A program made the position numbers and the translations under genes. Below are positions 1 to 64,000 of a stretch of DNA of 64,000 nt, piece after piece; position 1 is the stretch's first letter, and every line of letters starts with the position of its first letter. This stretch comes from Bacteroidota bacterium. GTDB taxonomy: Bacteria; Bacteroidota; Bacteroidia; NS11-12g; UBA9320. The stretch is from contig CANIKO010000004.1 of the NCBI GenBank assembly GCA_947468275.1, positions 62,001 to 126,000 of the forward strand, in the 5' to 3' direction. The notes under the pieces were generated by a model. That model was not told the DNA's origin. It searched no databases and saw only the letters and a program-made list of their open reading frames with translations.

Positions 1-617
1 AGTTCCTTTGTAATAACAGTGCTTTTTAAAGTGCGAATTACCTCAATTAGGTTAAATAAAATGGAATCAAGTTTTTTGTTGCTTTCTTCAATTTTATTGA
101 GATAGGTTATTAATGGCTCTTCTTTTACTTCTCTTTTGGCAATGTATACCAATCCGAGTGCCGATGAAATTGGACCTCGAAGATCATGGGTCATTCGGTA
201 AATATAAAAATTTAGTTCTTTTATTTTATTTTCAAAGTCAAGTTCAATTCTCTTGATTTGAGAAATATTTTTAATTACTCCTTCTAAATGTGTAGGATTG
301 CCATTAGAATCAAGCAATGGCTTGGTATTGCATCTTACCCATTTTTCATCTCCATTTGAATTAATAATTTGAAATTCGGAAGTGGTAATGTCTTTGGTGG
401 CTAATAGTAAATTGCCAATATTAAAAGTTTCCTGAAAATCAGGATGAATCAAAAGAGAAAGCAGATTAGAATTATCATAAAAGGCCTTATCTTCATAACC
501 AAATAGTTTTTTGCATGATTTGGATATAAAAGTTATTTGATCCCCAACAGCGGATATGGAGAAAAAAACTTCATCATCCGATTCAAAAAGTATTTTAAGT
601 TCTTCTTCTTTATCCAT
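1..617 (-). CDS. PAS-domain sensor histidine kinase, 3' part beyond window edge
   Basis: The frame opens at an ATG (complement of 615-617) and stays open to the window edge, giving 205 residues of a longer protein. Residues about 10-120 read as a PAS sensor domain ending in the usual exit segment (LEGVIKNISQ). A coiled segment and a dimerisation/phosphoacceptor helix with H-box YRMTHDLRGP follow, so His144 is the likely phosphorylated residue. No signal peptide or membrane segment precedes the PAS domain, so it is probably cytosolic. The catalytic ATPase domain must lie outside the window. It is divergent from the PycTM-like gene at 1068, separated by 450 bp, so a shared control region is possible but unproven. 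The ligand is unknown. Confidence 0.85.
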   Translation of the reverse strand, partial: MDKEEELKILFESDDEVFFSISAVGDQITFISKSCKKLFGYEDKAFYDNSNLLSLLIHPDFQETFNIGNLLLATKDITTSEFQIINSNGDEKWVRCNTKPLLDSNGNPTHLEGVIKNISQIKRIELDFENKIKELNFYIYRMTHDLRGPISSALGLVYIAKREVKEEPLITYLNKIEESNKKLDSILFNLIEVIRTLKSTVITKE

Positions 618-1067
618 TTATGCGATTTTAATTTCTAAATTTTTATTTGCCGGATTATATTTCACTTATTAAAATGCTTAAAATGGTATAATAATTAACT
701 TAATTAGTAAATTTTTCGCAATATAGTAATAGTTAGCAAACTATAAATCTATAATTTTAAAACACGTAAATTAGTAGCGAGTAAAATAAATTGGCTTCTA
801 TAAATATAACACCTAGATTTAAAAAGTCATTCGATTTTAGATTTTATGTCCAATCAACTGACCATGACGCTGCATAAGAAAAGGGAGAATACCAAAACGG
901 ATAAAATTTACTGGCCTTCGCCAGCTTGATAAAGTTCGGCGAAAAGGGGTAAAATGCTTTAATTTTTGAAGGCTTTTCATTCCTGTTTTTGTGCGATGTT
1001 ATCAAATTGTTAACTCGATATTTTAATTCATTTTATATTTATTTTTGCGCCTTATTTAATTAGCTCA
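618..1067. other. 450-bp intergenic region between divergent genes
   Basis: No coding frame of credible composition is visible on either strand. The only structures I see are a weak inverted repeat with GC-rich arms (CCTTCGCC near 913 and GGCGAA near 939) and a TATTTTTG box at 1040-1047. That box fits the Bacteroidota -7 consensus TAnnTTTG and lies 20 bp before the PycTM-like start. No TTG box lies at the expected distance upstream, so the promoter call is weak. Confidence 0.4.
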
Positions 1068-1649
1068 ATGCCTAAATTCTCCAATTTTGAAGACCAGGCT
1101 AAGATTCCTTTGAAGGATTTTCATGAAGTTGGTATCACATCCTACTTTCGAATCTTCTCAAATAATCTTAACCAACAGAACTCTTTAGCCGATAATAAGG
1201 CAAATATTATGATATCAATAAACACCGTTGTATTATCACTTATAATAGGTTCGTCAGCTAGAAATATAGAATACTGGGAAAATTTGTTTATCCCGATAAT
1301 GATGTTTATTCTGACTTCGCTTTTAACTACTGTTTTTGCTGTGCTAGCCACCCGCCCAAATTTCATTAAGGGTAATATTTCTCAAGCCGATTTAGACAAC
1401 AAGAAAACGACGTTATTGTTTTTTGGGAATTTTTCTAGTTTATCGCTTCCCGATTTTGAAGATTGCATGTTAACGATTTTGAAAGAAGATGAATATCTTT
1501 ATCGCACTTTGTTAGCAGATTGTTATGGTCAAGGAAAAGTGCTAAGAAAAAAGTATAATCTACTTAGCTATTCATACAATACCTTTTTGGTGGGGATAGT
1601 TTTATCCGTAATCGTTTTTATTTGCTTTCAATATTATATTTTGCATTGA
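1068..1649 (+). CDS. PycTM-type (Pycsar effector family) membrane protein, stand-alone
   Basis: This 193-residue protein matches the Pycsar transmembrane effector family as I remember it. It has the segment LADNKANIMIS (40-50) running into a first membrane helix (about 46-63), a second helix (about 72-94) ending in LATRP, the motif LLFFGNF (116-122), a soluble region with DEYLYRTLLADCYGQG, and a last helix (about 171-190). Family members in phage defence bind a cyclic pyrimidine nucleotide and disrupt the inner membrane. Many Bacteroidota homologues are instead the C-terminal half of an HD-domain protein. Here there is neither an HD domain nor a nucleotide cyclase gene nearby, so this is an orphan effector-like protein. 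The next genes downstream are broken remnants. Family call is strong; a role in defence is inference. Confidence 0.8.
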   Translation: MPKFSNFEDQAKIPLKDFHEVGITSYFRIFSNNLNQQNSLADNKANIMISINTVVLSLIIGSSARNIEYWENLFIPIMMFILTSLLTTVFAVLATRPNFIKGNISQADLDNKKTTLLFFGNFSSLSLPDFEDCMLTILKEDEYLYRTLLADCYGQGKVLRKKYNLLSYSYNTFLVGIVLSVIVFICFQYYILH

Positions 1650-1656
1650 AAAATTA

Positions 1657-1842
1657 TCACCATCCGCTTTGATAATTACCTTTGTTAATTAGATAAAATG
1701 CATCCGGCAATAACCAAAAGTATTTGCAGACATTATTGAATTGCGGTGAAATTCTTGGATTTTTCACTTGAATTCCCATTTTTATATTTTTTTCATAAAC
1801 TTCTACCAGCCGATTTATTTCTGGCATAGCCTTTTCCATCAC
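1657..1842 (-). pseudogene. unrecognised 61-codon fragment
   Basis: A short minus-strand frame that ends 7 bp from the stop of the PycTM-like gene. Its composition looks protein-like (EINRLVEVYEKNIKMG, QFNNVCKYFWLLPDAFYLI), and the frame stays open upstream of the first usable start to about 1925. I do not recognise a family. It overlaps the opposite-strand fragment at 1850-2205, which looks better, so at most one of the two is real in the overlap. Most likely a gene remnant in a decayed patch. Confidence 0.2.
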
Positions 1843-1849
1843 ATATGGT

Positions 1850-2205
1850 GTGGGGTGTAAAGAGGTGAATGATAATATTTTAGTTTGTTTTTTAAAAGTT
1901 GGATTTGACCCAAATTTAAGTGGTCAAGAATTTATGGATTTAGCCAATACTTTTAGAGTTTATATATGGGGCGAAAAAGGCATTTGCGATACCCTAAAAA
2001 AGTTAAAACACGAGGATTACGGAAAAGATTTAATATTGGTTCTATTTCAATTTTATGTAAAGCTGTCAATCGAAAACAGTTGTCACATGTATTTAATAAT
2101 GAAATTAAAAATTTAAATCTAGGCTCAGATGGAAAAACCTTCGATAATATCTCTAAGGCTTATCGAGATAATTTTAAAGAACAACTAGTAAATCTAATTA
2201 AATAA
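1850..2205 (+). pseudogene. frameshifted small gene remnant
   Basis: Two overlapping frames read as one broken gene. The first (1850-2116) contains good protein-like sequence (FLKVGFDPNLSGQEF, FRVYIWGEKGICDTLKKL, KDLILVLFQFYVK) and then loses sense. The second frame carries on from about 2080 (LSHVFNNEIKNLNLGSDGKT, AYRDNFKEQLVNLIK) to a stop at 2205. A frameshift near 2070-2085 would join them into a protein of roughly 110 residues. I cannot name the family. It sits between the PycTM-like gene and other broken genes, which fits loss of function of a small accessory gene. Confidence 0.4.
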
Positions 2206-2231
2206 TAACTATTAATTTTACTTATTGCCTG

Positions 2232-2260
2232 CTATTACCTTTGGTAATAATAGGTAATAG
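2232..2260. repeat. nested inverted repeat
   Basis: CTATTACC (2232-2239) pairs with GGTAATAG (2253-2260). The inner part ATTACC (2234-2239) can pair instead with GGTAAT (2243-2248). The site follows the remnant ending at 2205 and lies 36 bp before the excisionase-like remnant at 2296. It could be a terminator-like hairpin or an operator; there is no T-run. Confidence 0.45.
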
Positions 2261-2295
2261 ATAGTTTGTCTTTTTGTGATCAAATATCAATAATT

Positions 2296-2424
2296 ATGAA
2301 AATCACATTTGACACACTTCCAGAAGCCGTCACTAATTTACAGGAAACTGTAAAAAACATCGAACGGCTATTACTTTTAAAAAGTAGAGAAAACGAACCA
2401 TCAGTATTTAGTTTCTGTTATTAG
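2296..2424 (+). pseudogene. truncated excisionase-like helix-turn-helix protein
   Basis: The 42-codon frame begins MKITFDTLPEAVTNLQETV and continues with IERLLLLKS. This is the N-terminal leader that, from memory, precedes the DNA-binding helix-turn-helix in excisionase/MerR-like proteins carried by Bacteroidota mobile elements. Those are usually 90-100 residues. Here the frame hits a stop just before the helix-turn-helix would begin, and the following sequence does not resume it. I read it as a remnant of an integrated element, consistent with the tRNA gene 0.9 kb downstream. Confidence 0.5.
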
Positions 2425-2425
2425 C

Positions 2426-2719
2426 TTGGATAAAGCTAAATATACAAGTGAATCAATAATGAACAGAGTTGCTCAAGTTAAAGCACAATCTCAAGCAAGT
2501 ACTTTTTTGAATGGTGCTAAAATTTCTATGGATTTGGTAATCACAACCAAAGAAACCAAGGACTCAACAAATAATGTAAAAACTATTGTTGAAACGGTTG
2601 AACAGATAAAGCAAAATTCAGTTGGTTTCTCACAGGGCCTTGAGTTGTTAACGAATTTTGACAATGCAGACAGTCTAAGAATGGTTTTTATTTATATCAG
2701 AGAATTAAAAAAAGAATAA
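2426..2719 (+). CDS. hypothetical protein, probably a remnant
   Basis: A 97-codon frame with only a TTG as first start; the frame is open further upstream (KTNHQYLVSVISLDKAKYTS) without an ATG. The product is hydrophilic with helical character (MNRVAQVKAQSQAS, VKTIVETVEQIKQNSV) and has no signal peptide. I recognise no family. It is squeezed between a truncated excisionase-like remnant and a stop-interrupted frame and is likely another piece of the same decayed element. Confidence 0.3.
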   Translation: MDKAKYTSESIMNRVAQVKAQSQASTFLNGAKISMDLVITTKETKDSTNNVKTIVETVEQIKQNSVGFSQGLELLTNFDNADSLRMVFIYIRELKKE

Positions 2720-2721
2720 AT

Positions 2722-2937
2722 ATGGGAAAGTTATTTTTAAATAGTGGTGATTGGAAAACAATACTTTTAGGCGCAACTGGTCTCCCGCAAATGGATGTTG
2801 AATTGTAATCAATAATGAAAGATTTAGCCAGCAGAAGTAATGTTGTTATTTTACTCACTGAAGACGATAAGCCAGAAATGGTGCTAAAATTTGATGAAAA
2901 CACAGGTAAGTTTTCAGAATACAGCATCGACAATTAG
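2722..2937 (+). pseudogene. small gene interrupted by an in-frame stop
   Basis: From the ATG at 2722 the frame gives 28 residues (MGKLFLNSGDWKTILLGATG and on) to a TAA at 2806. The same frame then continues from an ATG at 2815 for 40 residues (VVILLTEDDKPEMVLKFDE, FSEYSIDN) to 2937. The composition on both sides of the stop is equally protein-like, so this reads as one gene of about 70 codons with a nonsense mutation. No family recognised. It starts 2 bp after the preceding frame's stop. Confidence 0.35.
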
Positions 2938-3262
2938 TGTTCAGAAAAAACCAACGAAACGCTAACAGCACCTAAAAGAAATTGGCGGTTTAGTGCATCT
3001 TATGACAGTTTTGTGGTGACACAAACATTTGGTTCTCCGCATCAACATTTGTGGTAAAAATCGCCAACTTCTTGTAGCTGCAAACCGATATGAGACATCC
3101 GTATCTTCTCCAATAAAAAATATTTTAGTTGGCCGTATTCCATTTAAGGTATTTTTAGGTTCTTGATAAGCAAAGGTTAATCTATTTTTATTCTGTAACG
3201 ATATTTTGTTACTTAATTCTGCAAAGAACTTTTTGTATTAATTAGAATCATTTTACACTAAA
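2938..3262. other. non-coding or degraded stretch before the tRNA
   Basis: No intact gene. Short protein-like pieces appear in several frames, for example NWRFSASYDSFVVTQTF on the plus strand (about 2980-3030) and KIFFIGEDTDVSYRFAAT on the minus strand (about 3070-3125). All are broken by stops. This looks like residue of deleted coding DNA. Confidence 0.4.
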
Positions 3263-3284
3263 TGTATGCAAATTGTATGCAAAT
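3263..3284. repeat. perfect 11-bp tandem duplication
   Basis: TGTATGCAAAT occurs twice without spacer at 3263-3273 and 3274-3284, about 50 bp from the 3' end of the tRNA-Arg. A repeat beside a tRNA 3' end could be an integrase arm-type site or the last codons of a lost integrase. This is inference from position. Confidence 0.5.
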
Positions 3285-3317
3285 AAAAAAAGGTTTCAAA
3301 CTGAAATGTCTGAAACC
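3284..3317 (-). terminator. intrinsic terminator of the tRNA-Arg
   Basis: Read on the minus strand, GGTTTCA (complement of 3311-3317) pairs with TGAAACC (complement of 3292-3298), and a run of seven T follows. It lies 16 bp after the tRNA 3' end in the direction of tRNA transcription. Confidence 0.75.
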
Positions 3318-3332
3318 CTTGGTATTAAAGAG

Positions 3333-3405
3333 TGGACTCGGAGGGACTCGAACCCCCAACCTTCTGATCCGTAGTCAGATGCTATATCCATTAAGCCACG
3401 AGTCC
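3333..3405 (-). tRNA. tRNA-Arg (anticodon ACG)
   Basis: The minus strand folds as a 73-nt tRNA. The acceptor stem pairs GGACTCG (complement of 3399-3405) with CGAGTCC (complement of 3334-3340), with A as discriminator base. The anticodon stem TCTGA/TCAGA closes the loop CTACGGA, giving anticodon ACG, normally edited to ICG. The T-arm GGGGG-TTCGAGT-CCCTC is present. CCA is not encoded. It sits at the edge of a decayed accessory patch, so it may have served as an integration target. Confidence 0.95.
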
Positions 3406-3528
3406 TTTTTATAGGGGTGCAAAAGTAAAATATTTAACCGGTAAAACAAATTATCAATTCAATAATATTTATTTTACAAGTCAAGTTTATAATTTTTTTT
3501 TTAATATTATTGAACTTTAATTCATTAA

Positions 3529-5751
3529 GTGAAAGCAATCAATTTTATTCTCTTTTTTCTTATCATTTCCCCGCGTCTTTTTGGCCAGGATTTTGAAAAT
3601 TATCAAACCTTATTAAGTAATGGTTCTATGCCGGAGGATTTTAAATTAATGGCATCAGAAAAATACCATAAGGAATTAGAAAATATAAAAATTGAAAACG
3701 CATCCAAAAAGGATAAGAAACGCAAACGCAATTTTGCGTTGGAATCTAACTTTGCCATAACCGATATGATGATGTCAGGTCGCGTAATATATGGAGATGA
3801 ACTTGGTAATTACGTAAATAAAATCGCTGATGTTTTGTTAAAAGACGATACAGATTTAAGAGGAAAATTGCGTTTTTATATTTTAAAAAGCACCGTAGCG
3901 AACGCCTTTAGCACCAATCAAGGAATTATATTTATTACCACAGGTCTTATAGCTCAAGTTGAAAATGAGGCACAATTGGCCTTTATTATTGCCCATGAAC
4001 TTATTCATTATACCGAAAAACATAATTTTGAGCAATTTAAAAAACGAGAAGCCATCTTAAAAGGAGCCGGAAGGAATTCAACCGTTACTATTGAGGAAAA
4101 ATTAAGATCTCTCTATAAATACTCTAAAAATAATGAAACCGAAGCAGACGAAAAAGGTACTGAACTATTTTTAAAAACAAATTATAATCCCTATGCAGCT
4201 GTATCTGCATTTGATGTGTTGCTATATTCCTACCTTCCTTATGATATGATTGAATGGAAACCTTCGATATTTGAAACTGAATATTATAAATTTCCGGAAA
4301 ATTATACCAGCGATAAACTAGATGAAATTAGTGCCGATGAGGATGAAAATGATGACAAACAAACTCATCCTAATGTAGGAAAACGAAAAACTAATATTAT
4401 TAATATTCTTGAAGGCAAATCTGCCGATTCTTCTGGTAAAAGTCTTTATTTGGTTTCTAAAGAAGAATTTATAAAGGTTCAAAAAATTGCACGTTTTGAG
4501 TTAGCATCTCTTTATATTAAGTCAGGAAATGCAGTTAAAGCCTATTACATTTCTTATTTGCTAGATAATACATATGGGGCCAATACTTACACTGATAAGA
4601 TAAAGGCTATGAGTATTTATTCATTGGAACATCACGCCGCCTATGATGATGATTTGGATGATTATGGATGTGAAGATAGAGACTATGAAGGGGAAGTGCA
4701 GCAGGTGCCTAAATTTTTTACAAAGCTTAAGGATAAAGAACTTTCGGTTTTGGGAGCAAAGTATTTATGGGAGATGAGTTCAAAATATCCCAATGATGCT
4801 CAACTGAAGCGAATGAGAGATCAGGTATTTACTGATTTATTGGCAATAAATAAGGTTTCAAAAAGTGGTTTTATTGGATTTCATCCCTTTAATACAGATA
4901 CCGTACAAACAGGAAAAAGTAAAGTGGATAAGCTGAAAAATAAACAAAAAACCAAGTCAGACAAGTATTATTACTCGGCATTTTATGAACTATTAAAAGA
5001 TAAAACATTCAAAATCTACTTTGCTGAAATGGCTAAAAGTGTTTCGGAGGGACAAAAAAATGAAGAAGGAGAGGAATCTGATGATGAAGAGGTAACGGTA
5101 AAAAAGAAAGAATCTGTAGAAAAGAAAAAATTCTCATTTTTTAAAAAGGGCAAAGAAAAAATGCACGATGAAATTATTTCTGTTGTAATTTTTAATCCTG
5201 ATTACAATTCGCGATATAATGGAAAGGTGGATTTTTTGGAAGATGAGGCCACCCAGGATGATATTGCAAAATATTACAATAGCGAAGCTAAACGGGCGGG
5301 GGTTGAATTAACCGTATTAGATAAAGCGGGTAAGGATAATTTTAATACCGAGTCGTTTAATAAATTTGCCTTGTTAAATGATTGGCTCATTGAACGTGTA
5401 AGTAATGATACCCTTACCATGGAATTGTATCAGAAAGAATTTATTGGCTCAGCATTTACTGATTATAAAACTAAATATCTAGGTTGGACCGGATATAAAT
5501 ATACAGAGAATAAGCGCGAATTTCAACCCACTGCATGTGGTTTAGCTTTAGCTTTTGTTATTCCTTTCCCAATTTACTTGGTTTGGCAATTATCTAAAGA
5601 AAAATCACTTGAAAATCTATTGTTGATATATGATGTAGAAACTGGTAAGCCGGTGCTTGTAAACTATACAAGTGTTAACAAACGACCTAAGAGTTTGATA
5701 CTTAAAGCCAATATATATAACCAACTATACGACTTGAAAAATGGAAAATAG
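3529..5751 (+). CDS. exported M48-family zinc metalloprotease
   Basis: The 740-residue protein starts at a GTG giving a signal peptide that ends around LFGQ (residue 20). The peptidase core has HELIH at 156-160 with the two zinc-binding histidines and the catalytic glutamate. Glu205 in NNETEADEKG is the likely third zinc ligand. The rest (about 330-740) is unlike characterised M48 enzymes: an acidic stretch (DDDLDDYGCEDRDYEG), a Lys/Glu-rich segment near 510-545 and a possible membrane or hydrophobic segment near 675 (LALAFVIPFPIYLVW). Comparable M48 proteins act in envelope quality control. The next gene, a beta-barrel protein, overlaps it by 11 bp, so the two are probably co-translated. Substrate unknown. 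Confidence 0.85.
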   Translation: MKAINFILFFLIISPRLFGQDFENYQTLLSNGSMPEDFKLMASEKYHKELENIKIENASKKDKKRKRNFALESNFAITDMMMSGRVIYGDELGNYVNKIADVLLKDDTDLRGKLRFYILKSTVANAFSTNQGIIFITTGLIAQVENEAQLAFIIAHELIHYTEKHNFEQFKKREAILKGAGRNSTVTIEEKLRSLYKYSKNNETEADEKGTELFLKTNYNPYAAVSAFDVLLYSYLPYDMIEWKPSIFETEYYKFPENYTSDKLDEISADEDENDDKQTHPNVGKRKTNIINILEGKSADSSGKSLYLVSKEEFIKVQKIARFELASLYIKSGNAVKAYYISYLLDNTYGANTYTDKIKAMSIYSLEHHAAYDDDLDDYGCEDRDYEGEVQQVPKFFTKLKDKELSVLGAKYLWEMSSKYPNDAQLKRMRDQVFTDLLAINKVSKSGFIGFHPFNTDTVQTGKSKVDKLKNKQKTKSDKYYYSAFYELLKDKTFKIYFAEMAKSVSEGQKNEEGEESDDEEVTVKKKESVEKKKFSFFKKGKEKMHDEIISVVIFNPDYNSRYNGKVDFLEDEATQDDIAKYYNSEAKRAGVELTVLDKAGKDNFNTESFNKFALLNDWLIERVSNDTLTMELYQKEFIGSAFTDYKTKYLGWTGYKYTENKREFQPTACGLALAFVIPFPIYLVWQLSKEKSLENLLLIYDVETGKPVLVNYTSVNKRPKSLILKANIYNQLYDLKNGK

Positions 5752-6565
5752 ATTCATTAAATACATATTCTCAATTGCACTTCTATTAAACTTTTATGCA
5801 AGTTTTGGACAAGGTAATCCTGGATTTTTAGGAAAAAAAATCGCTATTGGATATAGTAAACAGTATTCTTTTTTTAATGGTTTTTATATTTTTGATGCAC
5901 CTAAAAATTCATCTTTAATGGGTGTGTTAACCAATAATGATTTTTATTTGGAATATGCCACGTCAAAGTATAAAAGTATTTCTGCTCATTTATCGTATCA
6001 AAAAGTTCCGCTAAATAGTACAGGATTATTAGATGCAGAAAAACAAATGACTTCAAGTTATGTATATTCTGGGGTAAAAGAAATTACTTACATCAAATCG
6101 GGCTACTCTGATTTTCAGTATTTAAGTACGGGTATTAAGATGAATTTCTATACACCTAACAAAACAATTGCTTCCCCTGTGGGTTTTTGTTATTATGTTA
6201 GAATGGATATGAATTTCATAAAAGCGATGAGTAACACTTATGATTACGAAACAACTTATTTTAGTCTTAGTGAAGCAGAGAAAACAGCAGCGCAAAAACA
6301 AATAAATCGCACCACTGATGGAGCCAGCAGTATGAACTTAAGCTTGGGAATAGGGGGGGAAGCAAAGTTACTATTGAGCAGTTCGGTATTTTTACGAATT
6401 AATTCAGAATGTAATTTATCTACAGTAGGAATAACTCAATTGGCTCAACAAGATGTAAAAACCCATGTATATGATATAAAAGAGGATTTACGGGTTACTG
6501 GTCAGGGCTTGAACAGATTCCGAAATTTATTTCTATTTGGAATGGGGGTTGGAATTCTACTTTAA
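5741..6565 (+). CDS. exported beta-barrel-like protein, partner of M48 protease
   Basis: 274 residues with a signal peptide (cleavage near ASFGQ, residue 24). The body has alternating short strands rich in Tyr, Ser and Gly and a final strand ending LFLFGMGVGILL, typical of small outer-membrane barrels in this phylum. It overlaps the upstream protease gene by 11 bp and is followed directly by a strong hairpin terminator, so the two form a two-gene unit. No specific function can be assigned. Confidence 0.7.
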   Translation: MENRFIKYIFSIALLLNFYASFGQGNPGFLGKKIAIGYSKQYSFFNGFYIFDAPKNSSLMGVLTNNDFYLEYATSKYKSISAHLSYQKVPLNSTGLLDAEKQMTSSYVYSGVKEITYIKSGYSDFQYLSTGIKMNFYTPNKTIASPVGFCYYVRMDMNFIKAMSNTYDYETTYFSLSEAEKTAAQKQINRTTDGASSMNLSLGIGGEAKLLLSSSVFLRINSECNLSTVGITQLAQQDVKTHVYDIKEDLRVTGQGLNRFRNLFLFGMGVGILL

Positions 6566-6575
6566 ACTATTCAAA

Positions 6576-6616
6576 TAAAAAAAAAGGTGAACCATTTGAT
6601 TCACCTTTTTTTTTAT
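6576..6616. terminator. bidirectional intrinsic terminator
   Basis: GGTGAA (6586-6591) pairs with TTCACC (6600-6605). A-run on the left and T-run on the right extend the stem and allow termination in both directions, between the barrel gene (plus) and the small basic protein (minus). Confidence 0.8.
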
Positions 6617-6631
6617 AAGTTGAAAATAAAT

Positions 6632-6793
6632 TTATTTATCAATTCCAGGAACATAATCCAAGATTATTCCTGATTCTTCTTTGTATGGTGAAGCCACCAA
6701 AACACGGGAACCATGAAGTTTTAAATTAGCGGTGCGCTGCTTTGATACTGTTTTGTTCACTCTTTCTTTACGTTTTAATCTAGTAACTGCCAT
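6632..6793 (-). CDS. small basic protein, 53 residues
   Basis: The frame begins MAVTRLKRKERVNKTVSKQ and ends with DYVPGIDK. The N-terminus is strongly basic. It resembles, from memory, a short conserved Bacteroidota protein starting MA(V/K)TRLKRK that is seldom given a function and might bind nucleic acid. The C-terminal half differs from those I recall. It has its own gene space between a terminator and the lipoprotein gene, which supports it being real. Confidence 0.6.
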   Translation of the reverse strand: MAVTRLKRKERVNKTVSKQRTANLKLHGSRVLVASPYKEESGIILDYVPGIDK

Positions 6794-6885
6794 AACTCTT
6801 TTTTTGAAGGCTGCAAAATAAATCTATTTTAGTTTTAAAAACAATAGGCTCTTGAAATTTTTCACAGTCAAAATATATTGAAAGT

Positions 6886-8034
6886 TTACAGTCTGTAACC
6901 ACTGTAATAACTACTTATTTTGGTAGTAACCTGATTAAAAATAGGTTTTGTAAATTCGATGAATAATTGTTGCGGGGCCGGAGGGTATGCTTCGCGCTGC
7001 TTGATGTAGTTCTTTTGATCGTCGCTTAATGCCCTCTCATCTCCATTAAACCATCCCCAACGGGTTTCCCAAATAAATGTACCAGGCATTTTATTTTCAC
7101 TATTTATCGATCCAGAGGTGGCATCTACTATTCTTAAATCTAAGAGGCCACTGGAGGTTAGTGTTTTGGTAAACGTATGCAATGTTGCATTTACCGTACC
7201 ATACGTATTTTTCTTTTCTTTGTTTGGTAATGTTTCAGTTTTTAAAATAACGCTGTCACGGTGAACTTCTTGCTCTTTTTCATAAAAATAAACTTGGCCC
7301 ACTATAAAATCATCGAAACGGCATTGAATATACTGATGAGGTTTAATATTGTAGGTTTGGGCCTCTTCAGGAGTGTAGAATCTCACAAATTCATAATTCA
7401 AGTTTTTCAAAAACTCCTGAATTTTGCTTTCAAAAAACTCATTGCTCAATTGCATGGTTCGGCTATGCATAGGAATGTGTTCCATCACGACTCTAAAAGT
7501 TCCGGCATCTTTAGCTATTTGGAGTTGCTTATCGACATCTTTAAAATTTACGACATAGTTTTTTGCTTGTAAAAAATGACGATACGCGTTTTGAGCAGCG
7601 GAGATCGAGTTTAACTTAAGTTGTTCCAAACCTAAATCGTATCTTACTGCGGCTGCATTGGTTTTAGCAACATCTAAATCTGTGGTATATCTATTTGGGT
7701 CCGGAATAATTTTAAGGCAGGCAGGGCAGCGGTTTATTTCGTCATAGTAGTAGTTTAATCTATTGTAATGAACAATAACTTTTTCCCATTTGAAAATGTC
7801 GGAGGAAGGTATTAGACGAATTACATCTTCCATCCTGTTTTTAACTTCTAAATTATAGGCTTGATCAAGTGTTTTTGCAGCTTTGCCATTTCCTGGACTT
7901 TTTCTAAGTTTGCTAATAGAGCGATCAAGGGCCTGTTCATAATTGCCCTTTTGTAATTTTCGCTTGCCGGTGCAATTAACAAAAACAAGTGTTGTTATTA
8001 AAAAACCAATAATAAAGTAATATCTTGTTTTCAT
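6886..8034 (-). CDS. conserved outer-membrane-type lipoprotein with TPR-like N-terminus
   Basis: 382 residues. The signal peptide ends with FVNC, making Cys21 the probable lipidated residue. Residues about 30-180 are helical with repeat-like segments (YEQALDRSISKLRKSPGN, AQNAYRHFLQAKNYV) suggestive of tetratricopeptide repeats. The C-terminal half is predicted mostly beta and includes a WETRWGWFNGDERAL segment. I know similar uncharacterised lipoproteins in Bacteroidota but no function. It is transcribed away from the exported gene at 8199. Confidence 0.7.
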   Translation of the reverse strand: MKTRYYFIIGFLITTLVFVNCTGKRKLQKGNYEQALDRSISKLRKSPGNGKAAKTLDQAYNLEVKNRMEDVIRLIPSSDIFKWEKVIVHYNRLNYYYDEINRCPACLKIIPDPNRYTTDLDVAKTNAAAVRYDLGLEQLKLNSISAAQNAYRHFLQAKNYVVNFKDVDKQLQIAKDAGTFRVVMEHIPMHSRTMQLSNEFFESKIQEFLKNLNYEFVRFYTPEEAQTYNIKPHQYIQCRFDDFIVGQVYFYEKEQEVHRDSVILKTETLPNKEKKNTYGTVNATLHTFTKTLTSSGLLDLRIVDATSGSINSENKMPGTFIWETRWGWFNGDERALSDDQKNYIKQREAYPPAPQQLFIEFTKPIFNQVTTKISSYYSGYRL

Positions 8035-8159
8035 AGTCTGTATTTTTAATAAAGGATTGCTATAACTGATCCGCGAAAATAACTTTTGTTAATGAGTTAT
8101 TAATTTTTTGGTATTAAATCAACCGCTTATATTTTGAATTTATCAATTATAAATCTGTA

Positions 8160-8186
8160 TTGGTTTAAGTGAAAAGTTTATTTTTG
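8160..8186 (+). promoter_or_regulatory. possible Bacteroidota-type promoter
   Basis: TATTTTTG at 8179-8186 matches TAnnTTTG, and TTG at 8160-8162 stands 16 bp upstream. This is slightly closer than the usual spacing. It lies 13 bp before the GTG start of the next gene, so the leader would be very short. Confidence 0.3.
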
Positions 8187-8198
8187 TAATCAATCTAC

Positions 8199-9752
8199 GT
8201 GGCGCTAATTCGACATAATTGCAGTGTTTGTTTTCTTGATTTTCAAAGAAAATTAGTTGTTTTAATAGCCACTTTAATAGCCTCATTGCCTCTTTTTTCT
8301 CAATCAGAGGCATCTTTTAACTGGAGTTTATTTGAAAAAGTGAATAAGTATTCTCAGGCTGTTTATCTTTTTCAATCGGAACAAAATTATGGAGTAATAG
8401 TAAAGTACAGTCCGAAATTTCATAATAAGCAGTCCAATTTTGATATTAAGATTTATGATAAAAAATTAAAGTTAGAGAAAATTATAACCATCGTAATTCC
8501 TAAATTTAAGGAAAAGGTTTTGGATATTTGGCATTTCAAAAATCGAATCTATTTTGTAACTCAAACTGATTTGCCAAATCAAAGGATTTCCTTAAGAGTT
8601 AGAATTGCAAATGCGGATAGTATTGAAGTCCCTGTAATTACTAAAGATATTGTGACTCTAAATCAAAATCATTTTATTAATAATTTAGCATTTCATATAA
8701 TAAAAAGAGACAGTTCTATTAGTATTTGGCATTGCAATCCCTTGGAAACAAAAAGCTCCAATCAATCTATTTCATTTTACAATTATTCCATTGATTTAAA
8801 AAATATTGATGAGGTTTTACTTGATTTAAAGGCTAAAGCAGAATTATGCAAAGTGTTAAAAGTAGAGAAATCGGTTTACGGTGAATTTTTAATTTATACG
8901 AAAGAATATCTTACTCGGCCTATTGAAAAGAGAGGTTTTGCTCCTAATTACAAATTTGTTTTTTATTTGGCAAACTCTTCAACTGATACTTTAAAGTCGT
9001 ATTCTTTCAAAAACAGCCAGGTGTTTTTGCAAAATGGAAGGTTGAAATTTAAAGAAGGTATACTCGAGGCTATAGGATTATATACTGATAAAATGGAAGG
9101 ACCACAGCGAGGAATTTGGTATTTTAAATACAATTTTAATCAACAGGTCTTGCTTTTTGACACCGTACACTATTTTGATAGAAAGGTTAAATCCTTGCCC
9201 AATAATGGTTTTCAGACTTCGGTATTTAGGAAATCTAGGATTGAATCTTTTTATCTTGATTATTTTATAAAATCAAATTCGATGGATAGAATTGTTGTAG
9301 CTGAACAGTTTTTGATAATGCCTGCCTCGGTGGGCTCCACCTATTCTTATAATCGTTTTTACGGCGATATTTTACTGTTTTATCTTAATGGAAGGGGTGA
9401 AATATACAATGCCAAACGATTGATTAAAGCTCAACAAACCTTTAATAATTACGGTGAATTTTCTTCTTATTATCTCGAACGAAATGATTCAGTTTTGAAT
9501 TTTATTTTCAATGATCATTTTAAAAATTTTTCAAAATATGAGAGTAAACATTTAATATGGCACAGGCAAAGTAGCCTTATATTAGAGCATGTTGGTGAAA
9601 ATTCAATTAATAAAGCTTTGTTGGCAGGATATAAACAAATTGATGGGATTATTCAAGTTCGAGATATGGAAAAAATATCTTCCAATCAGTATTTGGTCTA
9701 CGCTTATAAAATGAAAAAAGGCAAGCTGGGAATAATGAAACTTGAGAATTGA
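8199..9752 (+). CDS. exported hypothetical protein
   Basis: 517 residues. The only reasonable start is GTG; no in-frame ATG precedes the hydrophobic segment VVLIATLIASLPLFSQ that forms the signal peptide (about residues 19-35). The mature part is rich in beta strands, with repeated short segments containing Tyr/Phe and Asp, which could be a beta-propeller-like fold. No sorting domain or catalytic motif is visible. It converges with the flavoprotein gene, 2 bp apart at their ends. Function unknown. Confidence 0.6.
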   Translation: MALIRHNCSVCFLDFQRKLVVLIATLIASLPLFSQSEASFNWSLFEKVNKYSQAVYLFQSEQNYGVIVKYSPKFHNKQSNFDIKIYDKKLKLEKIITIVIPKFKEKVLDIWHFKNRIYFVTQTDLPNQRISLRVRIANADSIEVPVITKDIVTLNQNHFINNLAFHIIKRDSSISIWHCNPLETKSSNQSISFYNYSIDLKNIDEVLLDLKAKAELCKVLKVEKSVYGEFLIYTKEYLTRPIEKRGFAPNYKFVFYLANSSTDTLKSYSFKNSQVFLQNGRLKFKEGILEAIGLYTDKMEGPQRGIWYFKYNFNQQVLLFDTVHYFDRKVKSLPNNGFQTSVFRKSRIESFYLDYFIKSNSMDRIVVAEQFLIMPASVGSTYSYNRFYGDILLFYLNGRGEIYNAKRLIKAQQTFNNYGEFSSYYLERNDSVLNFIFNDHFKNFSKYESKHLIWHRQSSLILEHVGENSINKALLAGYKQIDGIIQVRDMEKISSNQYLVYAYKMKKGKLGIMKLEN

Positions 9753-9754
9753 TA

Positions 9755-11008
9755 TTATCGTTTAAACATTAGTCTTAGGTAAAACATTGGATTTGTAAAC
9801 TTTTTCCGCATATCCACATCATCAAACATACTAGTAATCATTTTTTGAAGTTCCTTATTGCGGGAGGCTTTACTTACCACAAAATTAAATAACCAAGGCC
9901 ATTGAGTTAATTTTTGGAGCATGTAACTCAAGCGGGTTTCTCCCCAAGTTTTGTTATAAAGCTTCTTATCGTATTGGTTTAAAAAAGCAGCAGAGAAATT
10001 ATTGTTTTCAATGGCTTTTTTTACAATATTAGCTGCTATTTTTCCGCTCAACATGGCAGGAGCAATGCCTTCGCCGGTAAATGGATCAATCAGCGAAGCT
10101 GCATCACCACAAAGAATAAAATTATCTCCACTCAGTTTTCTTTTTTTTGAACCCAAGGGCAATCCCCAGCCTTGAATTTTATCTTCTAAAACAGCACCTT
10201 CAAATCGTTTTGAAATTTCGGGATCATTTTGAATGGTATCCATAAGCATTTTTTTTAAATCAACTCGCCGTTTGCTAATGTCTTTGGTAAGCATTCCGGC
10301 TCCCACATTGGCTTTGCCATTGGGTAATGGAAATATCCAAAAATAACCTGGTTGGTAGTTTTTAAGGAAAATTAATTCGATATACCCTTCCTCATTTAAG
10401 TCTTTTATCCCGCTGTAATAAGCACGGATGCCTCCTGAATAGTGATTATTATCTATCTTTATACCACCTAATTGGCGAGCCGCAAGTGAACGGCTTCCAT
10501 CGGCGGCTATCAACAATTTTGTGTTTACCGCAGTTTTTACAGCATCTTGTTCAATTGTAATTTTTAAACCCTCTGAAATTTCTTCAATTGATTTCAATTC
10601 GCAACTTTCAATGCAATGGCAAAACGGCGAATCTGTTTTACGAAACAAAAAATTATCAAAATCTAAGCGCTTGGCTACATACCCAGGAGCTTTGTCGACT
10701 GATTTATACTCATGCTTAAAAGGTATGGAAAGTTTAGAACCCTTTGGCGAAACAAAGATTATTCCTTTGCAGGGATTGAAAATACTGGGTGAACTTGAAA
10801 TTTCTTCAGCTACTTTTTCATCAAATGCTTTAAGAATAGTTAGCACTTTGCCGCTTAATGCATCGCCACAAATTTTGTCACGGGGAAATACAGCTTTTTC
10901 AATAAGAGTGTGTTTTATTCCAAGTTTGGATAAAAACATGGAAGCCGAGCAACCTGCCGGCCCAGCCCCAGAAATTATTATGTCTGAAAATTCTTCTTTG
11001 AATAGCAA
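9755..11008 (-). CDS. geranylgeranyl reductase family FAD-dependent oxidoreductase
   Basis: 417 residues. The dinucleotide-binding GxGxxG is at 14-19 (SGAGPAGC), followed by IEKAVFPRDKICGDALSG, the family signature near residues 37-54. The second FAD motif is LCGDAASLIDPFTGEGIA near 300. Members reduce prenyl double bonds of lipids, chlorophyll side chains or menaquinone, and also include halogenase-like monooxygenases. The substrate cannot be told here. Isoprenoid-related genes (lycopene cyclase) lie 4 kb away but not in one operon. Confidence 0.85.
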   Translation of the reverse strand: MLFKEEFSDIIISGAGPAGCSASMFLSKLGIKHTLIEKAVFPRDKICGDALSGKVLTILKAFDEKVAEEISSSPSIFNPCKGIIFVSPKGSKLSIPFKHEYKSVDKAPGYVAKRLDFDNFLFRKTDSPFCHCIESCELKSIEEISEGLKITIEQDAVKTAVNTKLLIAADGSRSLAARQLGGIKIDNNHYSGGIRAYYSGIKDLNEEGYIELIFLKNYQPGYFWIFPLPNGKANVGAGMLTKDISKRRVDLKKMLMDTIQNDPEISKRFEGAVLEDKIQGWGLPLGSKKRKLSGDNFILCGDAASLIDPFTGEGIAPAMLSGKIAANIVKKAIENNNFSAAFLNQYDKKLYNKTWGETRLSYMLQKLTQWPWLFNFVVSKASRNKELQKMITSMFDDVDMRKKFTNPMFYLRLMFKR

Positions 11009-11062
11009 GGCTGCAAAGAAAATGAAAAGGTCAAAGTTATTTTCCTTAAAATTTCTTTTGTG

Positions 11063-13354
11063 TTAAAATTTTGAAACAAATATTCGCTTGTAATATCTAG
11101 AACCGCTTTTTGAAATGGATTCAAGAAAGTAGATTCCATTATTAATAGAATTTAACGACATTTTATGAATTAGAATTCCGGATCCTGAGATTTCAGTATA
11201 TACCAATTTTCCACTTATATCATACAATGAAAATTCAAATTCTTCCCTCGATTTTTTATTAATATTTAACAAGTAACCATTGGTTGGGGTAGGATAAACG
11301 ACTGGCTCATCTAATTTATGTTGTTCAGCTATACCATTAATTTCAACCTTTCCTTTTAAAAATGAAATTCCACCACGGTCGTTGCCTACAATAATATCGT
11401 TGATACCATCACCGTCAAGGTCGCCAACTGCAGGATGTGTATTGTTTCCATAGTCCCACGTTTTATAACTCATGTATGCCGAGTCAAAAATTACTGTAGT
11501 ATCTTCGGAGTAGTTCAGTTGGTTAAAGGTATTGAATTTCATTACTCTCACTTTTCCTTCCTCGCCACCAAAAACCATATCCAATTTACTGTCTCCATCA
11601 AGATCAGCTATTTCGCCGGCGGCATTACCAGTGTAGGTATATGCAGGAGGATTAATATCGTAAGAAAACTCATTACTTATAAAATTTCCAAGTGTGTCAT
11701 CTGATAAGGTAAACTGAGGATTAGTAGTACTTCCTGTATTACGGTAATAATTAAAATTTCCTTCCTTTTCTCCAACTACAAGATCCAATTTTCCATCTTT
11801 ATCTAAATCAATTATTTGGGGGGTACTTCGTTCCCCAACTCTTACATTTCCATAATTTTTTATAGGAGTAGTAAAAGCCCAGGTAGTTGCTGTTCCTATA
11901 TTTTTATAAAAAAATAAACTTCCAAAATAGTTGCCAGCCAACATATCAGGCTTTCCATCCCCATTCAAATCGCCAAATGATATGGATAGAAACCTTATGG
12001 AATCATTACTCAACCCCCACAAATCTTCGTTTTCTAATTTAAAAACCGGCTGTTTTGAACTTCCAATATTTCTGTAGAGAACCAAACGGTCATTTTGGTC
12101 ATCAGTTTTTGCATAATCGCCGTTGGTAGCTATTATCAAGTCAAGGTCCTGGTCATTATCAATGTCTTTTAGCAAAGGGGCCGTGCGTTCTCCATGATCC
12201 AAAAACTCATCCGTAAAGTAATTTTTCTTTTCAAATTTAAAGGCGGGGAATGAATTGCTCCCTTTATTTTTATAAAACCAAACTTGCTTGGTTTGTTCAA
12301 TTCTTGTGAATTTTTCTTCTTGGTTTGGGGCTATCAAAATATCCTTAACTCCATCTCCATCTGCATCTAGCATAAATGCTGCTGGAAAAGAATTAAGTTG
12401 AACTGGAGTTGTACCAAAACTGGCAGGCCAATGCCCATCAAAAGCAATCATTGTATCCAATGGATTATTAGTTTCCTTTTTTCCATTTTTTAAAAATATC
12501 ATATTGCTCCCATATCCGTTCCCCATTAGCAAATCCATATCCCCATCTCCATCGTTATCAAACCATAAAACGGTTGACCCCGCGGAATGTTTTTTTCTAT
12601 ATAATCTGTAATTATCAGGACAACCTCTGTTTAACCATATTTTATCAGTGCCTGTATCACTAAAGCTACCCCAACATAAATCAGCCCTGTCAAATAAAGG
12701 GGGATGCATAGGTAACCCAAAATCTTTGGTCATATTTCTATATAATAAAAAATTATTTTCACCAGCTTCGTATGAAAAAAAATCAACATCACCATCACCA
12801 TCTAAGTCCGCGACGGTGGGCCGATTATAAAAACGGGCAGAAAAATTAACACTGTCATCAATACCTGAATAGTGGTAGGCTCTTAAATAAGGAGAGATTT
12901 TTTCAAATTTCACTGCCTTGTCGCCACTTTTAGTGATGTTTCTGAACAACATTGGTTTATGTTCTATTGAGGTCCATAAATCCTCCTTTCCATCGTTGTC
13001 ATAATCAACAAATATTACCCATGTGCTTTGCTGATAATTTTTTAATCTCGGAAAACAACTGACATATTTTGGACTGTATTTAAAAGTTGTGATATCATTA
13101 TTTCCAACATTTATAAAAGGCAAAATAGTATGGCCGGTTCTGTCATATACAAACAAATCTTTTTTGCCATCGTTATTAATATCAAGAGTTTGGAACTGGG
13201 GTTGATTTAATCCACCTAACAATGCTTTGGACAGAGTATCCCCCGTTTGATCCATAAAAATGGGTAAATAGGAGGGGGTGTAACTTAAAATTCGCTTTTG
13301 GGCAAAACTTGAAAACGAAATTAGCAAACTTAAAAAAAGTAATTTTTTGTGCAT
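11063..13354 (-). CDS. FG-GAP/VCBS repeat protein with T9SS type A sorting domain
   Basis: 763 residues with signal peptide (cleavage after FSSFAQ, residue 18). The body contains many integrin-like FG-GAP repeats with calcium-binding loops, for example DINNDGKKDLF, DLDGDGDVDFF, DNDGDGDMDLLMGN, DADGDGVKDIL, DLNGDGKPDML, DLDKDGKLDLVVG and DLDGDGINDIIVGN, which together would form beta-propeller blades. The last about 75 residues (VYPTPTNGYLLNI, YDISGKLVYTE, NGIYFL) are a type A sorting domain, so it is exported through T9SS and probably anchored on the surface or released. Adhesion or substrate binding is plausible. Confidence 0.9.
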   Translation of the reverse strand: MHKKLLFLSLLISFSSFAQKRILSYTPSYLPIFMDQTGDTLSKALLGGLNQPQFQTLDINNDGKKDLFVYDRTGHTILPFINVGNNDITTFKYSPKYVSCFPRLKNYQQSTWVIFVDYDNDGKEDLWTSIEHKPMLFRNITKSGDKAVKFEKISPYLRAYHYSGIDDSVNFSARFYNRPTVADLDGDGDVDFFSYEAGENNFLLYRNMTKDFGLPMHPPLFDRADLCWGSFSDTGTDKIWLNRGCPDNYRLYRKKHSAGSTVLWFDNDGDGDMDLLMGNGYGSNMIFLKNGKKETNNPLDTMIAFDGHWPASFGTTPVQLNSFPAAFMLDADGDGVKDILIAPNQEEKFTRIEQTKQVWFYKNKGSNSFPAFKFEKKNYFTDEFLDHGERTAPLLKDIDNDQDLDLIIATNGDYAKTDDQNDRLVLYRNIGSSKQPVFKLENEDLWGLSNDSIRFLSISFGDLNGDGKPDMLAGNYFGSLFFYKNIGTATTWAFTTPIKNYGNVRVGERSTPQIIDLDKDGKLDLVVGEKEGNFNYYRNTGSTTNPQFTLSDDTLGNFISNEFSYDINPPAYTYTGNAAGEIADLDGDSKLDMVFGGEEGKVRVMKFNTFNQLNYSEDTTVIFDSAYMSYKTWDYGNNTHPAVGDLDGDGINDIIVGNDRGGISFLKGKVEINGIAEQHKLDEPVVYPTPTNGYLLNINKKSREEFEFSLYDISGKLVYTEISGSGILIHKMSLNSINNGIYFLESISKSGSRYYKRIFVSKF

Positions 13355-13423
13355 TTATCTAAGTCTTTAAAAGAAAAGACTACGAAGATAATCTTGAATT
13401 TGCAGGTAAAAGTAAATTATTTT

Positions 13424-14038
13424 TTACTTCCCAATTAAACGGATAAACTCGCTTCGGGTATCGGCATCCAAAAATTTTCCAAACAACGCTGAAGTAGTAG
13501 TAATACTTGTATCATCTTTTATTCCTCGGCTTGATACACAAAGGTGTTTGGCTTCAAGCACCACTGCCACATCTTCTGTATTTAATGAATCCATCAGTTC
13601 GTTAGCTATTTGAATGGTAAGGCGTTCCTGAACTTGTGGTCGTTTAGAATAATAATCAACAATTCGATTGAGTTTAGATAAACCAACTACCATACCACTC
13701 GATATATATCCTATATGGGCTTTACCAAAGATGGGTACAAAATGATGTTCGCAATTGCTATAAAAAGAGATGTCCTTTTCTATAACCATTTGCTTGTAGT
13801 TGTATTTATTTTGAAATAAAGTAACATGTGGTTTATTCGCAGGATTTAATCCTCTAAAGGATTCATTGATATACATTTTGGCAACACGACGGGGAGTGTC
13901 TTTAAGGCTATCGTCGGTCATATCAAGTCCCATTATTGTCATTATTTCTCCAAAATGTTTTTCAATGAGTGCAATTTTTTGGCTATCATCCATTTCGAAG
14001 GCATCTTCTCTTAGCGGCGTTTGTGTTGATAAATTCAT
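13424..14038 (-). CDS. folE: GTP cyclohydrolase I
   Basis: 204 residues, normal length. It converts GTP to 7,8-dihydroneopterin triphosphate. The zinc site is visible: Cys96 and His99 in SNCEHHFVP and Cys167 in AKHLCVSSRG. The region GLSKLNRIVDYYSKRPQVQE forms the substrate pocket. The next gene in the same direction upstream, a pyruvoyl-tetrahydropterin-synthase homologue, ends 18 bp before this start, so the two are an operon that can take GTP to a tetrahydropterin. Confidence 0.95.
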   Translation of the reverse strand: MNLSTQTPLREDAFEMDDSQKIALIEKHFGEIMTIMGLDMTDDSLKDTPRRVAKMYINESFRGLNPANKPHVTLFQNKYNYKQMVIEKDISFYSNCEHHFVPIFGKAHIGYISSGMVVGLSKLNRIVDYYSKRPQVQERLTIQIANELMDSLNTEDVAVVLEAKHLCVSSRGIKDDTSITTTSALFGKFLDADTRSEFIRLIGK

Positions 14039-14056
14039 AGTTTATATAATTAATGC

Positions 14057-14464
14057 TTATCCATTATAGGTGACAAAATTTCGTTCAGTTTCATACAGCG
14101 TTATGGATAGACTAAAACTTGGATCTAAAATAGGTTTAAGTATATTCCAAATAACAATTGCAATATTTTCTGAAGTGGGGTTAAGGTCTTTAAATTCGTC
14201 TGTATCTAAATTTAAATTTTTATGGTCAAACTTATCTTCAATGTTTTCTTTGATTATTTTTTTGAGATATTTCAAATTAATAACAAAGCCTGATTCTGGG
14301 TTTACTTCCCCCGTTATGGTAACATCCAATTCATAGTTATGACCATGATAATTAGGTAAACTGCACAGACCAAAAACTTCAGTATTTTTTTGTTCGCTCC
14401 ATTTTGGATTAAACAATCGGTGTGCGGCATTAAAATGTGCTTTTCGAGTTACAGCTATAGCCAT
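14057..14464 (-). CDS. 6-pyruvoyl-tetrahydropterin synthase / QueD family enzyme
   Basis: 135 residues. Zinc ligands are His15 (FNAAHRL) and His40/His42 (NYHGHNYEL). The catalytic cysteine is Cys34 and the spacing is C-x5-HGH (CSLPNYHGH). To my knowledge this spacing is typical of true 6-pyruvoyl-tetrahydropterin synthases, while QueD of queuosine synthesis has C-x3-HGH. With folE directly downstream, I infer tetrahydrobiopterin-type synthesis rather than queuosine. No sepiapterin reductase or other que genes are in the window. Automatic tools usually name it 6-carboxytetrahydropterin synthase. Confidence 0.85.
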   Translation of the reverse strand: MAIAVTRKAHFNAAHRLFNPKWSEQKNTEVFGLCSLPNYHGHNYELDVTITGEVNPESGFVINLKYLKKIIKENIEDKFDHKNLNLDTDEFKDLNPTSENIAIVIWNILKPILDPSFSLSITLYETERNFVTYNG

Positions 14465-14597
14465 TATATTTTCTTTAAAACAACTTAGAGGTTACAAAGT
14501 TCAGAGTTCTGCAATAATATTATTTTTTATTTATCAATGCGACTATTTCAAATACTGATAATCAATAACTTGATCTTTGAATTTTTTTTTGTTTAGC

Positions 14598-14622
14598 GTT
14601 TGTTTGAAATTATTAAACAAAC
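14598..14622. promoter_or_regulatory. inverted repeat, candidate operator before the sigma factor gene
   Basis: GTTTGTTT (14598-14605) and AAACAAAC (14615-14622) are perfect 8-bp arms with a 9-bp spacer. The site is 64 bp before the sigma factor start. Together with the TAAATTTG box (14649-14656) it looks like a repressor site next to a promoter. MerR/CarH-type regulators commonly control carotenoid loci, but none is encoded here. Confidence 0.4.
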
Positions 14623-14648
14623 TGTTTTTAAAATACTGTATTTATATC

Positions 14649-14656
14649 TAAATTTG
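14649..14656 (+). promoter_or_regulatory. possible -7 promoter box
   Basis: TAAATTTG matches the Bacteroidota -7 consensus TAnnTTTG and lies 30 bp before the sigma factor start codon. No clear TTTG box stands 19-21 bp upstream, so this is tentative. Confidence 0.3.
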
Positions 14657-14685
14657 TTGAACTATTTTAATAAATAATTAAACAA

Positions 14686-15219
14686 ATGACCGCTTTAGAA
14701 TTTAGCAATCTTATTAATCAAGAATCTGGAACATTAAAAAACTATGCATTTATGCTTACTCGCAATGTGGAAGATGCCAATGACCTGGTACAGGAAACTA
14801 TGCTCAAAGCGTTTTCTTATAGAAATAAATTTTTGACTGGAACGAATCTAAAGGGGTGGTTATATACAATTATGAAAAACTCCTTCATTAATAATTATCG
14901 CAGAATGGTTCGTCGTAAGACATTTATTGATACCACCGATAATAATTTTTTGATGGATGTGCCTGGAAACCTTACTGAAAATTTGGGTGAGGCGTCTTTT
15001 GTAAGGACGGATATAGACGCCGCTATGAATAATTTACCAGATGATTTAAAAATTACTTTTTCATTAAACATTGACGGTTTTAAATACCACGAAATTGCCG
15101 AAAAATTAGATATTCCAATTGGTACTGTTAAAACTAGAATATTTGTTGCTAAGCGTAAGTTAAGAAAACAACTGCATTCTTACGGTGCTAATTACGGCCT
15201 TTTAGAAAAATCAATTTAG
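14686..15219 (+). CDS. ECF-type RNA polymerase sigma factor
   Basis: 177 residues. Region 2 (about 15-85) has the core-binding DANDLVQETMLKAF helix and LKGWLYTIMKNSFINNYRR. Region 4 (about 110-165) has the helix-turn-helix FKYHEIAEKLDIPIGTVKTR. No anti-sigma gene is adjacent. In many Bacteroidota a sigma factor of this type stands next to carotenoid genes; here the following gene on the same strand is a lycopene cyclase, 68 bp away. This suggests it belongs to a carotenoid (light or stress) regulon, but the family also occurs elsewhere. Confidence 0.9.
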   Translation: MTALEFSNLINQESGTLKNYAFMLTRNVEDANDLVQETMLKAFSYRNKFLTGTNLKGWLYTIMKNSFINNYRRMVRRKTFIDTTDNNFLMDVPGNLTENLGEASFVRTDIDAAMNNLPDDLKITFSLNIDGFKYHEIAEKLDIPIGTVKTRIFVAKRKLRKQLHSYGANYGLLEKSI

Positions 15220-15287
15220 CGTAGCCTACTATACCGGGTTTTCTTTTAATTTCGTGGTTCAATTTAAACCCGAAATTTAAAAACAGA

Positions 15288-15992
15288 ATGGGTCATTATA
15301 CCTACTTGTTATTGGACATTTTTCTTTTAGCTATACCAATGGCTTTTTCATTTCTAAAATCAACTTATTTTATTTCTATGTTAAGGCATACATTAGTAGG
15401 TATATTTTTATGTATAATTATATTTATCCCATGGGATATGGGTTTTACAGCAATGAAAATATGGAGTTATAACAGTGAATTTATTTTAGGTATTTATGTT
15501 TTTGGTGTACCTTTAGAAGACTGTTTGTTTTTTATATCAGCTCCTTATTTCTATTTATTTATTTATCATTCACTTAGGGTTTATATTAAGCGAGATGTTT
15601 TAAGAGGTTTTCATTTTAGTATTACACCTATTGTGTCCATTGGGCTAGCATTGTTACTGATAAATAATTTTGAAAAAACATATACTTCTATGTCATCAGC
15701 ATTTTTAATACTACTTTTATTAATTCAACTAATTAAACTTAGGCGATACATGAGTTGGTTTTTTATAGCATTTATTCTTGGTTTAATTCCATTAGCTATT
15801 GTAAATGGTATTTTAACTTCATTACAAGTTGTTAAATATAATGATTCGGCTACTTTAAGGATAAAACTGGGAAGCATCCAAATAGATAGTTTTATTTATT
15901 ACGCAGGTTTGCTACTGCTGGTAACAATGGGTTATGAATGGAGCAAACGAAAATTTCCATTGCCGTTGGTTTCAACCAACGGAAAAGATTAG
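15288..15992 (+). CDS. lycopene cyclase, fused CrtYc-CrtYd type
   Basis: 234 residues with about seven membrane helices, the size of the fused two-domain cyclases. It would form beta-ionone rings on lycopene in the membrane. The first domain has WD at 49-50 and the active-site motif VPLEDCLFF (PLED at 75-78). The second domain keeps YNDSATLRIKLGSI, but the expected P-x-E-(E/D) motif reads IQIDSFIY (197-204), so Pro is Gln and one acid is Ser. Activity is therefore uncertain. No crtI, crtB or crtZ is in the window. Confidence 0.85.
   Translation: MGHYTYLLLDIFLLAIPMAFSFLKSTYFISMLRHTLVGIFLCIIIFIPWDMGFTAMKIWSYNSEFILGIYVFGVPLEDCLFFISAPYFYLFIYHSLRVYIKRDVLRGFHFSITPIVSIGLALLLINNFEKTYTSMSSAFLILLLLIQLIKLRRYMSWFFIAFILGLIPLAIVNGILTSLQVVKYNDSATLRIKLGSIQIDSFIYYAGLLLLVTMGYEWSKRKFPLPLVSTNGKD
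15963..15982. repeat. GC-richer perfect hairpin at the cyclase 3' end
   Basis: CCGTTGGTT (15963-15971) and AACCAACGG (15974-15982) form a near-perfect palindrome spanning the last codons of the lycopene cyclase (VSTNGKD). The end of the convergent DUF502 gene is 21 bp away. There is no T-run, so it is not a standard terminator; it may stabilise mRNA ends. Confidence 0.5.
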
Positions 15993-16002
15993 AAGCAAAA
16001 AA

Positions 16003-16581
16003 TTAGTCTAAATCCGTTACGCCTCCGCTCACAATAAATTTCATAATTTCAGTAGAGTTGGCTTGAATAGGGGTTATTTTATCTTTTAATACAAGAAAAT
16101 GATTGCCCGAAAAGTTGTAGGAGTGCGGAAAATAGACTCCCACATAATCTTTTAACATTTCAGTCTTATGCAATGAAGAAAGGTCTTTGGAGGTGATAAA
16201 CCCAATTTTCAATAATCCTGATTCATTCATCTTTACAAGTACCGGTTCATTAAATCGTTTCTTTTCACCAACAAAAGCTTGCAACATATCTTTAATGCTG
16301 CTATAAATAAATTTGACCCCTGGCGTTTTTTCTAGCAAATTTTCAAACCATTCAAAAATGGGCTGAAAAAATAATTTTGAACCAAAATAACCAAAAATGG
16401 TAATTGTGCAAAGCATTACTAAAATTCCTAAGCCATATGGCAAAGGTAAAATACGGTTTAATGTGTCAAAAACGCCATTAATGATGGCGTATGTGATCAT
16501 AATAGGAGCTATAAAAACCAAACCTCTGATGAAATAGCCTATGGTGGAAGAAATTTTTTGGCGAACTAATGATTTTAACAT
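16003..16581 (-). CDS. DUF502 family inner-membrane protein
   Basis: 192 residues. Two membrane helices lie near the N-terminus (about 15-37 and 47-70), followed by the family hallmark LLEKTPGVKFIYSSIKDMLQ (about 82-101), and a cytosolic domain of beta strands ending in FIVSGGVTDLD. The family is widespread and uncharacterised. It converges with the lycopene cyclase gene (10 bp between stops), so no functional link is implied. Confidence 0.85.
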   Translation of the reverse strand: MLKSLVRQKISSTIGYFIRGLVFIAPIMITYAIINGVFDTLNRILPLPYGLGILVMLCTITIFGYFGSKLFFQPIFEWFENLLEKTPGVKFIYSSIKDMLQAFVGEKKRFNEPVLVKMNESGLLKIGFITSKDLSSLHKTEMLKDYVGVYFPHSYNFSGNHFLVLKDKITPIQANSTEIMKFIVSGGVTDLD

Positions 16582-16804
16582 TTTATGAATTTTTTAACTA
16601 AATCAGTCTAGTTTTTTGTTAAGTTAATTTTGCAAAGATATACCAAAGCATTTAACCCAATTATCAAAAATTTGTTATCAAAAATTAGTCTTTCCATTTG
16701 TCCAAATGTCATTTTAAATCATTGATTACGTTATAAATTCTGAAGTGTCGGATTAAAACTATAATTTTGGGTTTTAAAATGATTCTTTTTCAAATTATAA
16801 AATA

Positions 16805-19800
16805 TTGAAGAAACTATTTATATACTTAGTTTTTTTTATAAGTGCCTTATCCTCATTTGGGCAAACCGATAATTATGGAACCGATTTTTGGACCGGTTTT
16901 ATGAGTGGGTATACTTCTGGCAGTGAATTAAAACTGTTCGTTTCCGCAAAGCAAAATTCTACAGTAACTATTTCAGTTCCTCTCTTGGCTTACAGTAAAA
17001 CTTTCTCGGTTTTAAAAGACTCAGTTGTTTTGTTTACAGTCCCAAATTCTGTGGGTCAAATTACAACATCCGAGATAGTGGAAAAAACAGGAATACACAT
17101 TGTCTCTGATTTCCCAATTGCTATCACAGCAATGAATTTAGAAAGAGCTACTACAGATGCGACGATTGTTTATCCCTTGAAAAATATTCCGATAAGTCCA
17201 GTTTATATTACTGGACATCCAAAGGCTAATATAAATGAATTTTTATTAGTTAGCCCCGAAAATGGAGTAAAAGTTGAAATAGTACCAACAAAAAATACCA
17301 CAAAAAGTACAGCATTTGTACCAATTAAAATTACACTAGATCAAGGAGAGACTTATCAGGTACAATCTTCTAATACATTGGATGGTTCTACGATTAGGGT
17401 CACAAATAATAAGAAAATAATTGTTTTTACTGGGGATAAATGCTCCAATTTCCCTTGTGGAGCTTGCGATCATCAATATGAACAAGTGATTCCAAATCAA
17501 TTACTCGATACGGCTTATTATGTATTGCCCCATTTTGGTCATAAAAAAGGATATACTGTAAAGGTTGTTAGTATTGACACTACCATTTGGGTAAAGGTTA
17601 ACGGAAAACCATACAGAATTGGCAAGAAAGACTCAGCATTGGTGCTTGATGTGCCAAGTGGAGATTCTGTTTTGCATATTTCAGGACCTAGGAAATTTGC
17701 ATGTTTTCAATTTATGAAAGGTCCTACATGCAATGGGTATATAACTTCTGGATGGGGAGATCCTTCAATTTTAGAGGTTATGAGCGCAAGGTATATGGGG
17801 CAAAAATCCACTTTTTGTGCCGTTAATAGTACCAATTTAAAGGATCATTTTGTAAGTATATTAATTTATACATCTGCGAAAAATACTGCTTATTTGGATG
17901 GTACTAAAATTTCATCTAGCGAATTTTTTACTGTTACGGATAATCCTGATTTTTCATATGCAATGTTAAAAATAAGTCTCGGTGTACATACGATTACTTG
18001 TAATTTAGGGCATTTAGCATATTGCTATGGCATTGGTAATTATGAATCTTATCTCTATACCGCAGGATTTAGCCTTCCTGATTTTGATATTAGTATTAGA
18101 GATACAGCCTTAAAATATGATTGTAAAAACAATAAGGTGACTATGCGGTTTGAGGCAGTTTTGGAGGGGGCTATTAAGGAATATCATTGGGATTTTGGAG
18201 ATGGAAGTGCCACTGATACATCAAAAATAGTAACCCATAAATATACAATTGGTAAAGATTTTACTGTCAAACTTTGGGCTTTGGGGTATAATAACAAGAA
18301 GGATTCGCTTATTAAAAAATACAATTTTAAATGGCCCGAGTTTAATCCTGTTTTTGATAAAGTGCTGTGCGACAAAAGCTATACGTTTGAAGAAAAAAAT
18401 CCATTCTTCAAAAACTTTAAATGGCATGATAATACTACCTCAAATACCTATACTACTAGTAAAACTGAAAAAATTTGGGTAACAGCCACCGACACTTCAG
18501 GTTATTGTAAGTTTGGTGATACTGCTCAAATATCAAAGATTGATGTTTTCTCTAAAATTGTAGTAGATACCCTTTCCAATTGTCAATTAAACAATCTTTT
18601 TAAATTTACCGATTCGTCAGGTGTTAAAAATGATTTAATTCGCTACAAAGTATGGATGTTTCCTGGAGGTGTAACCCGTTATGATACTTCCAAATTTTAT
18701 TATCATTTCCGTCAACCTGGAAAAGTAATGGTATATCTTGATATATACCCTGCCAATTCCGAATGCAAAGCCCGTATTGAAATACCTGTAACCATAAATT
18801 GGAATACTGATATTGATGCAATAGTAGATAAAGAAAAGTATTGTAATGGAGAAGTAGCTACCGTTATCGATAAATCCTATAGTTGCTGCCAACCTGTTAA
18901 AAAATATTATTGGGAGTTTGCGAATGGAACAAAATTAAAATCAGATAGCGGAAAATTTAGCACTAAGGTTTATTATGATTATAAAAATTCAAATGGAATG
19001 TTGAATTTTAATTATATCACCGAAACCTACCAAGGATGCCGCGATACTATAAAATCTGGAGTTATTGTTTGGCCTGCTGCTAAGTCCAAGTTTGATTTTG
19101 GATCTGATTCGGTTAAATGCCTGGCTCTTTCCCGTTGGACATTCACCCACACCTATGATGAAAGTATTGCAGGGCCTTATACCCTATTTTGGAATTTTGG
19201 CAATGGTAAAACCGGAACTCAAAACCAATATAAAAATGTTCGCTATTTTGATACTGGAATATATAAAATAACATTAACTACAACTTCTAACATTGGGTGT
19301 GTGGATTCAGTTAGTAAATATGTAAAAGCTGTTGGAAATGCGGTGGCCAAGTTTTCGATAAACGATACAATTCAATGCTTGGCTACAAATAGATTTATAG
19401 TAACCGATAGTTCCAAAGGGTATGATATTAAATACGTTTGGAATTTTGGAAATGGCAGCACTTCTATTTTACAAAAACCCGCAGCTGAGCATTATAAAGT
19501 TGCAGGTAAGTATAAAATTAAATTAAAAGCAATCTCTAATTATGCGGGATGTTTTGCCGATTCGGTAACACATAATGTGTTTGTAATGAAACAACCAACA
19601 GCCGATTTTTCAATAAATAATACTACAGTTTGTTTTAAAAATAACTCTGTGATTTTTACCGATAATTCAAAATTTTATAACGGTAAATATAAACTTTATT
19701 GGAATTATAATTCTAATTTAGATTCGGCTTTTGCCCCTACAGCCGTTCATTTTAGTGATACCGGAAATTATGCCATACGGCTTATAGCCAAAGATTCCAT

Positions 19801-21133
19801 GGGTTGTTTGGATACCATTTCAAAAACCGTGACATTGAAACCTGAGCCGTTATTAAAAATGACTATTAACGATTCCATTCAGTGTTTTGGAATCAATAAT
19901 TTCAGTGTTCAAAGTTTAAATCCCGATAAATTAAAAAATAGAATTTGGACTTTAAATAATGTGTTAATTAATGGTGGTGAAATTCAGAAAAATATAATTA
20001 ATTTAACTCCCAAAGGTTTTTATAAAGTAACCTTGGCTGAAGAAACCACCTTTGGTTGCAAAGATAGCCTGAGCAAGATTATTGAAGTGTTACCAGCCAT
20101 AAAAGCCGGTTTTAGTATTAATAATGATACCCAGTGTAATAGTTCCCAAAGCTTTGATTTTATTAATACATCCAATCTTGGAAAGGATATTTTAAAATCA
20201 TTAAAATTTGAAGAAAACATTAAACTAATAGGAGCTGCCAATTCAATTTTGAATTATAAATTTTTAAGTACAGGTAATAAAATAATTGAACTAAAAATAG
20301 AAACGGTTCAAGGATGTAAAGACAGTATTAAAAAAATGGTATTTGTAGCCACCGACCCATTGGTTACTTTTATAAGTGATTCCGTTTGCCTTGGTAAATC
20401 CGTTACTTTAAATGCCAATCAAACTACCGGTGCTCCTTTATCTCAGTGGGCTTGGAATATGGGGGACGGAAGCCGCTTTGATCCTGTTATTGTAAATTAT
20501 ACCACTCATACCTATCAAGCCGCAGGTATCTATTATCCTGAAGTTTCCTTTACTGACCAATTGGGGTGTTATGGGATATACAAAGGGGTTCCCATTGTAA
20601 TTTATCCAATACCCAATCCCAATTTTAATATTAGCACTCTTTACAGTGACGACCTGTATTCTTTTGTAAAACTAATTCCTAATACGCTTGGTAATGCTTC
20701 CTATTTATGGTCGTTTCCGGATAAAACCACCAATACTACGGATACACCAACCGTTAAATTCTCAAAATTTTTTAAAGACCGAATTAGTCTAAAAGTGGTA
20801 AGTGCATTTGGTTGTTCAGATACTGCTTCCCATTATTTTTATATTTTCCCTTCACTAACCAATTTGTATCGTGAAAATGCGTTTACCCCTAATGGTGATT
20901 TATTAAATGATGTATTCAAACCTTATAATATTGATGGCGCCAAAGACTATGAATTAAGGATTTTTGATCGATGGGGAGAATTATTATTTAATACTAACGA
21001 TCCAAATGCTGGTTGGAATGGAACTTACAAAAATGAATTAGTACAGGTAGGGGTTTACATTTTTGAAGTAAGATTTATGTATGCCGATGGAAACCGATAT
21101 TCAACTAAAGGCTCGGTAACAGTGGTTCGGTAA
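16805..21133 (+). CDS. giant secreted PKD-repeat protein with IgGFc-binding-like N-terminus and T9SS type B C-terminus
   Basis: 1442 residues from a TTG start that gives a clean signal peptide (MKKLFIYLVFFISALSSFGQ). Residues about 20-420 resemble the IgGFc-binding domain of mucin-related proteins (TDNYGTDFWTGFM, VKVEIVPTKN, CSNFPCGACDHQYEQVIP). A long array of PKD-type domains follows; the clearest are at WDFGDGS, WNFGNGK, WNFGNGS and WNMGDGS, and weaker ones exist, each with a Cys-containing linker. The last about 90 residues (AFTPNGDLLNDVFKPYNI, IFDRWGELLF, GVYIFEV) are the gliding-motility-associated type B sorting domain. It is likely a surface adhesin. Confidence 0.9.
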   Translation: MKKLFIYLVFFISALSSFGQTDNYGTDFWTGFMSGYTSGSELKLFVSAKQNSTVTISVPLLAYSKTFSVLKDSVVLFTVPNSVGQITTSEIVEKTGIHIVSDFPIAITAMNLERATTDATIVYPLKNIPISPVYITGHPKANINEFLLVSPENGVKVEIVPTKNTTKSTAFVPIKITLDQGETYQVQSSNTLDGSTIRVTNNKKIIVFTGDKCSNFPCGACDHQYEQVIPNQLLDTAYYVLPHFGHKKGYTVKVVSIDTTIWVKVNGKPYRIGKKDSALVLDVPSGDSVLHISGPRKFACFQFMKGPTCNGYITSGWGDPSILEVMSARYMGQKSTFCAVNSTNLKDHFVSILIYTSAKNTAYLDGTKISSSEFFTVTDNPDFSYAMLKISLGVHTITCNLGHLAYCYGIGNYESYLYTAGFSLPDFDISIRDTALKYDCKNNKVTMRFEAVLEGAIKEYHWDFGDGSATDTSKIVTHKYTIGKDFTVKLWALGYNNKKDSLIKKYNFKWPEFNPVFDKVLCDKSYTFEEKNPFFKNFKWHDNTTSNTYTTSKTEKIWVTATDTSGYCKFGDTAQISKIDVFSKIVVDTLSNCQLNNLFKFTDSSGVKNDLIRYKVWMFPGGVTRYDTSKFYYHFRQPGKVMVYLDIYPANSECKARIEIPVTINWNTDIDAIVDKEKYCNGEVATVIDKSYSCCQPVKKYYWEFANGTKLKSDSGKFSTKVYYDYKNSNGMLNFNYITETYQGCRDTIKSGVIVWPAAKSKFDFGSDSVKCLALSRWTFTHTYDESIAGPYTLFWNFGNGKTGTQNQYKNVRYFDTGIYKITLTTTSNIGCVDSVSKYVKAVGNAVAKFSINDTIQCLATNRFIVTDSSKGYDIKYVWNFGNGSTSILQKPAAEHYKVAGKYKIKLKAISNYAGCFADSVTHNVFVMKQPTADFSINNTTVCFKNNSVIFTDNSKFYNGKYKLYWNYNSNLDSAFAPTAVHFSDTGNYAIRLIAKDSMGCLDTISKTVTLKPEPLLKMTINDSIQCFGINNFSVQSLNPDKLKNRIWTLNNVLINGGEIQKNIINLTPKGFYKVTLAEETTFGCKDSLSKIIEVLPAIKAGFSINNDTQCNSSQSFDFINTSNLGKDILKSLKFEENIKLIGAANSILNYKFLSTGNKIIELKIETVQGCKDSIKKMVFVATDPLVTFISDSVCLGKSVTLNANQTTGAPLSQWAWNMGDGSRFDPVIVNYTTHTYQAAGIYYPEVSFTDQLGCYGIYKGVPIVIYPIPNPNFNISTLYSDDLYSFVKLIPNTLGNASYLWSFPDKTTNTTDTPTVKFSKFFKDRISLKVVSAFGCSDTASHYFYIFPSLTNLYRENAFTPNGDLLNDVFKPYNIDGAKDYELRIFDRWGELLFNTNDPNAGWNGTYKNELVQVGVYIFEVRFMYADGNRYSTKGSVTVVR

Positions 21134-21410
21134 AGCAAATCAGAAACCTAATTATTAAATTTTTATATTTTATCGATGTTGACTAATGCCCAATTTTCAT
21201 AATCTGAATTTAGGTTATTACATTAGTTGAAATGATGGATTTGGATGATTACCATTCATGTAAAATATAATTTCTTGCAAACAAAAATTAAGATTATTGC
21301 AACTTATTCTGATTTATACACATTCTAATTTACCTTGATTAAAACGCGTTTTGTCCATTAGATTTGCTGCTTATATATTACCAACTTATTTTCGCAAACA
21401 ATTTAAAAAA

Positions 21411-22553
21411 ATGATATCCTTCGAACCTACCGAAAACCAAACTTTAATAAGAAATACTGTAAGAGATTTTGCTGAAAAAAATATCCGTCCTTATCTTATG
21501 GATTGGGACGAAAGCCAAACTTTACCTTTGGAATTATTTAAAAAAATGGGGGAGTTGGGTATTATGGGAGTTTTGGTGCCTCACGAATACGGAGGTGCAG
21601 GATTTGGATATTATGAATACATTGTAGCCATTGAAGAATTGGCTAAAGTGTGTGGCTCTATTGGGTTGGGAATGGCAGCCCACAATTCATTGTGCACCGG
21701 TCATATTATGTATTTTGGCAATGAAGAGCAAAAAATGAAATGGTTGCCAAAGTTAGCTAGTGGCGAGTGGTTAGGAGCTTGGGGACTAACAGAAGCCAAT
21801 ACCGGTAGTGATGCATTAAGAATGGAATGTGTAGCCAAAAAAGATGGTAACGACTGGATAATTAATGGTTCTAAAAACTGGATTACTCATGGTATTTCAA
21901 GCAATGTGGCGGTAGTATTAGCTCGCACTGGCAATTCATTGGATTCAAAAGGTATTACAGCATTTGTTGTAGAACGAGGCACACCCGGATTTAGAGGAGG
22001 AAAAAAAGAAAATAAATTAGGAATGCGAGCCAGCGAAACGGCCGAAATGATTTTTGAAGATTGTAGAGTCTCGAGTGAAAATATACTTGGAAATGTAGGA
22101 GAGGGATTTATACAAGCCATGAAAGTGCTAGATGGTGGTAGGATTTCAATTGCTTCTTTGGCTTTAGGAATTGCCAAAGGGGCTTATGAAGCCGCAGTAA
22201 AGTATTCAAAAGAAAGACATCAGTTTGGCCAACCCATCAGCAGTTTTCAAGGCATTAGTTTTAAATTGGCCGATATGGCTACAAAAATTGAAGCTTCAGA
22301 ATTATTGATTTATCAGGCAGCTTATCTTAAAAATAATCATAAACCAATGACCAAGGAATCGGCTATGGCTAAGTATTACGCTTCCGAAACCTCGGTTTAT
22401 TGCGCTACCGAAGCCGTTCAGATATTTGGAGGTTATGGATATACCAAAGACTTTCCAGTAGAGAAATTTTATCGGGATAGTAAACTTTGCACTATTGGCG
22501 AAGGAACCAGCGAAATTCAAAAATTGGTGATCGCCCGTTCGGTTTTGAAATAA
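21411..22553 (+). CDS. acyl-CoA dehydrogenase
   Basis: 380 residues when started at the ATG at 21411, the normal length. The frame extends upstream to a TTG at 21351, but those 20 residues do not belong to the family. It oxidises acyl-CoA to trans-2-enoyl-CoA with FAD. Visible motifs are WGLTEANTGSDA (FAD and substrate binding), ASETAEMIFEDCRV, RHQFGQPISSFQGI and the C-terminal FGGYGYTKDFPVEKFYRD then GEGTSEIQKLVIAR, where the Glu of GEG is the expected catalytic base. Chain-length preference cannot be told. The exported gene at 22563 follows by 9 bp. Confidence 0.93.
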   Translation: MISFEPTENQTLIRNTVRDFAEKNIRPYLMDWDESQTLPLELFKKMGELGIMGVLVPHEYGGAGFGYYEYIVAIEELAKVCGSIGLGMAAHNSLCTGHIMYFGNEEQKMKWLPKLASGEWLGAWGLTEANTGSDALRMECVAKKDGNDWIINGSKNWITHGISSNVAVVLARTGNSLDSKGITAFVVERGTPGFRGGKKENKLGMRASETAEMIFEDCRVSSENILGNVGEGFIQAMKVLDGGRISIASLALGIAKGAYEAAVKYSKERHQFGQPISSFQGISFKLADMATKIEASELLIYQAAYLKNNHKPMTKESAMAKYYASETSVYCATEAVQIFGGYGYTKDFPVEKFYRDSKLCTIGEGTSEIQKLVIARSVLK

Positions 22554-22562
22554 TGGAGTAGT

Positions 22563-23366
22563 ATGATAAATAAATTTCTCCTAATTATTCCTATATTGTT
22601 GTTGGGGAAAATTTCTAATGCTAAAGATTACCCTTTAGATTCAATAAAACAGAATTGGATACCTTTTTTTAACTTTTCTTTCTTAAATTCATGGAATAAG
22701 GATGGAACATTTATTAGAAACAATCCTTATGAAATAGGGGGTTATAAGGTTATACCTGTTCATGATTTTTCATCAGAAAGGAGAAAAAATGTTTCTTTTT
22801 TAACGAAACCTGAATATTCCTTTTCAACGGGACTGCAATACCAAATTGTGAAAAATGGAATACTTGGGGCTGAAGTAAAGTTTAGTCAAATTGTAAACGC
22901 CGTAAATATTAAAAGAATCAGGTATAGCGATATGGTAGACCAAACAAAAGGCTTTGTAAATCCAACAAATTTAAGAGATATCAGTATCAACTATGCTTAT
23001 CGTGTTTTGTCTTTTGGTTTATCTTATCAAATAGAACAAAAAATTGGCAATCATTTTACCCATAGAATGGGGTACAAATTACAATACGACCGAATAATAA
23101 ATAGCGTTTATGAAATAAATGCCGTAAAGGATAATCGGAAAGTTTATTATTATAATAAAGATTTAAAGTGGTATGATAAATATTGGTCAATATCTCACTT
23201 TTTTAATTATGAAATCAGGCTTTACCATAATAAGAAACAAGCTTTTTGGCTTAATACCCAATATGGTTTTGTTAATACTTATCTTTCAAAAGATATTAGA
23301 AAGGATAAATCTTATTCAGAAAGTAATTTTCAATTACTTTCAGTTGGAATTAAAGCAGAATTTTAA
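22563..23366 (+). CDS. exported protein, probable outer-membrane beta-barrel
   Basis: 267 residues with a signal peptide (LLIIPILLLGKISNA, cleavage near residue 20). The mature part has alternating aromatic strands (PEYSFSTGLQYQIV, RVLSFGLSYQIEQ, SHFFNYEIRLYH, FWLNTQYGFVNTYL) and ends NFQLLSVGIKAEF with a terminal Phe typical of barrels. It starts 9 bp after the acyl-CoA dehydrogenase gene, so co-transcription is likely, though no functional link is evident. It converges with the NFACT gene. Confidence 0.65.
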   Translation: MINKFLLIIPILLLGKISNAKDYPLDSIKQNWIPFFNFSFLNSWNKDGTFIRNNPYEIGGYKVIPVHDFSSERRKNVSFLTKPEYSFSTGLQYQIVKNGILGAEVKFSQIVNAVNIKRIRYSDMVDQTKGFVNPTNLRDISINYAYRVLSFGLSYQIEQKIGNHFTHRMGYKLQYDRIINSVYEINAVKDNRKVYYYNKDLKWYDKYWSISHFFNYEIRLYHNKKQAFWLNTQYGFVNTYLSKDIRKDKSYSESNFQLLSVGIKAEF

Positions 23367-23373
23367 TCAACGG

Positions 23374-24933
23374 TCAATAGTCCTTTGGTTCCACTAAAAT
23401 TCCTGTTTCCCGTTCCACAATCACTTGCCCGGGAAGAAATCCTTTGGGTTTTCTAACATATTTGCGAAGCGTGTAAATAACCTGCGCCAAGGAATTACTT
23501 TTATTTTTTGAATACCATGCTGCCAATGAAGCTACTTGTTCTATAACAGAAGCTGGAATTGGTTTGGAAGCATGGTTTTTAATAATGACATGTGAGCCGC
23601 TAACATCCTTGGCATGAAACCAAGAATCGTTTTTATTGGAATATTTTGTAAGCATTTCATCATTGGCTTTTGCATTTTTCCCAACCAATACCTCAAACCC
23701 TCCAATTGTGTAAAGCCTGTATGGGAGAGGGTTTTGCTTATTGTCTCCTGATTTATTGATGTTGGCTTTAGCCAAAGGATTATTAAGTGATTTATCAAAA
23801 AGCTTTAAATTTTTGTTAGTATCGGCCGCTTTCAGTTTTTCAAGGTTTTGTTTTAAAGTATCTAATTGCTGTGTTACATCCAATAATGACTTATGCTTAA
23901 ATTCTAATTCCTTCACTTCATTTTTTGCTTTTTGATAAAATAAAGTCGCATTTTGCTGAGGTGAAAAATCCGTTTTTATCTTAATAGTAGTTTTAGAATT
24001 GTTATAAAAATCAAAAACCTCCACTTTTGATGTTCCCTTATGAATGCTATGCAAGTTAGCCATAATCAAATCTCCTAATTGATTGTAGGAGCGTTTTTGT
24101 TTAATAGTTTCAATGCTTTTATTCAAATCATTCAAATTCTTTTGTTTTTGATTTATTTGTTTTTCAAGATTGGAAATTTGGCTTTGCTTTTTATTTTTAA
24201 ACGATTCAGAAGCAATAAAAAGCCTTGAAAAATCATTCAGAGCATCGATAATTTGGCTATAGCTTCCAATACTATTCGGACTCGGAAATGCAGATAATTC
24301 AAATTTATCATCCTTCGTTTTTATAATACATACTTCCTTTTCTAAATATTGGGTAATGAATTTTTTATATACTCTTTCTTTATCCCCCGACTGAAAATAT
24401 CCAAGGTTTTCCAAAAAAAACAGAGCATCGGTTCCAAACCAATTGTGAACTTTTGAAAATTCATTAACGTTATTAAACGTGTGTTTTAAGGTTGTTTCAT
24501 TGCCTGAGTAGGCGGAAAGCGGATTGGATAAATCTTTTTGGTGATTTAAACTGAAAATACTAACTGGTTGAGCCTTTTCATCAAATAATATAATGTTCGA
24601 AAATTTGCCAAATAATTTAAAAACTAATCGTTGGCTATTTTCAAATTCAATATCAAAACTGCGGCTAACAGGATGTGTATTTACCGCTATAATTTTTTGT
24701 GAATGAAGACCGGTAAATTGAGCCATTCGGTTTTTTAAAGGAAAATTTTCAATACCAGGAAACTGAAAAAAAGCCTGCCCTTGAAAAAACTGAATTTTAA
24801 AACCTTTTTTTTCGTCAAAGGCAAAAAAAATGTCGGTTTTTGAAGTACTGAAAATATCTTTAAGGGTGCTTTTCCCTAGCCAATTATTTAGCTCAATAGC
24901 TAATCTTTCAATTGTAAATGCATCGGGATACAT
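23374..24933 (-). CDS. NFACT family protein (RqcH/Rqc2 homologue)
   Basis: 519 residues. The N-terminal NFACT-N domain (about 1-215) is followed by a long coiled coil (about 245-385, many Lys/Gln/Glu heptads) and the NFACT-R domain (about 405-505: YRLYTIGGFEVLVGKNAKAN, WFHAKDVSGSHVII, VRKPKGFLPGQVIV). RqcH binds stalled 50S subunits and adds alanine tails to blocked nascent chains. The Bacteroidota form is poorly studied. It follows map by 3 bp on the same strand, forming a translation-related pair. Confidence 0.9.
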   Translation of the reverse strand: MYPDAFTIERLAIELNNWLGKSTLKDIFSTSKTDIFFAFDEKKGFKIQFFQGQAFFQFPGIENFPLKNRMAQFTGLHSQKIIAVNTHPVSRSFDIEFENSQRLVFKLFGKFSNIILFDEKAQPVSIFSLNHQKDLSNPLSAYSGNETTLKHTFNNVNEFSKVHNWFGTDALFFLENLGYFQSGDKERVYKKFITQYLEKEVCIIKTKDDKFELSAFPSPNSIGSYSQIIDALNDFSRLFIASESFKNKKQSQISNLEKQINQKQKNLNDLNKSIETIKQKRSYNQLGDLIMANLHSIHKGTSKVEVFDFYNNSKTTIKIKTDFSPQQNATLFYQKAKNEVKELEFKHKSLLDVTQQLDTLKQNLEKLKAADTNKNLKLFDKSLNNPLAKANINKSGDNKQNPLPYRLYTIGGFEVLVGKNAKANDEMLTKYSNKNDSWFHAKDVSGSHVIIKNHASKPIPASVIEQVASLAAWYSKNKSNSLAQVIYTLRKYVRKPKGFLPGQVIVERETGILVEPKDY

Positions 24934-24936
24934 GAT

Positions 24937-25701
24937 TTAAAACTCACCATAAACATCGGTAAGTAGTTCGCAACCTGAAGGGGTAATTACAATGGTATGT
25001 TCAAACTGAGCTGAAAGATTTCCATCAATGGTTCGTGCTGTCCAACCATCTTTTTTATCAATTTTAGTTCTGGCTTTACCAATATTTATCATAGGTTCTA
25101 TAGTAAAAACCATTCCTTCTCGCATCCGTTTACCACTATTTTTATCGGCCACATGGCTCACTTCTGGTTCTTCATGAAAAGCAATTCCAACACCATGTCC
25201 GCAAAATTCGTAAACAACGCTATAGCCTTTGCTTACAGCATATCTATTTATTTCATAACCAATATTTCCAAATCTATTACCAGGGTAGCATTCTTTGATC
25301 CCAATTTTAAGACATTCTTTGGTCACCTCAATTAATTTTTTAGCATCTTCACTAATATCCCCAACAGCATACATTTTGCATGTATCACCGTAATAGCCAT
25401 TTAAGATAGTTGTGACATCTACGTTTACTATATCTCCATCTTTTAAAATATAAGGCCCTGGTATGCCATGACAAACTACATCATTTACTGAAACACAAAC
25501 AGATTTAGGGAATTTATGATAATTAAGCGGGGCGGGTTTGGCATTGTTTTTAAGAATATATTCATGTGCTTTTTCATTTATAAAATCTGTGGTGTTGCCA
25601 GCTACCACAAATTGTTCAAGATATTTTAATGTTTCAGCAGCCAAATGTCCGCTCTTGCGAATTCCCTCAATTTGTTCTTTACTTTTTATGCGAATGCTCA
25701 T
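24937..25701 (-). CDS. map: type I methionine aminopeptidase
   Basis: 254 residues, normal length. It removes the initiator methionine from nascent proteins. Metal-binding residues are visible in order: Asp in VNVDVT, Asp in YYGDTCKMY, His in CGHGVGIAFHEEP, Glu in VFTIEPMI and Glu in AQFEHTIVI. The downstream NFACT gene begins 3 bp after its stop. Confidence 0.95.
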   Translation of the reverse strand: MSIRIKSKEQIEGIRKSGHLAAETLKYLEQFVVAGNTTDFINEKAHEYILKNNAKPAPLNYHKFPKSVCVSVNDVVCHGIPGPYILKDGDIVNVDVTTILNGYYGDTCKMYAVGDISEDAKKLIEVTKECLKIGIKECYPGNRFGNIGYEINRYAVSKGYSVVYEFCGHGVGIAFHEEPEVSHVADKNSGKRMREGMVFTIEPMINIGKARTKIDKKDGWTARTIDGNLSAQFEHTIVITPSGCELLTDVYGEF

Positions 25702-25870
25702 TAGCTAATCAGGCAATATTTAAGGTACAAAAATACAATTAATCTTAAGAAAGGAATCCTGAAAATTCTATTCTAAGTCTTGTTCAAAACTATATAGTGA
25801 TTTGTAACAATTATTTATCAAAAAGTATAATATTCAAATATTAACTTATTATTGCTTTATAATTTATAAT

Positions 25871-27736
25871 ATGAATAAAACAATACTAAATCTTAAACTA
25901 ATTAAATTTATATTTTTATTGCTTACCATTGGTCAGTTTAATTTTTCTGCCATTGGGCAAATAACTTTAAGTGAAAGTTTTGATGGAGCGACTTTTTTAC
26001 CCACCGGATGGTCATCAGTAGGAACATCAACTTTATGGTCAAGGCGCACCACTGGAACATTTCCTACCTGTGCCAATCATAGCGGAGCAGGAATGGCAAG
26101 GTTTGCAGCCCGTGGTTCAGCAGCCAAAACTATTCAAACCATTGCTACACCGGTTTTTGATTTATCTAACAGAGGGAGCAATACACCTAAAGTTAGCCTT
26201 TGGATTTATAGAGACAATGGTTCAACATTAGGCGATAGTTTATCTTTATATGTAAATAATACCAATTCTTTAACTTCTGCAGTTTGCATTGGTACAATTG
26301 CTCGCTATTCAAAATTAAAAATGCCTGATACCGTAGCATCAAATGGTTGGTATCAATATACATTTACTATCCCGGCAGCTTTTAAAGGGGCATCAAATTT
26401 TATATTATTTAAGGGAATAGGGGAGGCCGGTTATAATATTCATATTGATGATGTGCAATGGGAAGAGTATGCAAATTTATGCACCGGAACCCCAACTCCT
26501 GGAACTATTTCAGCCACCAACTCAATTATATGCGAAGGAATCGGCACTTCAATTTTGTCGTTAACTGGCCAAACTACTGGATTTTCAGGACTTTCATTTC
26601 AATGGAAATCAAGTTCATCAGCTACAGGTCCTTTTGTTAATTTTGGAACAAATGTAACAGCCCTTTCTACCGGAACCATAACCTCCTCAAAGTATTACAA
26701 ATGTATAGCTACATGTTCCTATTCATCAAAATTAGATTCAACAACAGTTAAAAATATAACTGTTTATCCAAACCCTAATCCCATAATTAGTGTAACTCCC
26801 GCTACCGCTAATTTTTGTCAGGGAAGTTCTGTCCCAACCGCTTTAAAGGCCATATGCCTCACCGCAAAATCGTTTTTGTGGTCACCCAGTACAGGGTTAA
26901 ATAGAGCAGATACCAATTATGTAAACTCATCCCCAACGGCTACAACAGTTTATACCGTTATTGGAATAGATTCATTAGGATGCAAAGGTTCCACAAGTGT
27001 TACTGTAACATTAAGACAACCTCCTTTTGTAACTATTACAGCTTCAGATTCTATAATGTGCTTCGGAGATTCAGTAAAATTAACTGCTAATGTTGGTGGA
27101 GGTGGTAATACATTTTTGTGGGTACCGACCGGACAAACAGTTAATTCAATTTTTGCCAAGCCAACTAATAAAGTTAACTATACAGTCACTGTTAGAAATT
27201 CGTTTAATTGTGCTACTACTTTGTCAAAAAATTTATTTGTGAAATTTAAACCACATGCAAACTTTGGTTACAAACTAAATGGAAGACGATTAGATTTCAT
27301 TGATTCATCTGTAAATGGGGTTTCTCATGAATGGGACTTTGGAGATGGAAATGGCAGCAAAAAACAAAATCCTATTTATATGTTTGTGAATGATGGAAAT
27401 TACATTGTTCAACATATTGTAAATAATCCTCCTTGCACTTCGGATACAATTTTCAAAGTCATAAGTATTGGGGTTTCAAGTATTCATAAATCTAATTTTA
27501 ATAGTGCTTTAGTTGTGTCTCCTAATCCTGTAAAAAACGTTGTAAAAATTACTTTGTCAAATAATAAAAAACATGAATTGGTAGTTTGTAATTTTTTAGG
27601 AGAAAAAGTTTTAATAAGAGACTTCTCAGGAAGTGTTGAAATGCTTGATATGACAGGGCTTGTAGCTGGAATTTATAATTTATCAGTTACAAATAATGGT
27701 GAATTTTTGTATTGCAGATTAATGAAAGTTGATTAG
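25871..27736 (+). CDS. secreted adhesin-like protein with PKD domain and T9SS type A sorting domain
   Basis: 621 residues. A signal peptide (to about residue 30, AIGQ) precedes a jelly-roll-like domain (about 33-205: LSESFDGATFLPTGW, ARFAARGSA, HIDDVQWEEY) of the kind called choice-of-anchor or cleaved adhesin. Ig-like segments follow (CEGIGTSILSLTG, FCQGSSVPTALKAIC, CFGDSVKLTANVGGGG), then one PKD domain (HEWDFGDGNGSKKQNP) and a type A sorting domain (VVSPNPVKNVVKITL, LVAGIYNLSV). It is predicted to be surface-exposed or released. The binding target is unknown. Confidence 0.85.
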   Translation: MNKTILNLKLIKFIFLLLTIGQFNFSAIGQITLSESFDGATFLPTGWSSVGTSTLWSRRTTGTFPTCANHSGAGMARFAARGSAAKTIQTIATPVFDLSNRGSNTPKVSLWIYRDNGSTLGDSLSLYVNNTNSLTSAVCIGTIARYSKLKMPDTVASNGWYQYTFTIPAAFKGASNFILFKGIGEAGYNIHIDDVQWEEYANLCTGTPTPGTISATNSIICEGIGTSILSLTGQTTGFSGLSFQWKSSSSATGPFVNFGTNVTALSTGTITSSKYYKCIATCSYSSKLDSTTVKNITVYPNPNPIISVTPATANFCQGSSVPTALKAICLTAKSFLWSPSTGLNRADTNYVNSSPTATTVYTVIGIDSLGCKGSTSVTVTLRQPPFVTITASDSIMCFGDSVKLTANVGGGGNTFLWVPTGQTVNSIFAKPTNKVNYTVTVRNSFNCATTLSKNLFVKFKPHANFGYKLNGRRLDFIDSSVNGVSHEWDFGDGNGSKKQNPIYMFVNDGNYIVQHIVNNPPCTSDTIFKVISIGVSSIHKSNFNSALVVSPNPVKNVVKITLSNNKKHELVVCNFLGEKVLIRDFSGSVEMLDMTGLVAGIYNLSVTNNGEFLYCRLMKVD

Positions 27737-27876
27737 ATTATTTCATGCGATTTAATGGAATGGTTTTACTCTCAATTCATATTACAATAATGCTAAAATA
27801 TATACCATTAAGTAACCAAAAAACTCTAATTAATGAGGTCACCCAATAGGATTTAAAGTGGTTTTAAGAAATTCAA

Positions 27877-27906
27877 AAAGGTGTTATTTAAGATCAAACA
27901 CCTTTT
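27877..27906. terminator. bidirectional intrinsic terminator
   Basis: AAAGGTGTT (27877-27885) pairs with AACACCTTT (27897-27905) around an 11-nt loop, with A-rich and T-rich flanks. It lies between two convergent T9SS cargo genes. Confidence 0.75.
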
Positions 27907-27963
27907 ATATAAATTAATAATGAAGAAATTAATTTAGTATTTAGCAAAAGCTAAAAGTTTAAG

Positions 27964-29955
27964 CTATTCTTTAATAAACCTAGAGCTTATTGTTCCTACA
28001 TTAATAAAGTATAAACCAGAAGCAAGGTCTGAAATTGAGATTGTTTCAGAAGTAAGATTATTATTGAGAGTAGTTTCAATTGATTTTACCAACATGCCTT
28101 GTGAATTTAAAATTCTTATAATGTTACCATTTGAATAAGATGATAATTTTAAAATAATTGCATCTTTAGCAGGATTTGGGTATATTTCTAACGTTTGCTT
28201 TGCAATATTAATAGTTGAAGCTGGAGATCCTATAATATTACTTATTACCGACTCATTACCATGACTAAGGTTATAATAGGTGCCGCTTGCCGAAGTGGTA
28301 AGTTTCAAAGCTTTTACTAAATAATAATTTGTTCCCTGAAATGGTGTATTATCTATAAATGAAGTTCCAGTAATTGGGGTAGAATTAATTGGATAATTAT
28401 TACTCAGTGGATTTCCAGATCGGTAAATATAATAACCTATAACTCCTGGTTCAGTAGAAGCGGTCCAACTCACACTCACTTTTGTGTTGCTCGATTGAGC
28501 AGTGGTTGTGATGTTGGTAGGAGGAGCCACCATATGTAACCTTAAAGTAGGATCTCCCATTAAACCAATAGAAACGATATTGGCAAAAATATTATAAGCG
28601 TAAGTTCCTATATTATTTTGGGTTATCATAGCGCAATAACCAATGGGATCGCCAAGCGCCATTTGATGATTTTGAGAGTAAGGACGACCACTCCAGGCAT
28701 TTGTCAATCCATTTTCTGTTGATGCCAAAGGGGCACGAAGGATATTATCAGCATTATCCCAATCTCCAAAATAACTTCCAAAAAGCATATTAAAAATAGC
28801 TCCTTTATTAGTTACAAAATCATCGGTAGTGCCAATACCATTGCAAGATTGATATGAGCCCGCACCTGCTCCATATGAAAAAAGTAGGTTTTCGGATTTG
28901 CAGGTGGTTAATAAATCGGTTTCCACTACATTTTTAGGTCCAAACATTACCGAAAAATTGCGCCATGCTGAACTTGCGAAATATCCATAAGCTGGTCCGT
29001 TAAAGTTTTCATCAATTACCCCTTTTTCTAAAGTTTGAGTTATCTTATAACGGAAGTCATGCGCTTTCTTAATATATTGTTTTGTAAGTTCTACTTCATT
29101 TTTAGGGAATTTTGGCATATTTGATAGGTCAATTCTTCCTGTATAATATTTTACTAAACCCGGTAATTGGGTTTCATCCCATTTATTATCATTCGGGAAA
29201 TTTCTATTTTCTGCTCTGGAGGCACCACTATTTGTGCCACCATCATTCCAAGAATCATAATCAATTGCGTAATAGGAGTCAGTAGGCCAAGCTCCATTAT
29301 GATCTGGTACATGGCCATCAGGTGCAGAACCATAATTTCCTTGACCAAAGTCACCAGAATAAGGAACGGGTACGTGTCCTAAAATTATTAATGATTTAAT
29401 TCCACCACATTGCGTATTTATTTTTAAGATTTCGCGTTTTACTTTTTGGACGGAATCTGTTTTTAATACCTGAATAGAATATACTTTCCATCCATCCGCA
29501 GCAATATCTTTTAGATAACTATTCAATTCTGTAGTGATTGATGTTGCTAAACCTTTTTCTACAACAACCAAAGCATTTCCACGTGAGTGAACCACTGGAA
29601 CATCAATTCCACTAAGGATGTAAGTTATTCCAATGTTTTGGGTACCTATTACTTTAATGATATTATATTCATAAACATTTCCAACTTTTACATCTGTATC
29701 TATCCAAACTGTATCAGTTCCATTAACGGTACCTTTTGCAACAGTTCCCCAAGATGTTTCATCTTTTGTTTTTCTATAAATATTATATTTGGTAACGCCC
29801 GAAATATAGGGCCATCGTATTTTTATTGATGGAGCAGTTTTATTTACTTCAACCCAAGCCTGAACAGTTGCATCTTTAGAGGAAGTGGCTTGTGCCTTAA
29901 CTTCATATCCAAAAGCGCATAAAATTAAAAGTATAATAGTAGATGTTAGTTTCAT
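27964..29955 (-). CDS. T9SS type A cargo protein with caspase/gingipain-like (C25-like) core
   Basis: 663 residues. After a signal peptide (to about residue 21) comes a fibronectin-III-like domain (about 28-115). The large core (about 125-500) includes RGNALVVVEKGLATS, GIKSLIILGHVPVPYSGDFG, PDGHVPDHNGAWPTDSYYA, VKYYTGRIDLSNMP and SYGAGAGSYQSCNGIGTTDD. This resembles a C25-peptidase-like fold seen in uncharacterised Bacteroidota proteins; His in ILGHVPVP and Cys in SYQSCNG are candidate catalytic residues, not proven. A second FN3 domain and a sorting domain (IYPNPAKDAIILKL, LASGLYFINV) follow. It starts 2 bp after the upstream T9SS gene stops, so the pair is co-expressed. Confidence 0.7.
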   Translation of the reverse strand: MKLTSTIILLILCAFGYEVKAQATSSKDATVQAWVEVNKTAPSIKIRWPYISGVTKYNIYRKTKDETSWGTVAKGTVNGTDTVWIDTDVKVGNVYEYNIIKVIGTQNIGITYILSGIDVPVVHSRGNALVVVEKGLATSITTELNSYLKDIAADGWKVYSIQVLKTDSVQKVKREILKINTQCGGIKSLIILGHVPVPYSGDFGQGNYGSAPDGHVPDHNGAWPTDSYYAIDYDSWNDGGTNSGASRAENRNFPNDNKWDETQLPGLVKYYTGRIDLSNMPKFPKNEVELTKQYIKKAHDFRYKITQTLEKGVIDENFNGPAYGYFASSAWRNFSVMFGPKNVVETDLLTTCKSENLLFSYGAGAGSYQSCNGIGTTDDFVTNKGAIFNMLFGSYFGDWDNADNILRAPLASTENGLTNAWSGRPYSQNHQMALGDPIGYCAMITQNNIGTYAYNIFANIVSIGLMGDPTLRLHMVAPPTNITTTAQSSNTKVSVSWTASTEPGVIGYYIYRSGNPLSNNYPINSTPITGTSFIDNTPFQGTNYYLVKALKLTTSASGTYYNLSHGNESVISNIIGSPASTINIAKQTLEIYPNPAKDAIILKLSSYSNGNIIRILNSQGMLVKSIETTLNNNLTSETISISDLASGLYFINVGTISSRFIKE

Positions 29956-29957
29956 AT

Positions 29958-31064
29958 TTATTTAATAATATTTAACGTAGTGAAATTATATGATGAACTG
30001 TTATTTATTATGATTGTGTATTTACCAGACGCCAAATTGGATGTGTTTAAGAATACTGAATTCGTTTCGTTCGTTTTAAATTCCAAATTTTCAATTTGTT
30101 TACCGTTCACATCAAACATAAAAATTTTAAAATCATGTTTTATCAAGTTTGGAATATCTATCGTTATGGCATTATTAGCAGGATTGGGATAGACTAATAC
30201 ATTTTGATTGGCAATTGAATTTAATGAGGCCTTGGCGAACGCAATATAATTATCCCTGTATTTAATTGATGTTGGGGTAAAGGTGCCACCAATTTCAGTA
30301 CCACTTACCTCTAACATTGGTATTTTTTCAGTTATACTTAACCACTTGTATTCAACTCTATTATTTGGAAATGCAAAATTTATTGGAGTTTGACCTGTAA
30401 TTTCAACTGACAATGAATCCTTTTCAGTAATTATTGACTTGACTCTAATACATTCTACATTTGATTTATAAGGCGTTGAAATAGTACCCCAACCATCCAC
30501 ATAATTTACTCTATTTCCATCTTGAAAATAACTTCCTATTGGCAGGATAGCTAATGACAAAGGTACCTTTAATGCAAATGTTGCACTGTCCTTATCTTTA
30601 AAATTTAATGGAAATTGATAAATTTCATCCGTGTTGGTATGCTTACCTGCTTGAGGCAAAGGAACAGCGCTCAATTGAAATCCTATTCCAACCGCCTCCC
30701 ATTTTGCAGTTGATTTTTTAAAGAATGTATATACATTTTTAAAACTTGCTTGCCCTGAACCCAATGAATCAGCTACTTTTAATCCAATGGCACCGAGACC
30801 AAAATTGAAAATATAAGGAGTGGATGTTGAATTTTTATAACTATAAATGTCCTGTGATGTTGATTTTAAATTTGTAAAATTCCAAGCTTTACTAACACCC
30901 GTTGTTTTAAAATCAACTCCTGCCGCAGTTTGAACCGAGCTGTAGCGTATTGTGTCGCCTGCTGAAGGCATATTAGCACTTGTTATAGATATTTGACTAA
31001 ATGCTGTCAAGGATGTCAAAATTATTGAAGCTAATAAGATACTTTTGTGTATAGAATAATTCAT
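29958..31064 (-). CDS. exported T9SS type A cargo protein, function unknown
   Basis: 368 residues with a signal peptide (cleavage near TAFSQ, residue 23) and a C-terminal sorting domain (VYPNPANNAITIDI, FDVNGKQIENLEF, LASGKYTIIINN). The central about 260 residues are predicted beta-rich (SITSANMPSAGDTIRYS, KWEAVGIGFQLSAVPLP, NYVDGWGTISTPY) and match a recurrent Bacteroidota secreted-protein pattern without known activity. It is followed within 2 bp by the C25-like gene and starts 3 bp from the divergent M1 peptidase start. Confidence 0.75.
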   Translation of the reverse strand: MNYSIHKSILLASIILTSLTAFSQISITSANMPSAGDTIRYSSVQTAAGVDFKTTGVSKAWNFTNLKSTSQDIYSYKNSTSTPYIFNFGLGAIGLKVADSLGSGQASFKNVYTFFKKSTAKWEAVGIGFQLSAVPLPQAGKHTNTDEIYQFPLNFKDKDSATFALKVPLSLAILPIGSYFQDGNRVNYVDGWGTISTPYKSNVECIRVKSIITEKDSLSVEITGQTPINFAFPNNRVEYKWLSITEKIPMLEVSGTEIGGTFTPTSIKYRDNYIAFAKASLNSIANQNVLVYPNPANNAITIDIPNLIKHDFKIFMFDVNGKQIENLEFKTNETNSVFLNTSNLASGKYTIIINNSSSYNFTTLNIIK

Positions 31065-31067
31065 AGA

Positions 31068-33440
31068 ATGTTTAAAATATTTCTCGAAAGTATAAAAATT
31101 AATTGTAAAATTATAGTCCTATCTGTTTTTGCTTTCTCAGTACCATTAGTTAAAGCTCAAAATATTGATAGCACTGACGTCGAAAACTATAAATTGTCAA
31201 TAGACCTATCTAAATTTAAATCACAAAAACTGTCAGGTATAGCTGAAATTAAATGTAAACCATTAAATGGTATAAATGCTAATTCCATTAATTTTATGTT
31301 GCTAAAATTAAAAGTGGATAGTGTTTTTTATAAAGCAATTGACAGTATTACTTTTTCCAAATTAAATTACACTTATAATGATACTTTTCTTAAAATTCAC
31401 AAGGGTTTAACAAAACCAATCATTGTTAAGATATATTATCAAGGAACCCCCGTTAGAGATGATCAATGGGGTGGGTTTTATTTTAGTGGAGAATATGCAT
31501 ACAATATGGGAGTGGGCTTTGTTTCCAATCCTCATTCATTTGGTCGGGTTTGGTTTCCGTGTATTGATAATTTTACCGATAAAGCACTTTATAGCTATTC
31601 AATAAAAGTGCCGCGAGGTTATTCCGCCGTCTGCGGTGGAAATTTTAAAGATACAGTTCAAAATTCAGATAATACTACCACTTGGAATTGGGAACATATA
31701 AATCCTATCCCAACCTATTTGGCCTCGGTGGCAGTGGCTCCTTACAAATTGGTTTATGATAATTTTACAGGTATCAATAAAAATATGTCAATCATTTTAG
31801 CTGCCGAAGCTAAAGATACTGTAAATCTTAAAAAGTCATTTATTAATCTTAAAAAAGCACTCACTGTATTTGAAAATTTTTATGGTCCATATAGATTTGA
31901 AAGGGTAGGTTACAGTATTGTTCCTTTTAATGCAGGAGCAATGGAGCATGCGTGTAATATTGCCTTCCCACATTATGGAATTGATGGTACTTTGAATAAT
32001 GAAACAGTAATGGCTCACGAACTAAGTCATCATTGGTGGGGTGATAATGCTACTTGTAAAACAGAGGGAGATATGTGGCTTAATGAAGGTTGGGCCAGCT
32101 ATTCCGAAGCTTTGTTTACTGAATTTGTTTATGGCAAAAAAGCGTATCAGAATTATATTAACAATATCCATAAAGGTGTGCTTCAATTTGCACATTTGGC
32201 AGATGGTGCGGCCACTGCCGTGAATAATGTAAGTCACCAAAATACTTATGGCAGGCATGTTTATAAAAAAGGAGCCGATATGGTGCATTGTATCCGAGGT
32301 GTCATGGGGGATGAGGCATTTAAAGAAAAATGCAAAAGTTTAATGGAAACCTATAAAATGGGAAACTTAACTACTTTGGATTTTAGTAATTATTTTGGTA
32401 TTCCAAACGATTATGTAAAACAAATAATCAGTGATACAGGCTTTGCTCATTTCTCTATTTATAATTTTAATTCACTGAAAGAAACCAATACTTGGAAAAC
32501 AACAATAAACTACAAACAAAAGAAACGATTTGGCCATCATGTTTATGAAAATATGCCGTATGAAGTATTTGCTTTTGATAAAAATTTTAAAAAGCAGGTT
32601 TTAAAATTTAATCTGGGCACTCCGGCTCCTTTAACAATTAATACTAATTTTAAACCTGAATTTATTTGTTTGGATTATGACCAAAAATTTTCAGATGCTA
32701 TTACAGATGATGTAATTTTAACTGATTCTATAGGAATATTTGATTTTGCATATTCCATGATGAAAGTTGAAATTACTCACAATACGGATACCTCATTGAT
32801 ACGAATTGAACACAATTGGGTTTATCCTGATGGCTATTTTTTGAATATTCCAAATATTGTGATTTCAAAAGAAAGATATTGGAAAGTAGATGGAATTTTT
32901 GATCCTTCCATTAAAGCATCTGCTACCATTAATTACGATGGACTAAAATCTTCGAATTATACAAGTGGTTGGTTGGATAATCAATTATTGGAGAATCATT
33001 CTGAAGATAGTATTGTATTATTATACCGCCAAAATGCTGAAAGCTATTGGCAAGTGGAAACTAATATGGTAAAAACTATTGGCGCTAAAAGTGATAAAAG
33101 AGGAAGCATTAAAATAAATGAATTAAAAAAAGGGGAATACACGTTTGGATTAATAGGAAAGGACCTAATCAGTGGTTTTGTTCCAAATGAGAAACAGGGA
33201 TTAAATATATTCCCCAATCCAGCCGACAAAACGCTTAGAGTGGAATGGCCAATGACAATGGAGCCTCAAACGATTGAAATATACAATGCCTTGGGGCAAA
33301 ATATTTTTTCTAAAAAGGTTCGAAAAAATTTAAAATCAGAGACAGTTAATATCGAAGATTTTTTAAGAGGCCACTACTTTGTAAGTATTCTTACAGCAGA
33401 CCAATCTAAAATTTCAAGCGAGTTTATCATTTCAAGGTAG
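31068..33440 (+). CDS. secreted M1-family zinc metallopeptidase with T9SS type A sorting domain
   Basis: 790 residues from the ATG at 31068, which gives the signal peptide (IIVLSVFAFSVPLVKAQ); a GTG at 31047 is also possible but would overlap the divergent gene. The zinc site is HELSH (317-321) with Glu340 in LNEGWASY, the M1 HExxH-x18-E arrangement. The exopeptidase motif reads AGAMEHA, a GAMEN variant. The N-terminal beta domain fits M1 enzymes. The C-terminus (IFPNPADKTLRVEW, YNALGQNIF, LRGHYFVSIL) is a type A sorting domain, so this is an extracellular aminopeptidase, likely for peptide scavenging. Confidence 0.9.
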   Translation: MFKIFLESIKINCKIIVLSVFAFSVPLVKAQNIDSTDVENYKLSIDLSKFKSQKLSGIAEIKCKPLNGINANSINFMLLKLKVDSVFYKAIDSITFSKLNYTYNDTFLKIHKGLTKPIIVKIYYQGTPVRDDQWGGFYFSGEYAYNMGVGFVSNPHSFGRVWFPCIDNFTDKALYSYSIKVPRGYSAVCGGNFKDTVQNSDNTTTWNWEHINPIPTYLASVAVAPYKLVYDNFTGINKNMSIILAAEAKDTVNLKKSFINLKKALTVFENFYGPYRFERVGYSIVPFNAGAMEHACNIAFPHYGIDGTLNNETVMAHELSHHWWGDNATCKTEGDMWLNEGWASYSEALFTEFVYGKKAYQNYINNIHKGVLQFAHLADGAATAVNNVSHQNTYGRHVYKKGADMVHCIRGVMGDEAFKEKCKSLMETYKMGNLTTLDFSNYFGIPNDYVKQIISDTGFAHFSIYNFNSLKETNTWKTTINYKQKKRFGHHVYENMPYEVFAFDKNFKKQVLKFNLGTPAPLTINTNFKPEFICLDYDQKFSDAITDDVILTDSIGIFDFAYSMMKVEITHNTDTSLIRIEHNWVYPDGYFLNIPNIVISKERYWKVDGIFDPSIKASATINYDGLKSSNYTSGWLDNQLLENHSEDSIVLLYRQNAESYWQVETNMVKTIGAKSDKRGSIKINELKKGEYTFGLIGKDLISGFVPNEKQGLNIFPNPADKTLRVEWPMTMEPQTIEIYNALGQNIFSKKVRKNLKSETVNIEDFLRGHYFVSILTADQSKISSEFIISR

Positions 33441-33518
33441 TCCCGGTTTAAAACATGAGGATAACCTTGTGAAAACATAATTATCTTTGTAGAATATATC
33501 TAAAACAAGATTTTAGTT

Positions 33519-35390
33519 ATGAATAATTCCAACAAATCCTTATCAGAAGTATATGCAAGTGTAGATACAACTACAAAAAAAACATTTTGGAAAAAGTTAT
33601 TTGCATTTGCAGGGCCGGCCTATTTAATTAGTGTTGGTTATATGGATCCAGGCAATTGGGCTACAGATTTGGCCGGTGGAAGTCAGTTTGGCTACAGTTT
33701 GCTTTGGGTATTGTTAATGAGTAATCTAATGGCCTTATTACTTCAAAGTTTAAGTGCTAGATTAGGCTTGGTTAGAGGATTGGATTTGGCACAAGCCTCA
33801 AGGGCTACTTATCATCCTGTAATTAATTATTTCAATTGGATATTGGCTGAAATAGCCATTGCAGCTTGCGATTTGGCCGAAGTTGTAGGAATGGCCATTG
33901 GTTTACAATTGTTGTTTGACCTTCCTTTATTGGTGGGGGTTTCCATAACGGTGGCCGATACCTTAATAATATTAGTACTTCAAAAAAACGGTATTCGAAA
34001 AATGGAAGCTTTTATAATTGCTTTGATAACGGTTATTGGGCTTGCATTTATTGCTGAGATGATATTTGCCAAACCCAACGGCGGCGATTTAATTAGAGGT
34101 TTTATTCCTTCCATTCCTAACTACAATGCTCTTTATATAGCCATAGGAATAATTGGCGCAACAGTAATGCCTCATAATTTGTATTTACATTCATCACTCG
34201 TACAAACCCGCAAAATTGATACTTCTTCCAAAGGAATAAAAGATGCTATTAAGTTTAATTTTATTGATACTTCAATAGCATTAAACCTAGCGCTGTTTGT
34301 CAATGGAGCTATTCTTATTTTAGCTGCATCAGCATTTTTTACAACCGGGCATAGTGAGGTTTCTGAAATTCAGGATGCTCACTCATTGCTGAATAATGTT
34401 CTTGGAAACCGATTTGCACCGATTCTTTTTGCCGTAGCCTTGATAGCCGCAGGACAAAGTTCTACACTTACCGGAACTTTATCAGGCCAAATAGTAATGG
34501 AGGGCTATTTAAATCTGAGAATTCAACCATGGCTTAGACGTTTAATAACACGGCTAGTTGCTATTCTTCCAGCTTTTTTAACCATTTATTTTTTTGGCGA
34601 AGGAGCCACAGGGCAGTTGCTCATTCTCAGTCAGGTGGTTTTAAGCATGCAATTAGGATTTGCAGTTATTCCGCTTATTCACCTTACCAGCGATAAAAGT
34701 AAAATGGGAGAGTTTGCCAATAAGGTCTTGGTAAAAATTTTGGCTTGGTTGGTAGCTTTAATAATTGTTTCGCTCAATGTAAAATTAGTAATCAATACCA
34801 TTGGTGGCTGGATGAGTGATTCACCTGATCCAACGATTTATTACTTTACCATTGTGCCGGTAGCTATTGGAGCGGGTTTGTTATTAATATACATCACTTT
34901 ATTTCCGTTGGTTAAAAAAGCTAAGGCCCGAAAAAAGAATGTACCCGATGGCTTGCCTCAGGATTTGCAGATTACAGCTTCAAAAGCGTATAACAGAATA
35001 GCCGTAACAGTTGATTTTAGTAGCAGTGATACTATGGCAATAAGCAACGCCATAGCGCAAGGTGGCAAAACGGCTGAATATATTTTAATTCATATTGTAG
35101 AAACGGCAGGAGCCCGAATGATGGGAAATGAAATAGATGATTTGGAAACCGAATCGGATAAAAAAAGCTTGGAAAAATATAAACTGGAACTGGAATCCAA
35201 AGGCTATATTATTTCAATACGTTTGGGATTTGGTAACCCCAAACGCAGTATTCCTGAAATTGTAAACACTGAAAATTGCGACCTATTGGTAATGGGAGCC
35301 CACGGCCACCATGCGCTTATGGATTTAATTTTTGGAACTACCCTAGATGCAGTAAGGCATAAGGTTAAAATTCCGGTTTTGATTGTTTAA
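33519..35390 (+). CDS. Nramp metal transporter fused to a universal stress protein domain
   Basis: 623 residues. Residues about 25-465 are an Nramp transporter with the metal-binding TM1 motif DPGNWA (43-48) and TM6 motif MPHNLYLHSSL (about 219-229), which support Mn2+/Fe2+ and proton symport at the inner membrane. Residues about 485-623 are a UspA-type domain (YNRIAVTVDFSSSDTMAIS, CDLLVMGAHGHHALMDLIFG) ending in the usual IPVLIV. The USP part has the G-x2-G-x9-G-like segment GAHGHHALMDLIFGT, so it may bind ATP and couple transport to energy or stress state; that is inference. Its stop overlaps the end of a decayed convergent gene by 4 bp. Confidence 0.93.
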   Translation: MNNSNKSLSEVYASVDTTTKKTFWKKLFAFAGPAYLISVGYMDPGNWATDLAGGSQFGYSLLWVLLMSNLMALLLQSLSARLGLVRGLDLAQASRATYHPVINYFNWILAEIAIAACDLAEVVGMAIGLQLLFDLPLLVGVSITVADTLIILVLQKNGIRKMEAFIIALITVIGLAFIAEMIFAKPNGGDLIRGFIPSIPNYNALYIAIGIIGATVMPHNLYLHSSLVQTRKIDTSSKGIKDAIKFNFIDTSIALNLALFVNGAILILAASAFFTTGHSEVSEIQDAHSLLNNVLGNRFAPILFAVALIAAGQSSTLTGTLSGQIVMEGYLNLRIQPWLRRLITRLVAILPAFLTIYFFGEGATGQLLILSQVVLSMQLGFAVIPLIHLTSDKSKMGEFANKVLVKILAWLVALIIVSLNVKLVINTIGGWMSDSPDPTIYYFTIVPVAIGAGLLLIYITLFPLVKKAKARKKNVPDGLPQDLQITASKAYNRIAVTVDFSSSDTMAISNAIAQGGKTAEYILIHIVETAGARMMGNEIDDLETESDKKSLEKYKLELESKGYIISIRLGFGNPKRSIPEIVNTENCDLLVMGAHGHHALMDLIFGTTLDAVRHKVKIPVLIV

Positions 35391-36099
35391 ATTTTTTGAT
35401 AATACCCTACCGAAACAAAGGGCTTAATATTTATTTGAGTGATGCGTAAATGAAAATCAAAAACCAATGCACCATAGGCCGATTTAATCCGAAACTGGAT
35501 ACTTTGATATAACACTAATTTTTCGTTGGGATATTTTAATAAACCCGGGTACTTGCCATAACTGGCTCCTATTTTATGTCGAAGCACAAAATGCAATTTG
35601 TTTAAATCACCTCGTAACAAAATGCTATTATTTATACCTAGCCCTATAGTTCCCAATACTTCTTGAACCGTGCCGGTTTGGTTGGGAATAGTGCCTGTAG
35701 CCAATGAAAAAAAATCAGAGTAATAAACGATGTTTTTTGAAGGAGTTCTTCTAATGAGTAGTGGAGTTGACGTAATCAAAGATAAATTACCAAACCCATT
35801 TACCAAGGTGCTAAAACTTAAATTGGTATCATTTTTTGTAGTGGCAATGCCTGAATACACTTGCACCAAAGTAGTGCCAATAAAATCATAAACCGGTGGT
35901 GTTTGCACTGAGGCAGCCATTGGCTGCGGGGTATAATTAAGCCTTAGATTTTTTTGTTGATGGTATCGCGCCAGTAATTCTGTGAGCCTACAAAGTTTAA
36001 TTTTGAATTATGTTTTTTTGAACTATCATATTTATTTTGGTCAATGATTTGAGAGAATGAATTGAAATTTAAGGATAACCCTAATAAAATTAATAATTT
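35387..36099 (-). pseudogene. decayed outer-membrane protein gene, start lost and one frameshift
   Basis: The intact 3' part (35387-35920 on its own gives 177 residues: IGTTLVQVYSGIATTKND, LFVLR-like strands, FVSVGYYQKI) lacks a signal peptide. Upstream, another frame from 36099 reads KLLILLGLSLNFNSFSQ, a signal peptide without an ATG, then NFVGSQNYWRDTINKK, and stops. The two frames meet in a run of seven A (complement of 35949-35955). One extra A would join them as INKKNLRLNYTPQ. So the gene has lost its start and carries a homopolymer frameshift, unless both are sequence errors. It was probably an exported beta-barrel of about 235 residues. Confidence 0.6.
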
Positions 36100-36165
36100 T
36101 TAATTATTTAGGATTGGCCTTGCTTTTCATATCTAAAATTCAATTAAAAATGAACTGGTCTTAAA

Positions 36166-37341
36166 CTACTCATTTAATAACTTATTAATTTCATTTTCAA
36201 TTTGGACATTCATATCATCATAAAATCCTTGCTTAATGTATCTAATAGTGCCTTTCTTATCCAAAATTAATAATGTTGGGAAAAAACTTGTTTGAATGGG
36301 TTTGAAGTTTAAACTATTAACTAAAATTATTTCGTAGGCTATACTTTTTTTTCGAATAAAATTATTAATAATACTGGTGTCTTTGCCCGAATCTTTATTA
36401 TTTATGCCTAATACTTTAACTCCTTTTTTCGAAAATTTATTTTGAATCTCATTTAAATACGGAATTGCTTTTATGCATGGTGGACAGGACATATACCACA
36501 AATCAAGAATTGTTATTTGAGAACCAAAGTTGAATGTATCTATATTAAATGAGTTCAAATTGCTTTTACCAACAATTGATTTTAGGGTAGTTCCAATACC
36601 AATACTAACATTTTTATTATCATCAATTTTTATCAAAGAATCAATGGATACCGGAGTTCCATATTTACTACTAAAAGCTTTTATAGAGAAAGTATCTTTA
36701 GAAATACTATCAAAAAACTCCATCGAAGAAATACTCATTTCCTCATAATTGGTTATGTTTCCTAAATTTAAAAAAGATTTATAGAAGACAAGTTTATTCG
36801 TGCTTTTCTCAATTAGAAATACGCAACTTAGATATCCATTAAAGTTTGAAATTTGTCTTCTTTGAATTAATTTCAAACATCCAATACCATCAACAATTGT
36901 ATCTTTTTCAACGATAAAATAATTTAATTCATTTGAATCCACCAAAGCTGAAATAGTGCCGAAAAAAATCTCATTTAAGGCACTGCTCTCATCCACACTC
37001 CTAATCCCTAGAGAATAAGAACTTCGCTTAAATGAATTATACTGTTTTATGAAATTAATTCTTTCGATTTGATTTTTAACATATTTATCACCACAGTCTA
37101 TTTTTATATTGTAATTAATAGAAAGAGTTGAATCATGATGTATAAATTGTTGAATAACTGAACCTAATAGAATTGTGGTATCATTTTCATCATAATCTTT
37201 TCCCTTATATACAAACTGATACTTTATAACTTTTACATTCTTATAAAACAAGCCTATTTCTTTAACCATATCATCTTGAGCAGATGAATATAAATATAAG
37301 AGAATTGAAAAAATCGTTAAAATAAATTTGGTTATTTTCAT
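36166..37341 (-). CDS. exported TlpA-like thioredoxin-fold protein
   Basis: 391 residues with a signal peptide (ILTIFSILLYLYSSAQ). Residues about 22-245 are an uncharacterised beta-rich domain found before thioredoxin folds in Bacteroidota. Residues about 255-391 are a TlpA/AhpC-TSA domain with active-site CPPC (286-289) in WYMSCPPCIKAIP and the cis-proline segment FFPTLLI. It probably acts as a disulfide reductant or isomerase on envelope proteins. The gene downstream of it is the decayed barrel; the Cys-rich exported gene lies upstream, beyond a perfect palindrome, and could be a client. Confidence 0.85.
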   Translation of the reverse strand: MKITKFILTIFSILLYLYSSAQDDMVKEIGLFYKNVKVIKYQFVYKGKDYDENDTTILLGSVIQQFIHHDSTLSINYNIKIDCGDKYVKNQIERINFIKQYNSFKRSSYSLGIRSVDESSALNEIFFGTISALVDSNELNYFIVEKDTIVDGIGCLKLIQRRQISNFNGYLSCVFLIEKSTNKLVFYKSFLNLGNITNYEEMSISSMEFFDSISKDTFSIKAFSSKYGTPVSIDSLIKIDDNKNVSIGIGTTLKSIVGKSNLNSFNIDTFNFGSQITILDLWYMSCPPCIKAIPYLNEIQNKFSKKGVKVLGINNKDSGKDTSIINNFIRKKSIAYEIILVNSLNFKPIQTSFFPTLLILDKKGTIRYIKQGFYDDMNVQIENEINKLLNE

Positions 37342-37354
37342 GATATTATTATAA

Positions 37355-37390
37355 TAGACTTAAGATTATTATACAATAATCTTAAGTCTA
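37355..37390. repeat. perfect 16-bp inverted repeat with 4-nt loop
   Basis: The arms TAGACTTAAGATTATT (37355-37370) and its exact complement (37375-37390) flank ATAC. It lies between two co-directional minus-strand genes, 13 bp before the TlpA-like start. It would form a strong hairpin despite low GC. A terminator for the Cys-rich gene or a protein-binding palindrome are both possible. Confidence 0.7.
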
Positions 37391-37400
37391 TACTTTTAAT

Positions 37401-37979
37401 TTAATTTGCAGAAACCGCTTTAAATATAACGGCTCCACTAGGATGATAATTATTTGATGTACCTTGAGAAACGCCAACAACTTTACAATATTCACAATTT
37501 TTTACATTTTCGCAAACAATAAGTACATTTATTTGAGATATACCCGTACCTAAAATGGTGCCTTTTCCTTTACAATGTCCATCCGTTTCTCCTGTAACTA
37601 CCCTATCACAGCCACAATCAACACAAAAGCTTCCTGGGCCACCATTTATTGTAGATACTAAAATATTCTCATCAATATAATAGATATAACCTGTTTGGCT
37701 TAGAATATTAAAAGTCAAGCAGGTGCTCGCTTCACTTATATTCAGTGAGTAATCTAAGGCAGGTAAATCAACGAATACTTTTGTCTCGTCACCACTTACC
37801 GATGGCCTTGAAGTTCGACTAACAGTCGCTGTATTATCAAGGTTATAGGTAATTGTTGCAATATAGGTTATTGCAGGGTTTGAAGCGGATTTAGATTCAA
37901 AACTGTATGAACTTTGCGAATAAGAAAAAGATACTGACAAAATTGTAAAACATAGAATTAAAAGATTTTTTTTAAGCAT
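37401..37979 (-). CDS. cysteine-rich exported protein
   Basis: 192 residues with signal peptide (LLILCFTILSVSFSYSQ). The second half is rich in cysteines: FCVDCGCDRVV, GHCKGKG, VLIVCENVKNCEYCKVVG. These could form disulfides or bind metal. No family recognised. It lies upstream of the TlpA-like gene on the same strand, 59 bp away with a hairpin between, so thiol chemistry could link the two. That link is inference. Confidence 0.6.
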   Translation of the reverse strand: MLKKNLLILCFTILSVSFSYSQSSYSFESKSASNPAITYIATITYNLDNTATVSRTSRPSVSGDETKVFVDLPALDYSLNISEASTCLTFNILSQTGYIYYIDENILVSTINGGPGSFCVDCGCDRVVTGETDGHCKGKGTILGTGISQINVLIVCENVKNCEYCKVVGVSQGTSNNYHPSGAVIFKAVSAN

Positions 37980-38106
37980 AATTTTTATTTTTTTAAGTTG
38001 TTAATTTTTTCCCACTTTAAAAAGGTTATAGGCAGCCTTTAATTCTTTGCGTTGCAACACATCATCAAACCAAAAGGAAATTCTTAAGTAAAAAAAGGAA
38101 ATAAAG

Positions 38107-38123
38107 TTTCCAAAAATTGGAAA
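38107..38123. promoter_or_regulatory. candidate operator of the XRE regulator
   Basis: TTTCCAA (38107-38113) and TTGGAAA (38117-38123) are perfect 7-bp arms with a 3-bp spacer, 65 bp before the XRE regulator start. Autoregulation through such a site is common for XRE proteins; not proven here. Confidence 0.4.
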
Positions 38124-38188
38124 TTTTATAGAAACTAAATGGAAAATAATAGTGTACTCTTGTGTTACAATAAATTAGTAGCAGTCCT

Positions 38189-38467
38189 ATGCAGCACAAG
38201 GTATTTAATGGTGAAAGAAAGAAAATTATACTAAATAATATTAGGCTATTAAGGAAACTTAAAAACATTAAATCGGAAACCATGGCCAAGGAAATTGGAA
38301 TATCCCTCAGCGAATATTCTAAATTGGAGAATGGATTGAAGAATAATTGGGAAAAATATTGGGATAGTATAGCCACTGTTTTACAAATTACGCCTTTTGA
38401 ATTGGTATTTGAAGATTGCACAGCGTTGAACCAAAATAATAAACCTAATTTAGAATCAAAGCATTAA
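38189..38467 (+). CDS. XRE-family helix-turn-helix regulator
   Basis: 92 residues. The Cro/C1-type helix-turn-helix spans about 17-70 (IRLLRKLKNIKSETMAKEIG, SEYSKLENGLKNNWEKYWDS), followed by LQITPFELVFEDC. A similar C-terminal extension in relatives I recall continues beyond the stop used here. The next frame (38466 on) resumes with DKVVKALKEKD and helical sequence, so this gene may have lost its C-terminus by a single-base shift at 38465. Confidence 0.8.
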   Translation: MQHKVFNGERKKIILNNIRLLRKLKNIKSETMAKEIGISLSEYSKLENGLKNNWEKYWDSIATVLQITPFELVFEDCTALNQNNKPNLESKH

Positions 38468-38702
38468 TGACAAAGTTGTAAAGGCTTTGAAAGAAAAGGA
38501 TGTACTAAAGGATGAATTATTGTTAGCTTATAAATTGAATGCTGAGTATTGGAAAGGCAAATATGAACGAGCCAAAATTAGATTAGAAAAGGCAGAAGGA
38601 AGAATTATAGAACTTATTAATAAGCACTTTCAAATTTCTGAATCTATTACATTTGAAAATAGCCTAAGCCTTGCTAATGTAGGGGGGGGGGACTTCGCTT
38701 GA
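38466..38702 (+). pseudogene. coiled-coil tail, probably detached from the XRE regulator
   Basis: The open frame reads DKVVKALKEKDVLKDELLLA, then LNAEYWKGKYERAKIRLEKA, a charged helix suitable for a coiled coil. It has no ATG; the first usual start is TTG at 38487. Removing the T at 38465 would fuse it in frame to the regulator (ESKH then NDKVVKAL). Near its end it runs through ten G (38682-38691) encoding GGG. Either a frameshifted C-terminus or a translationally coupled small protein. Confidence 0.45.
38682..38691. repeat. ten-G mononucleotide run
   Basis: Ten consecutive G in AT-rich sequence, four codons before the stop of the coiled-coil frame. Changing its length by one would alter the C-terminus: one register ends at once after TSLE, the other adds about 16 codons. 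It lies about 140 bp before the broken barrel gene at 38831. Confidence 0.85.
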
Positions 38703-38830
38703 ATAAAAATAAACTATTACTCTTAATGAACTAGCCCATGCTTACAAACTCAAACAAACTAGGGAAATAGCTTCCGCTAGATTTTATAAAATGTATTTTA
38801 ATATTACATTTGTTAAGAGGGTTTAAAAAA

Positions 38831-39529
38831 ATGAATAAAAGGGCAATTTTTTCAGTACTTATTTTTTGTTGTTCCTTTATAAATTTAATGGCTGTTGAAA
38901 TAACCTCCATAAAAACAACGCATGTAACTGAAACAAAACCCAAGGGAGAAAGATGTTTTGGGCTCGGTGCTCAAGCTACCTCATTATCATTAATAGGTAC
39001 TGGAACTACATTTGGAATCGGTGCCAATGGATTGTTTTCGGCCACCGGAAAAAAACAGGCATATTTTGTAGATTTCAACTGCTATTTTCCTTGCCATAGC
39101 CAAAAGAAAGAGGTTCTTTATTACATAGGTACTTTGCCCGACCAATTTCAAAAAAAAATCAATGTGGATTACAAAATATAAGGCAAAAGCGGAATATTAG
39201 GATACCGCATCTATTTTTTAAAAGATTTGGTGGATGATGGCTTTAAGATTTATATGCAGGCTTTTGCAGGGTTGCAATTTGTGAATGTAAGCAGTACATC
39301 CAAAAGTTATAATAAACAGGACTACACACCACAATATGCACCGGCATACACGGCTTCTACATTGATATTAGGCGGAGGCATTGGAGGAGAATACTCATTG
39401 GGCGCTCAATTGAATGTTTTTGGCAACATGAACCTCAATCTTCCCGTTTATAATGTTGGGGTAATAAAGGTAGATGTGGATGTACCGACTGCGATGAAGT
39501 TTAATTTAGGAAAAAAGTTTCGATTCTAA
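38831..39529 (+). pseudogene. exported beta-barrel protein gene with an in-frame stop
   Basis: From the ATG at 38831 (the frame is open to 38810) the product has a signal peptide (AIFSVLIFCCSFINLMAVE) and barrel-like strands up to KINVDYKI, then TAA at 39179-39181. The same frame continues without break (GKSGILGYRIYFLKD, FKIYMQAFAGLQFVNV, LGGGIGGEYSLGAQLNVFG) to a barrel-type end, NLGKKFRF, at 39529. One nonsense change therefore splits a protein of about 232 residues. The 3' half also has an ATG-less start region, so it is unlikely to be made separately. Confidence 0.65.
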
Positions 39530-39779
39530 ATAGTCAAACCTCAAAAAAGTAATTTTAAATTAAAAATATGTTTGATTAACTTTTTTCATCAAGGAAAAAA
39601 GTGAATAAGAGTTATAGAGGGCAAAGCCTTATAATCAAAGAATTTTTTCGCATCAAAATTTCAAGGTTTTTAATAACATTAATCAAAACCTTGCAAATAA
39701 AATTGGCCAATTTAAAAATTGTAATACCATGATTATTGGGCTGAATAAATTTTTGAGACTCGACTAAAAACAATTAATT

Positions 39780-41177
39780 TTACTCTTCTTCCTTTTTATT
39801 TAAAATAGTCAGAATAGAATCCACGCTTTGTGCAGTTTGTTTAATCAGAAATTCGTTTTCAGTAGGAGTTTTTAAAAGAACAACTTCTTGTCTACGTTTT
39901 TGGAGGTAAAATAATAGACGTTCGTTTCGTAATTCCGCATCTGTGTTTAGTTTCAGTTGTTGGGTTTTATTTATTTCAGCAATGGCTGTATCCCAAATTT
40001 TTAAGGCATCTTCAGTATTATAATTAGGCTTGGCTTCCATGGCCATGGCACTTTTTTCAGCAGTGCTAACTTTGTCCAATATCTTTTCGTAGGCTGTAAA
40101 TGGGTCAGGAAGTTTTTGGTTAATAACAAAACCCGAAGCTACGATTAAAACCGTAGGAAGTACAAATGAAAAGATATTTATAAACTTGCTTAATGGATAT
40201 TTATAGTGCCAAGCATACAAATAACCACAAATCAATCCCGCTGTTAATCCACCGATATGGCCAGCATTATCAATCATTGCAGAAGTGCCAATCAGTAAAT
40301 TGAGAAGAATCATGGGTACAATACTTTGCAGCATAGATTTTCGGAACCCTTTTTCTAAAATATTGGTAGTGAGTAATGCCAAAAATAAACCAAACATTCC
40401 AAAAATTGCTCCTGAAGCACCGGCACTTGGCGTGGCATAATGAAATACTATACTGTTTAAACTTCCTGCTAATCCTGCAATGGTATATGCAAATGCAAAC
40501 CGCCAGCTACCTATCATTCGTTCCAAAAATACACCGATATTATAAAGTGCCCACATGTTGAACAAAATATGAATAATGCCAATATGAATAAAGCAGCAGG
40601 TAATTAACCGCCACCATTCGCCTTGCAAAACCGATGACCTGAAGTTGGCTCCCCATTTCATAATATCAGCTGTATCGGGCGACATAAAACTAACGCCGGT
40701 AATCACCATGGCTGCAAAAACCAAAACATTTAAAAGAATAATAGCCGGTGTAACCCTAAAGTTTTTATTAAAACTAAATACAGTGCTTGCAATTGAATAT
40801 TTTGAACTTTTAGTTGCAACCTCCTCCTCATTTTGAAGTGGGTTATCCATAAAATAATGGTGCTTCAGGTTTCTCACTTGATTGTCGAACGAAGCTGAAG
40901 CCACAAATTTATTTAAGTTATCGGCAAATGAATCGACAATAAACTGATTGGCTTGTTCCGCTAAATCAGAGTCACACGATATTGTCACCTCATATTTTGA
41001 AACGGATATTTTGAGTTGCGCCGTTTGATTAGCAACCGTTTCTTTTTCAGCATTAAGAAACTCTGAATTATAATTTTTAATTAGCCAATTTTCATTTTGT
41101 AAAATAGCCAAAGAAGCGGCTATCAGCTCAGGCGAATCAATGTTTTCAAAATCGGCTTGGATAGAGTAGGAGGGCAT
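39780..41177 (-). CDS. rhomboid-family intramembrane serine protease
   Basis: 465 residues. The N-terminal about 130 residues form a cytosolic domain of unknown role, seen in Bacteroidota rhomboids. The membrane core (about 143-345) has the catalytic serine in GASGAIFG (Ser255), the catalytic histidine in NAGHIGG (His307) and the oxyanion-side asparagine in HILFNMWAL (Asn207). A C-terminal helical, charged tail (about 355-465) follows. It cleaves membrane proteins within the bilayer; the client is unknown. A single gene with its own spacing on both sides. Confidence 0.92.
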   Translation of the reverse strand: MPSYSIQADFENIDSPELIAASLAILQNENWLIKNYNSEFLNAEKETVANQTAQLKISVSKYEVTISCDSDLAEQANQFIVDSFADNLNKFVASASFDNQVRNLKHHYFMDNPLQNEEEVATKSSKYSIASTVFSFNKNFRVTPAIILLNVLVFAAMVITGVSFMSPDTADIMKWGANFRSSVLQGEWWRLITCCFIHIGIIHILFNMWALYNIGVFLERMIGSWRFAFAYTIAGLAGSLNSIVFHYATPSAGASGAIFGMFGLFLALLTTNILEKGFRKSMLQSIVPMILLNLLIGTSAMIDNAGHIGGLTAGLICGYLYAWHYKYPLSKFINIFSFVLPTVLIVASGFVINQKLPDPFTAYEKILDKVSTAEKSAMAMEAKPNYNTEDALKIWDTAIAEINKTQQLKLNTDAELRNERLLFYLQKRRQEVVLLKTPTENEFLIKQTAQSVDSILTILNKKEEE

Positions 41178-41224
41178 TAGTTATAGATTTGGAAATTTAT
41201 CAATTTGAAAATTTGAAAATGATT

Positions 41225-41289
41225 TGTCATTCCGAGGCACGAAGAAACTCTATAGGTATATTAAGGATGCTTCCTTCGTCAGCATGACA
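41225..41289. repeat. REP-like imperfect palindrome
   Basis: The 65-bp element opens TGTCATTCCGAGG and closes GTCAGCATGACA, with complementary ends (TGTCAT/ATGACA) and internal complementary stretches (CGAAGAAA/CTTCCTTCG). Elements starting TGTCATTCCGAG and ending in ATGACA are common dispersed repeats in bacterial genomes. It stands in the gap between the rhomboid gene and clpS. Confidence 0.65.
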
Positions 41290-41303
41290 ATAATTATAAA
41301 GCC

Positions 41304-41591
41304 TTAATCCTCCAACTTAGCTGAAAGTCCTCTATCTAACAAGGCTTCACAAATGGGCTTTAAGTCATGGTATGATCCGCTTTTAACCTGACATTTTCCT
41401 TTGTAATGTACCAACAAGGCACATTGTTCGGCCTGCTCGTTCGAATGGTCACAAAGTTCAACCAAGCTATCTATAACCCAATCGAAAGTATTAACATCAT
41501 CATTATAAAGCACAATATTATAGGTTCCAATAAGGTCTTCTAACGAAATGATTTCTTCTTCTAATTCGGTATGGTTATTAGTTAAACTCAT
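41304..41591 (-). CDS. clpS: ClpS, adaptor of the Clp protease
   Basis: 95 residues. The core YNIVLYNDDVNTFDWVIDSL and the helix EQAEQCALLVHYKGKCQVKS match ClpS, which delivers N-degron proteins to ClpA/ClpC. The acidic N-terminus (LEEEIISLEDLI) fits the flexible arm that enters the unfoldase. It begins directly after the plsY stop with no gap, so it is co-transcribed with it. Confidence 0.93.
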   Translation of the reverse strand: MSLTNNHTELEEEIISLEDLIGTYNIVLYNDDVNTFDWVIDSLVELCDHSNEQAEQCALLVHYKGKCQVKSGSYHDLKPICEALLDRGLSAKLED

Positions 41592-42227
41592 TTAGGCTTT
41601 TTTTTTAAATAAATTGGCTTTATTCTCTTCACCAAACCACAGTTTTTTAATGTTTTTTTGGTGGGTCAAAACTACAATTATTATTGCAACAATGCCAAAG
41701 GCAATAAGCAAAGGTTCATCGCGTTTGAAAATAAAAATAGCAAATACAGGGAAAGCTACCGTTGCCAATATTGAACTTAATGAAACGTATCGTGTAGAAA
41801 TTAAAACTACTAAAAATAAAGCGATACATGCCAAAGCTAAGGCGTAATCAATACCTATAGCCATTCCTAAAAGTGTGGCAATGCCTTTTCCTCCTTTAAA
41901 GTTTTCATAAATTGGAAACAAATGCCCAAGTACTGCGCAAAGTCCAAAAAGCAATTGAATATTGATGTATCTGTCGGTTCCATGAACAATACTTCCTAAA
42001 AACATAACTAAACTTGCTGCGGTAACTCCTTTTAAAACATCGAGAAATAAAACAATAATACCTGTTTTACTACCCAAAACTCTAAATGTATTAGTTGCAC
42101 CAGCATTTCCAGAACCATGCTCACGAATATCAAGACCATGAAAAACACGACTTATCCAGACTGAACTAGGTAAAGAACCTAACAAATAGGATAGAATACA
42201 AAAAGAGATAATTATTAGGGTCTCCAT
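41592..42227 (-). CDS. plsY: acyl-phosphate:glycerol-3-phosphate acyltransferase PlsY
   Basis: 211 residues, five to seven membrane helices. It makes lysophosphatidate from acyl-phosphate and glycerol-3-phosphate at the inner membrane. Signature motifs are YLLGSLPSSVWIS, HGSGNAGATNTFRV and FKGGKGIATLLG. The C-terminal charged tail (FGEENKANLFKKKA) is cytosolic. First gene of a plsY-clpS unit. Confidence 0.95.
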   Translation of the reverse strand: METLIIISFCILSYLLGSLPSSVWISRVFHGLDIREHGSGNAGATNTFRVLGSKTGIIVLFLDVLKGVTAASLVMFLGSIVHGTDRYINIQLLFGLCAVLGHLFPIYENFKGGKGIATLLGMAIGIDYALALACIALFLVVLISTRYVSLSSILATVAFPVFAIFIFKRDEPLLIAFGIVAIIIVVLTHQKNIKKLWFGEENKANLFKKKA

Positions 42228-42312
42228 CTATTATTGAGCGTGCAATTTTACAATTTTTTTACTTAAAAATAATGATAGGTTAATTTTGGTATGTATTCAA
42301 AATTTTGAACCT

Positions 42313-43212
42313 TTACTTAGCGTCTAATATTACCGGTGATTTTCCATCCCCCATAATTATCATTTTAGCATTGGGTGATGTGGCCATTTCTTTATAGGCT
42401 TTTATCATTTCATACTTAATCTGATTGTCGGTTAGGCTTGTGCTTATGATTCGCTGATAATCAGCAATACCTTGAGCTTCTACGCGTTTACGTTCAGCCT
42501 CTTGTTTTTCTTTTTGCAAAACAAATTGCATTTTTTGAGCATCTTGTTCCGCATTAATTTTTGATTCAATGGTGGTTTTTACCGACTGAGGAAGAGTGAT
42601 ATTTCTAACCAAAAGTTGTTCCAACAATAATCCTCTTTTCTTAAAATCATTTTCAATACTTTTAAATATTCTTACCTGGAATTCATCCCGTTTTTTTGAA
42701 TAGAGTGAAACGGCATCGTAATACACCGCGTTATCACGGATTTTTGTTCTCGTAATTGGTCGCACAACTCTATTCGTATAATCGGCACCCAGTTTTCTGA
42801 CAATATTTGGAGCTTCGGATGGTATTACTCTATATAAAACTGTTAAATCAATAATTACTTCCAATCCATCAGCACTAAGCACTCTTATTGCATCATCGCC
42901 GGTTTGATCTCCCTCATCATGCACACCGCTCATCGTATAATTTTGGGTTTTTACATCTAATTTTTGGACTTCTAAAACCGGATTAATAAAATGCAATCCA
43001 CTTTCTAATATGTCGTTTTGAACTTTACCAAACAAAATTTTAACTCCTACCTCACCGGGATTAATTTGTTTTACACTAGAAGCAAATAAACCTGCTGAAA
43101 TAAATACAACACCTGCAATTTGAATCCCTTTACCAATCTGTGGATTAGGAATTAGTTTACCAAAGAAACTGTAAACAACGAGGGCAATTATGCCAAGGAA
43201 AATTAAAAACAT
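42313..43212 (-). CDS. prohibitin-family (SPFH/band 7) membrane protein
   Basis: 299 residues. A membrane segment near residues 20-45 is followed by the SPFH domain (about 48-240; NPGEVGVKILFGKVQNDIL, GLHFINPVLEVQKLDV, RTKIRDNAVYYDA). A Gln/Glu/Lys-rich coiled coil follows (INAEQDAQKMQFVLQ, EKQEAERKRVEAQGIADYQ). Such proteins form large ring assemblies that organise membranes and tune FtsH-type proteases. It has its own gene space and is divergent from dtd. Confidence 0.92.
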   Translation of the reverse strand: MFLIFLGIIALVVYSFFGKLIPNPQIGKGIQIAGVVFISAGLFASSVKQINPGEVGVKILFGKVQNDILESGLHFINPVLEVQKLDVKTQNYTMSGVHDEGDQTGDDAIRVLSADGLEVIIDLTVLYRVIPSEAPNIVRKLGADYTNRVVRPITRTKIRDNAVYYDAVSLYSKKRDEFQVRIFKSIENDFKKRGLLLEQLLVRNITLPQSVKTTIESKINAEQDAQKMQFVLQKEKQEAERKRVEAQGIADYQRIISTSLTDNQIKYEMIKAYKEMATSPNAKMIIMGDGKSPVILDAK

Positions 43213-43279
43213 AGCTTTTTTTATTTGTTTACAATATTAATCGTATTGAAATAAGATAATCATTTATTTTCGACCGATT

Positions 43280-43732
43280 ATGAGAATTTTAATTCAAAGA
43301 GTAAATGGAGCGTCGGTAGAAATTGATTTTAAAATCACTGCAAACATTCATAAAGGACTATTGGTACTTGTGGGCATTGAAGAAGCTGATACAATAGATG
43401 ATATTGAATGGCTTGCTAATAAAATAGTAAACCTTAGGATTTTTAATGATGAACAAGGAATTATGAACCTTTCGGTAAAAGATATTAATGGCGAAATATT
43501 AGTTGTTAGTCAGTTTACATTGCACGCCAGCACTAAAAAAGGAAATCGTCCTTCCTATATTCAAGCTGCCAGACCCGAAATAGCAATACCTCTTTATGAA
43601 AAATTTGTAAAACAACTGGAGCAACTGCTCGAAAAACCTATTGAAACCGGAACTTTTGGTGCCGATATGAAAATAGCTTTGGTAAATGATGGCCCAGTAA
43701 CTATTTGGATGGACTCGAAGAATAAGTTATAA
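43280..43732 (+). CDS. dtd: D-aminoacyl-tRNA deacylase
   Basis: 150 residues, full length. It removes D-amino acids and glycine mischarged onto tRNA. Key motifs are VSQFTLHAS (SQFTL) and NDGPVTIW near the C-terminus, which provides the cross-dimer cis Gly-Pro of the pocket. It starts MRILIQRVNGASV, the usual N-terminus. Confidence 0.96.
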   Translation: MRILIQRVNGASVEIDFKITANIHKGLLVLVGIEEADTIDDIEWLANKIVNLRIFNDEQGIMNLSVKDINGEILVVSQFTLHASTKKGNRPSYIQAARPEIAIPLYEKFVKQLEQLLEKPIETGTFGADMKIALVNDGPVTIWMDSKNKL

Positions 43733-43795
43733 GTTAAAAACTAAAAGTTATAAGTTTTTTTAACTCTCTTTTTATTTTTACTTTTAGTTTTTAAC
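43733..43795. repeat. 16-bp inverted repeat, copy of a dispersed element
   Basis: GTTAAAAACTAAAAGT (43733-43748) has its exact complement at 43780-43795. It lies between the convergent dtd and the membrane-protein gene, so it may end transcription in both directions. The 18-bp sequence GTTAAAAACTAAAAGTTA also occurs at 58152-58169, so it belongs to a dispersed short repeat. Confidence 0.65.
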
Positions 43796-43822
43796 TTTTA
43801 GTTGTTAACTCAAAACTAAAAA

Positions 43823-44290
43823 TTACATTCCTGGGAAAATGGCTGCGCTAATTTTAGTCCACGGCCACGGAATATTAACCAATAAAATTAATAGACCTAC
43901 GGTAAACCAAATTAAAGCTTTTTTATGTTTGGCCAAGTCAGTCACAGCTTTTTTGGAAGCTATTCTACCATATTGAATTAGGGCAATGGCAATGATATTT
44001 CCTAATAAATGTTCCATTCCCCAATAGCGAATTTCAGGGTCTTTCATATTCGTTGCCATATCCGAAAATAGCGTGTATTTACCTAAATAAAAATATAGAA
44101 TAAATCCTAAGAGTAATTGAAGATGACAAAATAATACAAACAACATACCTGCTTTATTATCTTTGGATTCCCAAGTTCGTTTGCTATTTACCCCATTGAA
44201 AGCTAAATACATAGCCCAAACGCCAGTTAATAAAACAGCCCAACGCAGTATGTTGTGGGAATAATGAAGAATAGTATTAAAAATATCCAT
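43823..44290 (-). CDS. four-helix membrane protein, cytochrome-b-like
   Basis: 155 residues with four predicted membrane helices (about 10-30, 48-69, 92-110 and 124-145). Histidines in or near helices (LHYSHNILRW, VLFCHLQLLLG, GMEHLLGN, AKHKKALIW) recur in relatives that are sometimes labelled cytochrome b, which might bind haem. That is a label from memory, not proven. It ends in IPWPWTKISAAIFPGM. Confidence 0.65.
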   Translation of the reverse strand: MDIFNTILHYSHNILRWAVLLTGVWAMYLAFNGVNSKRTWESKDNKAGMLFVLFCHLQLLLGFILYFYLGKYTLFSDMATNMKDPEIRYWGMEHLLGNIIAIALIQYGRIASKKAVTDLAKHKKALIWFTVGLLILLVNIPWPWTKISAAIFPGM

Positions 44291-44431
44291 GTTTTTTTTT
44301 ATCCTTCAAAAATAAGGGAGAATGATGAATTATTTTAGTTATTAAAATTAAAGAAATAGATGGATTTTAATTTAAAAGGTAAATATAAACATAATAAAAT
44401 AAGATTAGAATGTTTGATATTTATCAGAGGG

Positions 44432-45301
44432 TTACTCTTTTCTGTAGAGCTGAGGGTTTTTAGCATCCTTAAAAAGATATTCATACCTCACCCAAAATCC
44501 TTTTTGAAGTTTAAAAAAATCATATGTTCCATCGGGAAGGTAGTATTGAAACATTCCCTTTTGCATAGGATTAGGAGGGATACTATTTGAAAAAACTATA
44601 ATATTTTCGTCCTTTTCGTAGCGCAAACTCATTACTGCTTCTTCGGCAAATGTAAAAATCATTCGACTTTGAATATCACCATCGTTATCAAAAACAGGGG
44701 CTCCAAATTTTGGTTGCCCAGCATCATCAAACCATAATACATCTATTATTTTCTTATTCAATTTTGCATCTTCGCCATCCCATCCAAGTAACAAATATTG
44801 GGTTTTCTTCTTGTGTTTAAAGGTATGAATTTGATAATACAATGCACCCATCCAATGTCTATTATCAAGAGTAGCATAGCTTGGATTATTTACAAAATTA
44901 CTGCTGTCGTATAACCCAAATATTTGAAAAGTATCTTTCACATTCATTTGAATTACCCCGAAATATAAGTATTTCGAGCTATCGAGCGGCAAATTCCAGG
45001 TGAAAATTCTAAATTTATTATCATCTGGTTTTATTATAGAAACTGTTTTTAGGCTTGAAAATGGATAATTAAATGAATTATTAATTTTTAAAGCTTTTTT
45101 AAGAGTTTGAATAAAATAATAGGTACTGGTAATTCGTGTGGTCTGATCTTCTCCATTTATAATGTTATTGCTCAACCCCTCTAATTCATATTCGTAATTT
45201 CGAATAGAATCAAAATTGGTGGTATCTTTTACACTTTTGGTTTTGGCAAAAGAATTAAATAAAGAGATAAGAAATAGTAATACTGTTATGAAGAATCTCA
45301 T
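44432..45301 (-). CDS. exported hypothetical protein
   Basis: 289 residues with a signal peptide (FFITVLLFLISLFNSFA). The mature part contains RIFTWNLPLDSSKYLYFGVI, HWMGALYYQIH and YLLLGWDGEDAKLNKKIIDV and looks like one soluble beta-rich domain. Similar uncharacterised proteins occur in Bacteroidota. It is 28 bp downstream of the exported gene at 45330-45992 on the same strand, so they may be co-expressed. Confidence 0.65.
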   Translation of the reverse strand: MRFFITVLLFLISLFNSFAKTKSVKDTTNFDSIRNYEYELEGLSNNIINGEDQTTRITSTYYFIQTLKKALKINNSFNYPFSSLKTVSIIKPDDNKFRIFTWNLPLDSSKYLYFGVIQMNVKDTFQIFGLYDSSNFVNNPSYATLDNRHWMGALYYQIHTFKHKKKTQYLLLGWDGEDAKLNKKIIDVLWFDDAGQPKFGAPVFDNDGDIQSRMIFTFAEEAVMSLRYEKDENIIVFSNSIPPNPMQKGMFQYYLPDGTYDFFKLQKGFWVRYEYLFKDAKNPQLYRKE

Positions 45302-45329
45302 TTTGATTTAAACGATAAAATTAATGAAT

Positions 45330-45992
45330 TTAGTGTCTTAAGTAGGCTCCTAAATTAAATCCATATGAATAAGGATGAAAATTAGGACTTCCGGAAATCT
45401 TTTTTAAATTGTTAAATTTTAAAATACTAGTTTGGAAAAATGGTGAAACCGACAGAATGTTCCCATTATTAAATTTCATTTCAACTAATATATTTGATCG
45501 GGATGAAATCCCCATTTTATTGAAAATAGAAAGTGATTTATTAATGAGAAACATGGGGTTTAAGGTTTGACAGAATTTTATGTTTACTCTATTTTTGTCT
45601 ACAATAGTATATGATAAACCACTATAGAAACTTGCATATTCTAATTTAACAATCAACGAATAATTAATTGTTTTCTGACTATCATTTAACGTTTCACCAT
45701 TTTCCGTAAATCCATAAGGAGTGAAGCCCATACCCAATAAAGGTTTAAATTTTCCAATATTTTTTTTAGAGAAGTAGGTAATATTAAAATCAAGAAAGTT
45801 GGTAGCTGTTTGAGTTTTAGGATACAATGGTCCATTCTTGGAACCAAGATCTAGAAATAATAGTTTATTATAAAGATCGCATCTTGCCAATCCTACACTT
45901 ACCATTACGTCACCCTTTAATTTAGCTTGAGATATGCCCGACTTACCAAATAAACTAAAGAAAATTAAGATTGCGATGTGCTTTAGTTTCAT
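45330..45992 (-). CDS. exported protein, probable outer-membrane beta-barrel
   Basis: 220 residues with a signal peptide (IAILIFFSLFGKSGISQA). Strand-like segments with alternating hydrophobics (NYSLIVKLEYASFYSGLSYT, VNIKFCQTLNPMF, GNILSVSPFFQTSILKF) and the end YSYGFNLGAYLRH suggest a small barrel. It starts 14 bp after the thiolase stop. No function assigned. Confidence 0.6.
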   Translation of the reverse strand: MKLKHIAILIFFSLFGKSGISQAKLKGDVMVSVGLARCDLYNKLLFLDLGSKNGPLYPKTQTATNFLDFNITYFSKKNIGKFKPLLGMGFTPYGFTENGETLNDSQKTINYSLIVKLEYASFYSGLSYTIVDKNRVNIKFCQTLNPMFLINKSLSIFNKMGISSRSNILVEMKFNNGNILSVSPFFQTSILKFNNLKKISGSPNFHPYSYGFNLGAYLRH

Positions 45993-46006
45993 TAAGCTTA
46001 TTAGCT

Positions 46007-47188
46007 TTAAACAATATTTTCAATTATCATAGCGCTAGAACCGCCGCCGCCATTGCAAATAGCAGCACCACCAAACGTGCCATTGTTTTGTTTCAAAACA
46101 TTTATAAGGGTAACAATAACTCTTGCTCCAGAGCAACCCAATGGATGCCCCAAAGAAACCGCTCCGCCGTTTACATTTACTTTGTCAGAATCTAATCCTA
46201 ATAAATAATTATTGGCTAACCCAACTACGGCAAAAGCTTCGTTAAATTCAAAGAAATCAATGTCAGTAATTGCTATTCCCGCTCTTTCTGCTGCTTTAGG
46301 TATTGCAAGAGAAGGAGAGGTAGTAAACCATTCAGGAGCTTGCGCAGCGTCTGCAAATCCAGCGATTTTAGCGAGTGGTGTTAACCCCAATTGTTCCATT
46401 TTACTTTTACTCATTAATACCAATGCAGCTGCACCGTCATTCATAGTACTTGCATTTGCAGCCGTTATAGTTCCATCTTTTTTAAATACAGGATTAAGTC
46501 CAGGGATTTTATCAAACTTTACATTTTTGTATTCTTCGTCTTCTGAAAAAATAATTGGGTCACCTTTGCGTTGGGGAATTTCAACAGGAACTACCTCTTC
46601 TTTGAAATTACCTGCTGCCCATGCTGCAGCCGAACGTTTATAGGATTCAATTGCAAAGTTGTCTTGTTGTTCGCGTGTAATACCATATTTTTCTGCGCAC
46701 AACTCGGCACAATTACCCATCATTTGTTGGTCATAAACGTTTAGTAAACCATCGTTTTGCAATCCATCAATTACATTTACATTGCCATATTTATAACCTG
46801 AACGTGACCCCATTAAATAATGTGGTACCATACTCATATTTTCCATTCCGCCTGCTACTACTACATCTGCTTGTCCTAACATTATGGCTTGTGCTCCATA
46901 AGCAATAGACTTCATGCCGCTTGCACACACCTTGTTAATAGTTGTACAAATGACGCTATCAGGTAAACCTGCAAAAATAGCAGCTTGGCGGGCAGGAGCT
47001 TGACCAACACCGGCCTGCAATACACAACCCATTACAACTTCATTTACTTCATTTGGGTTTAAGCCAATTTTAGCTAAAGCGCCTTTAATAGCTGCAGCAC
47101 CCAATTTAGGAGCAGGAACAGAGGATAAACTTCCCATAAAACTTCCGATAGGAGTACGAACGGCTGATACGATATATACGTCTTGCAT
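46007..47188 (-). CDS. acetyl-CoA C-acetyltransferase (thiolase)
   Basis: 393 residues, full length. The nucleophilic Cys88 is in [10 protein letters not shown], His348 in [12 protein letters not shown] and the second Cys378 in [13 protein letters not shown]. It condenses two acetyl-CoA or cleaves 3-ketoacyl-CoA. The motif set and length fit biosynthetic or short-chain thiolases. Possible uses are isoprenoid-independent ketone or fatty-acid metabolism; an acyl-CoA dehydrogenase exists at 21411 but is not linked. Confidence 0.95.
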
Positions 47189-47263
47189 TTTCTTTTAAAA
47201 TTTGACGCGAAGTTAAGTTTAAGGAAGGAGGTATTCAAAAAATATTTAACTCAGTAAACTCAA

Positions 47264-47992
47264 TTACCTCTTCAAATCATATTTTATTCCGAGTGTAAAC
47301 ATCGGGGCAAAACCATTGGAACTGAAAACTGCTTTTTTATAATTAATATTTGTCCCCAAAACATAATTCACATCCACTTTGGTTAGTTCACTTAGCCCTG
47401 CCACAAATGCTAAATTGGCTACCAAATTAATGTCTTTATTCATGGCGTAATAAAGTTTAGTTCCCGCACCAATTAAGATGGCACTTCCAGTTAATCCATA
47501 GGTTTTAATTTTGATATCAATGCTTTGAGGACCATTAGTAGTTTTTATTTCACGGCTTCTCTGTAAAATAACGTCATATGGATTTTTAGATCCAATAAGT
47601 AGTGAAATTCCAAAAGTATTAATCCATGAAAATCTAGAGTTTATTTTTTTTGTTAAATAAACCACATTTAGAAAAAGCCGATTGCTTCGCATGACACTAA
47701 CCAGTTCACGGTTAGAGAAAATTAGTCCACTATCTCCGTTTACCTTAAAGTTTAGTTTGTAATTATTAGTAGCCAAACCTAATTCCCACGCCAATTTTTT
47801 ATTTATAAAAGGATGTCCATAGGATATAAATGCTGTAGCACCCAAATCAAAATTTCTTTGAAATACGTTTTCAGGTTGTTTAATTTTAAATACGTCATAT
47901 TTAGTTCCCAAGCCGAATTCTAAATACCCGCCTTGGGCCTTTAAAATAAAAGAGGATATGAGTAGAAGAGCAATGAGGCTGATTCGTTTCAT
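47264..47992 (-). CDS. exported beta-barrel-like protein coupled to rnhB
   Basis: Started at the second methionine (47992), the start overlaps the rnhB stop as ATGA; the first methionine (47998) would add two residues. Signal peptide MKRISLIALLLISSFILKAQ. The mature protein has strand pairs (YLEFGLGTKYDVF, GATAFISYGHPF, LFLNVVYLTKK, VNLAFVAG-like, FTLGIKYDLKR) and a barrel-type C-terminus. The ATGA overlap implies translational coupling, although no functional link to RNase HII is apparent. Confidence 0.65.
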   Translation of the reverse strand: MKRISLIALLLISSFILKAQGGYLEFGLGTKYDVFKIKQPENVFQRNFDLGATAFISYGHPFINKKLAWELGLATNNYKLNFKVNGDSGLIFSNRELVSVMRSNRLFLNVVYLTKKINSRFSWINTFGISLLIGSKNPYDVILQRSREIKTTNGPQSIDIKIKTYGLTGSAILIGAGTKLYYAMNKDINLVANLAFVAGLSELTKVDVNYVLGTNINYKKAVFSSNGFAPMFTLGIKYDLKR

Positions 47993-48603
47993 AAACATTT
48001 ATTTTGAAAAAGGGAATATTGAAGTAATGATTTTACATGAAAAGAACGGCGGTGGTAAGGGGTAAGCCCATAATTTTTTATAGCTTCCACATGTGCTTTG
48101 GTTCCATATCCTTTATTTCCTTCCCAGTTGTATTCAGGATATTCAGAGTGAAGTTTTTTCATCCAATCATCTCTATATGTTTTGGCCAAAATAGAGGCCG
48201 CGGCAATGTTCATATAAGTATTATCACCTTTTACCACCGTTTTATGAGGGATTTTACGATAAGGCAAAAAGTAGTTTCCATCTACAACCAAATGTCCGGG
48301 TTTTGTGCTAAGTCCCTTTATAGATAAGTGCATGGCCTTAATCGAGGCTTTTAAAATATTTATACTGTCAATTGTTTTTTCATCCACTAGATTTACTGAA
48401 AAACTTACGGCATTTTTTTCAATATCTCTTTGTAAAAGTTCACGCTGTTTATGGTTTAATGTTTTAGAGTCGCGTAATAATAAATGGCGATAATCGGCAG
48501 GTAAAATAACCGCTGCGGCAAACACTGGCCCAGCAAGGCAGCCTCTTCCAGCTTCGTCCAATCCAGCTTCAAAACAATCTTTTTTATAACAACACTCCAG
48601 CAC
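47989..48603 (-). CDS. rnhB: ribonuclease HII
   Basis: 204 residues. It cleaves RNA in RNA-DNA hybrids and single ribonucleotides in DNA. Acidic active-site residues Asp16 and Glu17 are in AGLDEAGRGCLAGP, with a further Asp in LVVDGNYF and AAASILAKTYRDDWM. The start is unusual in that the protein begins MLECCYKKDC with three Cys. The barrel gene downstream overlaps its stop. Confidence 0.95.
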   Translation of the reverse strand: MLECCYKKDCFEAGLDEAGRGCLAGPVFAAAVILPADYRHLLLRDSKTLNHKQRELLQRDIEKNAVSFSVNLVDEKTIDSINILKASIKAMHLSIKGLSTKPGHLVVDGNYFLPYRKIPHKTVVKGDNTYMNIAAASILAKTYRDDWMKKLHSEYPEYNWEGNKGYGTKAHVEAIKNYGLTPYHRRSFHVKSLLQYSLFQNKCL

Positions 48604-48666
48604 AGGGTAAAAATAATGTTAATTTGCAGGCAAATAAACCAAATTAAAACGCGAGGCAAAAAATTA

Positions 48667-49398
48667 ATGTACAAATACAGGGATACATTTTACAAACGAT
48701 ACTTTAGTAGTCAGGTAGGCAAAGCTGATCCAGCTGCTTTTAAAGCAGTTTTTGAAGAACAGAAATGGTTTTTTAGCCACGAAATTCTTCCTCATTTTTC
48801 ATCCGTAAAAACTATTAAAATACTTGATATTGGTTGTGGAAATGGCTCATTATTAGCTGCTGCCAAAGAAAATGGTTATACCAATGTTTCGGGTATAGAT
48901 ATAAGCCCAGAGCAGGTAGAAATAGCCAATAAATTAGGCGTAACCGAAGTGAGACAAGGAAACCTCAATGATTTAATAAATGCAGGAAATGAAACATTTG
49001 ATTTGATAAGTGGCATGGATATTATTGAGCATTTTTCAAAAGATGAATTGACGGATTTAGTTACAAACCTTAAGAAAATTTTAAATCCAGGAGGAATGTT
49101 GATTTTCCGCACCCCAAATATGGATGCTCCTATTAGTTCTGTTTTTTCGTATGGGGATTTTACACATGAATGTTTGCTAAATAAAAGTTCGGCTTTGCAA
49201 TTGATGAAATCGTGCGGATATACTAACGCTGAAGTTTCAGCAAGTATGTTGAAGGTTAAAAACCCTATCAAAGAGTTAGTGAGAAAATTGTTGTGGTCTT
49301 CTTTAGTTCTAAATCTTAAAATAACCTTGTTTGCATCAGGGAGAACCTGGCATCAGGTTGTTTTTACACCTAATATTATTATAAAAGGAATAAATTAA
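48667..49398 (+). CDS. SAM-dependent methyltransferase
   Basis: 243 residues from the ATG at 48667 (a longer form from 48616 is possible but adds basic, unconserved residues). Class I fold: motif I is ILDIGCGNGSLLAAA (about residues 51-65), followed by GIDISPEQVEIAN, GMDIIEHFSKDEL and LNPGGMLIFRTPN. The MYKYRDTFYKRYFSSQ start and the IIEHF loop resemble methyltransferases of glycan or lipid head group synthesis. The substrate is unknown. It is divergent from rnhB with 63 bp between. Confidence 0.85.
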   Translation: MYKYRDTFYKRYFSSQVGKADPAAFKAVFEEQKWFFSHEILPHFSSVKTIKILDIGCGNGSLLAAAKENGYTNVSGIDISPEQVEIANKLGVTEVRQGNLNDLINAGNETFDLISGMDIIEHFSKDELTDLVTNLKKILNPGGMLIFRTPNMDAPISSVFSYGDFTHECLLNKSSALQLMKSCGYTNAEVSASMLKVKNPIKELVRKLLWSSLVLNLKITLFASGRTWHQVVFTPNIIIKGIN

Positions 49399-49401
49399 TT
49401 T

Positions 49402-49438
49402 TTAACTTTATCAAAGTTTGGAAATTTGGTAGAGTTAA
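49402..49438. terminator. AT-rich hairpin between convergent genes
   Basis: TTAACTTTATCAAA (49402-49415) pairs with TTTGGTAGAGTTAA (49425-49438), with two G-T wobble positions, between the methyltransferase gene (plus) and ftsE (minus). Likely bidirectional termination. Confidence 0.5.
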
Positions 49439-49451
49439 ACAATAAGAAGTG

Positions 49452-50138
49452 CTACCCAACAAACCTTACTTCTTCAACATTTCCTTCTTCGCAGCGGTAT
49501 ATTTTACCAGGAAATTTATTAATTATCCGATAATCATGGGTCGCTATTAAAATGGCTGTGCCTTTGTCGCAAATATTTTTTAACAATAGCATTATATCGT
49601 CAGTTACGGTTGGGTCGAGATTTCCTGTAGGTTCATCTGCTAATATTACTTCAGGTTTATTTAAAATAGCACGTGCAATAACCAAACGTTGCTGCTCACC
49701 ACCAGATAATTCATACACCATTTTAAACCCTTTGCTACCCATTCCAACGAGGTTTAGTACTTCGTTAATTCTAGATTCAATTTCAGTTTTCTTTGTCCAA
49801 CCAGTTGATTTAAGTACAAAGTATAAATTTTGGTAAACGTTGCGGTCACTTAGTAAATTAAAATCTTGAAAAACGATGCCTAGTTTGCGCCGGAAGTATG
49901 GAATATCCTTTCGTTTTACTTTTTTTAAATCATAACCAGCCACTTCGCCTTTTCCTTCCTTAAGCGGTAATTCGGAATAGAGTGTTTTTAGTAAACTGCT
50001 TTTGCCGCTACCAGTTTTACCTACTAAATATACCAATTCACCACTTGAAACATTTAGGTCAACGCTTTGTAGAATCAGATTTTGATTCTGAAAAATAATG
50101 GCATTATCTAATTGTATAACAGGTTTTGCGTCAAACAT
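49452..50138 (-). CDS. ftsE: FtsE-like ABC transporter ATP-binding protein
   Basis: 228 residues. Walker A GKTGSGKSSL (about 40-49), Q-loop IVFQDFNLL, signature LSGGEQQRL, Walker B VILADEPTGNLD and the H-loop ATHDYR. The order and the FtsE-type context LYSELPLKEGKGEVAGYDL point to the division ATPase that, with FtsX, activates peptidoglycan hydrolases. No ftsX is adjacent. It follows aroC by 46 bp. Confidence 0.88.
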   Translation of the reverse strand: MFDAKPVIQLDNAIIFQNQNLILQSVDLNVSSGELVYLVGKTGSGKSSLLKTLYSELPLKEGKGEVAGYDLKKVKRKDIPYFRRKLGIVFQDFNLLSDRNVYQNLYFVLKSTGWTKKTEIESRINEVLNLVGMGSKGFKMVYELSGGEQQRLVIARAILNKPEVILADEPTGNLDPTVTDDIMLLLKNICDKGTAILIATHDYRIINKFPGKIYRCEEGNVEEVRFVG

Positions 50139-50184
50139 AAATTCAAACCAACGTGTTTAAAATTGCAAGTACAAACATTGTTTT

Positions 50185-51258
50185 CTACAGACTGTATGCC
50201 TTTTGAAGCAATATTAAATCAGCCAAAACCAAGGCAGACATTGCTTCCACTATAGGAACAGCGCGGGGAAGCACACATGGGTCGTGGCGACCTTTAGCTT
50301 CTAAAGTAGTTTCATTGCCGGCTATATCCACAGATTTTTGAGACTTTAAAATGGAAGCCGTCGGCTTAAAAACGGTTTCAAAATAAATATCTTCTCCATT
50401 ACTTATGCCACCTTGTATTCCTCCTGAGTGATTGGTGGATGTTCTAGTTTTTCCTTCTTTCTTTATAAATGTATCATTCATTTCGGAACCTTTAAAATTT
50501 ACCGAATTAAATCCTTCACCAAATTGAATGCCTTTCACAGCATTAATACTCATGATGGCTTGCGCCAATTTAGCATTTAATTTGTCAAAAATGGGCTCTC
50601 CCAATCCAATTGGGCAATTGGCAATAATGCATGATATTATTCCCCCTAAACTATCACCTTCATTTTTGGCTTTTAAAATTTCTTGTTCCATAATTGCTGC
50701 CGTTTCGGGATGGGGGCATCGAACCTTGTTTTTTTCTATCTCATCAAAATTTAATTCAGAGTAAGGTATTGTTAGAGTTATGTGATGAATTTGTTTTACA
50801 TAGGCAGTAATTGAAATACCGTATTTTTTTAACAATAATTTTGCTATGGCACCTGCAGCCACCCATCCGGCTGTAACTCTAGCTGACGAGCGGCCACCGC
50901 CTCTGTAATCACGAATTCCATATTTGCTTTGATACGTGAAATCTGCATGAGAAGGTCGATAAACATCTTTAATAGGTTCGTAATCTGCTGGGTTTGAATC
51001 GTTATTTTTTATTAATAAAGTAATAGGAGCACCAGTTGATTTGCCTTCAAAAACACCCGAAAGAATTTCCACTATATCTATCTCATTTCTTTCAGTAGTA
51101 ATAGTTGATTGCCCCGGACGACGCTTATTTAATTCTTCTTGAATAAATTCTATATCAATTTCTAACAGTGAAGGACAACCATCAATTATAACACCAATTG
51201 CCGGGCCATGAGATTCACCAAAGGATGTAATTTTAAAAAGATTTCCTAACGAATTCAT
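50185..51258 (-). CDS. aroC: chorismate synthase
   Basis: 357 residues. It makes chorismate from 5-enolpyruvylshikimate-3-phosphate using reduced FMN. Motifs: FGESHGPAIGVIIDG (start), RPSHADFTYQSKYGIRDYRG, GRSSARVTAGWVAAGAIAK, and GRHDPCVLPRAVPIVEAMSA near the end. Last of three shikimate genes, 68 bp after aroA. Confidence 0.97.
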   Translation of the reverse strand: MNSLGNLFKITSFGESHGPAIGVIIDGCPSLLEIDIEFIQEELNKRRPGQSTITTERNEIDIVEILSGVFEGKSTGAPITLLIKNNDSNPADYEPIKDVYRPSHADFTYQSKYGIRDYRGGGRSSARVTAGWVAAGAIAKLLLKKYGISITAYVKQIHHITLTIPYSELNFDEIEKNKVRCPHPETAAIMEQEILKAKNEGDSLGGIISCIIANCPIGLGEPIFDKLNAKLAQAIMSINAVKGIQFGEGFNSVNFKGSEMNDTFIKKEGKTRTSTNHSGGIQGGISNGEDIYFETVFKPTASILKSQKSVDIAGNETTLEAKGRHDPCVLPRAVPIVEAMSALVLADLILLQKAYSL

Positions 51259-51326
51259 TTAATTAATTTTTTAAATCTATTTTTTAATTAGCGGTATAAT
51301 CTTTGCTTTGATTATTTGCAAATATA

Positions 51327-52535
51327 CTATGAATCAGTGAGTTTAAGATGCTCCCAAAAATCAGGATATGATTTATTTGTAGCGTCTAAATTTTCCATTT
51401 TAATAGGTTTTATAAAAGCTAAACACGCGAAAGCCATCGCAATTCTGTGGTCATCATAGTTATCAAAAAGTGTATTTTCATGTAACTCAAAATTTGAAGC
51501 ATTTAAAGACCATTTGCCATTATCCTCTATTAAATCGACTCCACATTTTTTCAATTCGGTTTGCAAAGCATATGTTCGGTTGCTTTCCTTTATTTTTAAA
51601 GATTCAAGACCAACAAACGTTGCCTTTTTCTTTTCGATGGAAAGTAAAACTATAATGGAAGGAGCAAGGTCAGGATAATTGGTAAAATCCCAATACGAAT
51701 TTTCTATTATTGGTAAGGGGGCCTTCTCGAGCAAAAGTCCATCATTTAATTCTGCAATATTCAATCCAAGCCTTTGAGCCCAAGAAGCCAAAACTGAATC
51801 TCCCTGAACACTTTGCGTTTTTAATCGTTTAAATAACGCCTTTCCGTTCTTGCTTAAAGCAATTATTTGAAACCAAAATGCAACAGCGGACCAATCTGAT
51901 TCTATTTCCATCGATGTGGATTCAGTTTTTTTAGACCAGGGTTCTGTAACAATTATATTATTACTGAATTGGACATCAAATCCCAAATTTTGCATCAATT
52001 TTACCGTCATTTCAATATACGGTTTGGATGAAATTTTACCTTCAATAATTATTTCCAGACCATTCCCCAACTTTGGTCCAATCATTGTTAAGGCTGAAAT
52101 AAACTGACTACTTGTACCTCCATTAATTTTAACTGAACCACCCTTTGTCAATCCTCCAAAAATTTTAATAGGAGGAAAGCTTTTCTTATCCAAATATTCA
52201 ATTCCTGCACCTAAATCTATTAATGAATTTACCAATTCCTTAATAGGTCGGATTTGCATTCTTCGACTTCCTGTAAGTGTTACCGTTTCATTTCTTACCG
52301 AAAAATAAGCTGTTAAAAAACGAAACACCGTTCCCGCATTTTCGCAATCTAGAACATCGTTTTTGCTCTTCAAAAGCTTTTGCAAAAGCACACTGTCGCC
52401 TGAATTGGAAGGATTGGATATTTCTAGATTTAAACTATAAAGCGTATTCAAAATCATAACCCGATTATGAATACTTTTTGATGCAGGTAAATCTATTTCG
52501 ATATTAAAATCTTTCGGACTAAAGAAAAGATTCAT
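51327..52535 (-). CDS. aroA: 5-enolpyruvylshikimate-3-phosphate synthase
   Basis: 402 residues, shorter than many AroA proteins (about 430). Motifs: LPASKSIHNR (shikimate-3-phosphate binding), ENAGTVFRFLTAY (the NAGT loop), GSRRMQIRPI, and NYDDHRIAMAFA with the conserved Asp/His/Arg near the end. The substrate-binding residues look present, so it should be active. It starts 6 bp after aroB stops. Confidence 0.93.
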   Translation of the reverse strand: MNLFFSPKDFNIEIDLPASKSIHNRVMILNTLYSLNLEISNPSNSGDSVLLQKLLKSKNDVLDCENAGTVFRFLTAYFSVRNETVTLTGSRRMQIRPIKELVNSLIDLGAGIEYLDKKSFPPIKIFGGLTKGGSVKINGGTSSQFISALTMIGPKLGNGLEIIIEGKISSKPYIEMTVKLMQNLGFDVQFSNNIIVTEPWSKKTESTSMEIESDWSAVAFWFQIIALSKNGKALFKRLKTQSVQGDSVLASWAQRLGLNIAELNDGLLLEKAPLPIIENSYWDFTNYPDLAPSIIVLLSIEKKKATFVGLESLKIKESNRTYALQTELKKCGVDLIEDNGKWSLNASNFELHENTLFDNYDDHRIAMAFACLAFIKPIKMENLDATNKSYPDFWEHLKLTDS

Positions 52536-52541
52536 ATATAA

Positions 52542-53567
52542 TTAAGAATTATAGAATGAAAGACTTTCAACAACATCCTTAATAGTAATATCATTATCAA
52601 AACTAGCTTCACCTGTTTTATCTAAAAAGACACATTTAACTATTTGATCCTTATTTTTTTTATCTTTTAAGGTTAAATGTGCAATTTCATCTATTTCATT
52701 TGCAGAAAAGGGAATTCTATTAAAAATATTATCAATGGAAAAGATGATTTCTTGAGATTCAGCCAAATCCAATTTACCTATTGTATGACTCAAAAAGGTT
52801 TCACAAATCATTCCCGCTGAAACAAAATGGCCATGAGGAAGATTTGAATTAATAAAATGAGATTCAAGCGCATGTCCAATGGTATGACCAAAATTCAGTA
52901 ATTTTCTTTTGCCAATTTCCTTGAAATCCTTTGAAACAATATTGTCTTTCAGTGCAACGGATTTTTTTATTAATTCTGTAAAATGAATTATTTCAAAATT
53001 ACTAAATTCAAGATCCATTGAAGTTAGCTGCTTGAAGTATTGTTTATCGGCTATTAGGCCATGTTTCAACATTTCGGCAAATCCTGATTGTATTTGACTT
53101 ACAGATAAAGTCTTTAAAAATTTAGGCAAAATATAAATGGCCTCCGGCTCTGAAAATGTCCCTATATAATTTTTTAAACCGTTAAAATTAATACCAGTTT
53201 TTCCTCCATTGGCGGCATCTACCATTCCCATTAAAGTCGTAGGAATATTAATAAAATTTATTCCGCGATTGTAAGTAGCAGCAGCCAAACCACCAATATC
53301 TGTAATTACACCTCCACCAATATTTATGAGAGTTGTATTTCTGTCGGCATTGGCTAACAAAAGTTTATTCCAAATAAGATTTAATGAAAAAGTAGATTTG
53401 TTATTTTCACCTGGGGGTATAGATATTAAGGGAATAACAGGGTTTAAATTTAATAATGGCAAACAAGATATTTCTGTGTTTTGATCACAAAGGATAATGA
53501 TATTTGAATAATCATTTAAAATACCACTGAGTAGTTTACTATCGTTTATAAATTCAGCTTGGTTCAC
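52542..53567 (-). CDS. aroB: 3-dehydroquinate synthase
   Basis: 341 residues. NAD+ site GGGVITDIGGLAAATYNRG, substrate segment TTLMGMVDAANGGKTGINF, and metal ligands in FAEMLKHGLI, FGHTIGHALE and LPHGHFVSAG. First gene of aroB-aroA-aroC-ftsE. It catalyses the second step of the shikimate pathway. Confidence 0.95.
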   Translation of the reverse strand: MNQAEFINDSKLLSGILNDYSNIIILCDQNTEISCLPLLNLNPVIPLISIPPGENNKSTFSLNLIWNKLLLANADRNTTLINIGGGVITDIGGLAAATYNRGINFINIPTTLMGMVDAANGGKTGINFNGLKNYIGTFSEPEAIYILPKFLKTLSVSQIQSGFAEMLKHGLIADKQYFKQLTSMDLEFSNFEIIHFTELIKKSVALKDNIVSKDFKEIGKRKLLNFGHTIGHALESHFINSNLPHGHFVSAGMICETFLSHTIGKLDLAESQEIIFSIDNIFNRIPFSANEIDEIAHLTLKDKKNKDQIVKCVFLDKTGEASFDNDITIKDVVESLSFYNS

Positions 53568-53651
53568 ACTTCAAAAAAAAGAATTCAAATTTACTTTATA
53601 ATATTAATTTCTTTTTTAATATTTTCGTATTGACAAACCTAGGATTATCTT

Positions 53652-53951
53652 ATGAAAAAATTAATAATTTTATTAATTTTTGATTTTATTAATTTTGAGC
53701 TTTCAGCCCAAAATCAGAGGAAATATTTGCATGAAAATTATTTAGAAACAAAGAAAATTTCAGGCAATAATAATATGTTACTATTTACTAGTATATTTAG
53801 TAATATTTTAGGATATGGTAATGAACGTGGGGGGGGTGAATTCATTGGTTTGATAAACAATTGCCCCCCCCATAGGATAGATAGCCACCCACACCTAGTT
53901 TCTATTTATTTTTCCAATAAATTCCGAATGTTTTTCTTCTCATTTACTTAA
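53652..53951 (+). CDS. small exported ORF containing a G8...C8 hairpin
   Basis: 99 codons, beginning MKKLIILLIFDFINFELSAQ, a good signal peptide. The remaining sequence (HENYLETKKISGNNNML, FSNKFRMFFFSFT) has no recognisable domain. Eight G (53829-53836) and eight C (53864-53871) lie inside the frame. A one-base change in the G run puts a TGA directly after it or seven codons on, so the ORF can be switched off by slippage. It points into the HtrA-like/caspase genes 47 bp downstream. Real translation is uncertain. Confidence 0.45.
   Translation: MKKLIILLIFDFINFELSAQNQRKYLHENYLETKKISGNNNMLLFTSIFSNILGYGNERGGGEFIGLINNCPPHRIDSHPHLVSIYFSNKFRMFFFSFT
53829..53871. repeat. G8/C8 hairpin
   Basis: Eight G (53829-53836) and eight C (53864-53871) can pair around a 27-nt AT-rich loop, which is unusually stable in this AT-rich genome. 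It ends 127 bp before the HtrA-like start. It could be a slippage site, a transcript-ending structure or an mRNA element. Confidence 0.8.
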
Positions 53952-53998
53952 AAATATTTTAAAGTATTACATAATTAAAAACCTAACTAAAACTCAAA

Positions 53999-55471
53999 AT
54001 GAAAAAATCAATCTTAACAATCTCAGCGCTATTTTTATTAGTAGTTTATTCTTTTGCCCAATCTGCTTCAGCTGTATTAGAAAAATGTCTCGGAGCGGTA
54101 GTGACCGTTGCCGTTTATCAAACCGAACCTTTGGGTAAAATGACCTTAGGTATGCGTGGAAGTGTATCGGAAGATGCCTACAAACAAGCCCTCGACCTTA
54201 CTAATGCAAAAGGAAGCGGCTCTGGATTTATTATTAAAAAGAATGGTAAGTATTATGTGATTACTAATGCTCACGTGGTTGAATCTGCTTCAACTGAAAG
54301 TGGAAGTATTTATGTTTTCAGTATTAATCAAACAAAATACGAGTGTAAAGTTTTAGGTGGTGATTCATTTTATGATTTGGCTGTGCTTGAGTTTGTGACA
54401 ACTCCAGGTTCAGAAATTTCAACGGTAGAGTTTACCAAAACAGAACCGTTGGTAGGTGATAGAGTATTTGCCATTGGAAATCCCTTGGGAAGCTATCCTT
54501 ACAGTGTAACTGATGGAATTATAAGTGCTAAAAATCGTGCAAGAGGTGGACTAACAGGTAAGTTTGGATTTTTACAACATACTGCAACTATTATTTGGGG
54601 AAATAGCGGTGGGCCATTAATAAATGAAAAAGGTGAAGTGGTAGGTGTTAATTCTCAAATTGCTTTTGCAACAGCACCTGATGGATCTCAAGTATTACAA
54701 CAACAAATTAATTTTTCGTTGGAACCAAAAATTACCGAACGAATAATTACAGAAGTATTGAATAACAATGGACGTGTTAAGCGCTCTTATATTGGTCTTG
54801 AGGTTGCTCAAGCCTATAAAGTAGATGGTGAAAATTATACACTTCAGGATGAAGCTGCAAAAATATATGGAGTTATACCAGGTAGCAATGCCTACAGTTA
54901 TATGGGAAGTAAAATCGGTTATTTTATTACTAAAGTTAACGGTATAGCTACTCGTAATATTGAAGAAGTATTAGGCGAATTTGAAAAAATTGCCCCCAAT
55001 GGTAAAGTTGGACTTGAAATTAAATCACCTTCAGGAGCTATTGAAAATGTGAGCTTTACCGCAGGTACTTTAAGAAATATAGAATTGGATGCTATCGCAG
55101 GTTATGTATTGACTCAAATACCGGGTGTAACATTAAATACGTCTTATGGTCAAGTGGCTTTTGACTATAAAGAGGGAGGAAATCAATACACTCAAAAAGA
55201 AGATAAAAAGTTTTATCAGAATAAAAGAGGCGACGGTTCTTATGGAAAAACATACTTCGTACTATGTGGGGGTATTTATAATGAAAACAACCCTAACATG
55301 TGGAAAGTATTAACCTTAAGTCAATTGGGTGCAGCCATTAAATTGAGCGGTCTTAGCGGGGTATTTGATTATTATTTAAGTGATGCATCTAATCCTTCAG
55401 CTCAAGCTACTTTGTACCGCCAATATCTTTCAGGTGAAAGCACAATTATTAAATCAACCATTTACTATTAG
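53999..55471 (+). CDS. exported trypsin/HtrA-like serine protease with PDZ-like domain
   Basis: 490 residues. Signal peptide ends near residue 20 (VVYSFAQS). The protease domain (about 25-255) has the triad His92 (VITNAHVVE), Asp127 (FYDLAVLEF) and Ser203 (WGNSGGPLI), and GSGSGFII at 72-79. A degenerate PDZ-like domain follows (about 263-355; YIGLEVAQAYKV, GYFITKVNGIATRNIEEVLG, VGLEIKSPSG). The last about 130 residues (KFYQNKRGDGSYGKTYFVLC, SQLGAAIKLSGLSGVFDYYL) are not recognised. It is 39 bp upstream of a caspase-family gene, and both are exported, so they likely work together in the periplasm. Confidence 0.85.
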   Translation: MKKSILTISALFLLVVYSFAQSASAVLEKCLGAVVTVAVYQTEPLGKMTLGMRGSVSEDAYKQALDLTNAKGSGSGFIIKKNGKYYVITNAHVVESASTESGSIYVFSINQTKYECKVLGGDSFYDLAVLEFVTTPGSEISTVEFTKTEPLVGDRVFAIGNPLGSYPYSVTDGIISAKNRARGGLTGKFGFLQHTATIIWGNSGGPLINEKGEVVGVNSQIAFATAPDGSQVLQQQINFSLEPKITERIITEVLNNNGRVKRSYIGLEVAQAYKVDGENYTLQDEAAKIYGVIPGSNAYSYMGSKIGYFITKVNGIATRNIEEVLGEFEKIAPNGKVGLEIKSPSGAIENVSFTAGTLRNIELDAIAGYVLTQIPGVTLNTSYGQVAFDYKEGGNQYTQKEDKKFYQNKRGDGSYGKTYFVLCGGIYNENNPNMWKVLTLSQLGAAIKLSGLSGVFDYYLSDASNPSAQATLYRQYLSGESTIIKSTIYY

Positions 55472-55510
55472 TAGATTTTAGATATACGATTAAAGACTTA
55501 TAGATTTAAT

Positions 55511-57523
55511 ATGAAAAAATCACTCATCATTGTGGCCCTATTATTTGTAGCAATATTTGCACAGGCTCAAAGTAAAGTTGCACTAATTGTAGCCATCGGA
55601 AATTATGAACCTAACGGTGGCTGGAGCAGCATTAGTTCTCAAAACGATATACCATTAATAAAAGCAGCTTTGATTAAACAAGGATTTGCCGATAAAGATA
55701 TTCTTGTACTAAGTGATGCAGCCGCCACCAAAGATGGCATTATGAACGCCATAAAAACTCATTTGATTGGAAAATCTGCAAAAGATGGGATAGCTGTTTT
55801 TCATTACTCAGGTCATGGCCAGCAGATAATGGATAATAACGGTGATGAAATAGATGGTTATGATGAAGCTTTGGTTGCTTACAATGCTAAAGTCCGTTAT
55901 CAGCCTGGAGTTTATATCGGCCAAAATCACATACGTGATGAAGAATTGGGCGAACAGATGGATGTATTAAGAACAAAAATAGGCCCTAAAGGAAACGTGA
56001 TGGTTATATTGGATGCGTGCCATTCAGGAACTGGTACCCGTGGAGGAGGAAAACACAGAGGAACTGATAAACCATTAGAATCTGAAGGTTATGCGCAAAC
56101 TGTGAAAGATAAAAAAGCCGATAACAATGCCGTGTCGTCTAACCCAAGTGGCTCTGATAAAATGGCACCAATGGTTGGTTTTTTTGGAGCCAGTCCTCAT
56201 GAATTGAATTATGAAACAGAAGATGAAAATGGTAAAGGGGTTGGTTCATTAAGCTATGCATTTAGCAGAGTATTTGCCAATGCTGATAAAAATTCAACCT
56301 ATCGTGGATTATTTGATAAAATAAAAGTAGAAATGAGTGGTTTTGCACCACGCCAAACTCCGCAAGCCGAAGGAGACTTAGATTATACGATTTTAGGGGG
56401 TAAAATAGTTGGTAAGCAGGATTATTTTAAAGTTGATAAATGGAACGGGGACAAAGAAGTGGTGATAAATGGTGGCGAACTTTTAGGGTTATTTACTAAC
56501 ACTAAAGTAGCTTTTTACGATATAGATACCAAGGATGTGAGCAAAGCCAAACCTAAAGCCACAGGAAAAGTAACTTCAGCTACTTTTACCAATGCTACCG
56601 TAACTTTAGATGCACCGCTTGACAAAAATGCAGCGTTGGGATCATGGATTTTCGTAACCGAAAAAAACTATGGAAATCTTGAAATAAAAGTAAAATTGGA
56701 AGTAAGTAATGATGGATTAAAAAAGGCCATCATGGCTGAGTTTGCAAAATATCCTTTTATTAAAACTGTGAAAGACGGAGTTTCTGATATTATTGTAGAT
56801 GAAGGAAATACTCACAGCCGCGGTAATCAAATAAAACTAACTTCTTCTAATGATGCTATTCTTTTAGAAGAACCTGTGAACAGTAACATAGCTTTAACTG
56901 CTGAATCGGTTGTTGAAAAAGTAAAAACTTTCAGCCAGGCTTCATACATTAGAGGATTGAGTGTGACCGATGCTAAAATGGATGTAAGGTTTGAATTTAT
57001 TCCCATTGAAACCTTAAAAGAAGGAGAGAAGATAAAAGAAAAATCACGAGGAGATATTGCTTCCAAAACTGATGAAACCGGTGTAATGACTTTTAAAGTT
57101 GAGGAAGCTTATAAAATTAAAATAACCAACAACGGTACCAAACCGCTTTATTTTACCATTATTGATATTCAGCCGGATAACGTTATAAATTTAGTGGTAC
57201 CAAATGCCAGCACCGGCCGTTTGCCATTGGATTACAGACTTAATCCGGGTGAAACTAAAGAATTGGGCGATGATGATATTATTGTATTTTATCCTCCAAC
57301 CGGAAATGAAGTTTTTAAACTGATAGCTACCGAAACACCTTTGGATTTGTCATCCATTATTAAAACCCGCGGCGAATCAAGCCGTGGTGAAAAAGATGCC
57401 AATCCATTCTCTGTATTGTTTGCCGAAACTTACAAATCAGGCGGTAGTCGAGGCGGAGGAATGCCAAACGTGCCACAAGGAAGTGCCAATGTGTATTCCG
57501 TAACCTTTAAAATTGTAGAATAA
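55511..57523 (+). CDS. exported caspase-family (C14-like) protease with DUF4384-like domain
   Basis: 670 residues. Signal peptide ends near residue 20 (AIFAQAQS). The caspase fold (about 21-300) has catalytic His102 in HYSGHGQQ and Cys170 in VILDACHSGTG, with the metacaspase-type DEIDGYDEALV between. A middle region (about 310-520) is beta-rich. A DUF4384-like domain lies at about 530-615 (GTKPLYFTIIDIQPDNVINL, PLDYRLNPGETKEL, NEVFKLIATETPLD), and the tail is Gly/Arg-rich (SGGSRGGGMPN). It follows the HtrA-like gene on the same strand by 39 bp. Substrates are unknown; a proteolytic cascade between the two is my inference. Confidence 0.88.
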   Translation: MKKSLIIVALLFVAIFAQAQSKVALIVAIGNYEPNGGWSSISSQNDIPLIKAALIKQGFADKDILVLSDAAATKDGIMNAIKTHLIGKSAKDGIAVFHYSGHGQQIMDNNGDEIDGYDEALVAYNAKVRYQPGVYIGQNHIRDEELGEQMDVLRTKIGPKGNVMVILDACHSGTGTRGGGKHRGTDKPLESEGYAQTVKDKKADNNAVSSNPSGSDKMAPMVGFFGASPHELNYETEDENGKGVGSLSYAFSRVFANADKNSTYRGLFDKIKVEMSGFAPRQTPQAEGDLDYTILGGKIVGKQDYFKVDKWNGDKEVVINGGELLGLFTNTKVAFYDIDTKDVSKAKPKATGKVTSATFTNATVTLDAPLDKNAALGSWIFVTEKNYGNLEIKVKLEVSNDGLKKAIMAEFAKYPFIKTVKDGVSDIIVDEGNTHSRGNQIKLTSSNDAILLEEPVNSNIALTAESVVEKVKTFSQASYIRGLSVTDAKMDVRFEFIPIETLKEGEKIKEKSRGDIASKTDETGVMTFKVEEAYKIKITNNGTKPLYFTIIDIQPDNVINLVVPNASTGRLPLDYRLNPGETKELGDDDIIVFYPPTGNEVFKLIATETPLDLSSIIKTRGESSRGEKDANPFSVLFAETYKSGGSRGGGMPNVPQGSANVYSVTFKIVE

Positions 57524-57550
57524 ACTAAAAGATAAAGATTGATTTGCGTT

Positions 57551-57598
57551 ACCACCCGCTGAAGCATATAAATAAGCTTGCTTCACGGGTGGTTTTTT
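57551..57598 (+). terminator. strong intrinsic terminator after the caspase gene
   Basis: ACCACCCGCTGAAGC (57551-57565) pairs with GCTTCACGGGTGGT (57580-57593), followed by seven T. It closes the HtrA-like/caspase unit. Confidence 0.9.
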
Positions 57599-57646
57599 TG
57601 TGGCTTTTTGCCACAAATGCTCAAAATTCCTTTAACTATTTTTCAT

Positions 57647-57680
57647 AAAAAAAGCCCAAACTTTTGTTTGGGCTTTTTTG
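57647..57680. terminator. bidirectional intrinsic terminator
   Basis: AGCCCAAAC (57653-57661) pairs with GTTTGGGCT (57666-57674) around TTTT, with A-run on one side and T-run on the other. It serves the lipoprotein gene on the minus strand and backs up the caspase terminator. Confidence 0.9.
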
Positions 57681-57697
57681 TTTTTTTAAAGCTTTTT

Positions 57698-58060
57698 TTA
57701 TTGTTTAGTAAAAACAAATTCTTTATTGTTTCTTTTGAACCCTAAAGCCATTTCTGTTTCAGTACAATAACCTACATACCATACAGAGCGTCCTAAGGTT
57801 GCATCAACTTTTTCAAGACTATCAGAATTATTTAGCCATGCCCATGTTCCAAAAACCATTTGGCCATCGGAAGAACATATTTTTCCATCACTTCTAAAAT
57901 AATTATCTAAAGGAATCCCAGTGGTTGTTTTCCAATATTTATTAACCATCAAACTTTTGTTCAAAGTTTTGGTTGGAGTAGGGTCGGTGGTGCCTTTGTC
58001 TTTACAGTTTACTAATGCTAAGGTTAACGCCAGTAGGGAGATTGCTAATACTTTTTTCAT
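57698..58060 (-). CDS. small lipoprotein
   Basis: 120 residues. The lipobox reads LALVNC with Cys19 as the lipidated residue, followed by KDKGTTDPTPTKTLNKSL, a flexible linker. The compact domain (YWKTTTGIPLDNYFRSDGKI, MVFGTWAWLNNSDSLE, MALGFKRNNKEFVFTKQ) resembles small lipocalin-like or calycin folds, but I cannot name a family. A run of eight C on the plus strand (eight G in its own reading sense) lies 51 bp before the start, in the promoter region. Confidence 0.7.
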   Translation of the reverse strand: MKKVLAISLLALTLALVNCKDKGTTDPTPTKTLNKSLMVNKYWKTTTGIPLDNYFRSDGKICSSDGQMVFGTWAWLNNSDSLEKVDATLGRSVWYVGYCTETEMALGFKRNNKEFVFTKQ

Positions 58061-58110
58061 ATTTTATATATTTGATGGCGAATCACGTTTAAATTATTCG
58101 ATGATTTTTA

Positions 58111-58118
58111 CCCCCCCC
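58111..58118. repeat. eight-C run in a promoter region
   Basis: Eight C on the plus strand, eight G in the reading sense of the lipoprotein gene, 51 bp before its start. If it lies between promoter elements, length changes would alter spacing and expression; the promoter itself is not mapped. Confidence 0.8.
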
Positions 58119-58151
58119 ATACATGACATAAAAATGACAATTAAATTGGGA

Positions 58152-58169
58152 GTTAAAAACTAAAAGTTA
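58152..58169. repeat. second copy of an 18-bp dispersed repeat
   Basis: GTTAAAAACTAAAAGTTA is identical to 43733-43750, where it forms part of an inverted repeat. Here it is single, in the gap between the lipoprotein gene and the chitinase 3' end. Confidence 0.6.
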
Positions 58170-58272
58170 AAAATAATTGAAGGTTTAATTTTTAAATTTT
58201 AGCTGGGTAACAATGCGAGGATTTATGCAGTTGAATTATTTAAAACAGTGGGTTTTTTAATAATTCAAAAAA

Positions 58273-60615
58273 TCAATGTTGTTTTAATAATCTAATAAAA
58301 GTTGATCCCACATTAAGAAAATAGAGACCGGCTAATTCGTTTTCTATGGATATAGTATTGATACCATGGTGCAAATAACCGGACCGAATAGTCTTTCCGG
58401 TTATATCTGTTATGAAATAGAGTTCCATTGAAGTTCCTGAATAGTTTATTGAAAAAATGTCTTTAGAAGGATTTGGATAAACCACTAAATAGGATGATGG
58501 ATTAATTTTATTAATACCCAAATTAGCTATGGTATAACAATCCGATGTATCAACACAACCATTTTGAGTGACGATTACCGCATAACTTCCGTTTGCTTTC
58601 AAAATAAAAGACCGGTTAGTCTCACCATTAATGGGAGTAAAGCTATTTTTACAGTCAACCCATTGGTAAGTATCCCCCTTGGATGAAGCATTAAGAACTA
58701 AACTATCTTGAATTACTGAAACATCTATGGTATTGATGGTTAAATTTAACATAACCACACTATCACAACCATTAGCAGCACCACCCAAAATGCGGTATGT
58801 AGCCGAATCATTATTCTTCGTGTAAGTCTTTCCATCTATCCAGGTCAATGAATTGCAAGCTTTTTGATGATCGATACCAAAAGTGATTGGTAGAATTTTT
58901 AAATTAAGCGTCACAATGCTATCACAACTGCTTGAAGCGCCATTTGAAATGCGAAACGTAGCCGAATTATTGCTGGTTGTGTATGTTTTTCCATCTAACC
59001 AGGTCAAAGAATTACAGGTAACATGTGAATCAATTCCATAAGCAATTGGAAGGATAGTTAATTTGAGATTAACAATACTATCGCAACCATTGGCGGCCCC
59101 ACCTGTAATGTGATAAATAGCAGTATCATTGCTTGCTGTGTAAGTCTTTCCATCTATCCAAGTAATAGATTGACAGGAAGTTTGATTATCAATACCTAAA
59201 GCAATTGGAAGAATGTTTAATTTTAGATAAACGATACTATCGCATCCGTTTGCAGCACCACCTTTTATTTGGTATGTAGCAGTGTCATTGCTTGCTGTAT
59301 AGGTTTTTCCATCAATCCATGTGTACGAATGGCATTCGGTATGATTATCAATTCCTTTTGCGATTGGTTTAATTGTAAGGTTCAGAATTACTAAACTGTC
59401 ATTTCCGTTTTTATCACCTTTAATAATATTAAATTTTACTGTTTTTATACTTTTAGTATAGGTTTTACCATCTATCCATTTTAATGAACCACATGCTTTT
59501 TTAGTATCAATACCAAAAGAACCGAGATATGATTTATCTACTTTGCAATTCAGATAATCTTCCATAGCATTTGAGGATGAAGAATAACATAAAGTAGAGT
59601 ATCCGAGAGAATCTTCTTTAGAAATTGCACTCGATTTAAAGCCCATTATTTCAAGATAAAACTTGTAAAGTTTTGAGCGCAAAACTACTTTTTGGGTAAA
59701 GGCAGAGGAGGAATATGATCTGCATTCTAACCCTCCGTTAATGATATTATTGGTATGAGCAAAACCTTTATAATACATTTTAGAGGACGAATAAGCGCTG
59801 TCGTGTAACCATTGATCGTGCATCACCTGATGACACGAAGGCTTAGGACATTGGGGCATCATCCAAAACCAAATAGCACTTTTAAATGCTAAAACCCCGT
59901 TTTCTTGTAAAGAATCTGGATATTTTAACAATACATTTTTGTCGTTATAAATGAATTTACTGAATTGACCGTAGTTATAGTTCCATGATAATTGAATAGG
60001 ACCTCTTCCGTAATACCCAACGCTTGAATCCGGAGGATATTCGGCATGTGTTTGGGAGTAGGTACCTTTTCCATTGGTTTTAGTATATCCGACCTCATGA
60101 ACAAAGTACAAACCCCATTTTGCATAATCCCCAGCCGAACCTCCACCCACAGGAAATTCCCATCCTCCCGTTGTTTCTTTAGAAATATTGGCCAAAAAAG
60201 CGGCTAATTCACGCTTATTGTTTGTCTGAGAATTTTCATTGAGGAAATTTTCGAAATCAACAACTACAATGGTTTCAGGTGTTGAATTAGAATACCACCA
60301 GGAATCTACATCTGAATATTTATAAGTCTTTAAATTAGATTTTCTGGTGATGGTTATAAGCTGGCCCCAAACTCCTTTTTTAGTTCTTATTAGCACAAAG
60401 TAATCAGCCATTTCATTGGCGGCCTGATTGATATTTTTGTAGGAATAAAAATCGGAAGTGTAACCTTGCGGATGTGTTCCATAAGTTCCTGCTCGCCTAG
60501 GAAATAAAGAATCCCATCCTGAACTGGAAATTAATTTTTGAACACTATTCACTTGTGCATAGGAATTTAATGTAAGAAAACTGACATAAACGAAAAGTTT
60601 AATATTCAATTTCAT
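58273..60615 (-). CDS. secreted GH19 chitinase-like protein with five repeats and T9SS type A sorting domain
   Basis: 780 residues, signal peptide to about 20 (LTLNSYAQV). The GH19 domain spans about 120-345. The catalytic acid is Glu147 in SKETTGGW and the second acid Glu174 in GLYFVHEVG; YYGRGPIQLSWNYNYG and NNIINGGLECR are further family motifs. It should cleave beta-1,4 linkages in chitin or peptidoglycan-like polymers. Five 53-residue repeats follow (367-631), then an Ig-like domain (YQWVDCKNSFTPINGETNRS) and a sorting domain (VVYPNPSKDIFSINY, ELAGLYFLNV). The repeats may form a disulfide-bonded stalk. Confidence 0.9.
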   Translation of the reverse strand: MKLNIKLFVYVSFLTLNSYAQVNSVQKLISSSGWDSLFPRRAGTYGTHPQGYTSDFYSYKNINQAANEMADYFVLIRTKKGVWGQLITITRKSNLKTYKYSDVDSWWYSNSTPETIVVVDFENFLNENSQTNNKRELAAFLANISKETTGGWEFPVGGGSAGDYAKWGLYFVHEVGYTKTNGKGTYSQTHAEYPPDSSVGYYGRGPIQLSWNYNYGQFSKFIYNDKNVLLKYPDSLQENGVLAFKSAIWFWMMPQCPKPSCHQVMHDQWLHDSAYSSSKMYYKGFAHTNNIINGGLECRSYSSSAFTQKVVLRSKLYKFYLEIMGFKSSAISKEDSLGYSTLCYSSSSNAMEDYLNCKVDKSYLGSFGIDTKKACGSLKWIDGKTYTKSIKTVKFNIIKGDKNGNDSLVILNLTIKPIAKGIDNHTECHSYTWIDGKTYTASNDTATYQIKGGAANGCDSIVYLKLNILPIALGIDNQTSCQSITWIDGKTYTASNDTAIYHITGGAANGCDSIVNLKLTILPIAYGIDSHVTCNSLTWLDGKTYTTSNNSATFRISNGASSSCDSIVTLNLKILPITFGIDHQKACNSLTWIDGKTYTKNNDSATYRILGGAANGCDSVVMLNLTINTIDVSVIQDSLVLNASSKGDTYQWVDCKNSFTPINGETNRSFILKANGSYAVIVTQNGCVDTSDCYTIANLGINKINPSSYLVVYPNPSKDIFSINYSGTSMELYFITDITGKTIRSGYLHHGINTISIENELAGLYFLNVGSTFIRLLKQH
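58720..59514 (-). repeat. five 159-bp coding repeats in the chitinase
   Basis: Five copies start at 59514, 59355, 59196, 59037 and 58878 (minus-strand sense). Each begins GID and contains a Cys, (W)IDGKTYT, a variable strand, then GCDSIV and an ILPI-like end. Copies 2-5 have two Cys each, but copy 1 has GNDS where the others have GCDS, so it has only one. DNA identity is moderate, so the array is old rather than recently expanded. Confidence 0.85.
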
Positions 60616-60629
60616 AATATTACTTGCCT

Positions 60630-61082
60630 TTATACCGCTTGCTCTTTTTCCTTGGCTGCTTTACGATAAGGATAAGAATGAAATATATGTCGCCTTGCAA
60701 AACGGCCAGTGGTTCCTGAGTTTATCATTTTCATATACACATTTTTTGGAACGCCAAGGTATTCGTAAACACTTCCATTTTGAAAGAAAAATTTTAAAGT
60801 AATTCCTTTGTATTCCCAGTTTTCAATAGCGGCTTCGGTGGTCAATTCTGCGTACTCCTCGCTATTGGCAGCATGGGTTTCAGGCGATATACTTACCAAA
60901 AACTGATAGGCATCTATTATTTCTTGGCTTTTTATTTCAGACTCTGCCAATAGTGCGGCATCATGTTGCACTTTATCAGGATGCCATTCTTTAATAAGGC
61001 TTCGGTAGATTTTTTTTAGGTCGGCAAGACTCGTTTCTTTGGTGATACCAAATGTTTTTTGGCTTATTAGTTTTCTTCTCAT
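60630..61082 (-). CDS. DnaJ-domain protein fused to a KTSC domain
   Basis: 150 residues. A J domain at the N-terminus (about 9-66) with HPD at 34-36 in KEWHPDKVQHD would stimulate DnaK. The C-terminal part (about 88-142: YKGITLKFFFQNGSVYEYLG, VPKNVYMKMINSGTTGRFAR, then HSYPYRK) matches the KTSC domain, whose role is unknown; KTSC proteins are often linked to nucleic-acid or phage functions. The fusion is known to me in Bacteroidota but not characterised. Its own gene space, not in an operon with the neighbours. Confidence 0.8.
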   Translation of the reverse strand: MRRKLISQKTFGITKETSLADLKKIYRSLIKEWHPDKVQHDAALLAESEIKSQEIIDAYQFLVSISPETHAANSEEYAELTTEAAIENWEYKGITLKFFFQNGSVYEYLGVPKNVYMKMINSGTTGRFARRHIFHSYPYRKAAKEKEQAV

Positions 61083-61175
61083 TAATTTTTAAGGGATTGA
61101 ACAATTATAAATTGCTCTTTTAGAACTTATTTTTAGTTTTTGCAAAGCTAGACAATTGCCATGTTTAAATTGTAA

Positions 61176-62648
61176 TTAAATCTTCATCACCCTTTCTACC
61201 TCAAAATTTTCAAGCTTTAAAAAATATATACCTGGCTTAAAACCAGTCATATCAATGGAATTATTATTTAAAACTGGAAAATAGGTTTTACCCAAAATAT
61301 CCGTCATTTCTATATTATTTAAAGATATTGTTTTTTCAAAATATAGAACTGAATGACATGGATTTGGAAAAGCTTTAAATTTTTGTTTAGAAATGGAGGT
61401 AGTTGAAAGTTTTACTCGAACTAAAGAATCTGCGCGGTTAATATTAGGAATTCCAAAGCCCATGCTATCATTTGGGGTTTTGTATAAATGACCACTTTTG
61501 CGGATGGCATCTAGCAGAATAGAATTGCTAACATTAGGAAAGGCTTGTTTTAAGCAGGCCACAAACCCTGCCATAATTGGCCCCGAAAATGATGTGCCGC
61601 TTCCACGACGCATAATATTATTGGTTCCAATAATGGTTACATTTTTACCCATAGCCATCACATCTGGTTTTACTCGTCCATCCGAACTTGGCCCGTAACT
61701 TGAAAATTTAGCGTGATGCCTAAATGAATCTACGGCACCAACACACAACACATTTTTTCCATCACATGGTGCGGTAATAAAATGCCATGAGTTTTGACCT
61801 TCATTTCCGGCACTGTTGGTTATAAAAATACCACGGCTGAAGGCCATTTCAGCAGCCCGTGTAATAATAGTACTTTGCCCATCCATGTCCTTATATGTAT
61901 AATTTCCTTCTAGGGTATCAAATTTTGAATAACCCAAAGACGAATGAATAATATCAACGCCAATTGAATCGGCCCATTCCAAAGCCCTTACCCAATTAAA
62001 TTCTTCAATATGTTTTTCAGTAGCTACAAACTCAGTTCTTGCCAAAACAAAATTGGCGTCAGGAGCAGAGCCAAACATTGAGTCTTTTACATATCCGGAA
62101 ATAAGCGAAAGCACATACATTCCATGTTCATTATCATCATATACATTGCTATTATTATCATAAAAATCGCGGGTGGCTAGTATGCCTTTTCTCTTTCTAA
62201 GACTATCAAAGGCTATAATGCTATTTACATTGTAAAAACCACCATCAAATAAGCCTATTTTAACTCCTTTTCCCGTGTATCCTTTTCTATGGTAATTTTG
62301 CAATCCAAGCATATTTAGTTGCACATTGGCTTGACCATATTTTAAAGAATCGAATAATTGTATGTCCAATTTTTGAACCTTATACTTTCGGCTTTGTTCA
62401 ATGTTTTTTACAAACGAAAGCTTTTCAATTTTTTTTAAATGTTTAGAATCGTTTACCGAAACATAAGCCGCATTAAACCATTTAGATGTTCCAATAACTT
62501 TCACATTTTTAGAAGCTATTTTTTTAAGATAAGAAGGATTTACTGATTGAACTGGAGTGGAGTTCTTAAAAAAAATCCAATAGTTGGTTTGGGCTGATAC
62601 TTTAAGGGAATTAAAGATTGTAAAAAGCAGTATAAGTAGTAATCTCAT
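61176..62648 (-). CDS. secreted S8 (subtilisin-like) serine protease with T9SS type A sorting domain
   Basis: 490 residues. Signal peptide (LLILLFTIFNSLKVSAQ), then an inhibitor-like propeptide region to about 95. The triad is Asp135 (IGLFDGGFY), His175 (DDNEHGMYVL) and Ser353 (GSGTSFSGPIMAG), with the oxyanion Asn282 (NSAGNEGQ). The C-terminus (AFPNPCHSVLYFE, DILGKTYFPVL, FKPGIYFLKL) is a type A sorting domain. It is an extracellular protease, probably for nutrient release or for processing of other cargo. Confidence 0.92.
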   Translation of the reverse strand: MRLLLILLFTIFNSLKVSAQTNYWIFFKNSTPVQSVNPSYLKKIASKNVKVIGTSKWFNAAYVSVNDSKHLKKIEKLSFVKNIEQSRKYKVQKLDIQLFDSLKYGQANVQLNMLGLQNYHRKGYTGKGVKIGLFDGGFYNVNSIIAFDSLRKRKGILATRDFYDNNSNVYDDNEHGMYVLSLISGYVKDSMFGSAPDANFVLARTEFVATEKHIEEFNWVRALEWADSIGVDIIHSSLGYSKFDTLEGNYTYKDMDGQSTIITRAAEMAFSRGIFITNSAGNEGQNSWHFITAPCDGKNVLCVGAVDSFRHHAKFSSYGPSSDGRVKPDVMAMGKNVTIIGTNNIMRRGSGTSFSGPIMAGFVACLKQAFPNVSNSILLDAIRKSGHLYKTPNDSMGFGIPNINRADSLVRVKLSTTSISKQKFKAFPNPCHSVLYFEKTISLNNIEMTDILGKTYFPVLNNNSIDMTGFKPGIYFLKLENFEVERVMKI

Positions 62649-62666
62649 TTATATTTTATTGGTAAA

Positions 62667-64000
62667 TTAGCCGATAACTATATTTTTCAATTCATTCAAC
62701 TTTAATAACGCTTCAATGGGGGAAAGTATATTGGTATCCAATTTTTGAAGTTCCTCTGACAGTTTAACCAATTTTGGGTCGTTGTATTGAAACAAGTTCA
62801 ATTGATAATCGTGTTTATCTAATTTTTTGGTTACTTCCTTACTGCTTGCCATAGCCCGATCTTTTTCTAGATTACCTAATATTTTGGCAGCGCGACTTAC
62901 CACTTTTGTCGGTATCCCGGCCATTTTTGCCACATGGATACCAAAGCTGTGTTCGCTTCCACCTTTGGTTAGTTTGCGCAAAAAGATGACTTTAGTATTG
63001 GTTTCTTTGGTGCTAATATGAAAATTAACAACTCCCTCATTTTTGCCTTCCAACTCATTTAATTCATGGTAATGGGTAGCAAAAAAAGTTTTTGGTTTAG
63101 TTGGATGTTGGTTTAAATATTCAGCAATGGCCCAAGCCAATGAAACGCCATCAAACGTACTTGTACCGCGACCTATTTCATCCAATATAACCAAACTTCT
63201 TTCGCTCAAATTATTAAGAATACTGGCCGTTTCAATCATCTCCACCATAAATGTACTTTCACCCTGACTGATATTATCAGAAGCGCCGACACGCGTGTAA
63301 ATTTTATCTACAATTCCAATCTCCGCATATTTAGCCGGAACAAAACTACCCATTTGAGCCAGGAGTACTGCTAAAGCAGTTTGCCTAAGAATAGCTGATT
63401 TACCAGACATATTTGGCCCAGTAAGTATTATGACTTGATTGGTTTCTCTGTCCAAATGAATATCATTGGGAATATATTCATCACCTAACGGTAATTGCTT
63501 TTCAATCACCGGATGGCGGCAATCCTTTAAAGTTAAAGCTGTTGAATCATTTATCTCTGGTTTGCAGTAATTATTTTGAATAGCTAATTCCGAAAAATTT
63601 AACAAACAATCCAATTGGGCAATAACCTGCGAATTGGTATGCACCGGATTGAAAAATCCTGCAGTAAACTCCACAAAATCCTTATATAAATTAGCCTCAA
63701 TGGCATAAATTTTATCTTCGGCAGTCAGGATTTTGTCTTCGTATTCCTTAAGCTCCTGAGTAATGTAGCGCTCAGCACCTGTGAGAGTTTGTTTACGAAT
63801 CCATTCTGATGGAACTTTGTCTTTATGACTATTGGTTACCTCTAAAAAATAACCGAATACGTTGTTATATGAAATTTTAAGGTTGGTGATTCCTGTTTTT
63901 TCAACTTCCCGTTTTTGAATATTTAAAAGGTAATCCTTTCCTGAAAAAGCGATGCTTCGCAATTCATCTAATTCAGCGTTAAATCCTTCTTTGAAAATAT
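62667..64000 (-). CDS. mutS: DNA mismatch repair ATPase MutS, 3' part
   Basis: About 444 codons of the C-terminal part; the frame continues past the window edge ([20 protein letters not shown]), so the start is outside. Visible features are the lever/clamp region, Walker [12 protein letters not shown], the [20 protein letters not shown] loop, Walker [17 protein letters not shown], and the C-terminal helices HESEL-like [16 protein letters not shown]. MutS recognises mismatches and with MutL starts repair. Confidence 0.97.

Follow-up and report, generated by a model that had tools for sequence, protein, structure and literature searches.

A conserved gene pair encoding an exported-looking caspase-family protease and a serine protease in Bacteroidota, possibly a periplasmic protease cascade

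We analyzed a two-gene locus in the window, i.e., the whole stretch of 64,000 nucleotides of bacterial DNA under study. The upstream gene encodes an HtrA-like serine protease and the downstream gene a caspase-family protease, which were assigned to families A2 and A1, respectively (Table 1). An earlier note, made from the sequence alone, had described two same-strand genes 39 bp apart, and the gene coordinates confirmed this gap. All domain matches exceeded the Pfam cut-offs (E-values of 3e-30 for Trypsin_2, 1.5e-17 for Peptidase_C14, and 8.5e-07 for DUF4384), the last of which bore out the DUF4384-like domain noticed before in the caspase. Signal peptides had been claimed for both proteins, and read by eye the N-termini of the HtrA-like protein and the caspase are indeed signal-peptide-like, ending in SFAQ and AQAQ, respectively. 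Since no secretion-system sorting tail was matched in the two proteins by Pfam at E-values up to 1, the periplasm would be the simplest inference for their location. With respect to the catalytic residues named in the note, His92 and Ser203 were found in place in the HtrA-like protein, as were His102 and Cys170 in the caspase, whereas residue 127 of the former is a leucine and its catalytic aspartate is Asp126, so that the triad reads His92, Asp126, and Ser203.

Table 1. Features of the protease locus, with positions in the window, strand, and basis of the assignment.
Feature	Position	Strand	Basis
HtrA-like serine protease, family A2, 490 aa, export-signal-like start	53999-55471	+	ORF, Pfam, DegQ alignment
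Caspase-family (metacaspase-type) protease with DUF4384, family A1, 670 aa, export-signal-like start	55511-57523	+	ORF, Pfam
Trypsin_2 domain, A2 residues 74-217	54218-54649	+	Pfam
A2 C-terminal region common to the family, residues ~415-490	55241-55468	+	Family alignment
Peptidase_C14 domain, A1 residues 22-287	55574-56371	+	Pfam
DUF4384 domain, A1 residues 535-610	57113-57340	+	Pfam
A1 Arg-Gly motifs 3' of the catalytic Cys (R177-G178, R183-G184), candidate self-processing sites	56039-56062	+	
A1 Ser-Arg-Gly, residues 646-648, in a variable linker, Arg conserved, candidate self-processing site	57446-57454	+	
Intrinsic terminator, hairpin 57551-57593 plus T run	57551-57600	+	Folding

The unit had also been described as closed by a strong terminator. 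In agreement with this, the hairpin downstream of the caspase gene is followed by seven T residues and folded with -24.9 kcal/mol (z -3.9 versus shuffles); folding at the A2/A1 junction was no stronger than that of shuffles. A simple terminator scan of the region missed this hairpin, the loop of which is too long for the scan, and gave a site at 57648-57679 instead; it reported 4 sites versus a shuffled mean of 2.8. The pair is flanked by genes for 3-dehydroquinate synthase and for a 120-aa protein without Pfam match. In the genome from which the window derives (G000), the window caspase was the single C14 match, one CHAT match was located elsewhere, and two further HtrA-like genes were present besides the A2 gene. 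AlphaFold predictions of the two window proteins from alignments of 3 and 4 rows had mean pLDDT values of 28.7 and 45.1, which were too low for use.

The A2 protein aligned with DegQ over residues 22-341. Its score against NCBIfam TIGR02037 was 170.9 bits, below the cut-off of 416.2 bits, and for the PDZ region we obtained solely Pfam matches below cut-off, to PDZ_1 in two and to PDZ_6 in one of five members. All five aligned members carry a threonine six residues before the catalytic serine. As a control we used the ordinary HtrA proteins of the order, for which 22 ORFs were read from 23 loci (L039-L061). The C-terminus [LI][WY]Y was present in 13/13 full-length A2 proteins and in none of the 22 ordinary HtrAs, nine of which end in a tyrosine following aromatic residues. 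HtrA PDZ domains bind C-terminal ligands, as described for AlgW (PMC8545111), and the A2 end recalls such ligands, so that one might speculate about self-regulation.

N-terminal to the catalytic domain, 12 of 13 A2 proteins contain an Arg-Gly, which we had considered as a special site for the caspase. This idea was weakened by the control, as 13 of the 22 ordinary HtrAs also carry an Arg-Gly in their N-terminal region. No weight was given to the one A2 protein lacking the glycine (G567), which is at the same time from the sole A2 genome without A1, because it also differs in nine other columns that are invariant elsewhere in the family. (S/T)RG motifs were absent from the A2 proteins. According to the DegQ alignment, the Arg-Gly of A2 is located in an N-terminal loop region which we take to be loop LA. 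In the inactive state of HtrA/DegP, loop LA makes inhibitory contacts (PMC4339722).

Partial rows (two caspases, one HtrA, and one V8-ankyrin protease) were dropped before the alignments were counted. In family A1, the His-Cys dyad was intact in all 37 full-length proteins. Two acidic residues are candidates for the S1 pocket, Asp168 (37/37) and Asp46 (36/37, the remaining row being truncated at this position). Where relatives of A1 with a solved structure have been given a functional name, they are metacaspases, in which calcium dependence is widespread, but not universal. The S1 residues of TbMCA2 are Asp95 and Asp211 (PMC4357240), and we infer from the metacaspase alignment that Asp46 and Asp168 are their probable equivalents. 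Orthocaspases cleave after positively charged residues (PMC6426788), and the acidic residues of A1 would likewise suit cleavage after arginine or lysine. DUF4384 was found by Pfam in the C-terminal half of 13 of the 16 members of the A1 alignment, which was scanned before the set was enlarged to 37 full-length proteins. The similarity of relatives on viral contigs (56 loci) was restricted to the first ~300 residues of the caspase.

The 37 A1 proteins contain 147 (S/T)RG motifs, about 15-fold more than shuffled sequences (mean 9.5, maximum 20). This corresponds to 5.9 motifs per 1000 aa, compared to 1.07 in 71 other caspases and 0.43 in 292 neighboring ORFs. The control caspases (loci L088-L110 and L214-L261, with L262-L269 left out) are mostly single-domain proteins, and some of the surplus of motifs may be a property of the C-terminal half of A1 as such. 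In the A1 alignment, Arg183-Gly184 is kept in 35/35 rows and Arg647 in 34/35, both within poorly conserved surroundings. In many further caspases of bacteria, an Arg-Tyr or Arg-Phe lies close to the position of Arg183, which may therefore be an older caspase residue with an earlier role. Taken together, the motif excess and the arginines conserved in otherwise variable stretches suggest self-processing of A1 as the natural reading.

The earlier note had proposed that an absence of the pair beyond close relatives would speak against its interpretation. Among 58 genomes, including that of the window, the caspase was found in 20 and a close relative of the HtrA-like protease (at least 390 bits) in seven, all of which also possess the caspase. 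In a draw of 395 genomes from the class, 14 genomes contained A2 and 23 contained A1 (E up to 1e-60 for either family), and 13 contained both; at most three candidates were scored per genome in this and in the phylum search, and the 23 include three genomes that match the profile partly or poorly (G575, G794, G809) and two in which the gene is cut by contig ends or stops (G619, G822). The A2 gene adjoins the A1 gene in 10 of the 14 A2 genomes (G000, G001, G002, G005, G037, G561, G619, G644, G666, G747), in two orientations and in four families, which extends the pair beyond the close relatives and did not refute the earlier interpretation. In three genomes, A1 and A2 are on separate contigs (G534, G621, G646), and G567 has A2 without A1 at an E-value of 1e-60. 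In genus g1, the genes are arranged in tandem in the order A2-A1, and in g13, which belongs to another family, they are divergent and 133 and 221 bp apart in the two genomes. The tandem gap is at most 39 bp, and in G644 the genes overlap if the longest start is taken. The three genomes with the genes on different contigs are what one would expect of neighbors by chance, but the adjacency in 10 of 14 genomes and four families, with flanking genes that differ between genomes, makes chance hardly credible. A1 with its serine-protease partner is a conserved gene pair.

Within the window's own genus, presence is variable. Neither A1 nor A2 was found in G003 and G006, the latter genome being 77% complete. 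Several stops interrupt both genes of G004, and the HtrA gene of G005 is interrupted as well; these are draft genomes, in which errors are possible.

In most caspase-containing genomes of the order that lack A2, its place is taken by another serine protease, A3. This protein is an exported-looking, V8-like protease of trypsin fold with ankyrin repeats, for which Pfam recognized Trypsin_2 and Ank in the one member scanned. All A3 counts refer to the 108 genomes of the order, of which 22 contain A1 (E up to 1e-40), seven A2, and 16 A3 (E up to 1e-20). Seven of the 22 A1 genomes have A2, 14 have A3, none has both, and one has neither (G055). Among the 86 genomes without A1, A3 was found in two (G475, where the match covers just the last 214 model positions, and G478). 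The association of A1 with A2 or A3 gave a Fisher value of 4e-19, a test that ignores shared ancestry. In 12 of the 14 genomes, A1 and A3 share a contig; two ORFs make up the caspase of G020, and the genes of G014 and G022 are situated at the ends of contigs. The A3 gene is mostly located directly 3' of the caspase gene, with a gap of 5-150 bp, or 3' of a second, shorter caspase relative. Thus, the earlier interpretation as a protease pair held in that A1 and A2 form a lasting gene unit, with the amendment that a different serine protease substitutes for A2 in most other A1 genomes of the order.

Two sequence features of A3 bear on its possible activation and specificity. In 18/18 distinct A3 proteins with a full N-terminus (from 22 rows, with four repeats of a gene; two truncated rows had been dropped), an arginine followed by glycine, aspartate, or asparagine precedes the V8 domain, and this conserved arginine is a candidate activation site. 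Six residues before the catalytic serine, A3 has an aspartate in 23 of 24 rows and a glutamate in the remaining one (20 distinct proteins). In trypsin, this position confers the preference for Arg/Lys.

The distribution also bears on the idea that the two proteases are merely co-regulated, i.e., that they serve envelope proteolysis under the same condition, act on different substrates, and do not process each other. The operon-like layout, the divergent genes of two genomes with 133-221 bp between them, and the further exported-looking proteases encoded near A1 in several relatives (for example a second caspase relative, WD40- or TPR-caspases, a TPR-CHAT protein, and an M61 peptidase) are all in line with it. 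Co-regulation alone leaves unexplained why, within the order, A2 or A3, but never both, accompanies A1 in 21 of 22 cases, and we regard it as a somewhat unlikely explanation.

Not every A1 gene has such a partner beside it. Outside the order, the stretches read around eight A1 loci of full length (G203, G207, G237, G241, G343, G430, G558, G720) contained no A2, A3, or GNSGG protein, and none was found beside the second A1 copy of G052. These loci argue against a strict pairing rule. Several of them adjoin genes for proteins with WD40 repeats, TPR repeats, a further caspase domain, or a CHAT domain, which have signal-peptide-like starts. In a draw of 395 genomes from the phylum, 52 had caspase matches (E up to 1e-20), seven of them along most of the profile.

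Such neighborhoods raise the question of a conflict or cell-death device of the envelope, directed at the cell itself or at its neighbors, in which the pair would be one caspase-family effector among several. The presence of caspase, CHAT, and WD40 proteins with an exported look next to A1 in several relatives would fit this, as would the patchy presence described above, with A1 and A2 absent from G003 and G006 and decayed in G004; extracellular roles of metacaspases have also been discussed (PMC3501461). Immediately beside the window pair, however, there is no NTPase, effector-associated, or nuclease gene, and PADLOC gave weak matches at the level of single domains, for which reason a known defence-system label for the pair was rejected. 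We consider a conflict device very unlikely.

In a tree of the 37 caspases, those linked to A3 form one side of a branch (87/92). The g1 caspases group (90/88) with those of two families whose genomes contain A2 (f107 and f90), and with those of G343 and G720, which have no partner beside them, and they are set apart from their own family, whose caspases have A3. Branching inside the g1 group is weak at the finer level (80/78 and open). The placement of g1 would fit either a pair that has moved as a whole or ancient duplication followed by loss. The deep branches conflict, since A2 joins families f82 and f90 (89/94) and A1 joins g13 and f82 (96/96), and no match between the histories of A1 and A2 was found at depth.

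Based on these data, we tentatively favor the view that the locus encodes a two-gene protease module of the envelope, in which a self-maturing A1 that cuts after Arg/Lys activates A2 or A3. By analogy to known families, A1 would cleave after arginine or lysine and mature itself at its own (S/T)R-G motifs. Mature A1 would then cut the N-terminal segment of its partner and thereby switch it on, in A3 at the Arg-Gly/Asp/Asn and in A2 at the Arg-Gly of the loop that precedes the catalytic domain. After an envelope signal, the activated serine protease would carry out the bulk of periplasmic proteolysis. A zymogen relay of A1 and its partner, which the earlier note had suggested for the window pair, is plausible as judged from the sequences. 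The same holds true for the cleavage of A3 by A1. Cleavage of A2 is possible, the evidence being weak because ordinary HtrAs frequently carry an N-terminal Arg-Gly, too. The more specific version, a periplasmic cascade of Bacteroidota with two interchangeable partners, HtrA-like or V8-ankyrin, either of which would be activated by an exported metacaspase specific for arginine through cleavage of its N-terminal segment, may be correct, and we hold it with greater reserve.

The order of events might also be reversed, with the serine protease sensing misfolded envelope protein (in the case of the HtrA via its PDZ-like region) and processing the caspase, which would serve as executor. Presumably, the acidic residue six positions before the serine would enable A3 to cut the Arg-Gly sites of the caspase, but by the same trypsin rule the threonine of A2 makes cleavage after arginine unlikely. 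A precedent for sensing is AlgW, an HtrA relative that responds to mislocalised outer membrane proteins (PMC8545111); the PDZ region of A2, however, scored below the Pfam cut-offs. On balance, a reversed cascade appears unlikely to us.

Prokaryotic caspases are mostly discussed as intracellular enzymes of cell death or defence. An exported caspase family that keeps a relative of HtrA or a V8-ankyrin protease as partner would bring caspase-type signaling into the bacterial envelope, and if the favored module exists, the A1 cascade would be an extracytoplasmic counterpart of caspase cascades. A1 and its partner form a small pair that is open to direct testing. Several elements are already in print, namely DUF4384 in prokaryotic caspases and N-terminal helices of caspases that are possibly signal peptides. 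Proteolysis domains were reported in 23 of 217 metacaspase operons (PMC3501461), and together with the extracellular roles discussed in the same study this means that there is precedent both for exported caspases and for operons that combine a caspase with a protease. In the literature covered, with subscription journals largely outside its scope, we found no description of the A1/A2 pair and the two alternative partners.

Among known systems, the pair resembles the conflict systems that combine caspase and trypsin proteases and the protease-activated nucleases (ternary systems, Hachiman/AVAST pairs, canu) in that both proteases occur in common neighborhoods and that a partner is activated by cleavage (PMC7159879, PMC12799240). 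Conflict systems contain NTPase, effector-associated, or nuclease parts, and the passages considered mention no export signal for the proteases (PMC7159879, PMC12799240). Next to the window pair, such parts are missing. Fragipain of Bacteroides is an exported protease of family C11 with the clan CD fold. The window pair gave no Peptidase_C11 match in Pfam at E-values up to 1, and the window caspase has a serine protease as partner, unlike fragipain. A1 has in common with fragipain that it is a cysteine protease of Bacteroidota; fragipain activates inactive precursors and processes Bacteroides protoxins (PMC8406203). A2 shares the triad, the trypsin-fold domain, and the N-terminal layout with HtrA/DegP/DegQ/DegS, and differs from them by its score below the TIGR02037 cut-off, the weak PDZ region, a C-terminal region of its own, and its link to a caspase. 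Similarly, A1 shares the C14 domain and the His-Cys dyad with metacaspases and orthocaspases, and is distinguished from these by an export-signal-like start, the DUF4384 domain, its richness in (S/T)RG motifs, and the adjoining serine protease.

In six loci of relatives, the active caspase is adjoined by a second, shorter, exported-looking caspase relative. Where the contig continues, this shorter relative precedes the V8-like serine protease with ankyrin repeats (V8-ankyrin); locus L080 stops at the contig end. A motif pattern search revealed DAGFG in place of DACHSG at the catalytic Cys stretch in five of the six shorter proteins, and the pattern for this stretch had no match in that of L080. 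With DAGFG replacing DACHSG, the shorter relative looks, judged by its sequence, like a catalytically dead caspase that the cluster has retained, perhaps in a regulatory role.

Many in-frame stops disrupt both genes of the HtrA-like protease-caspase pair in G004, a relative from the same genus, where the unit therefore seems dispensable. In the small ORF in front of the intact pair, a run of G8 is separated by about 30 bp from a run of C8 with which it is able to pair; when folded against shuffled sequence, this structure was not better than the shuffles. The ORF is possibly a decayed gene. On the 3′ side of the pair lies a protein whose N-terminal part, as read by eye, resembles a chitinase and in which a C.S.TWIDGKTYT unit recurs several times.

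Features in the window and in loci of relatives (own coordinates)
Feature	Locus	Position	Strand	Remark
Second, shorter caspase relative	L071	6895-7953		
Second, shorter caspase relative	L072	9375-10445		
Second, shorter caspase relative	L073	9390-10436		
Second, shorter caspase relative	L074	5023-6093		
Second, shorter caspase relative	L078	9202-10266		
Second, shorter caspase relative	L080	13-1083		
99-codon ORF, signal-peptide-like start	window	53652-53951	+	directly upstream of pair
Broken protease pair of G004	L066	5395-8911		
TPR protein with CHAT domain	L067	2841-6479		CHAT motif by eye
TPR protein with CHAT domain	L068	9831-13466		CHAT motif by eye
TPR protein with CHAT domain	L157	4644-7778		CHAT by Pfam
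780-aa exported-looking protein	window	58273-60615	-	sequence read by eye

The three TPR-CHAT proteins, which in relatives are neighbours either of the pair or of the caspase, have signal-peptide-like starts; CHAT proteases are usually regarded as cytosolic.
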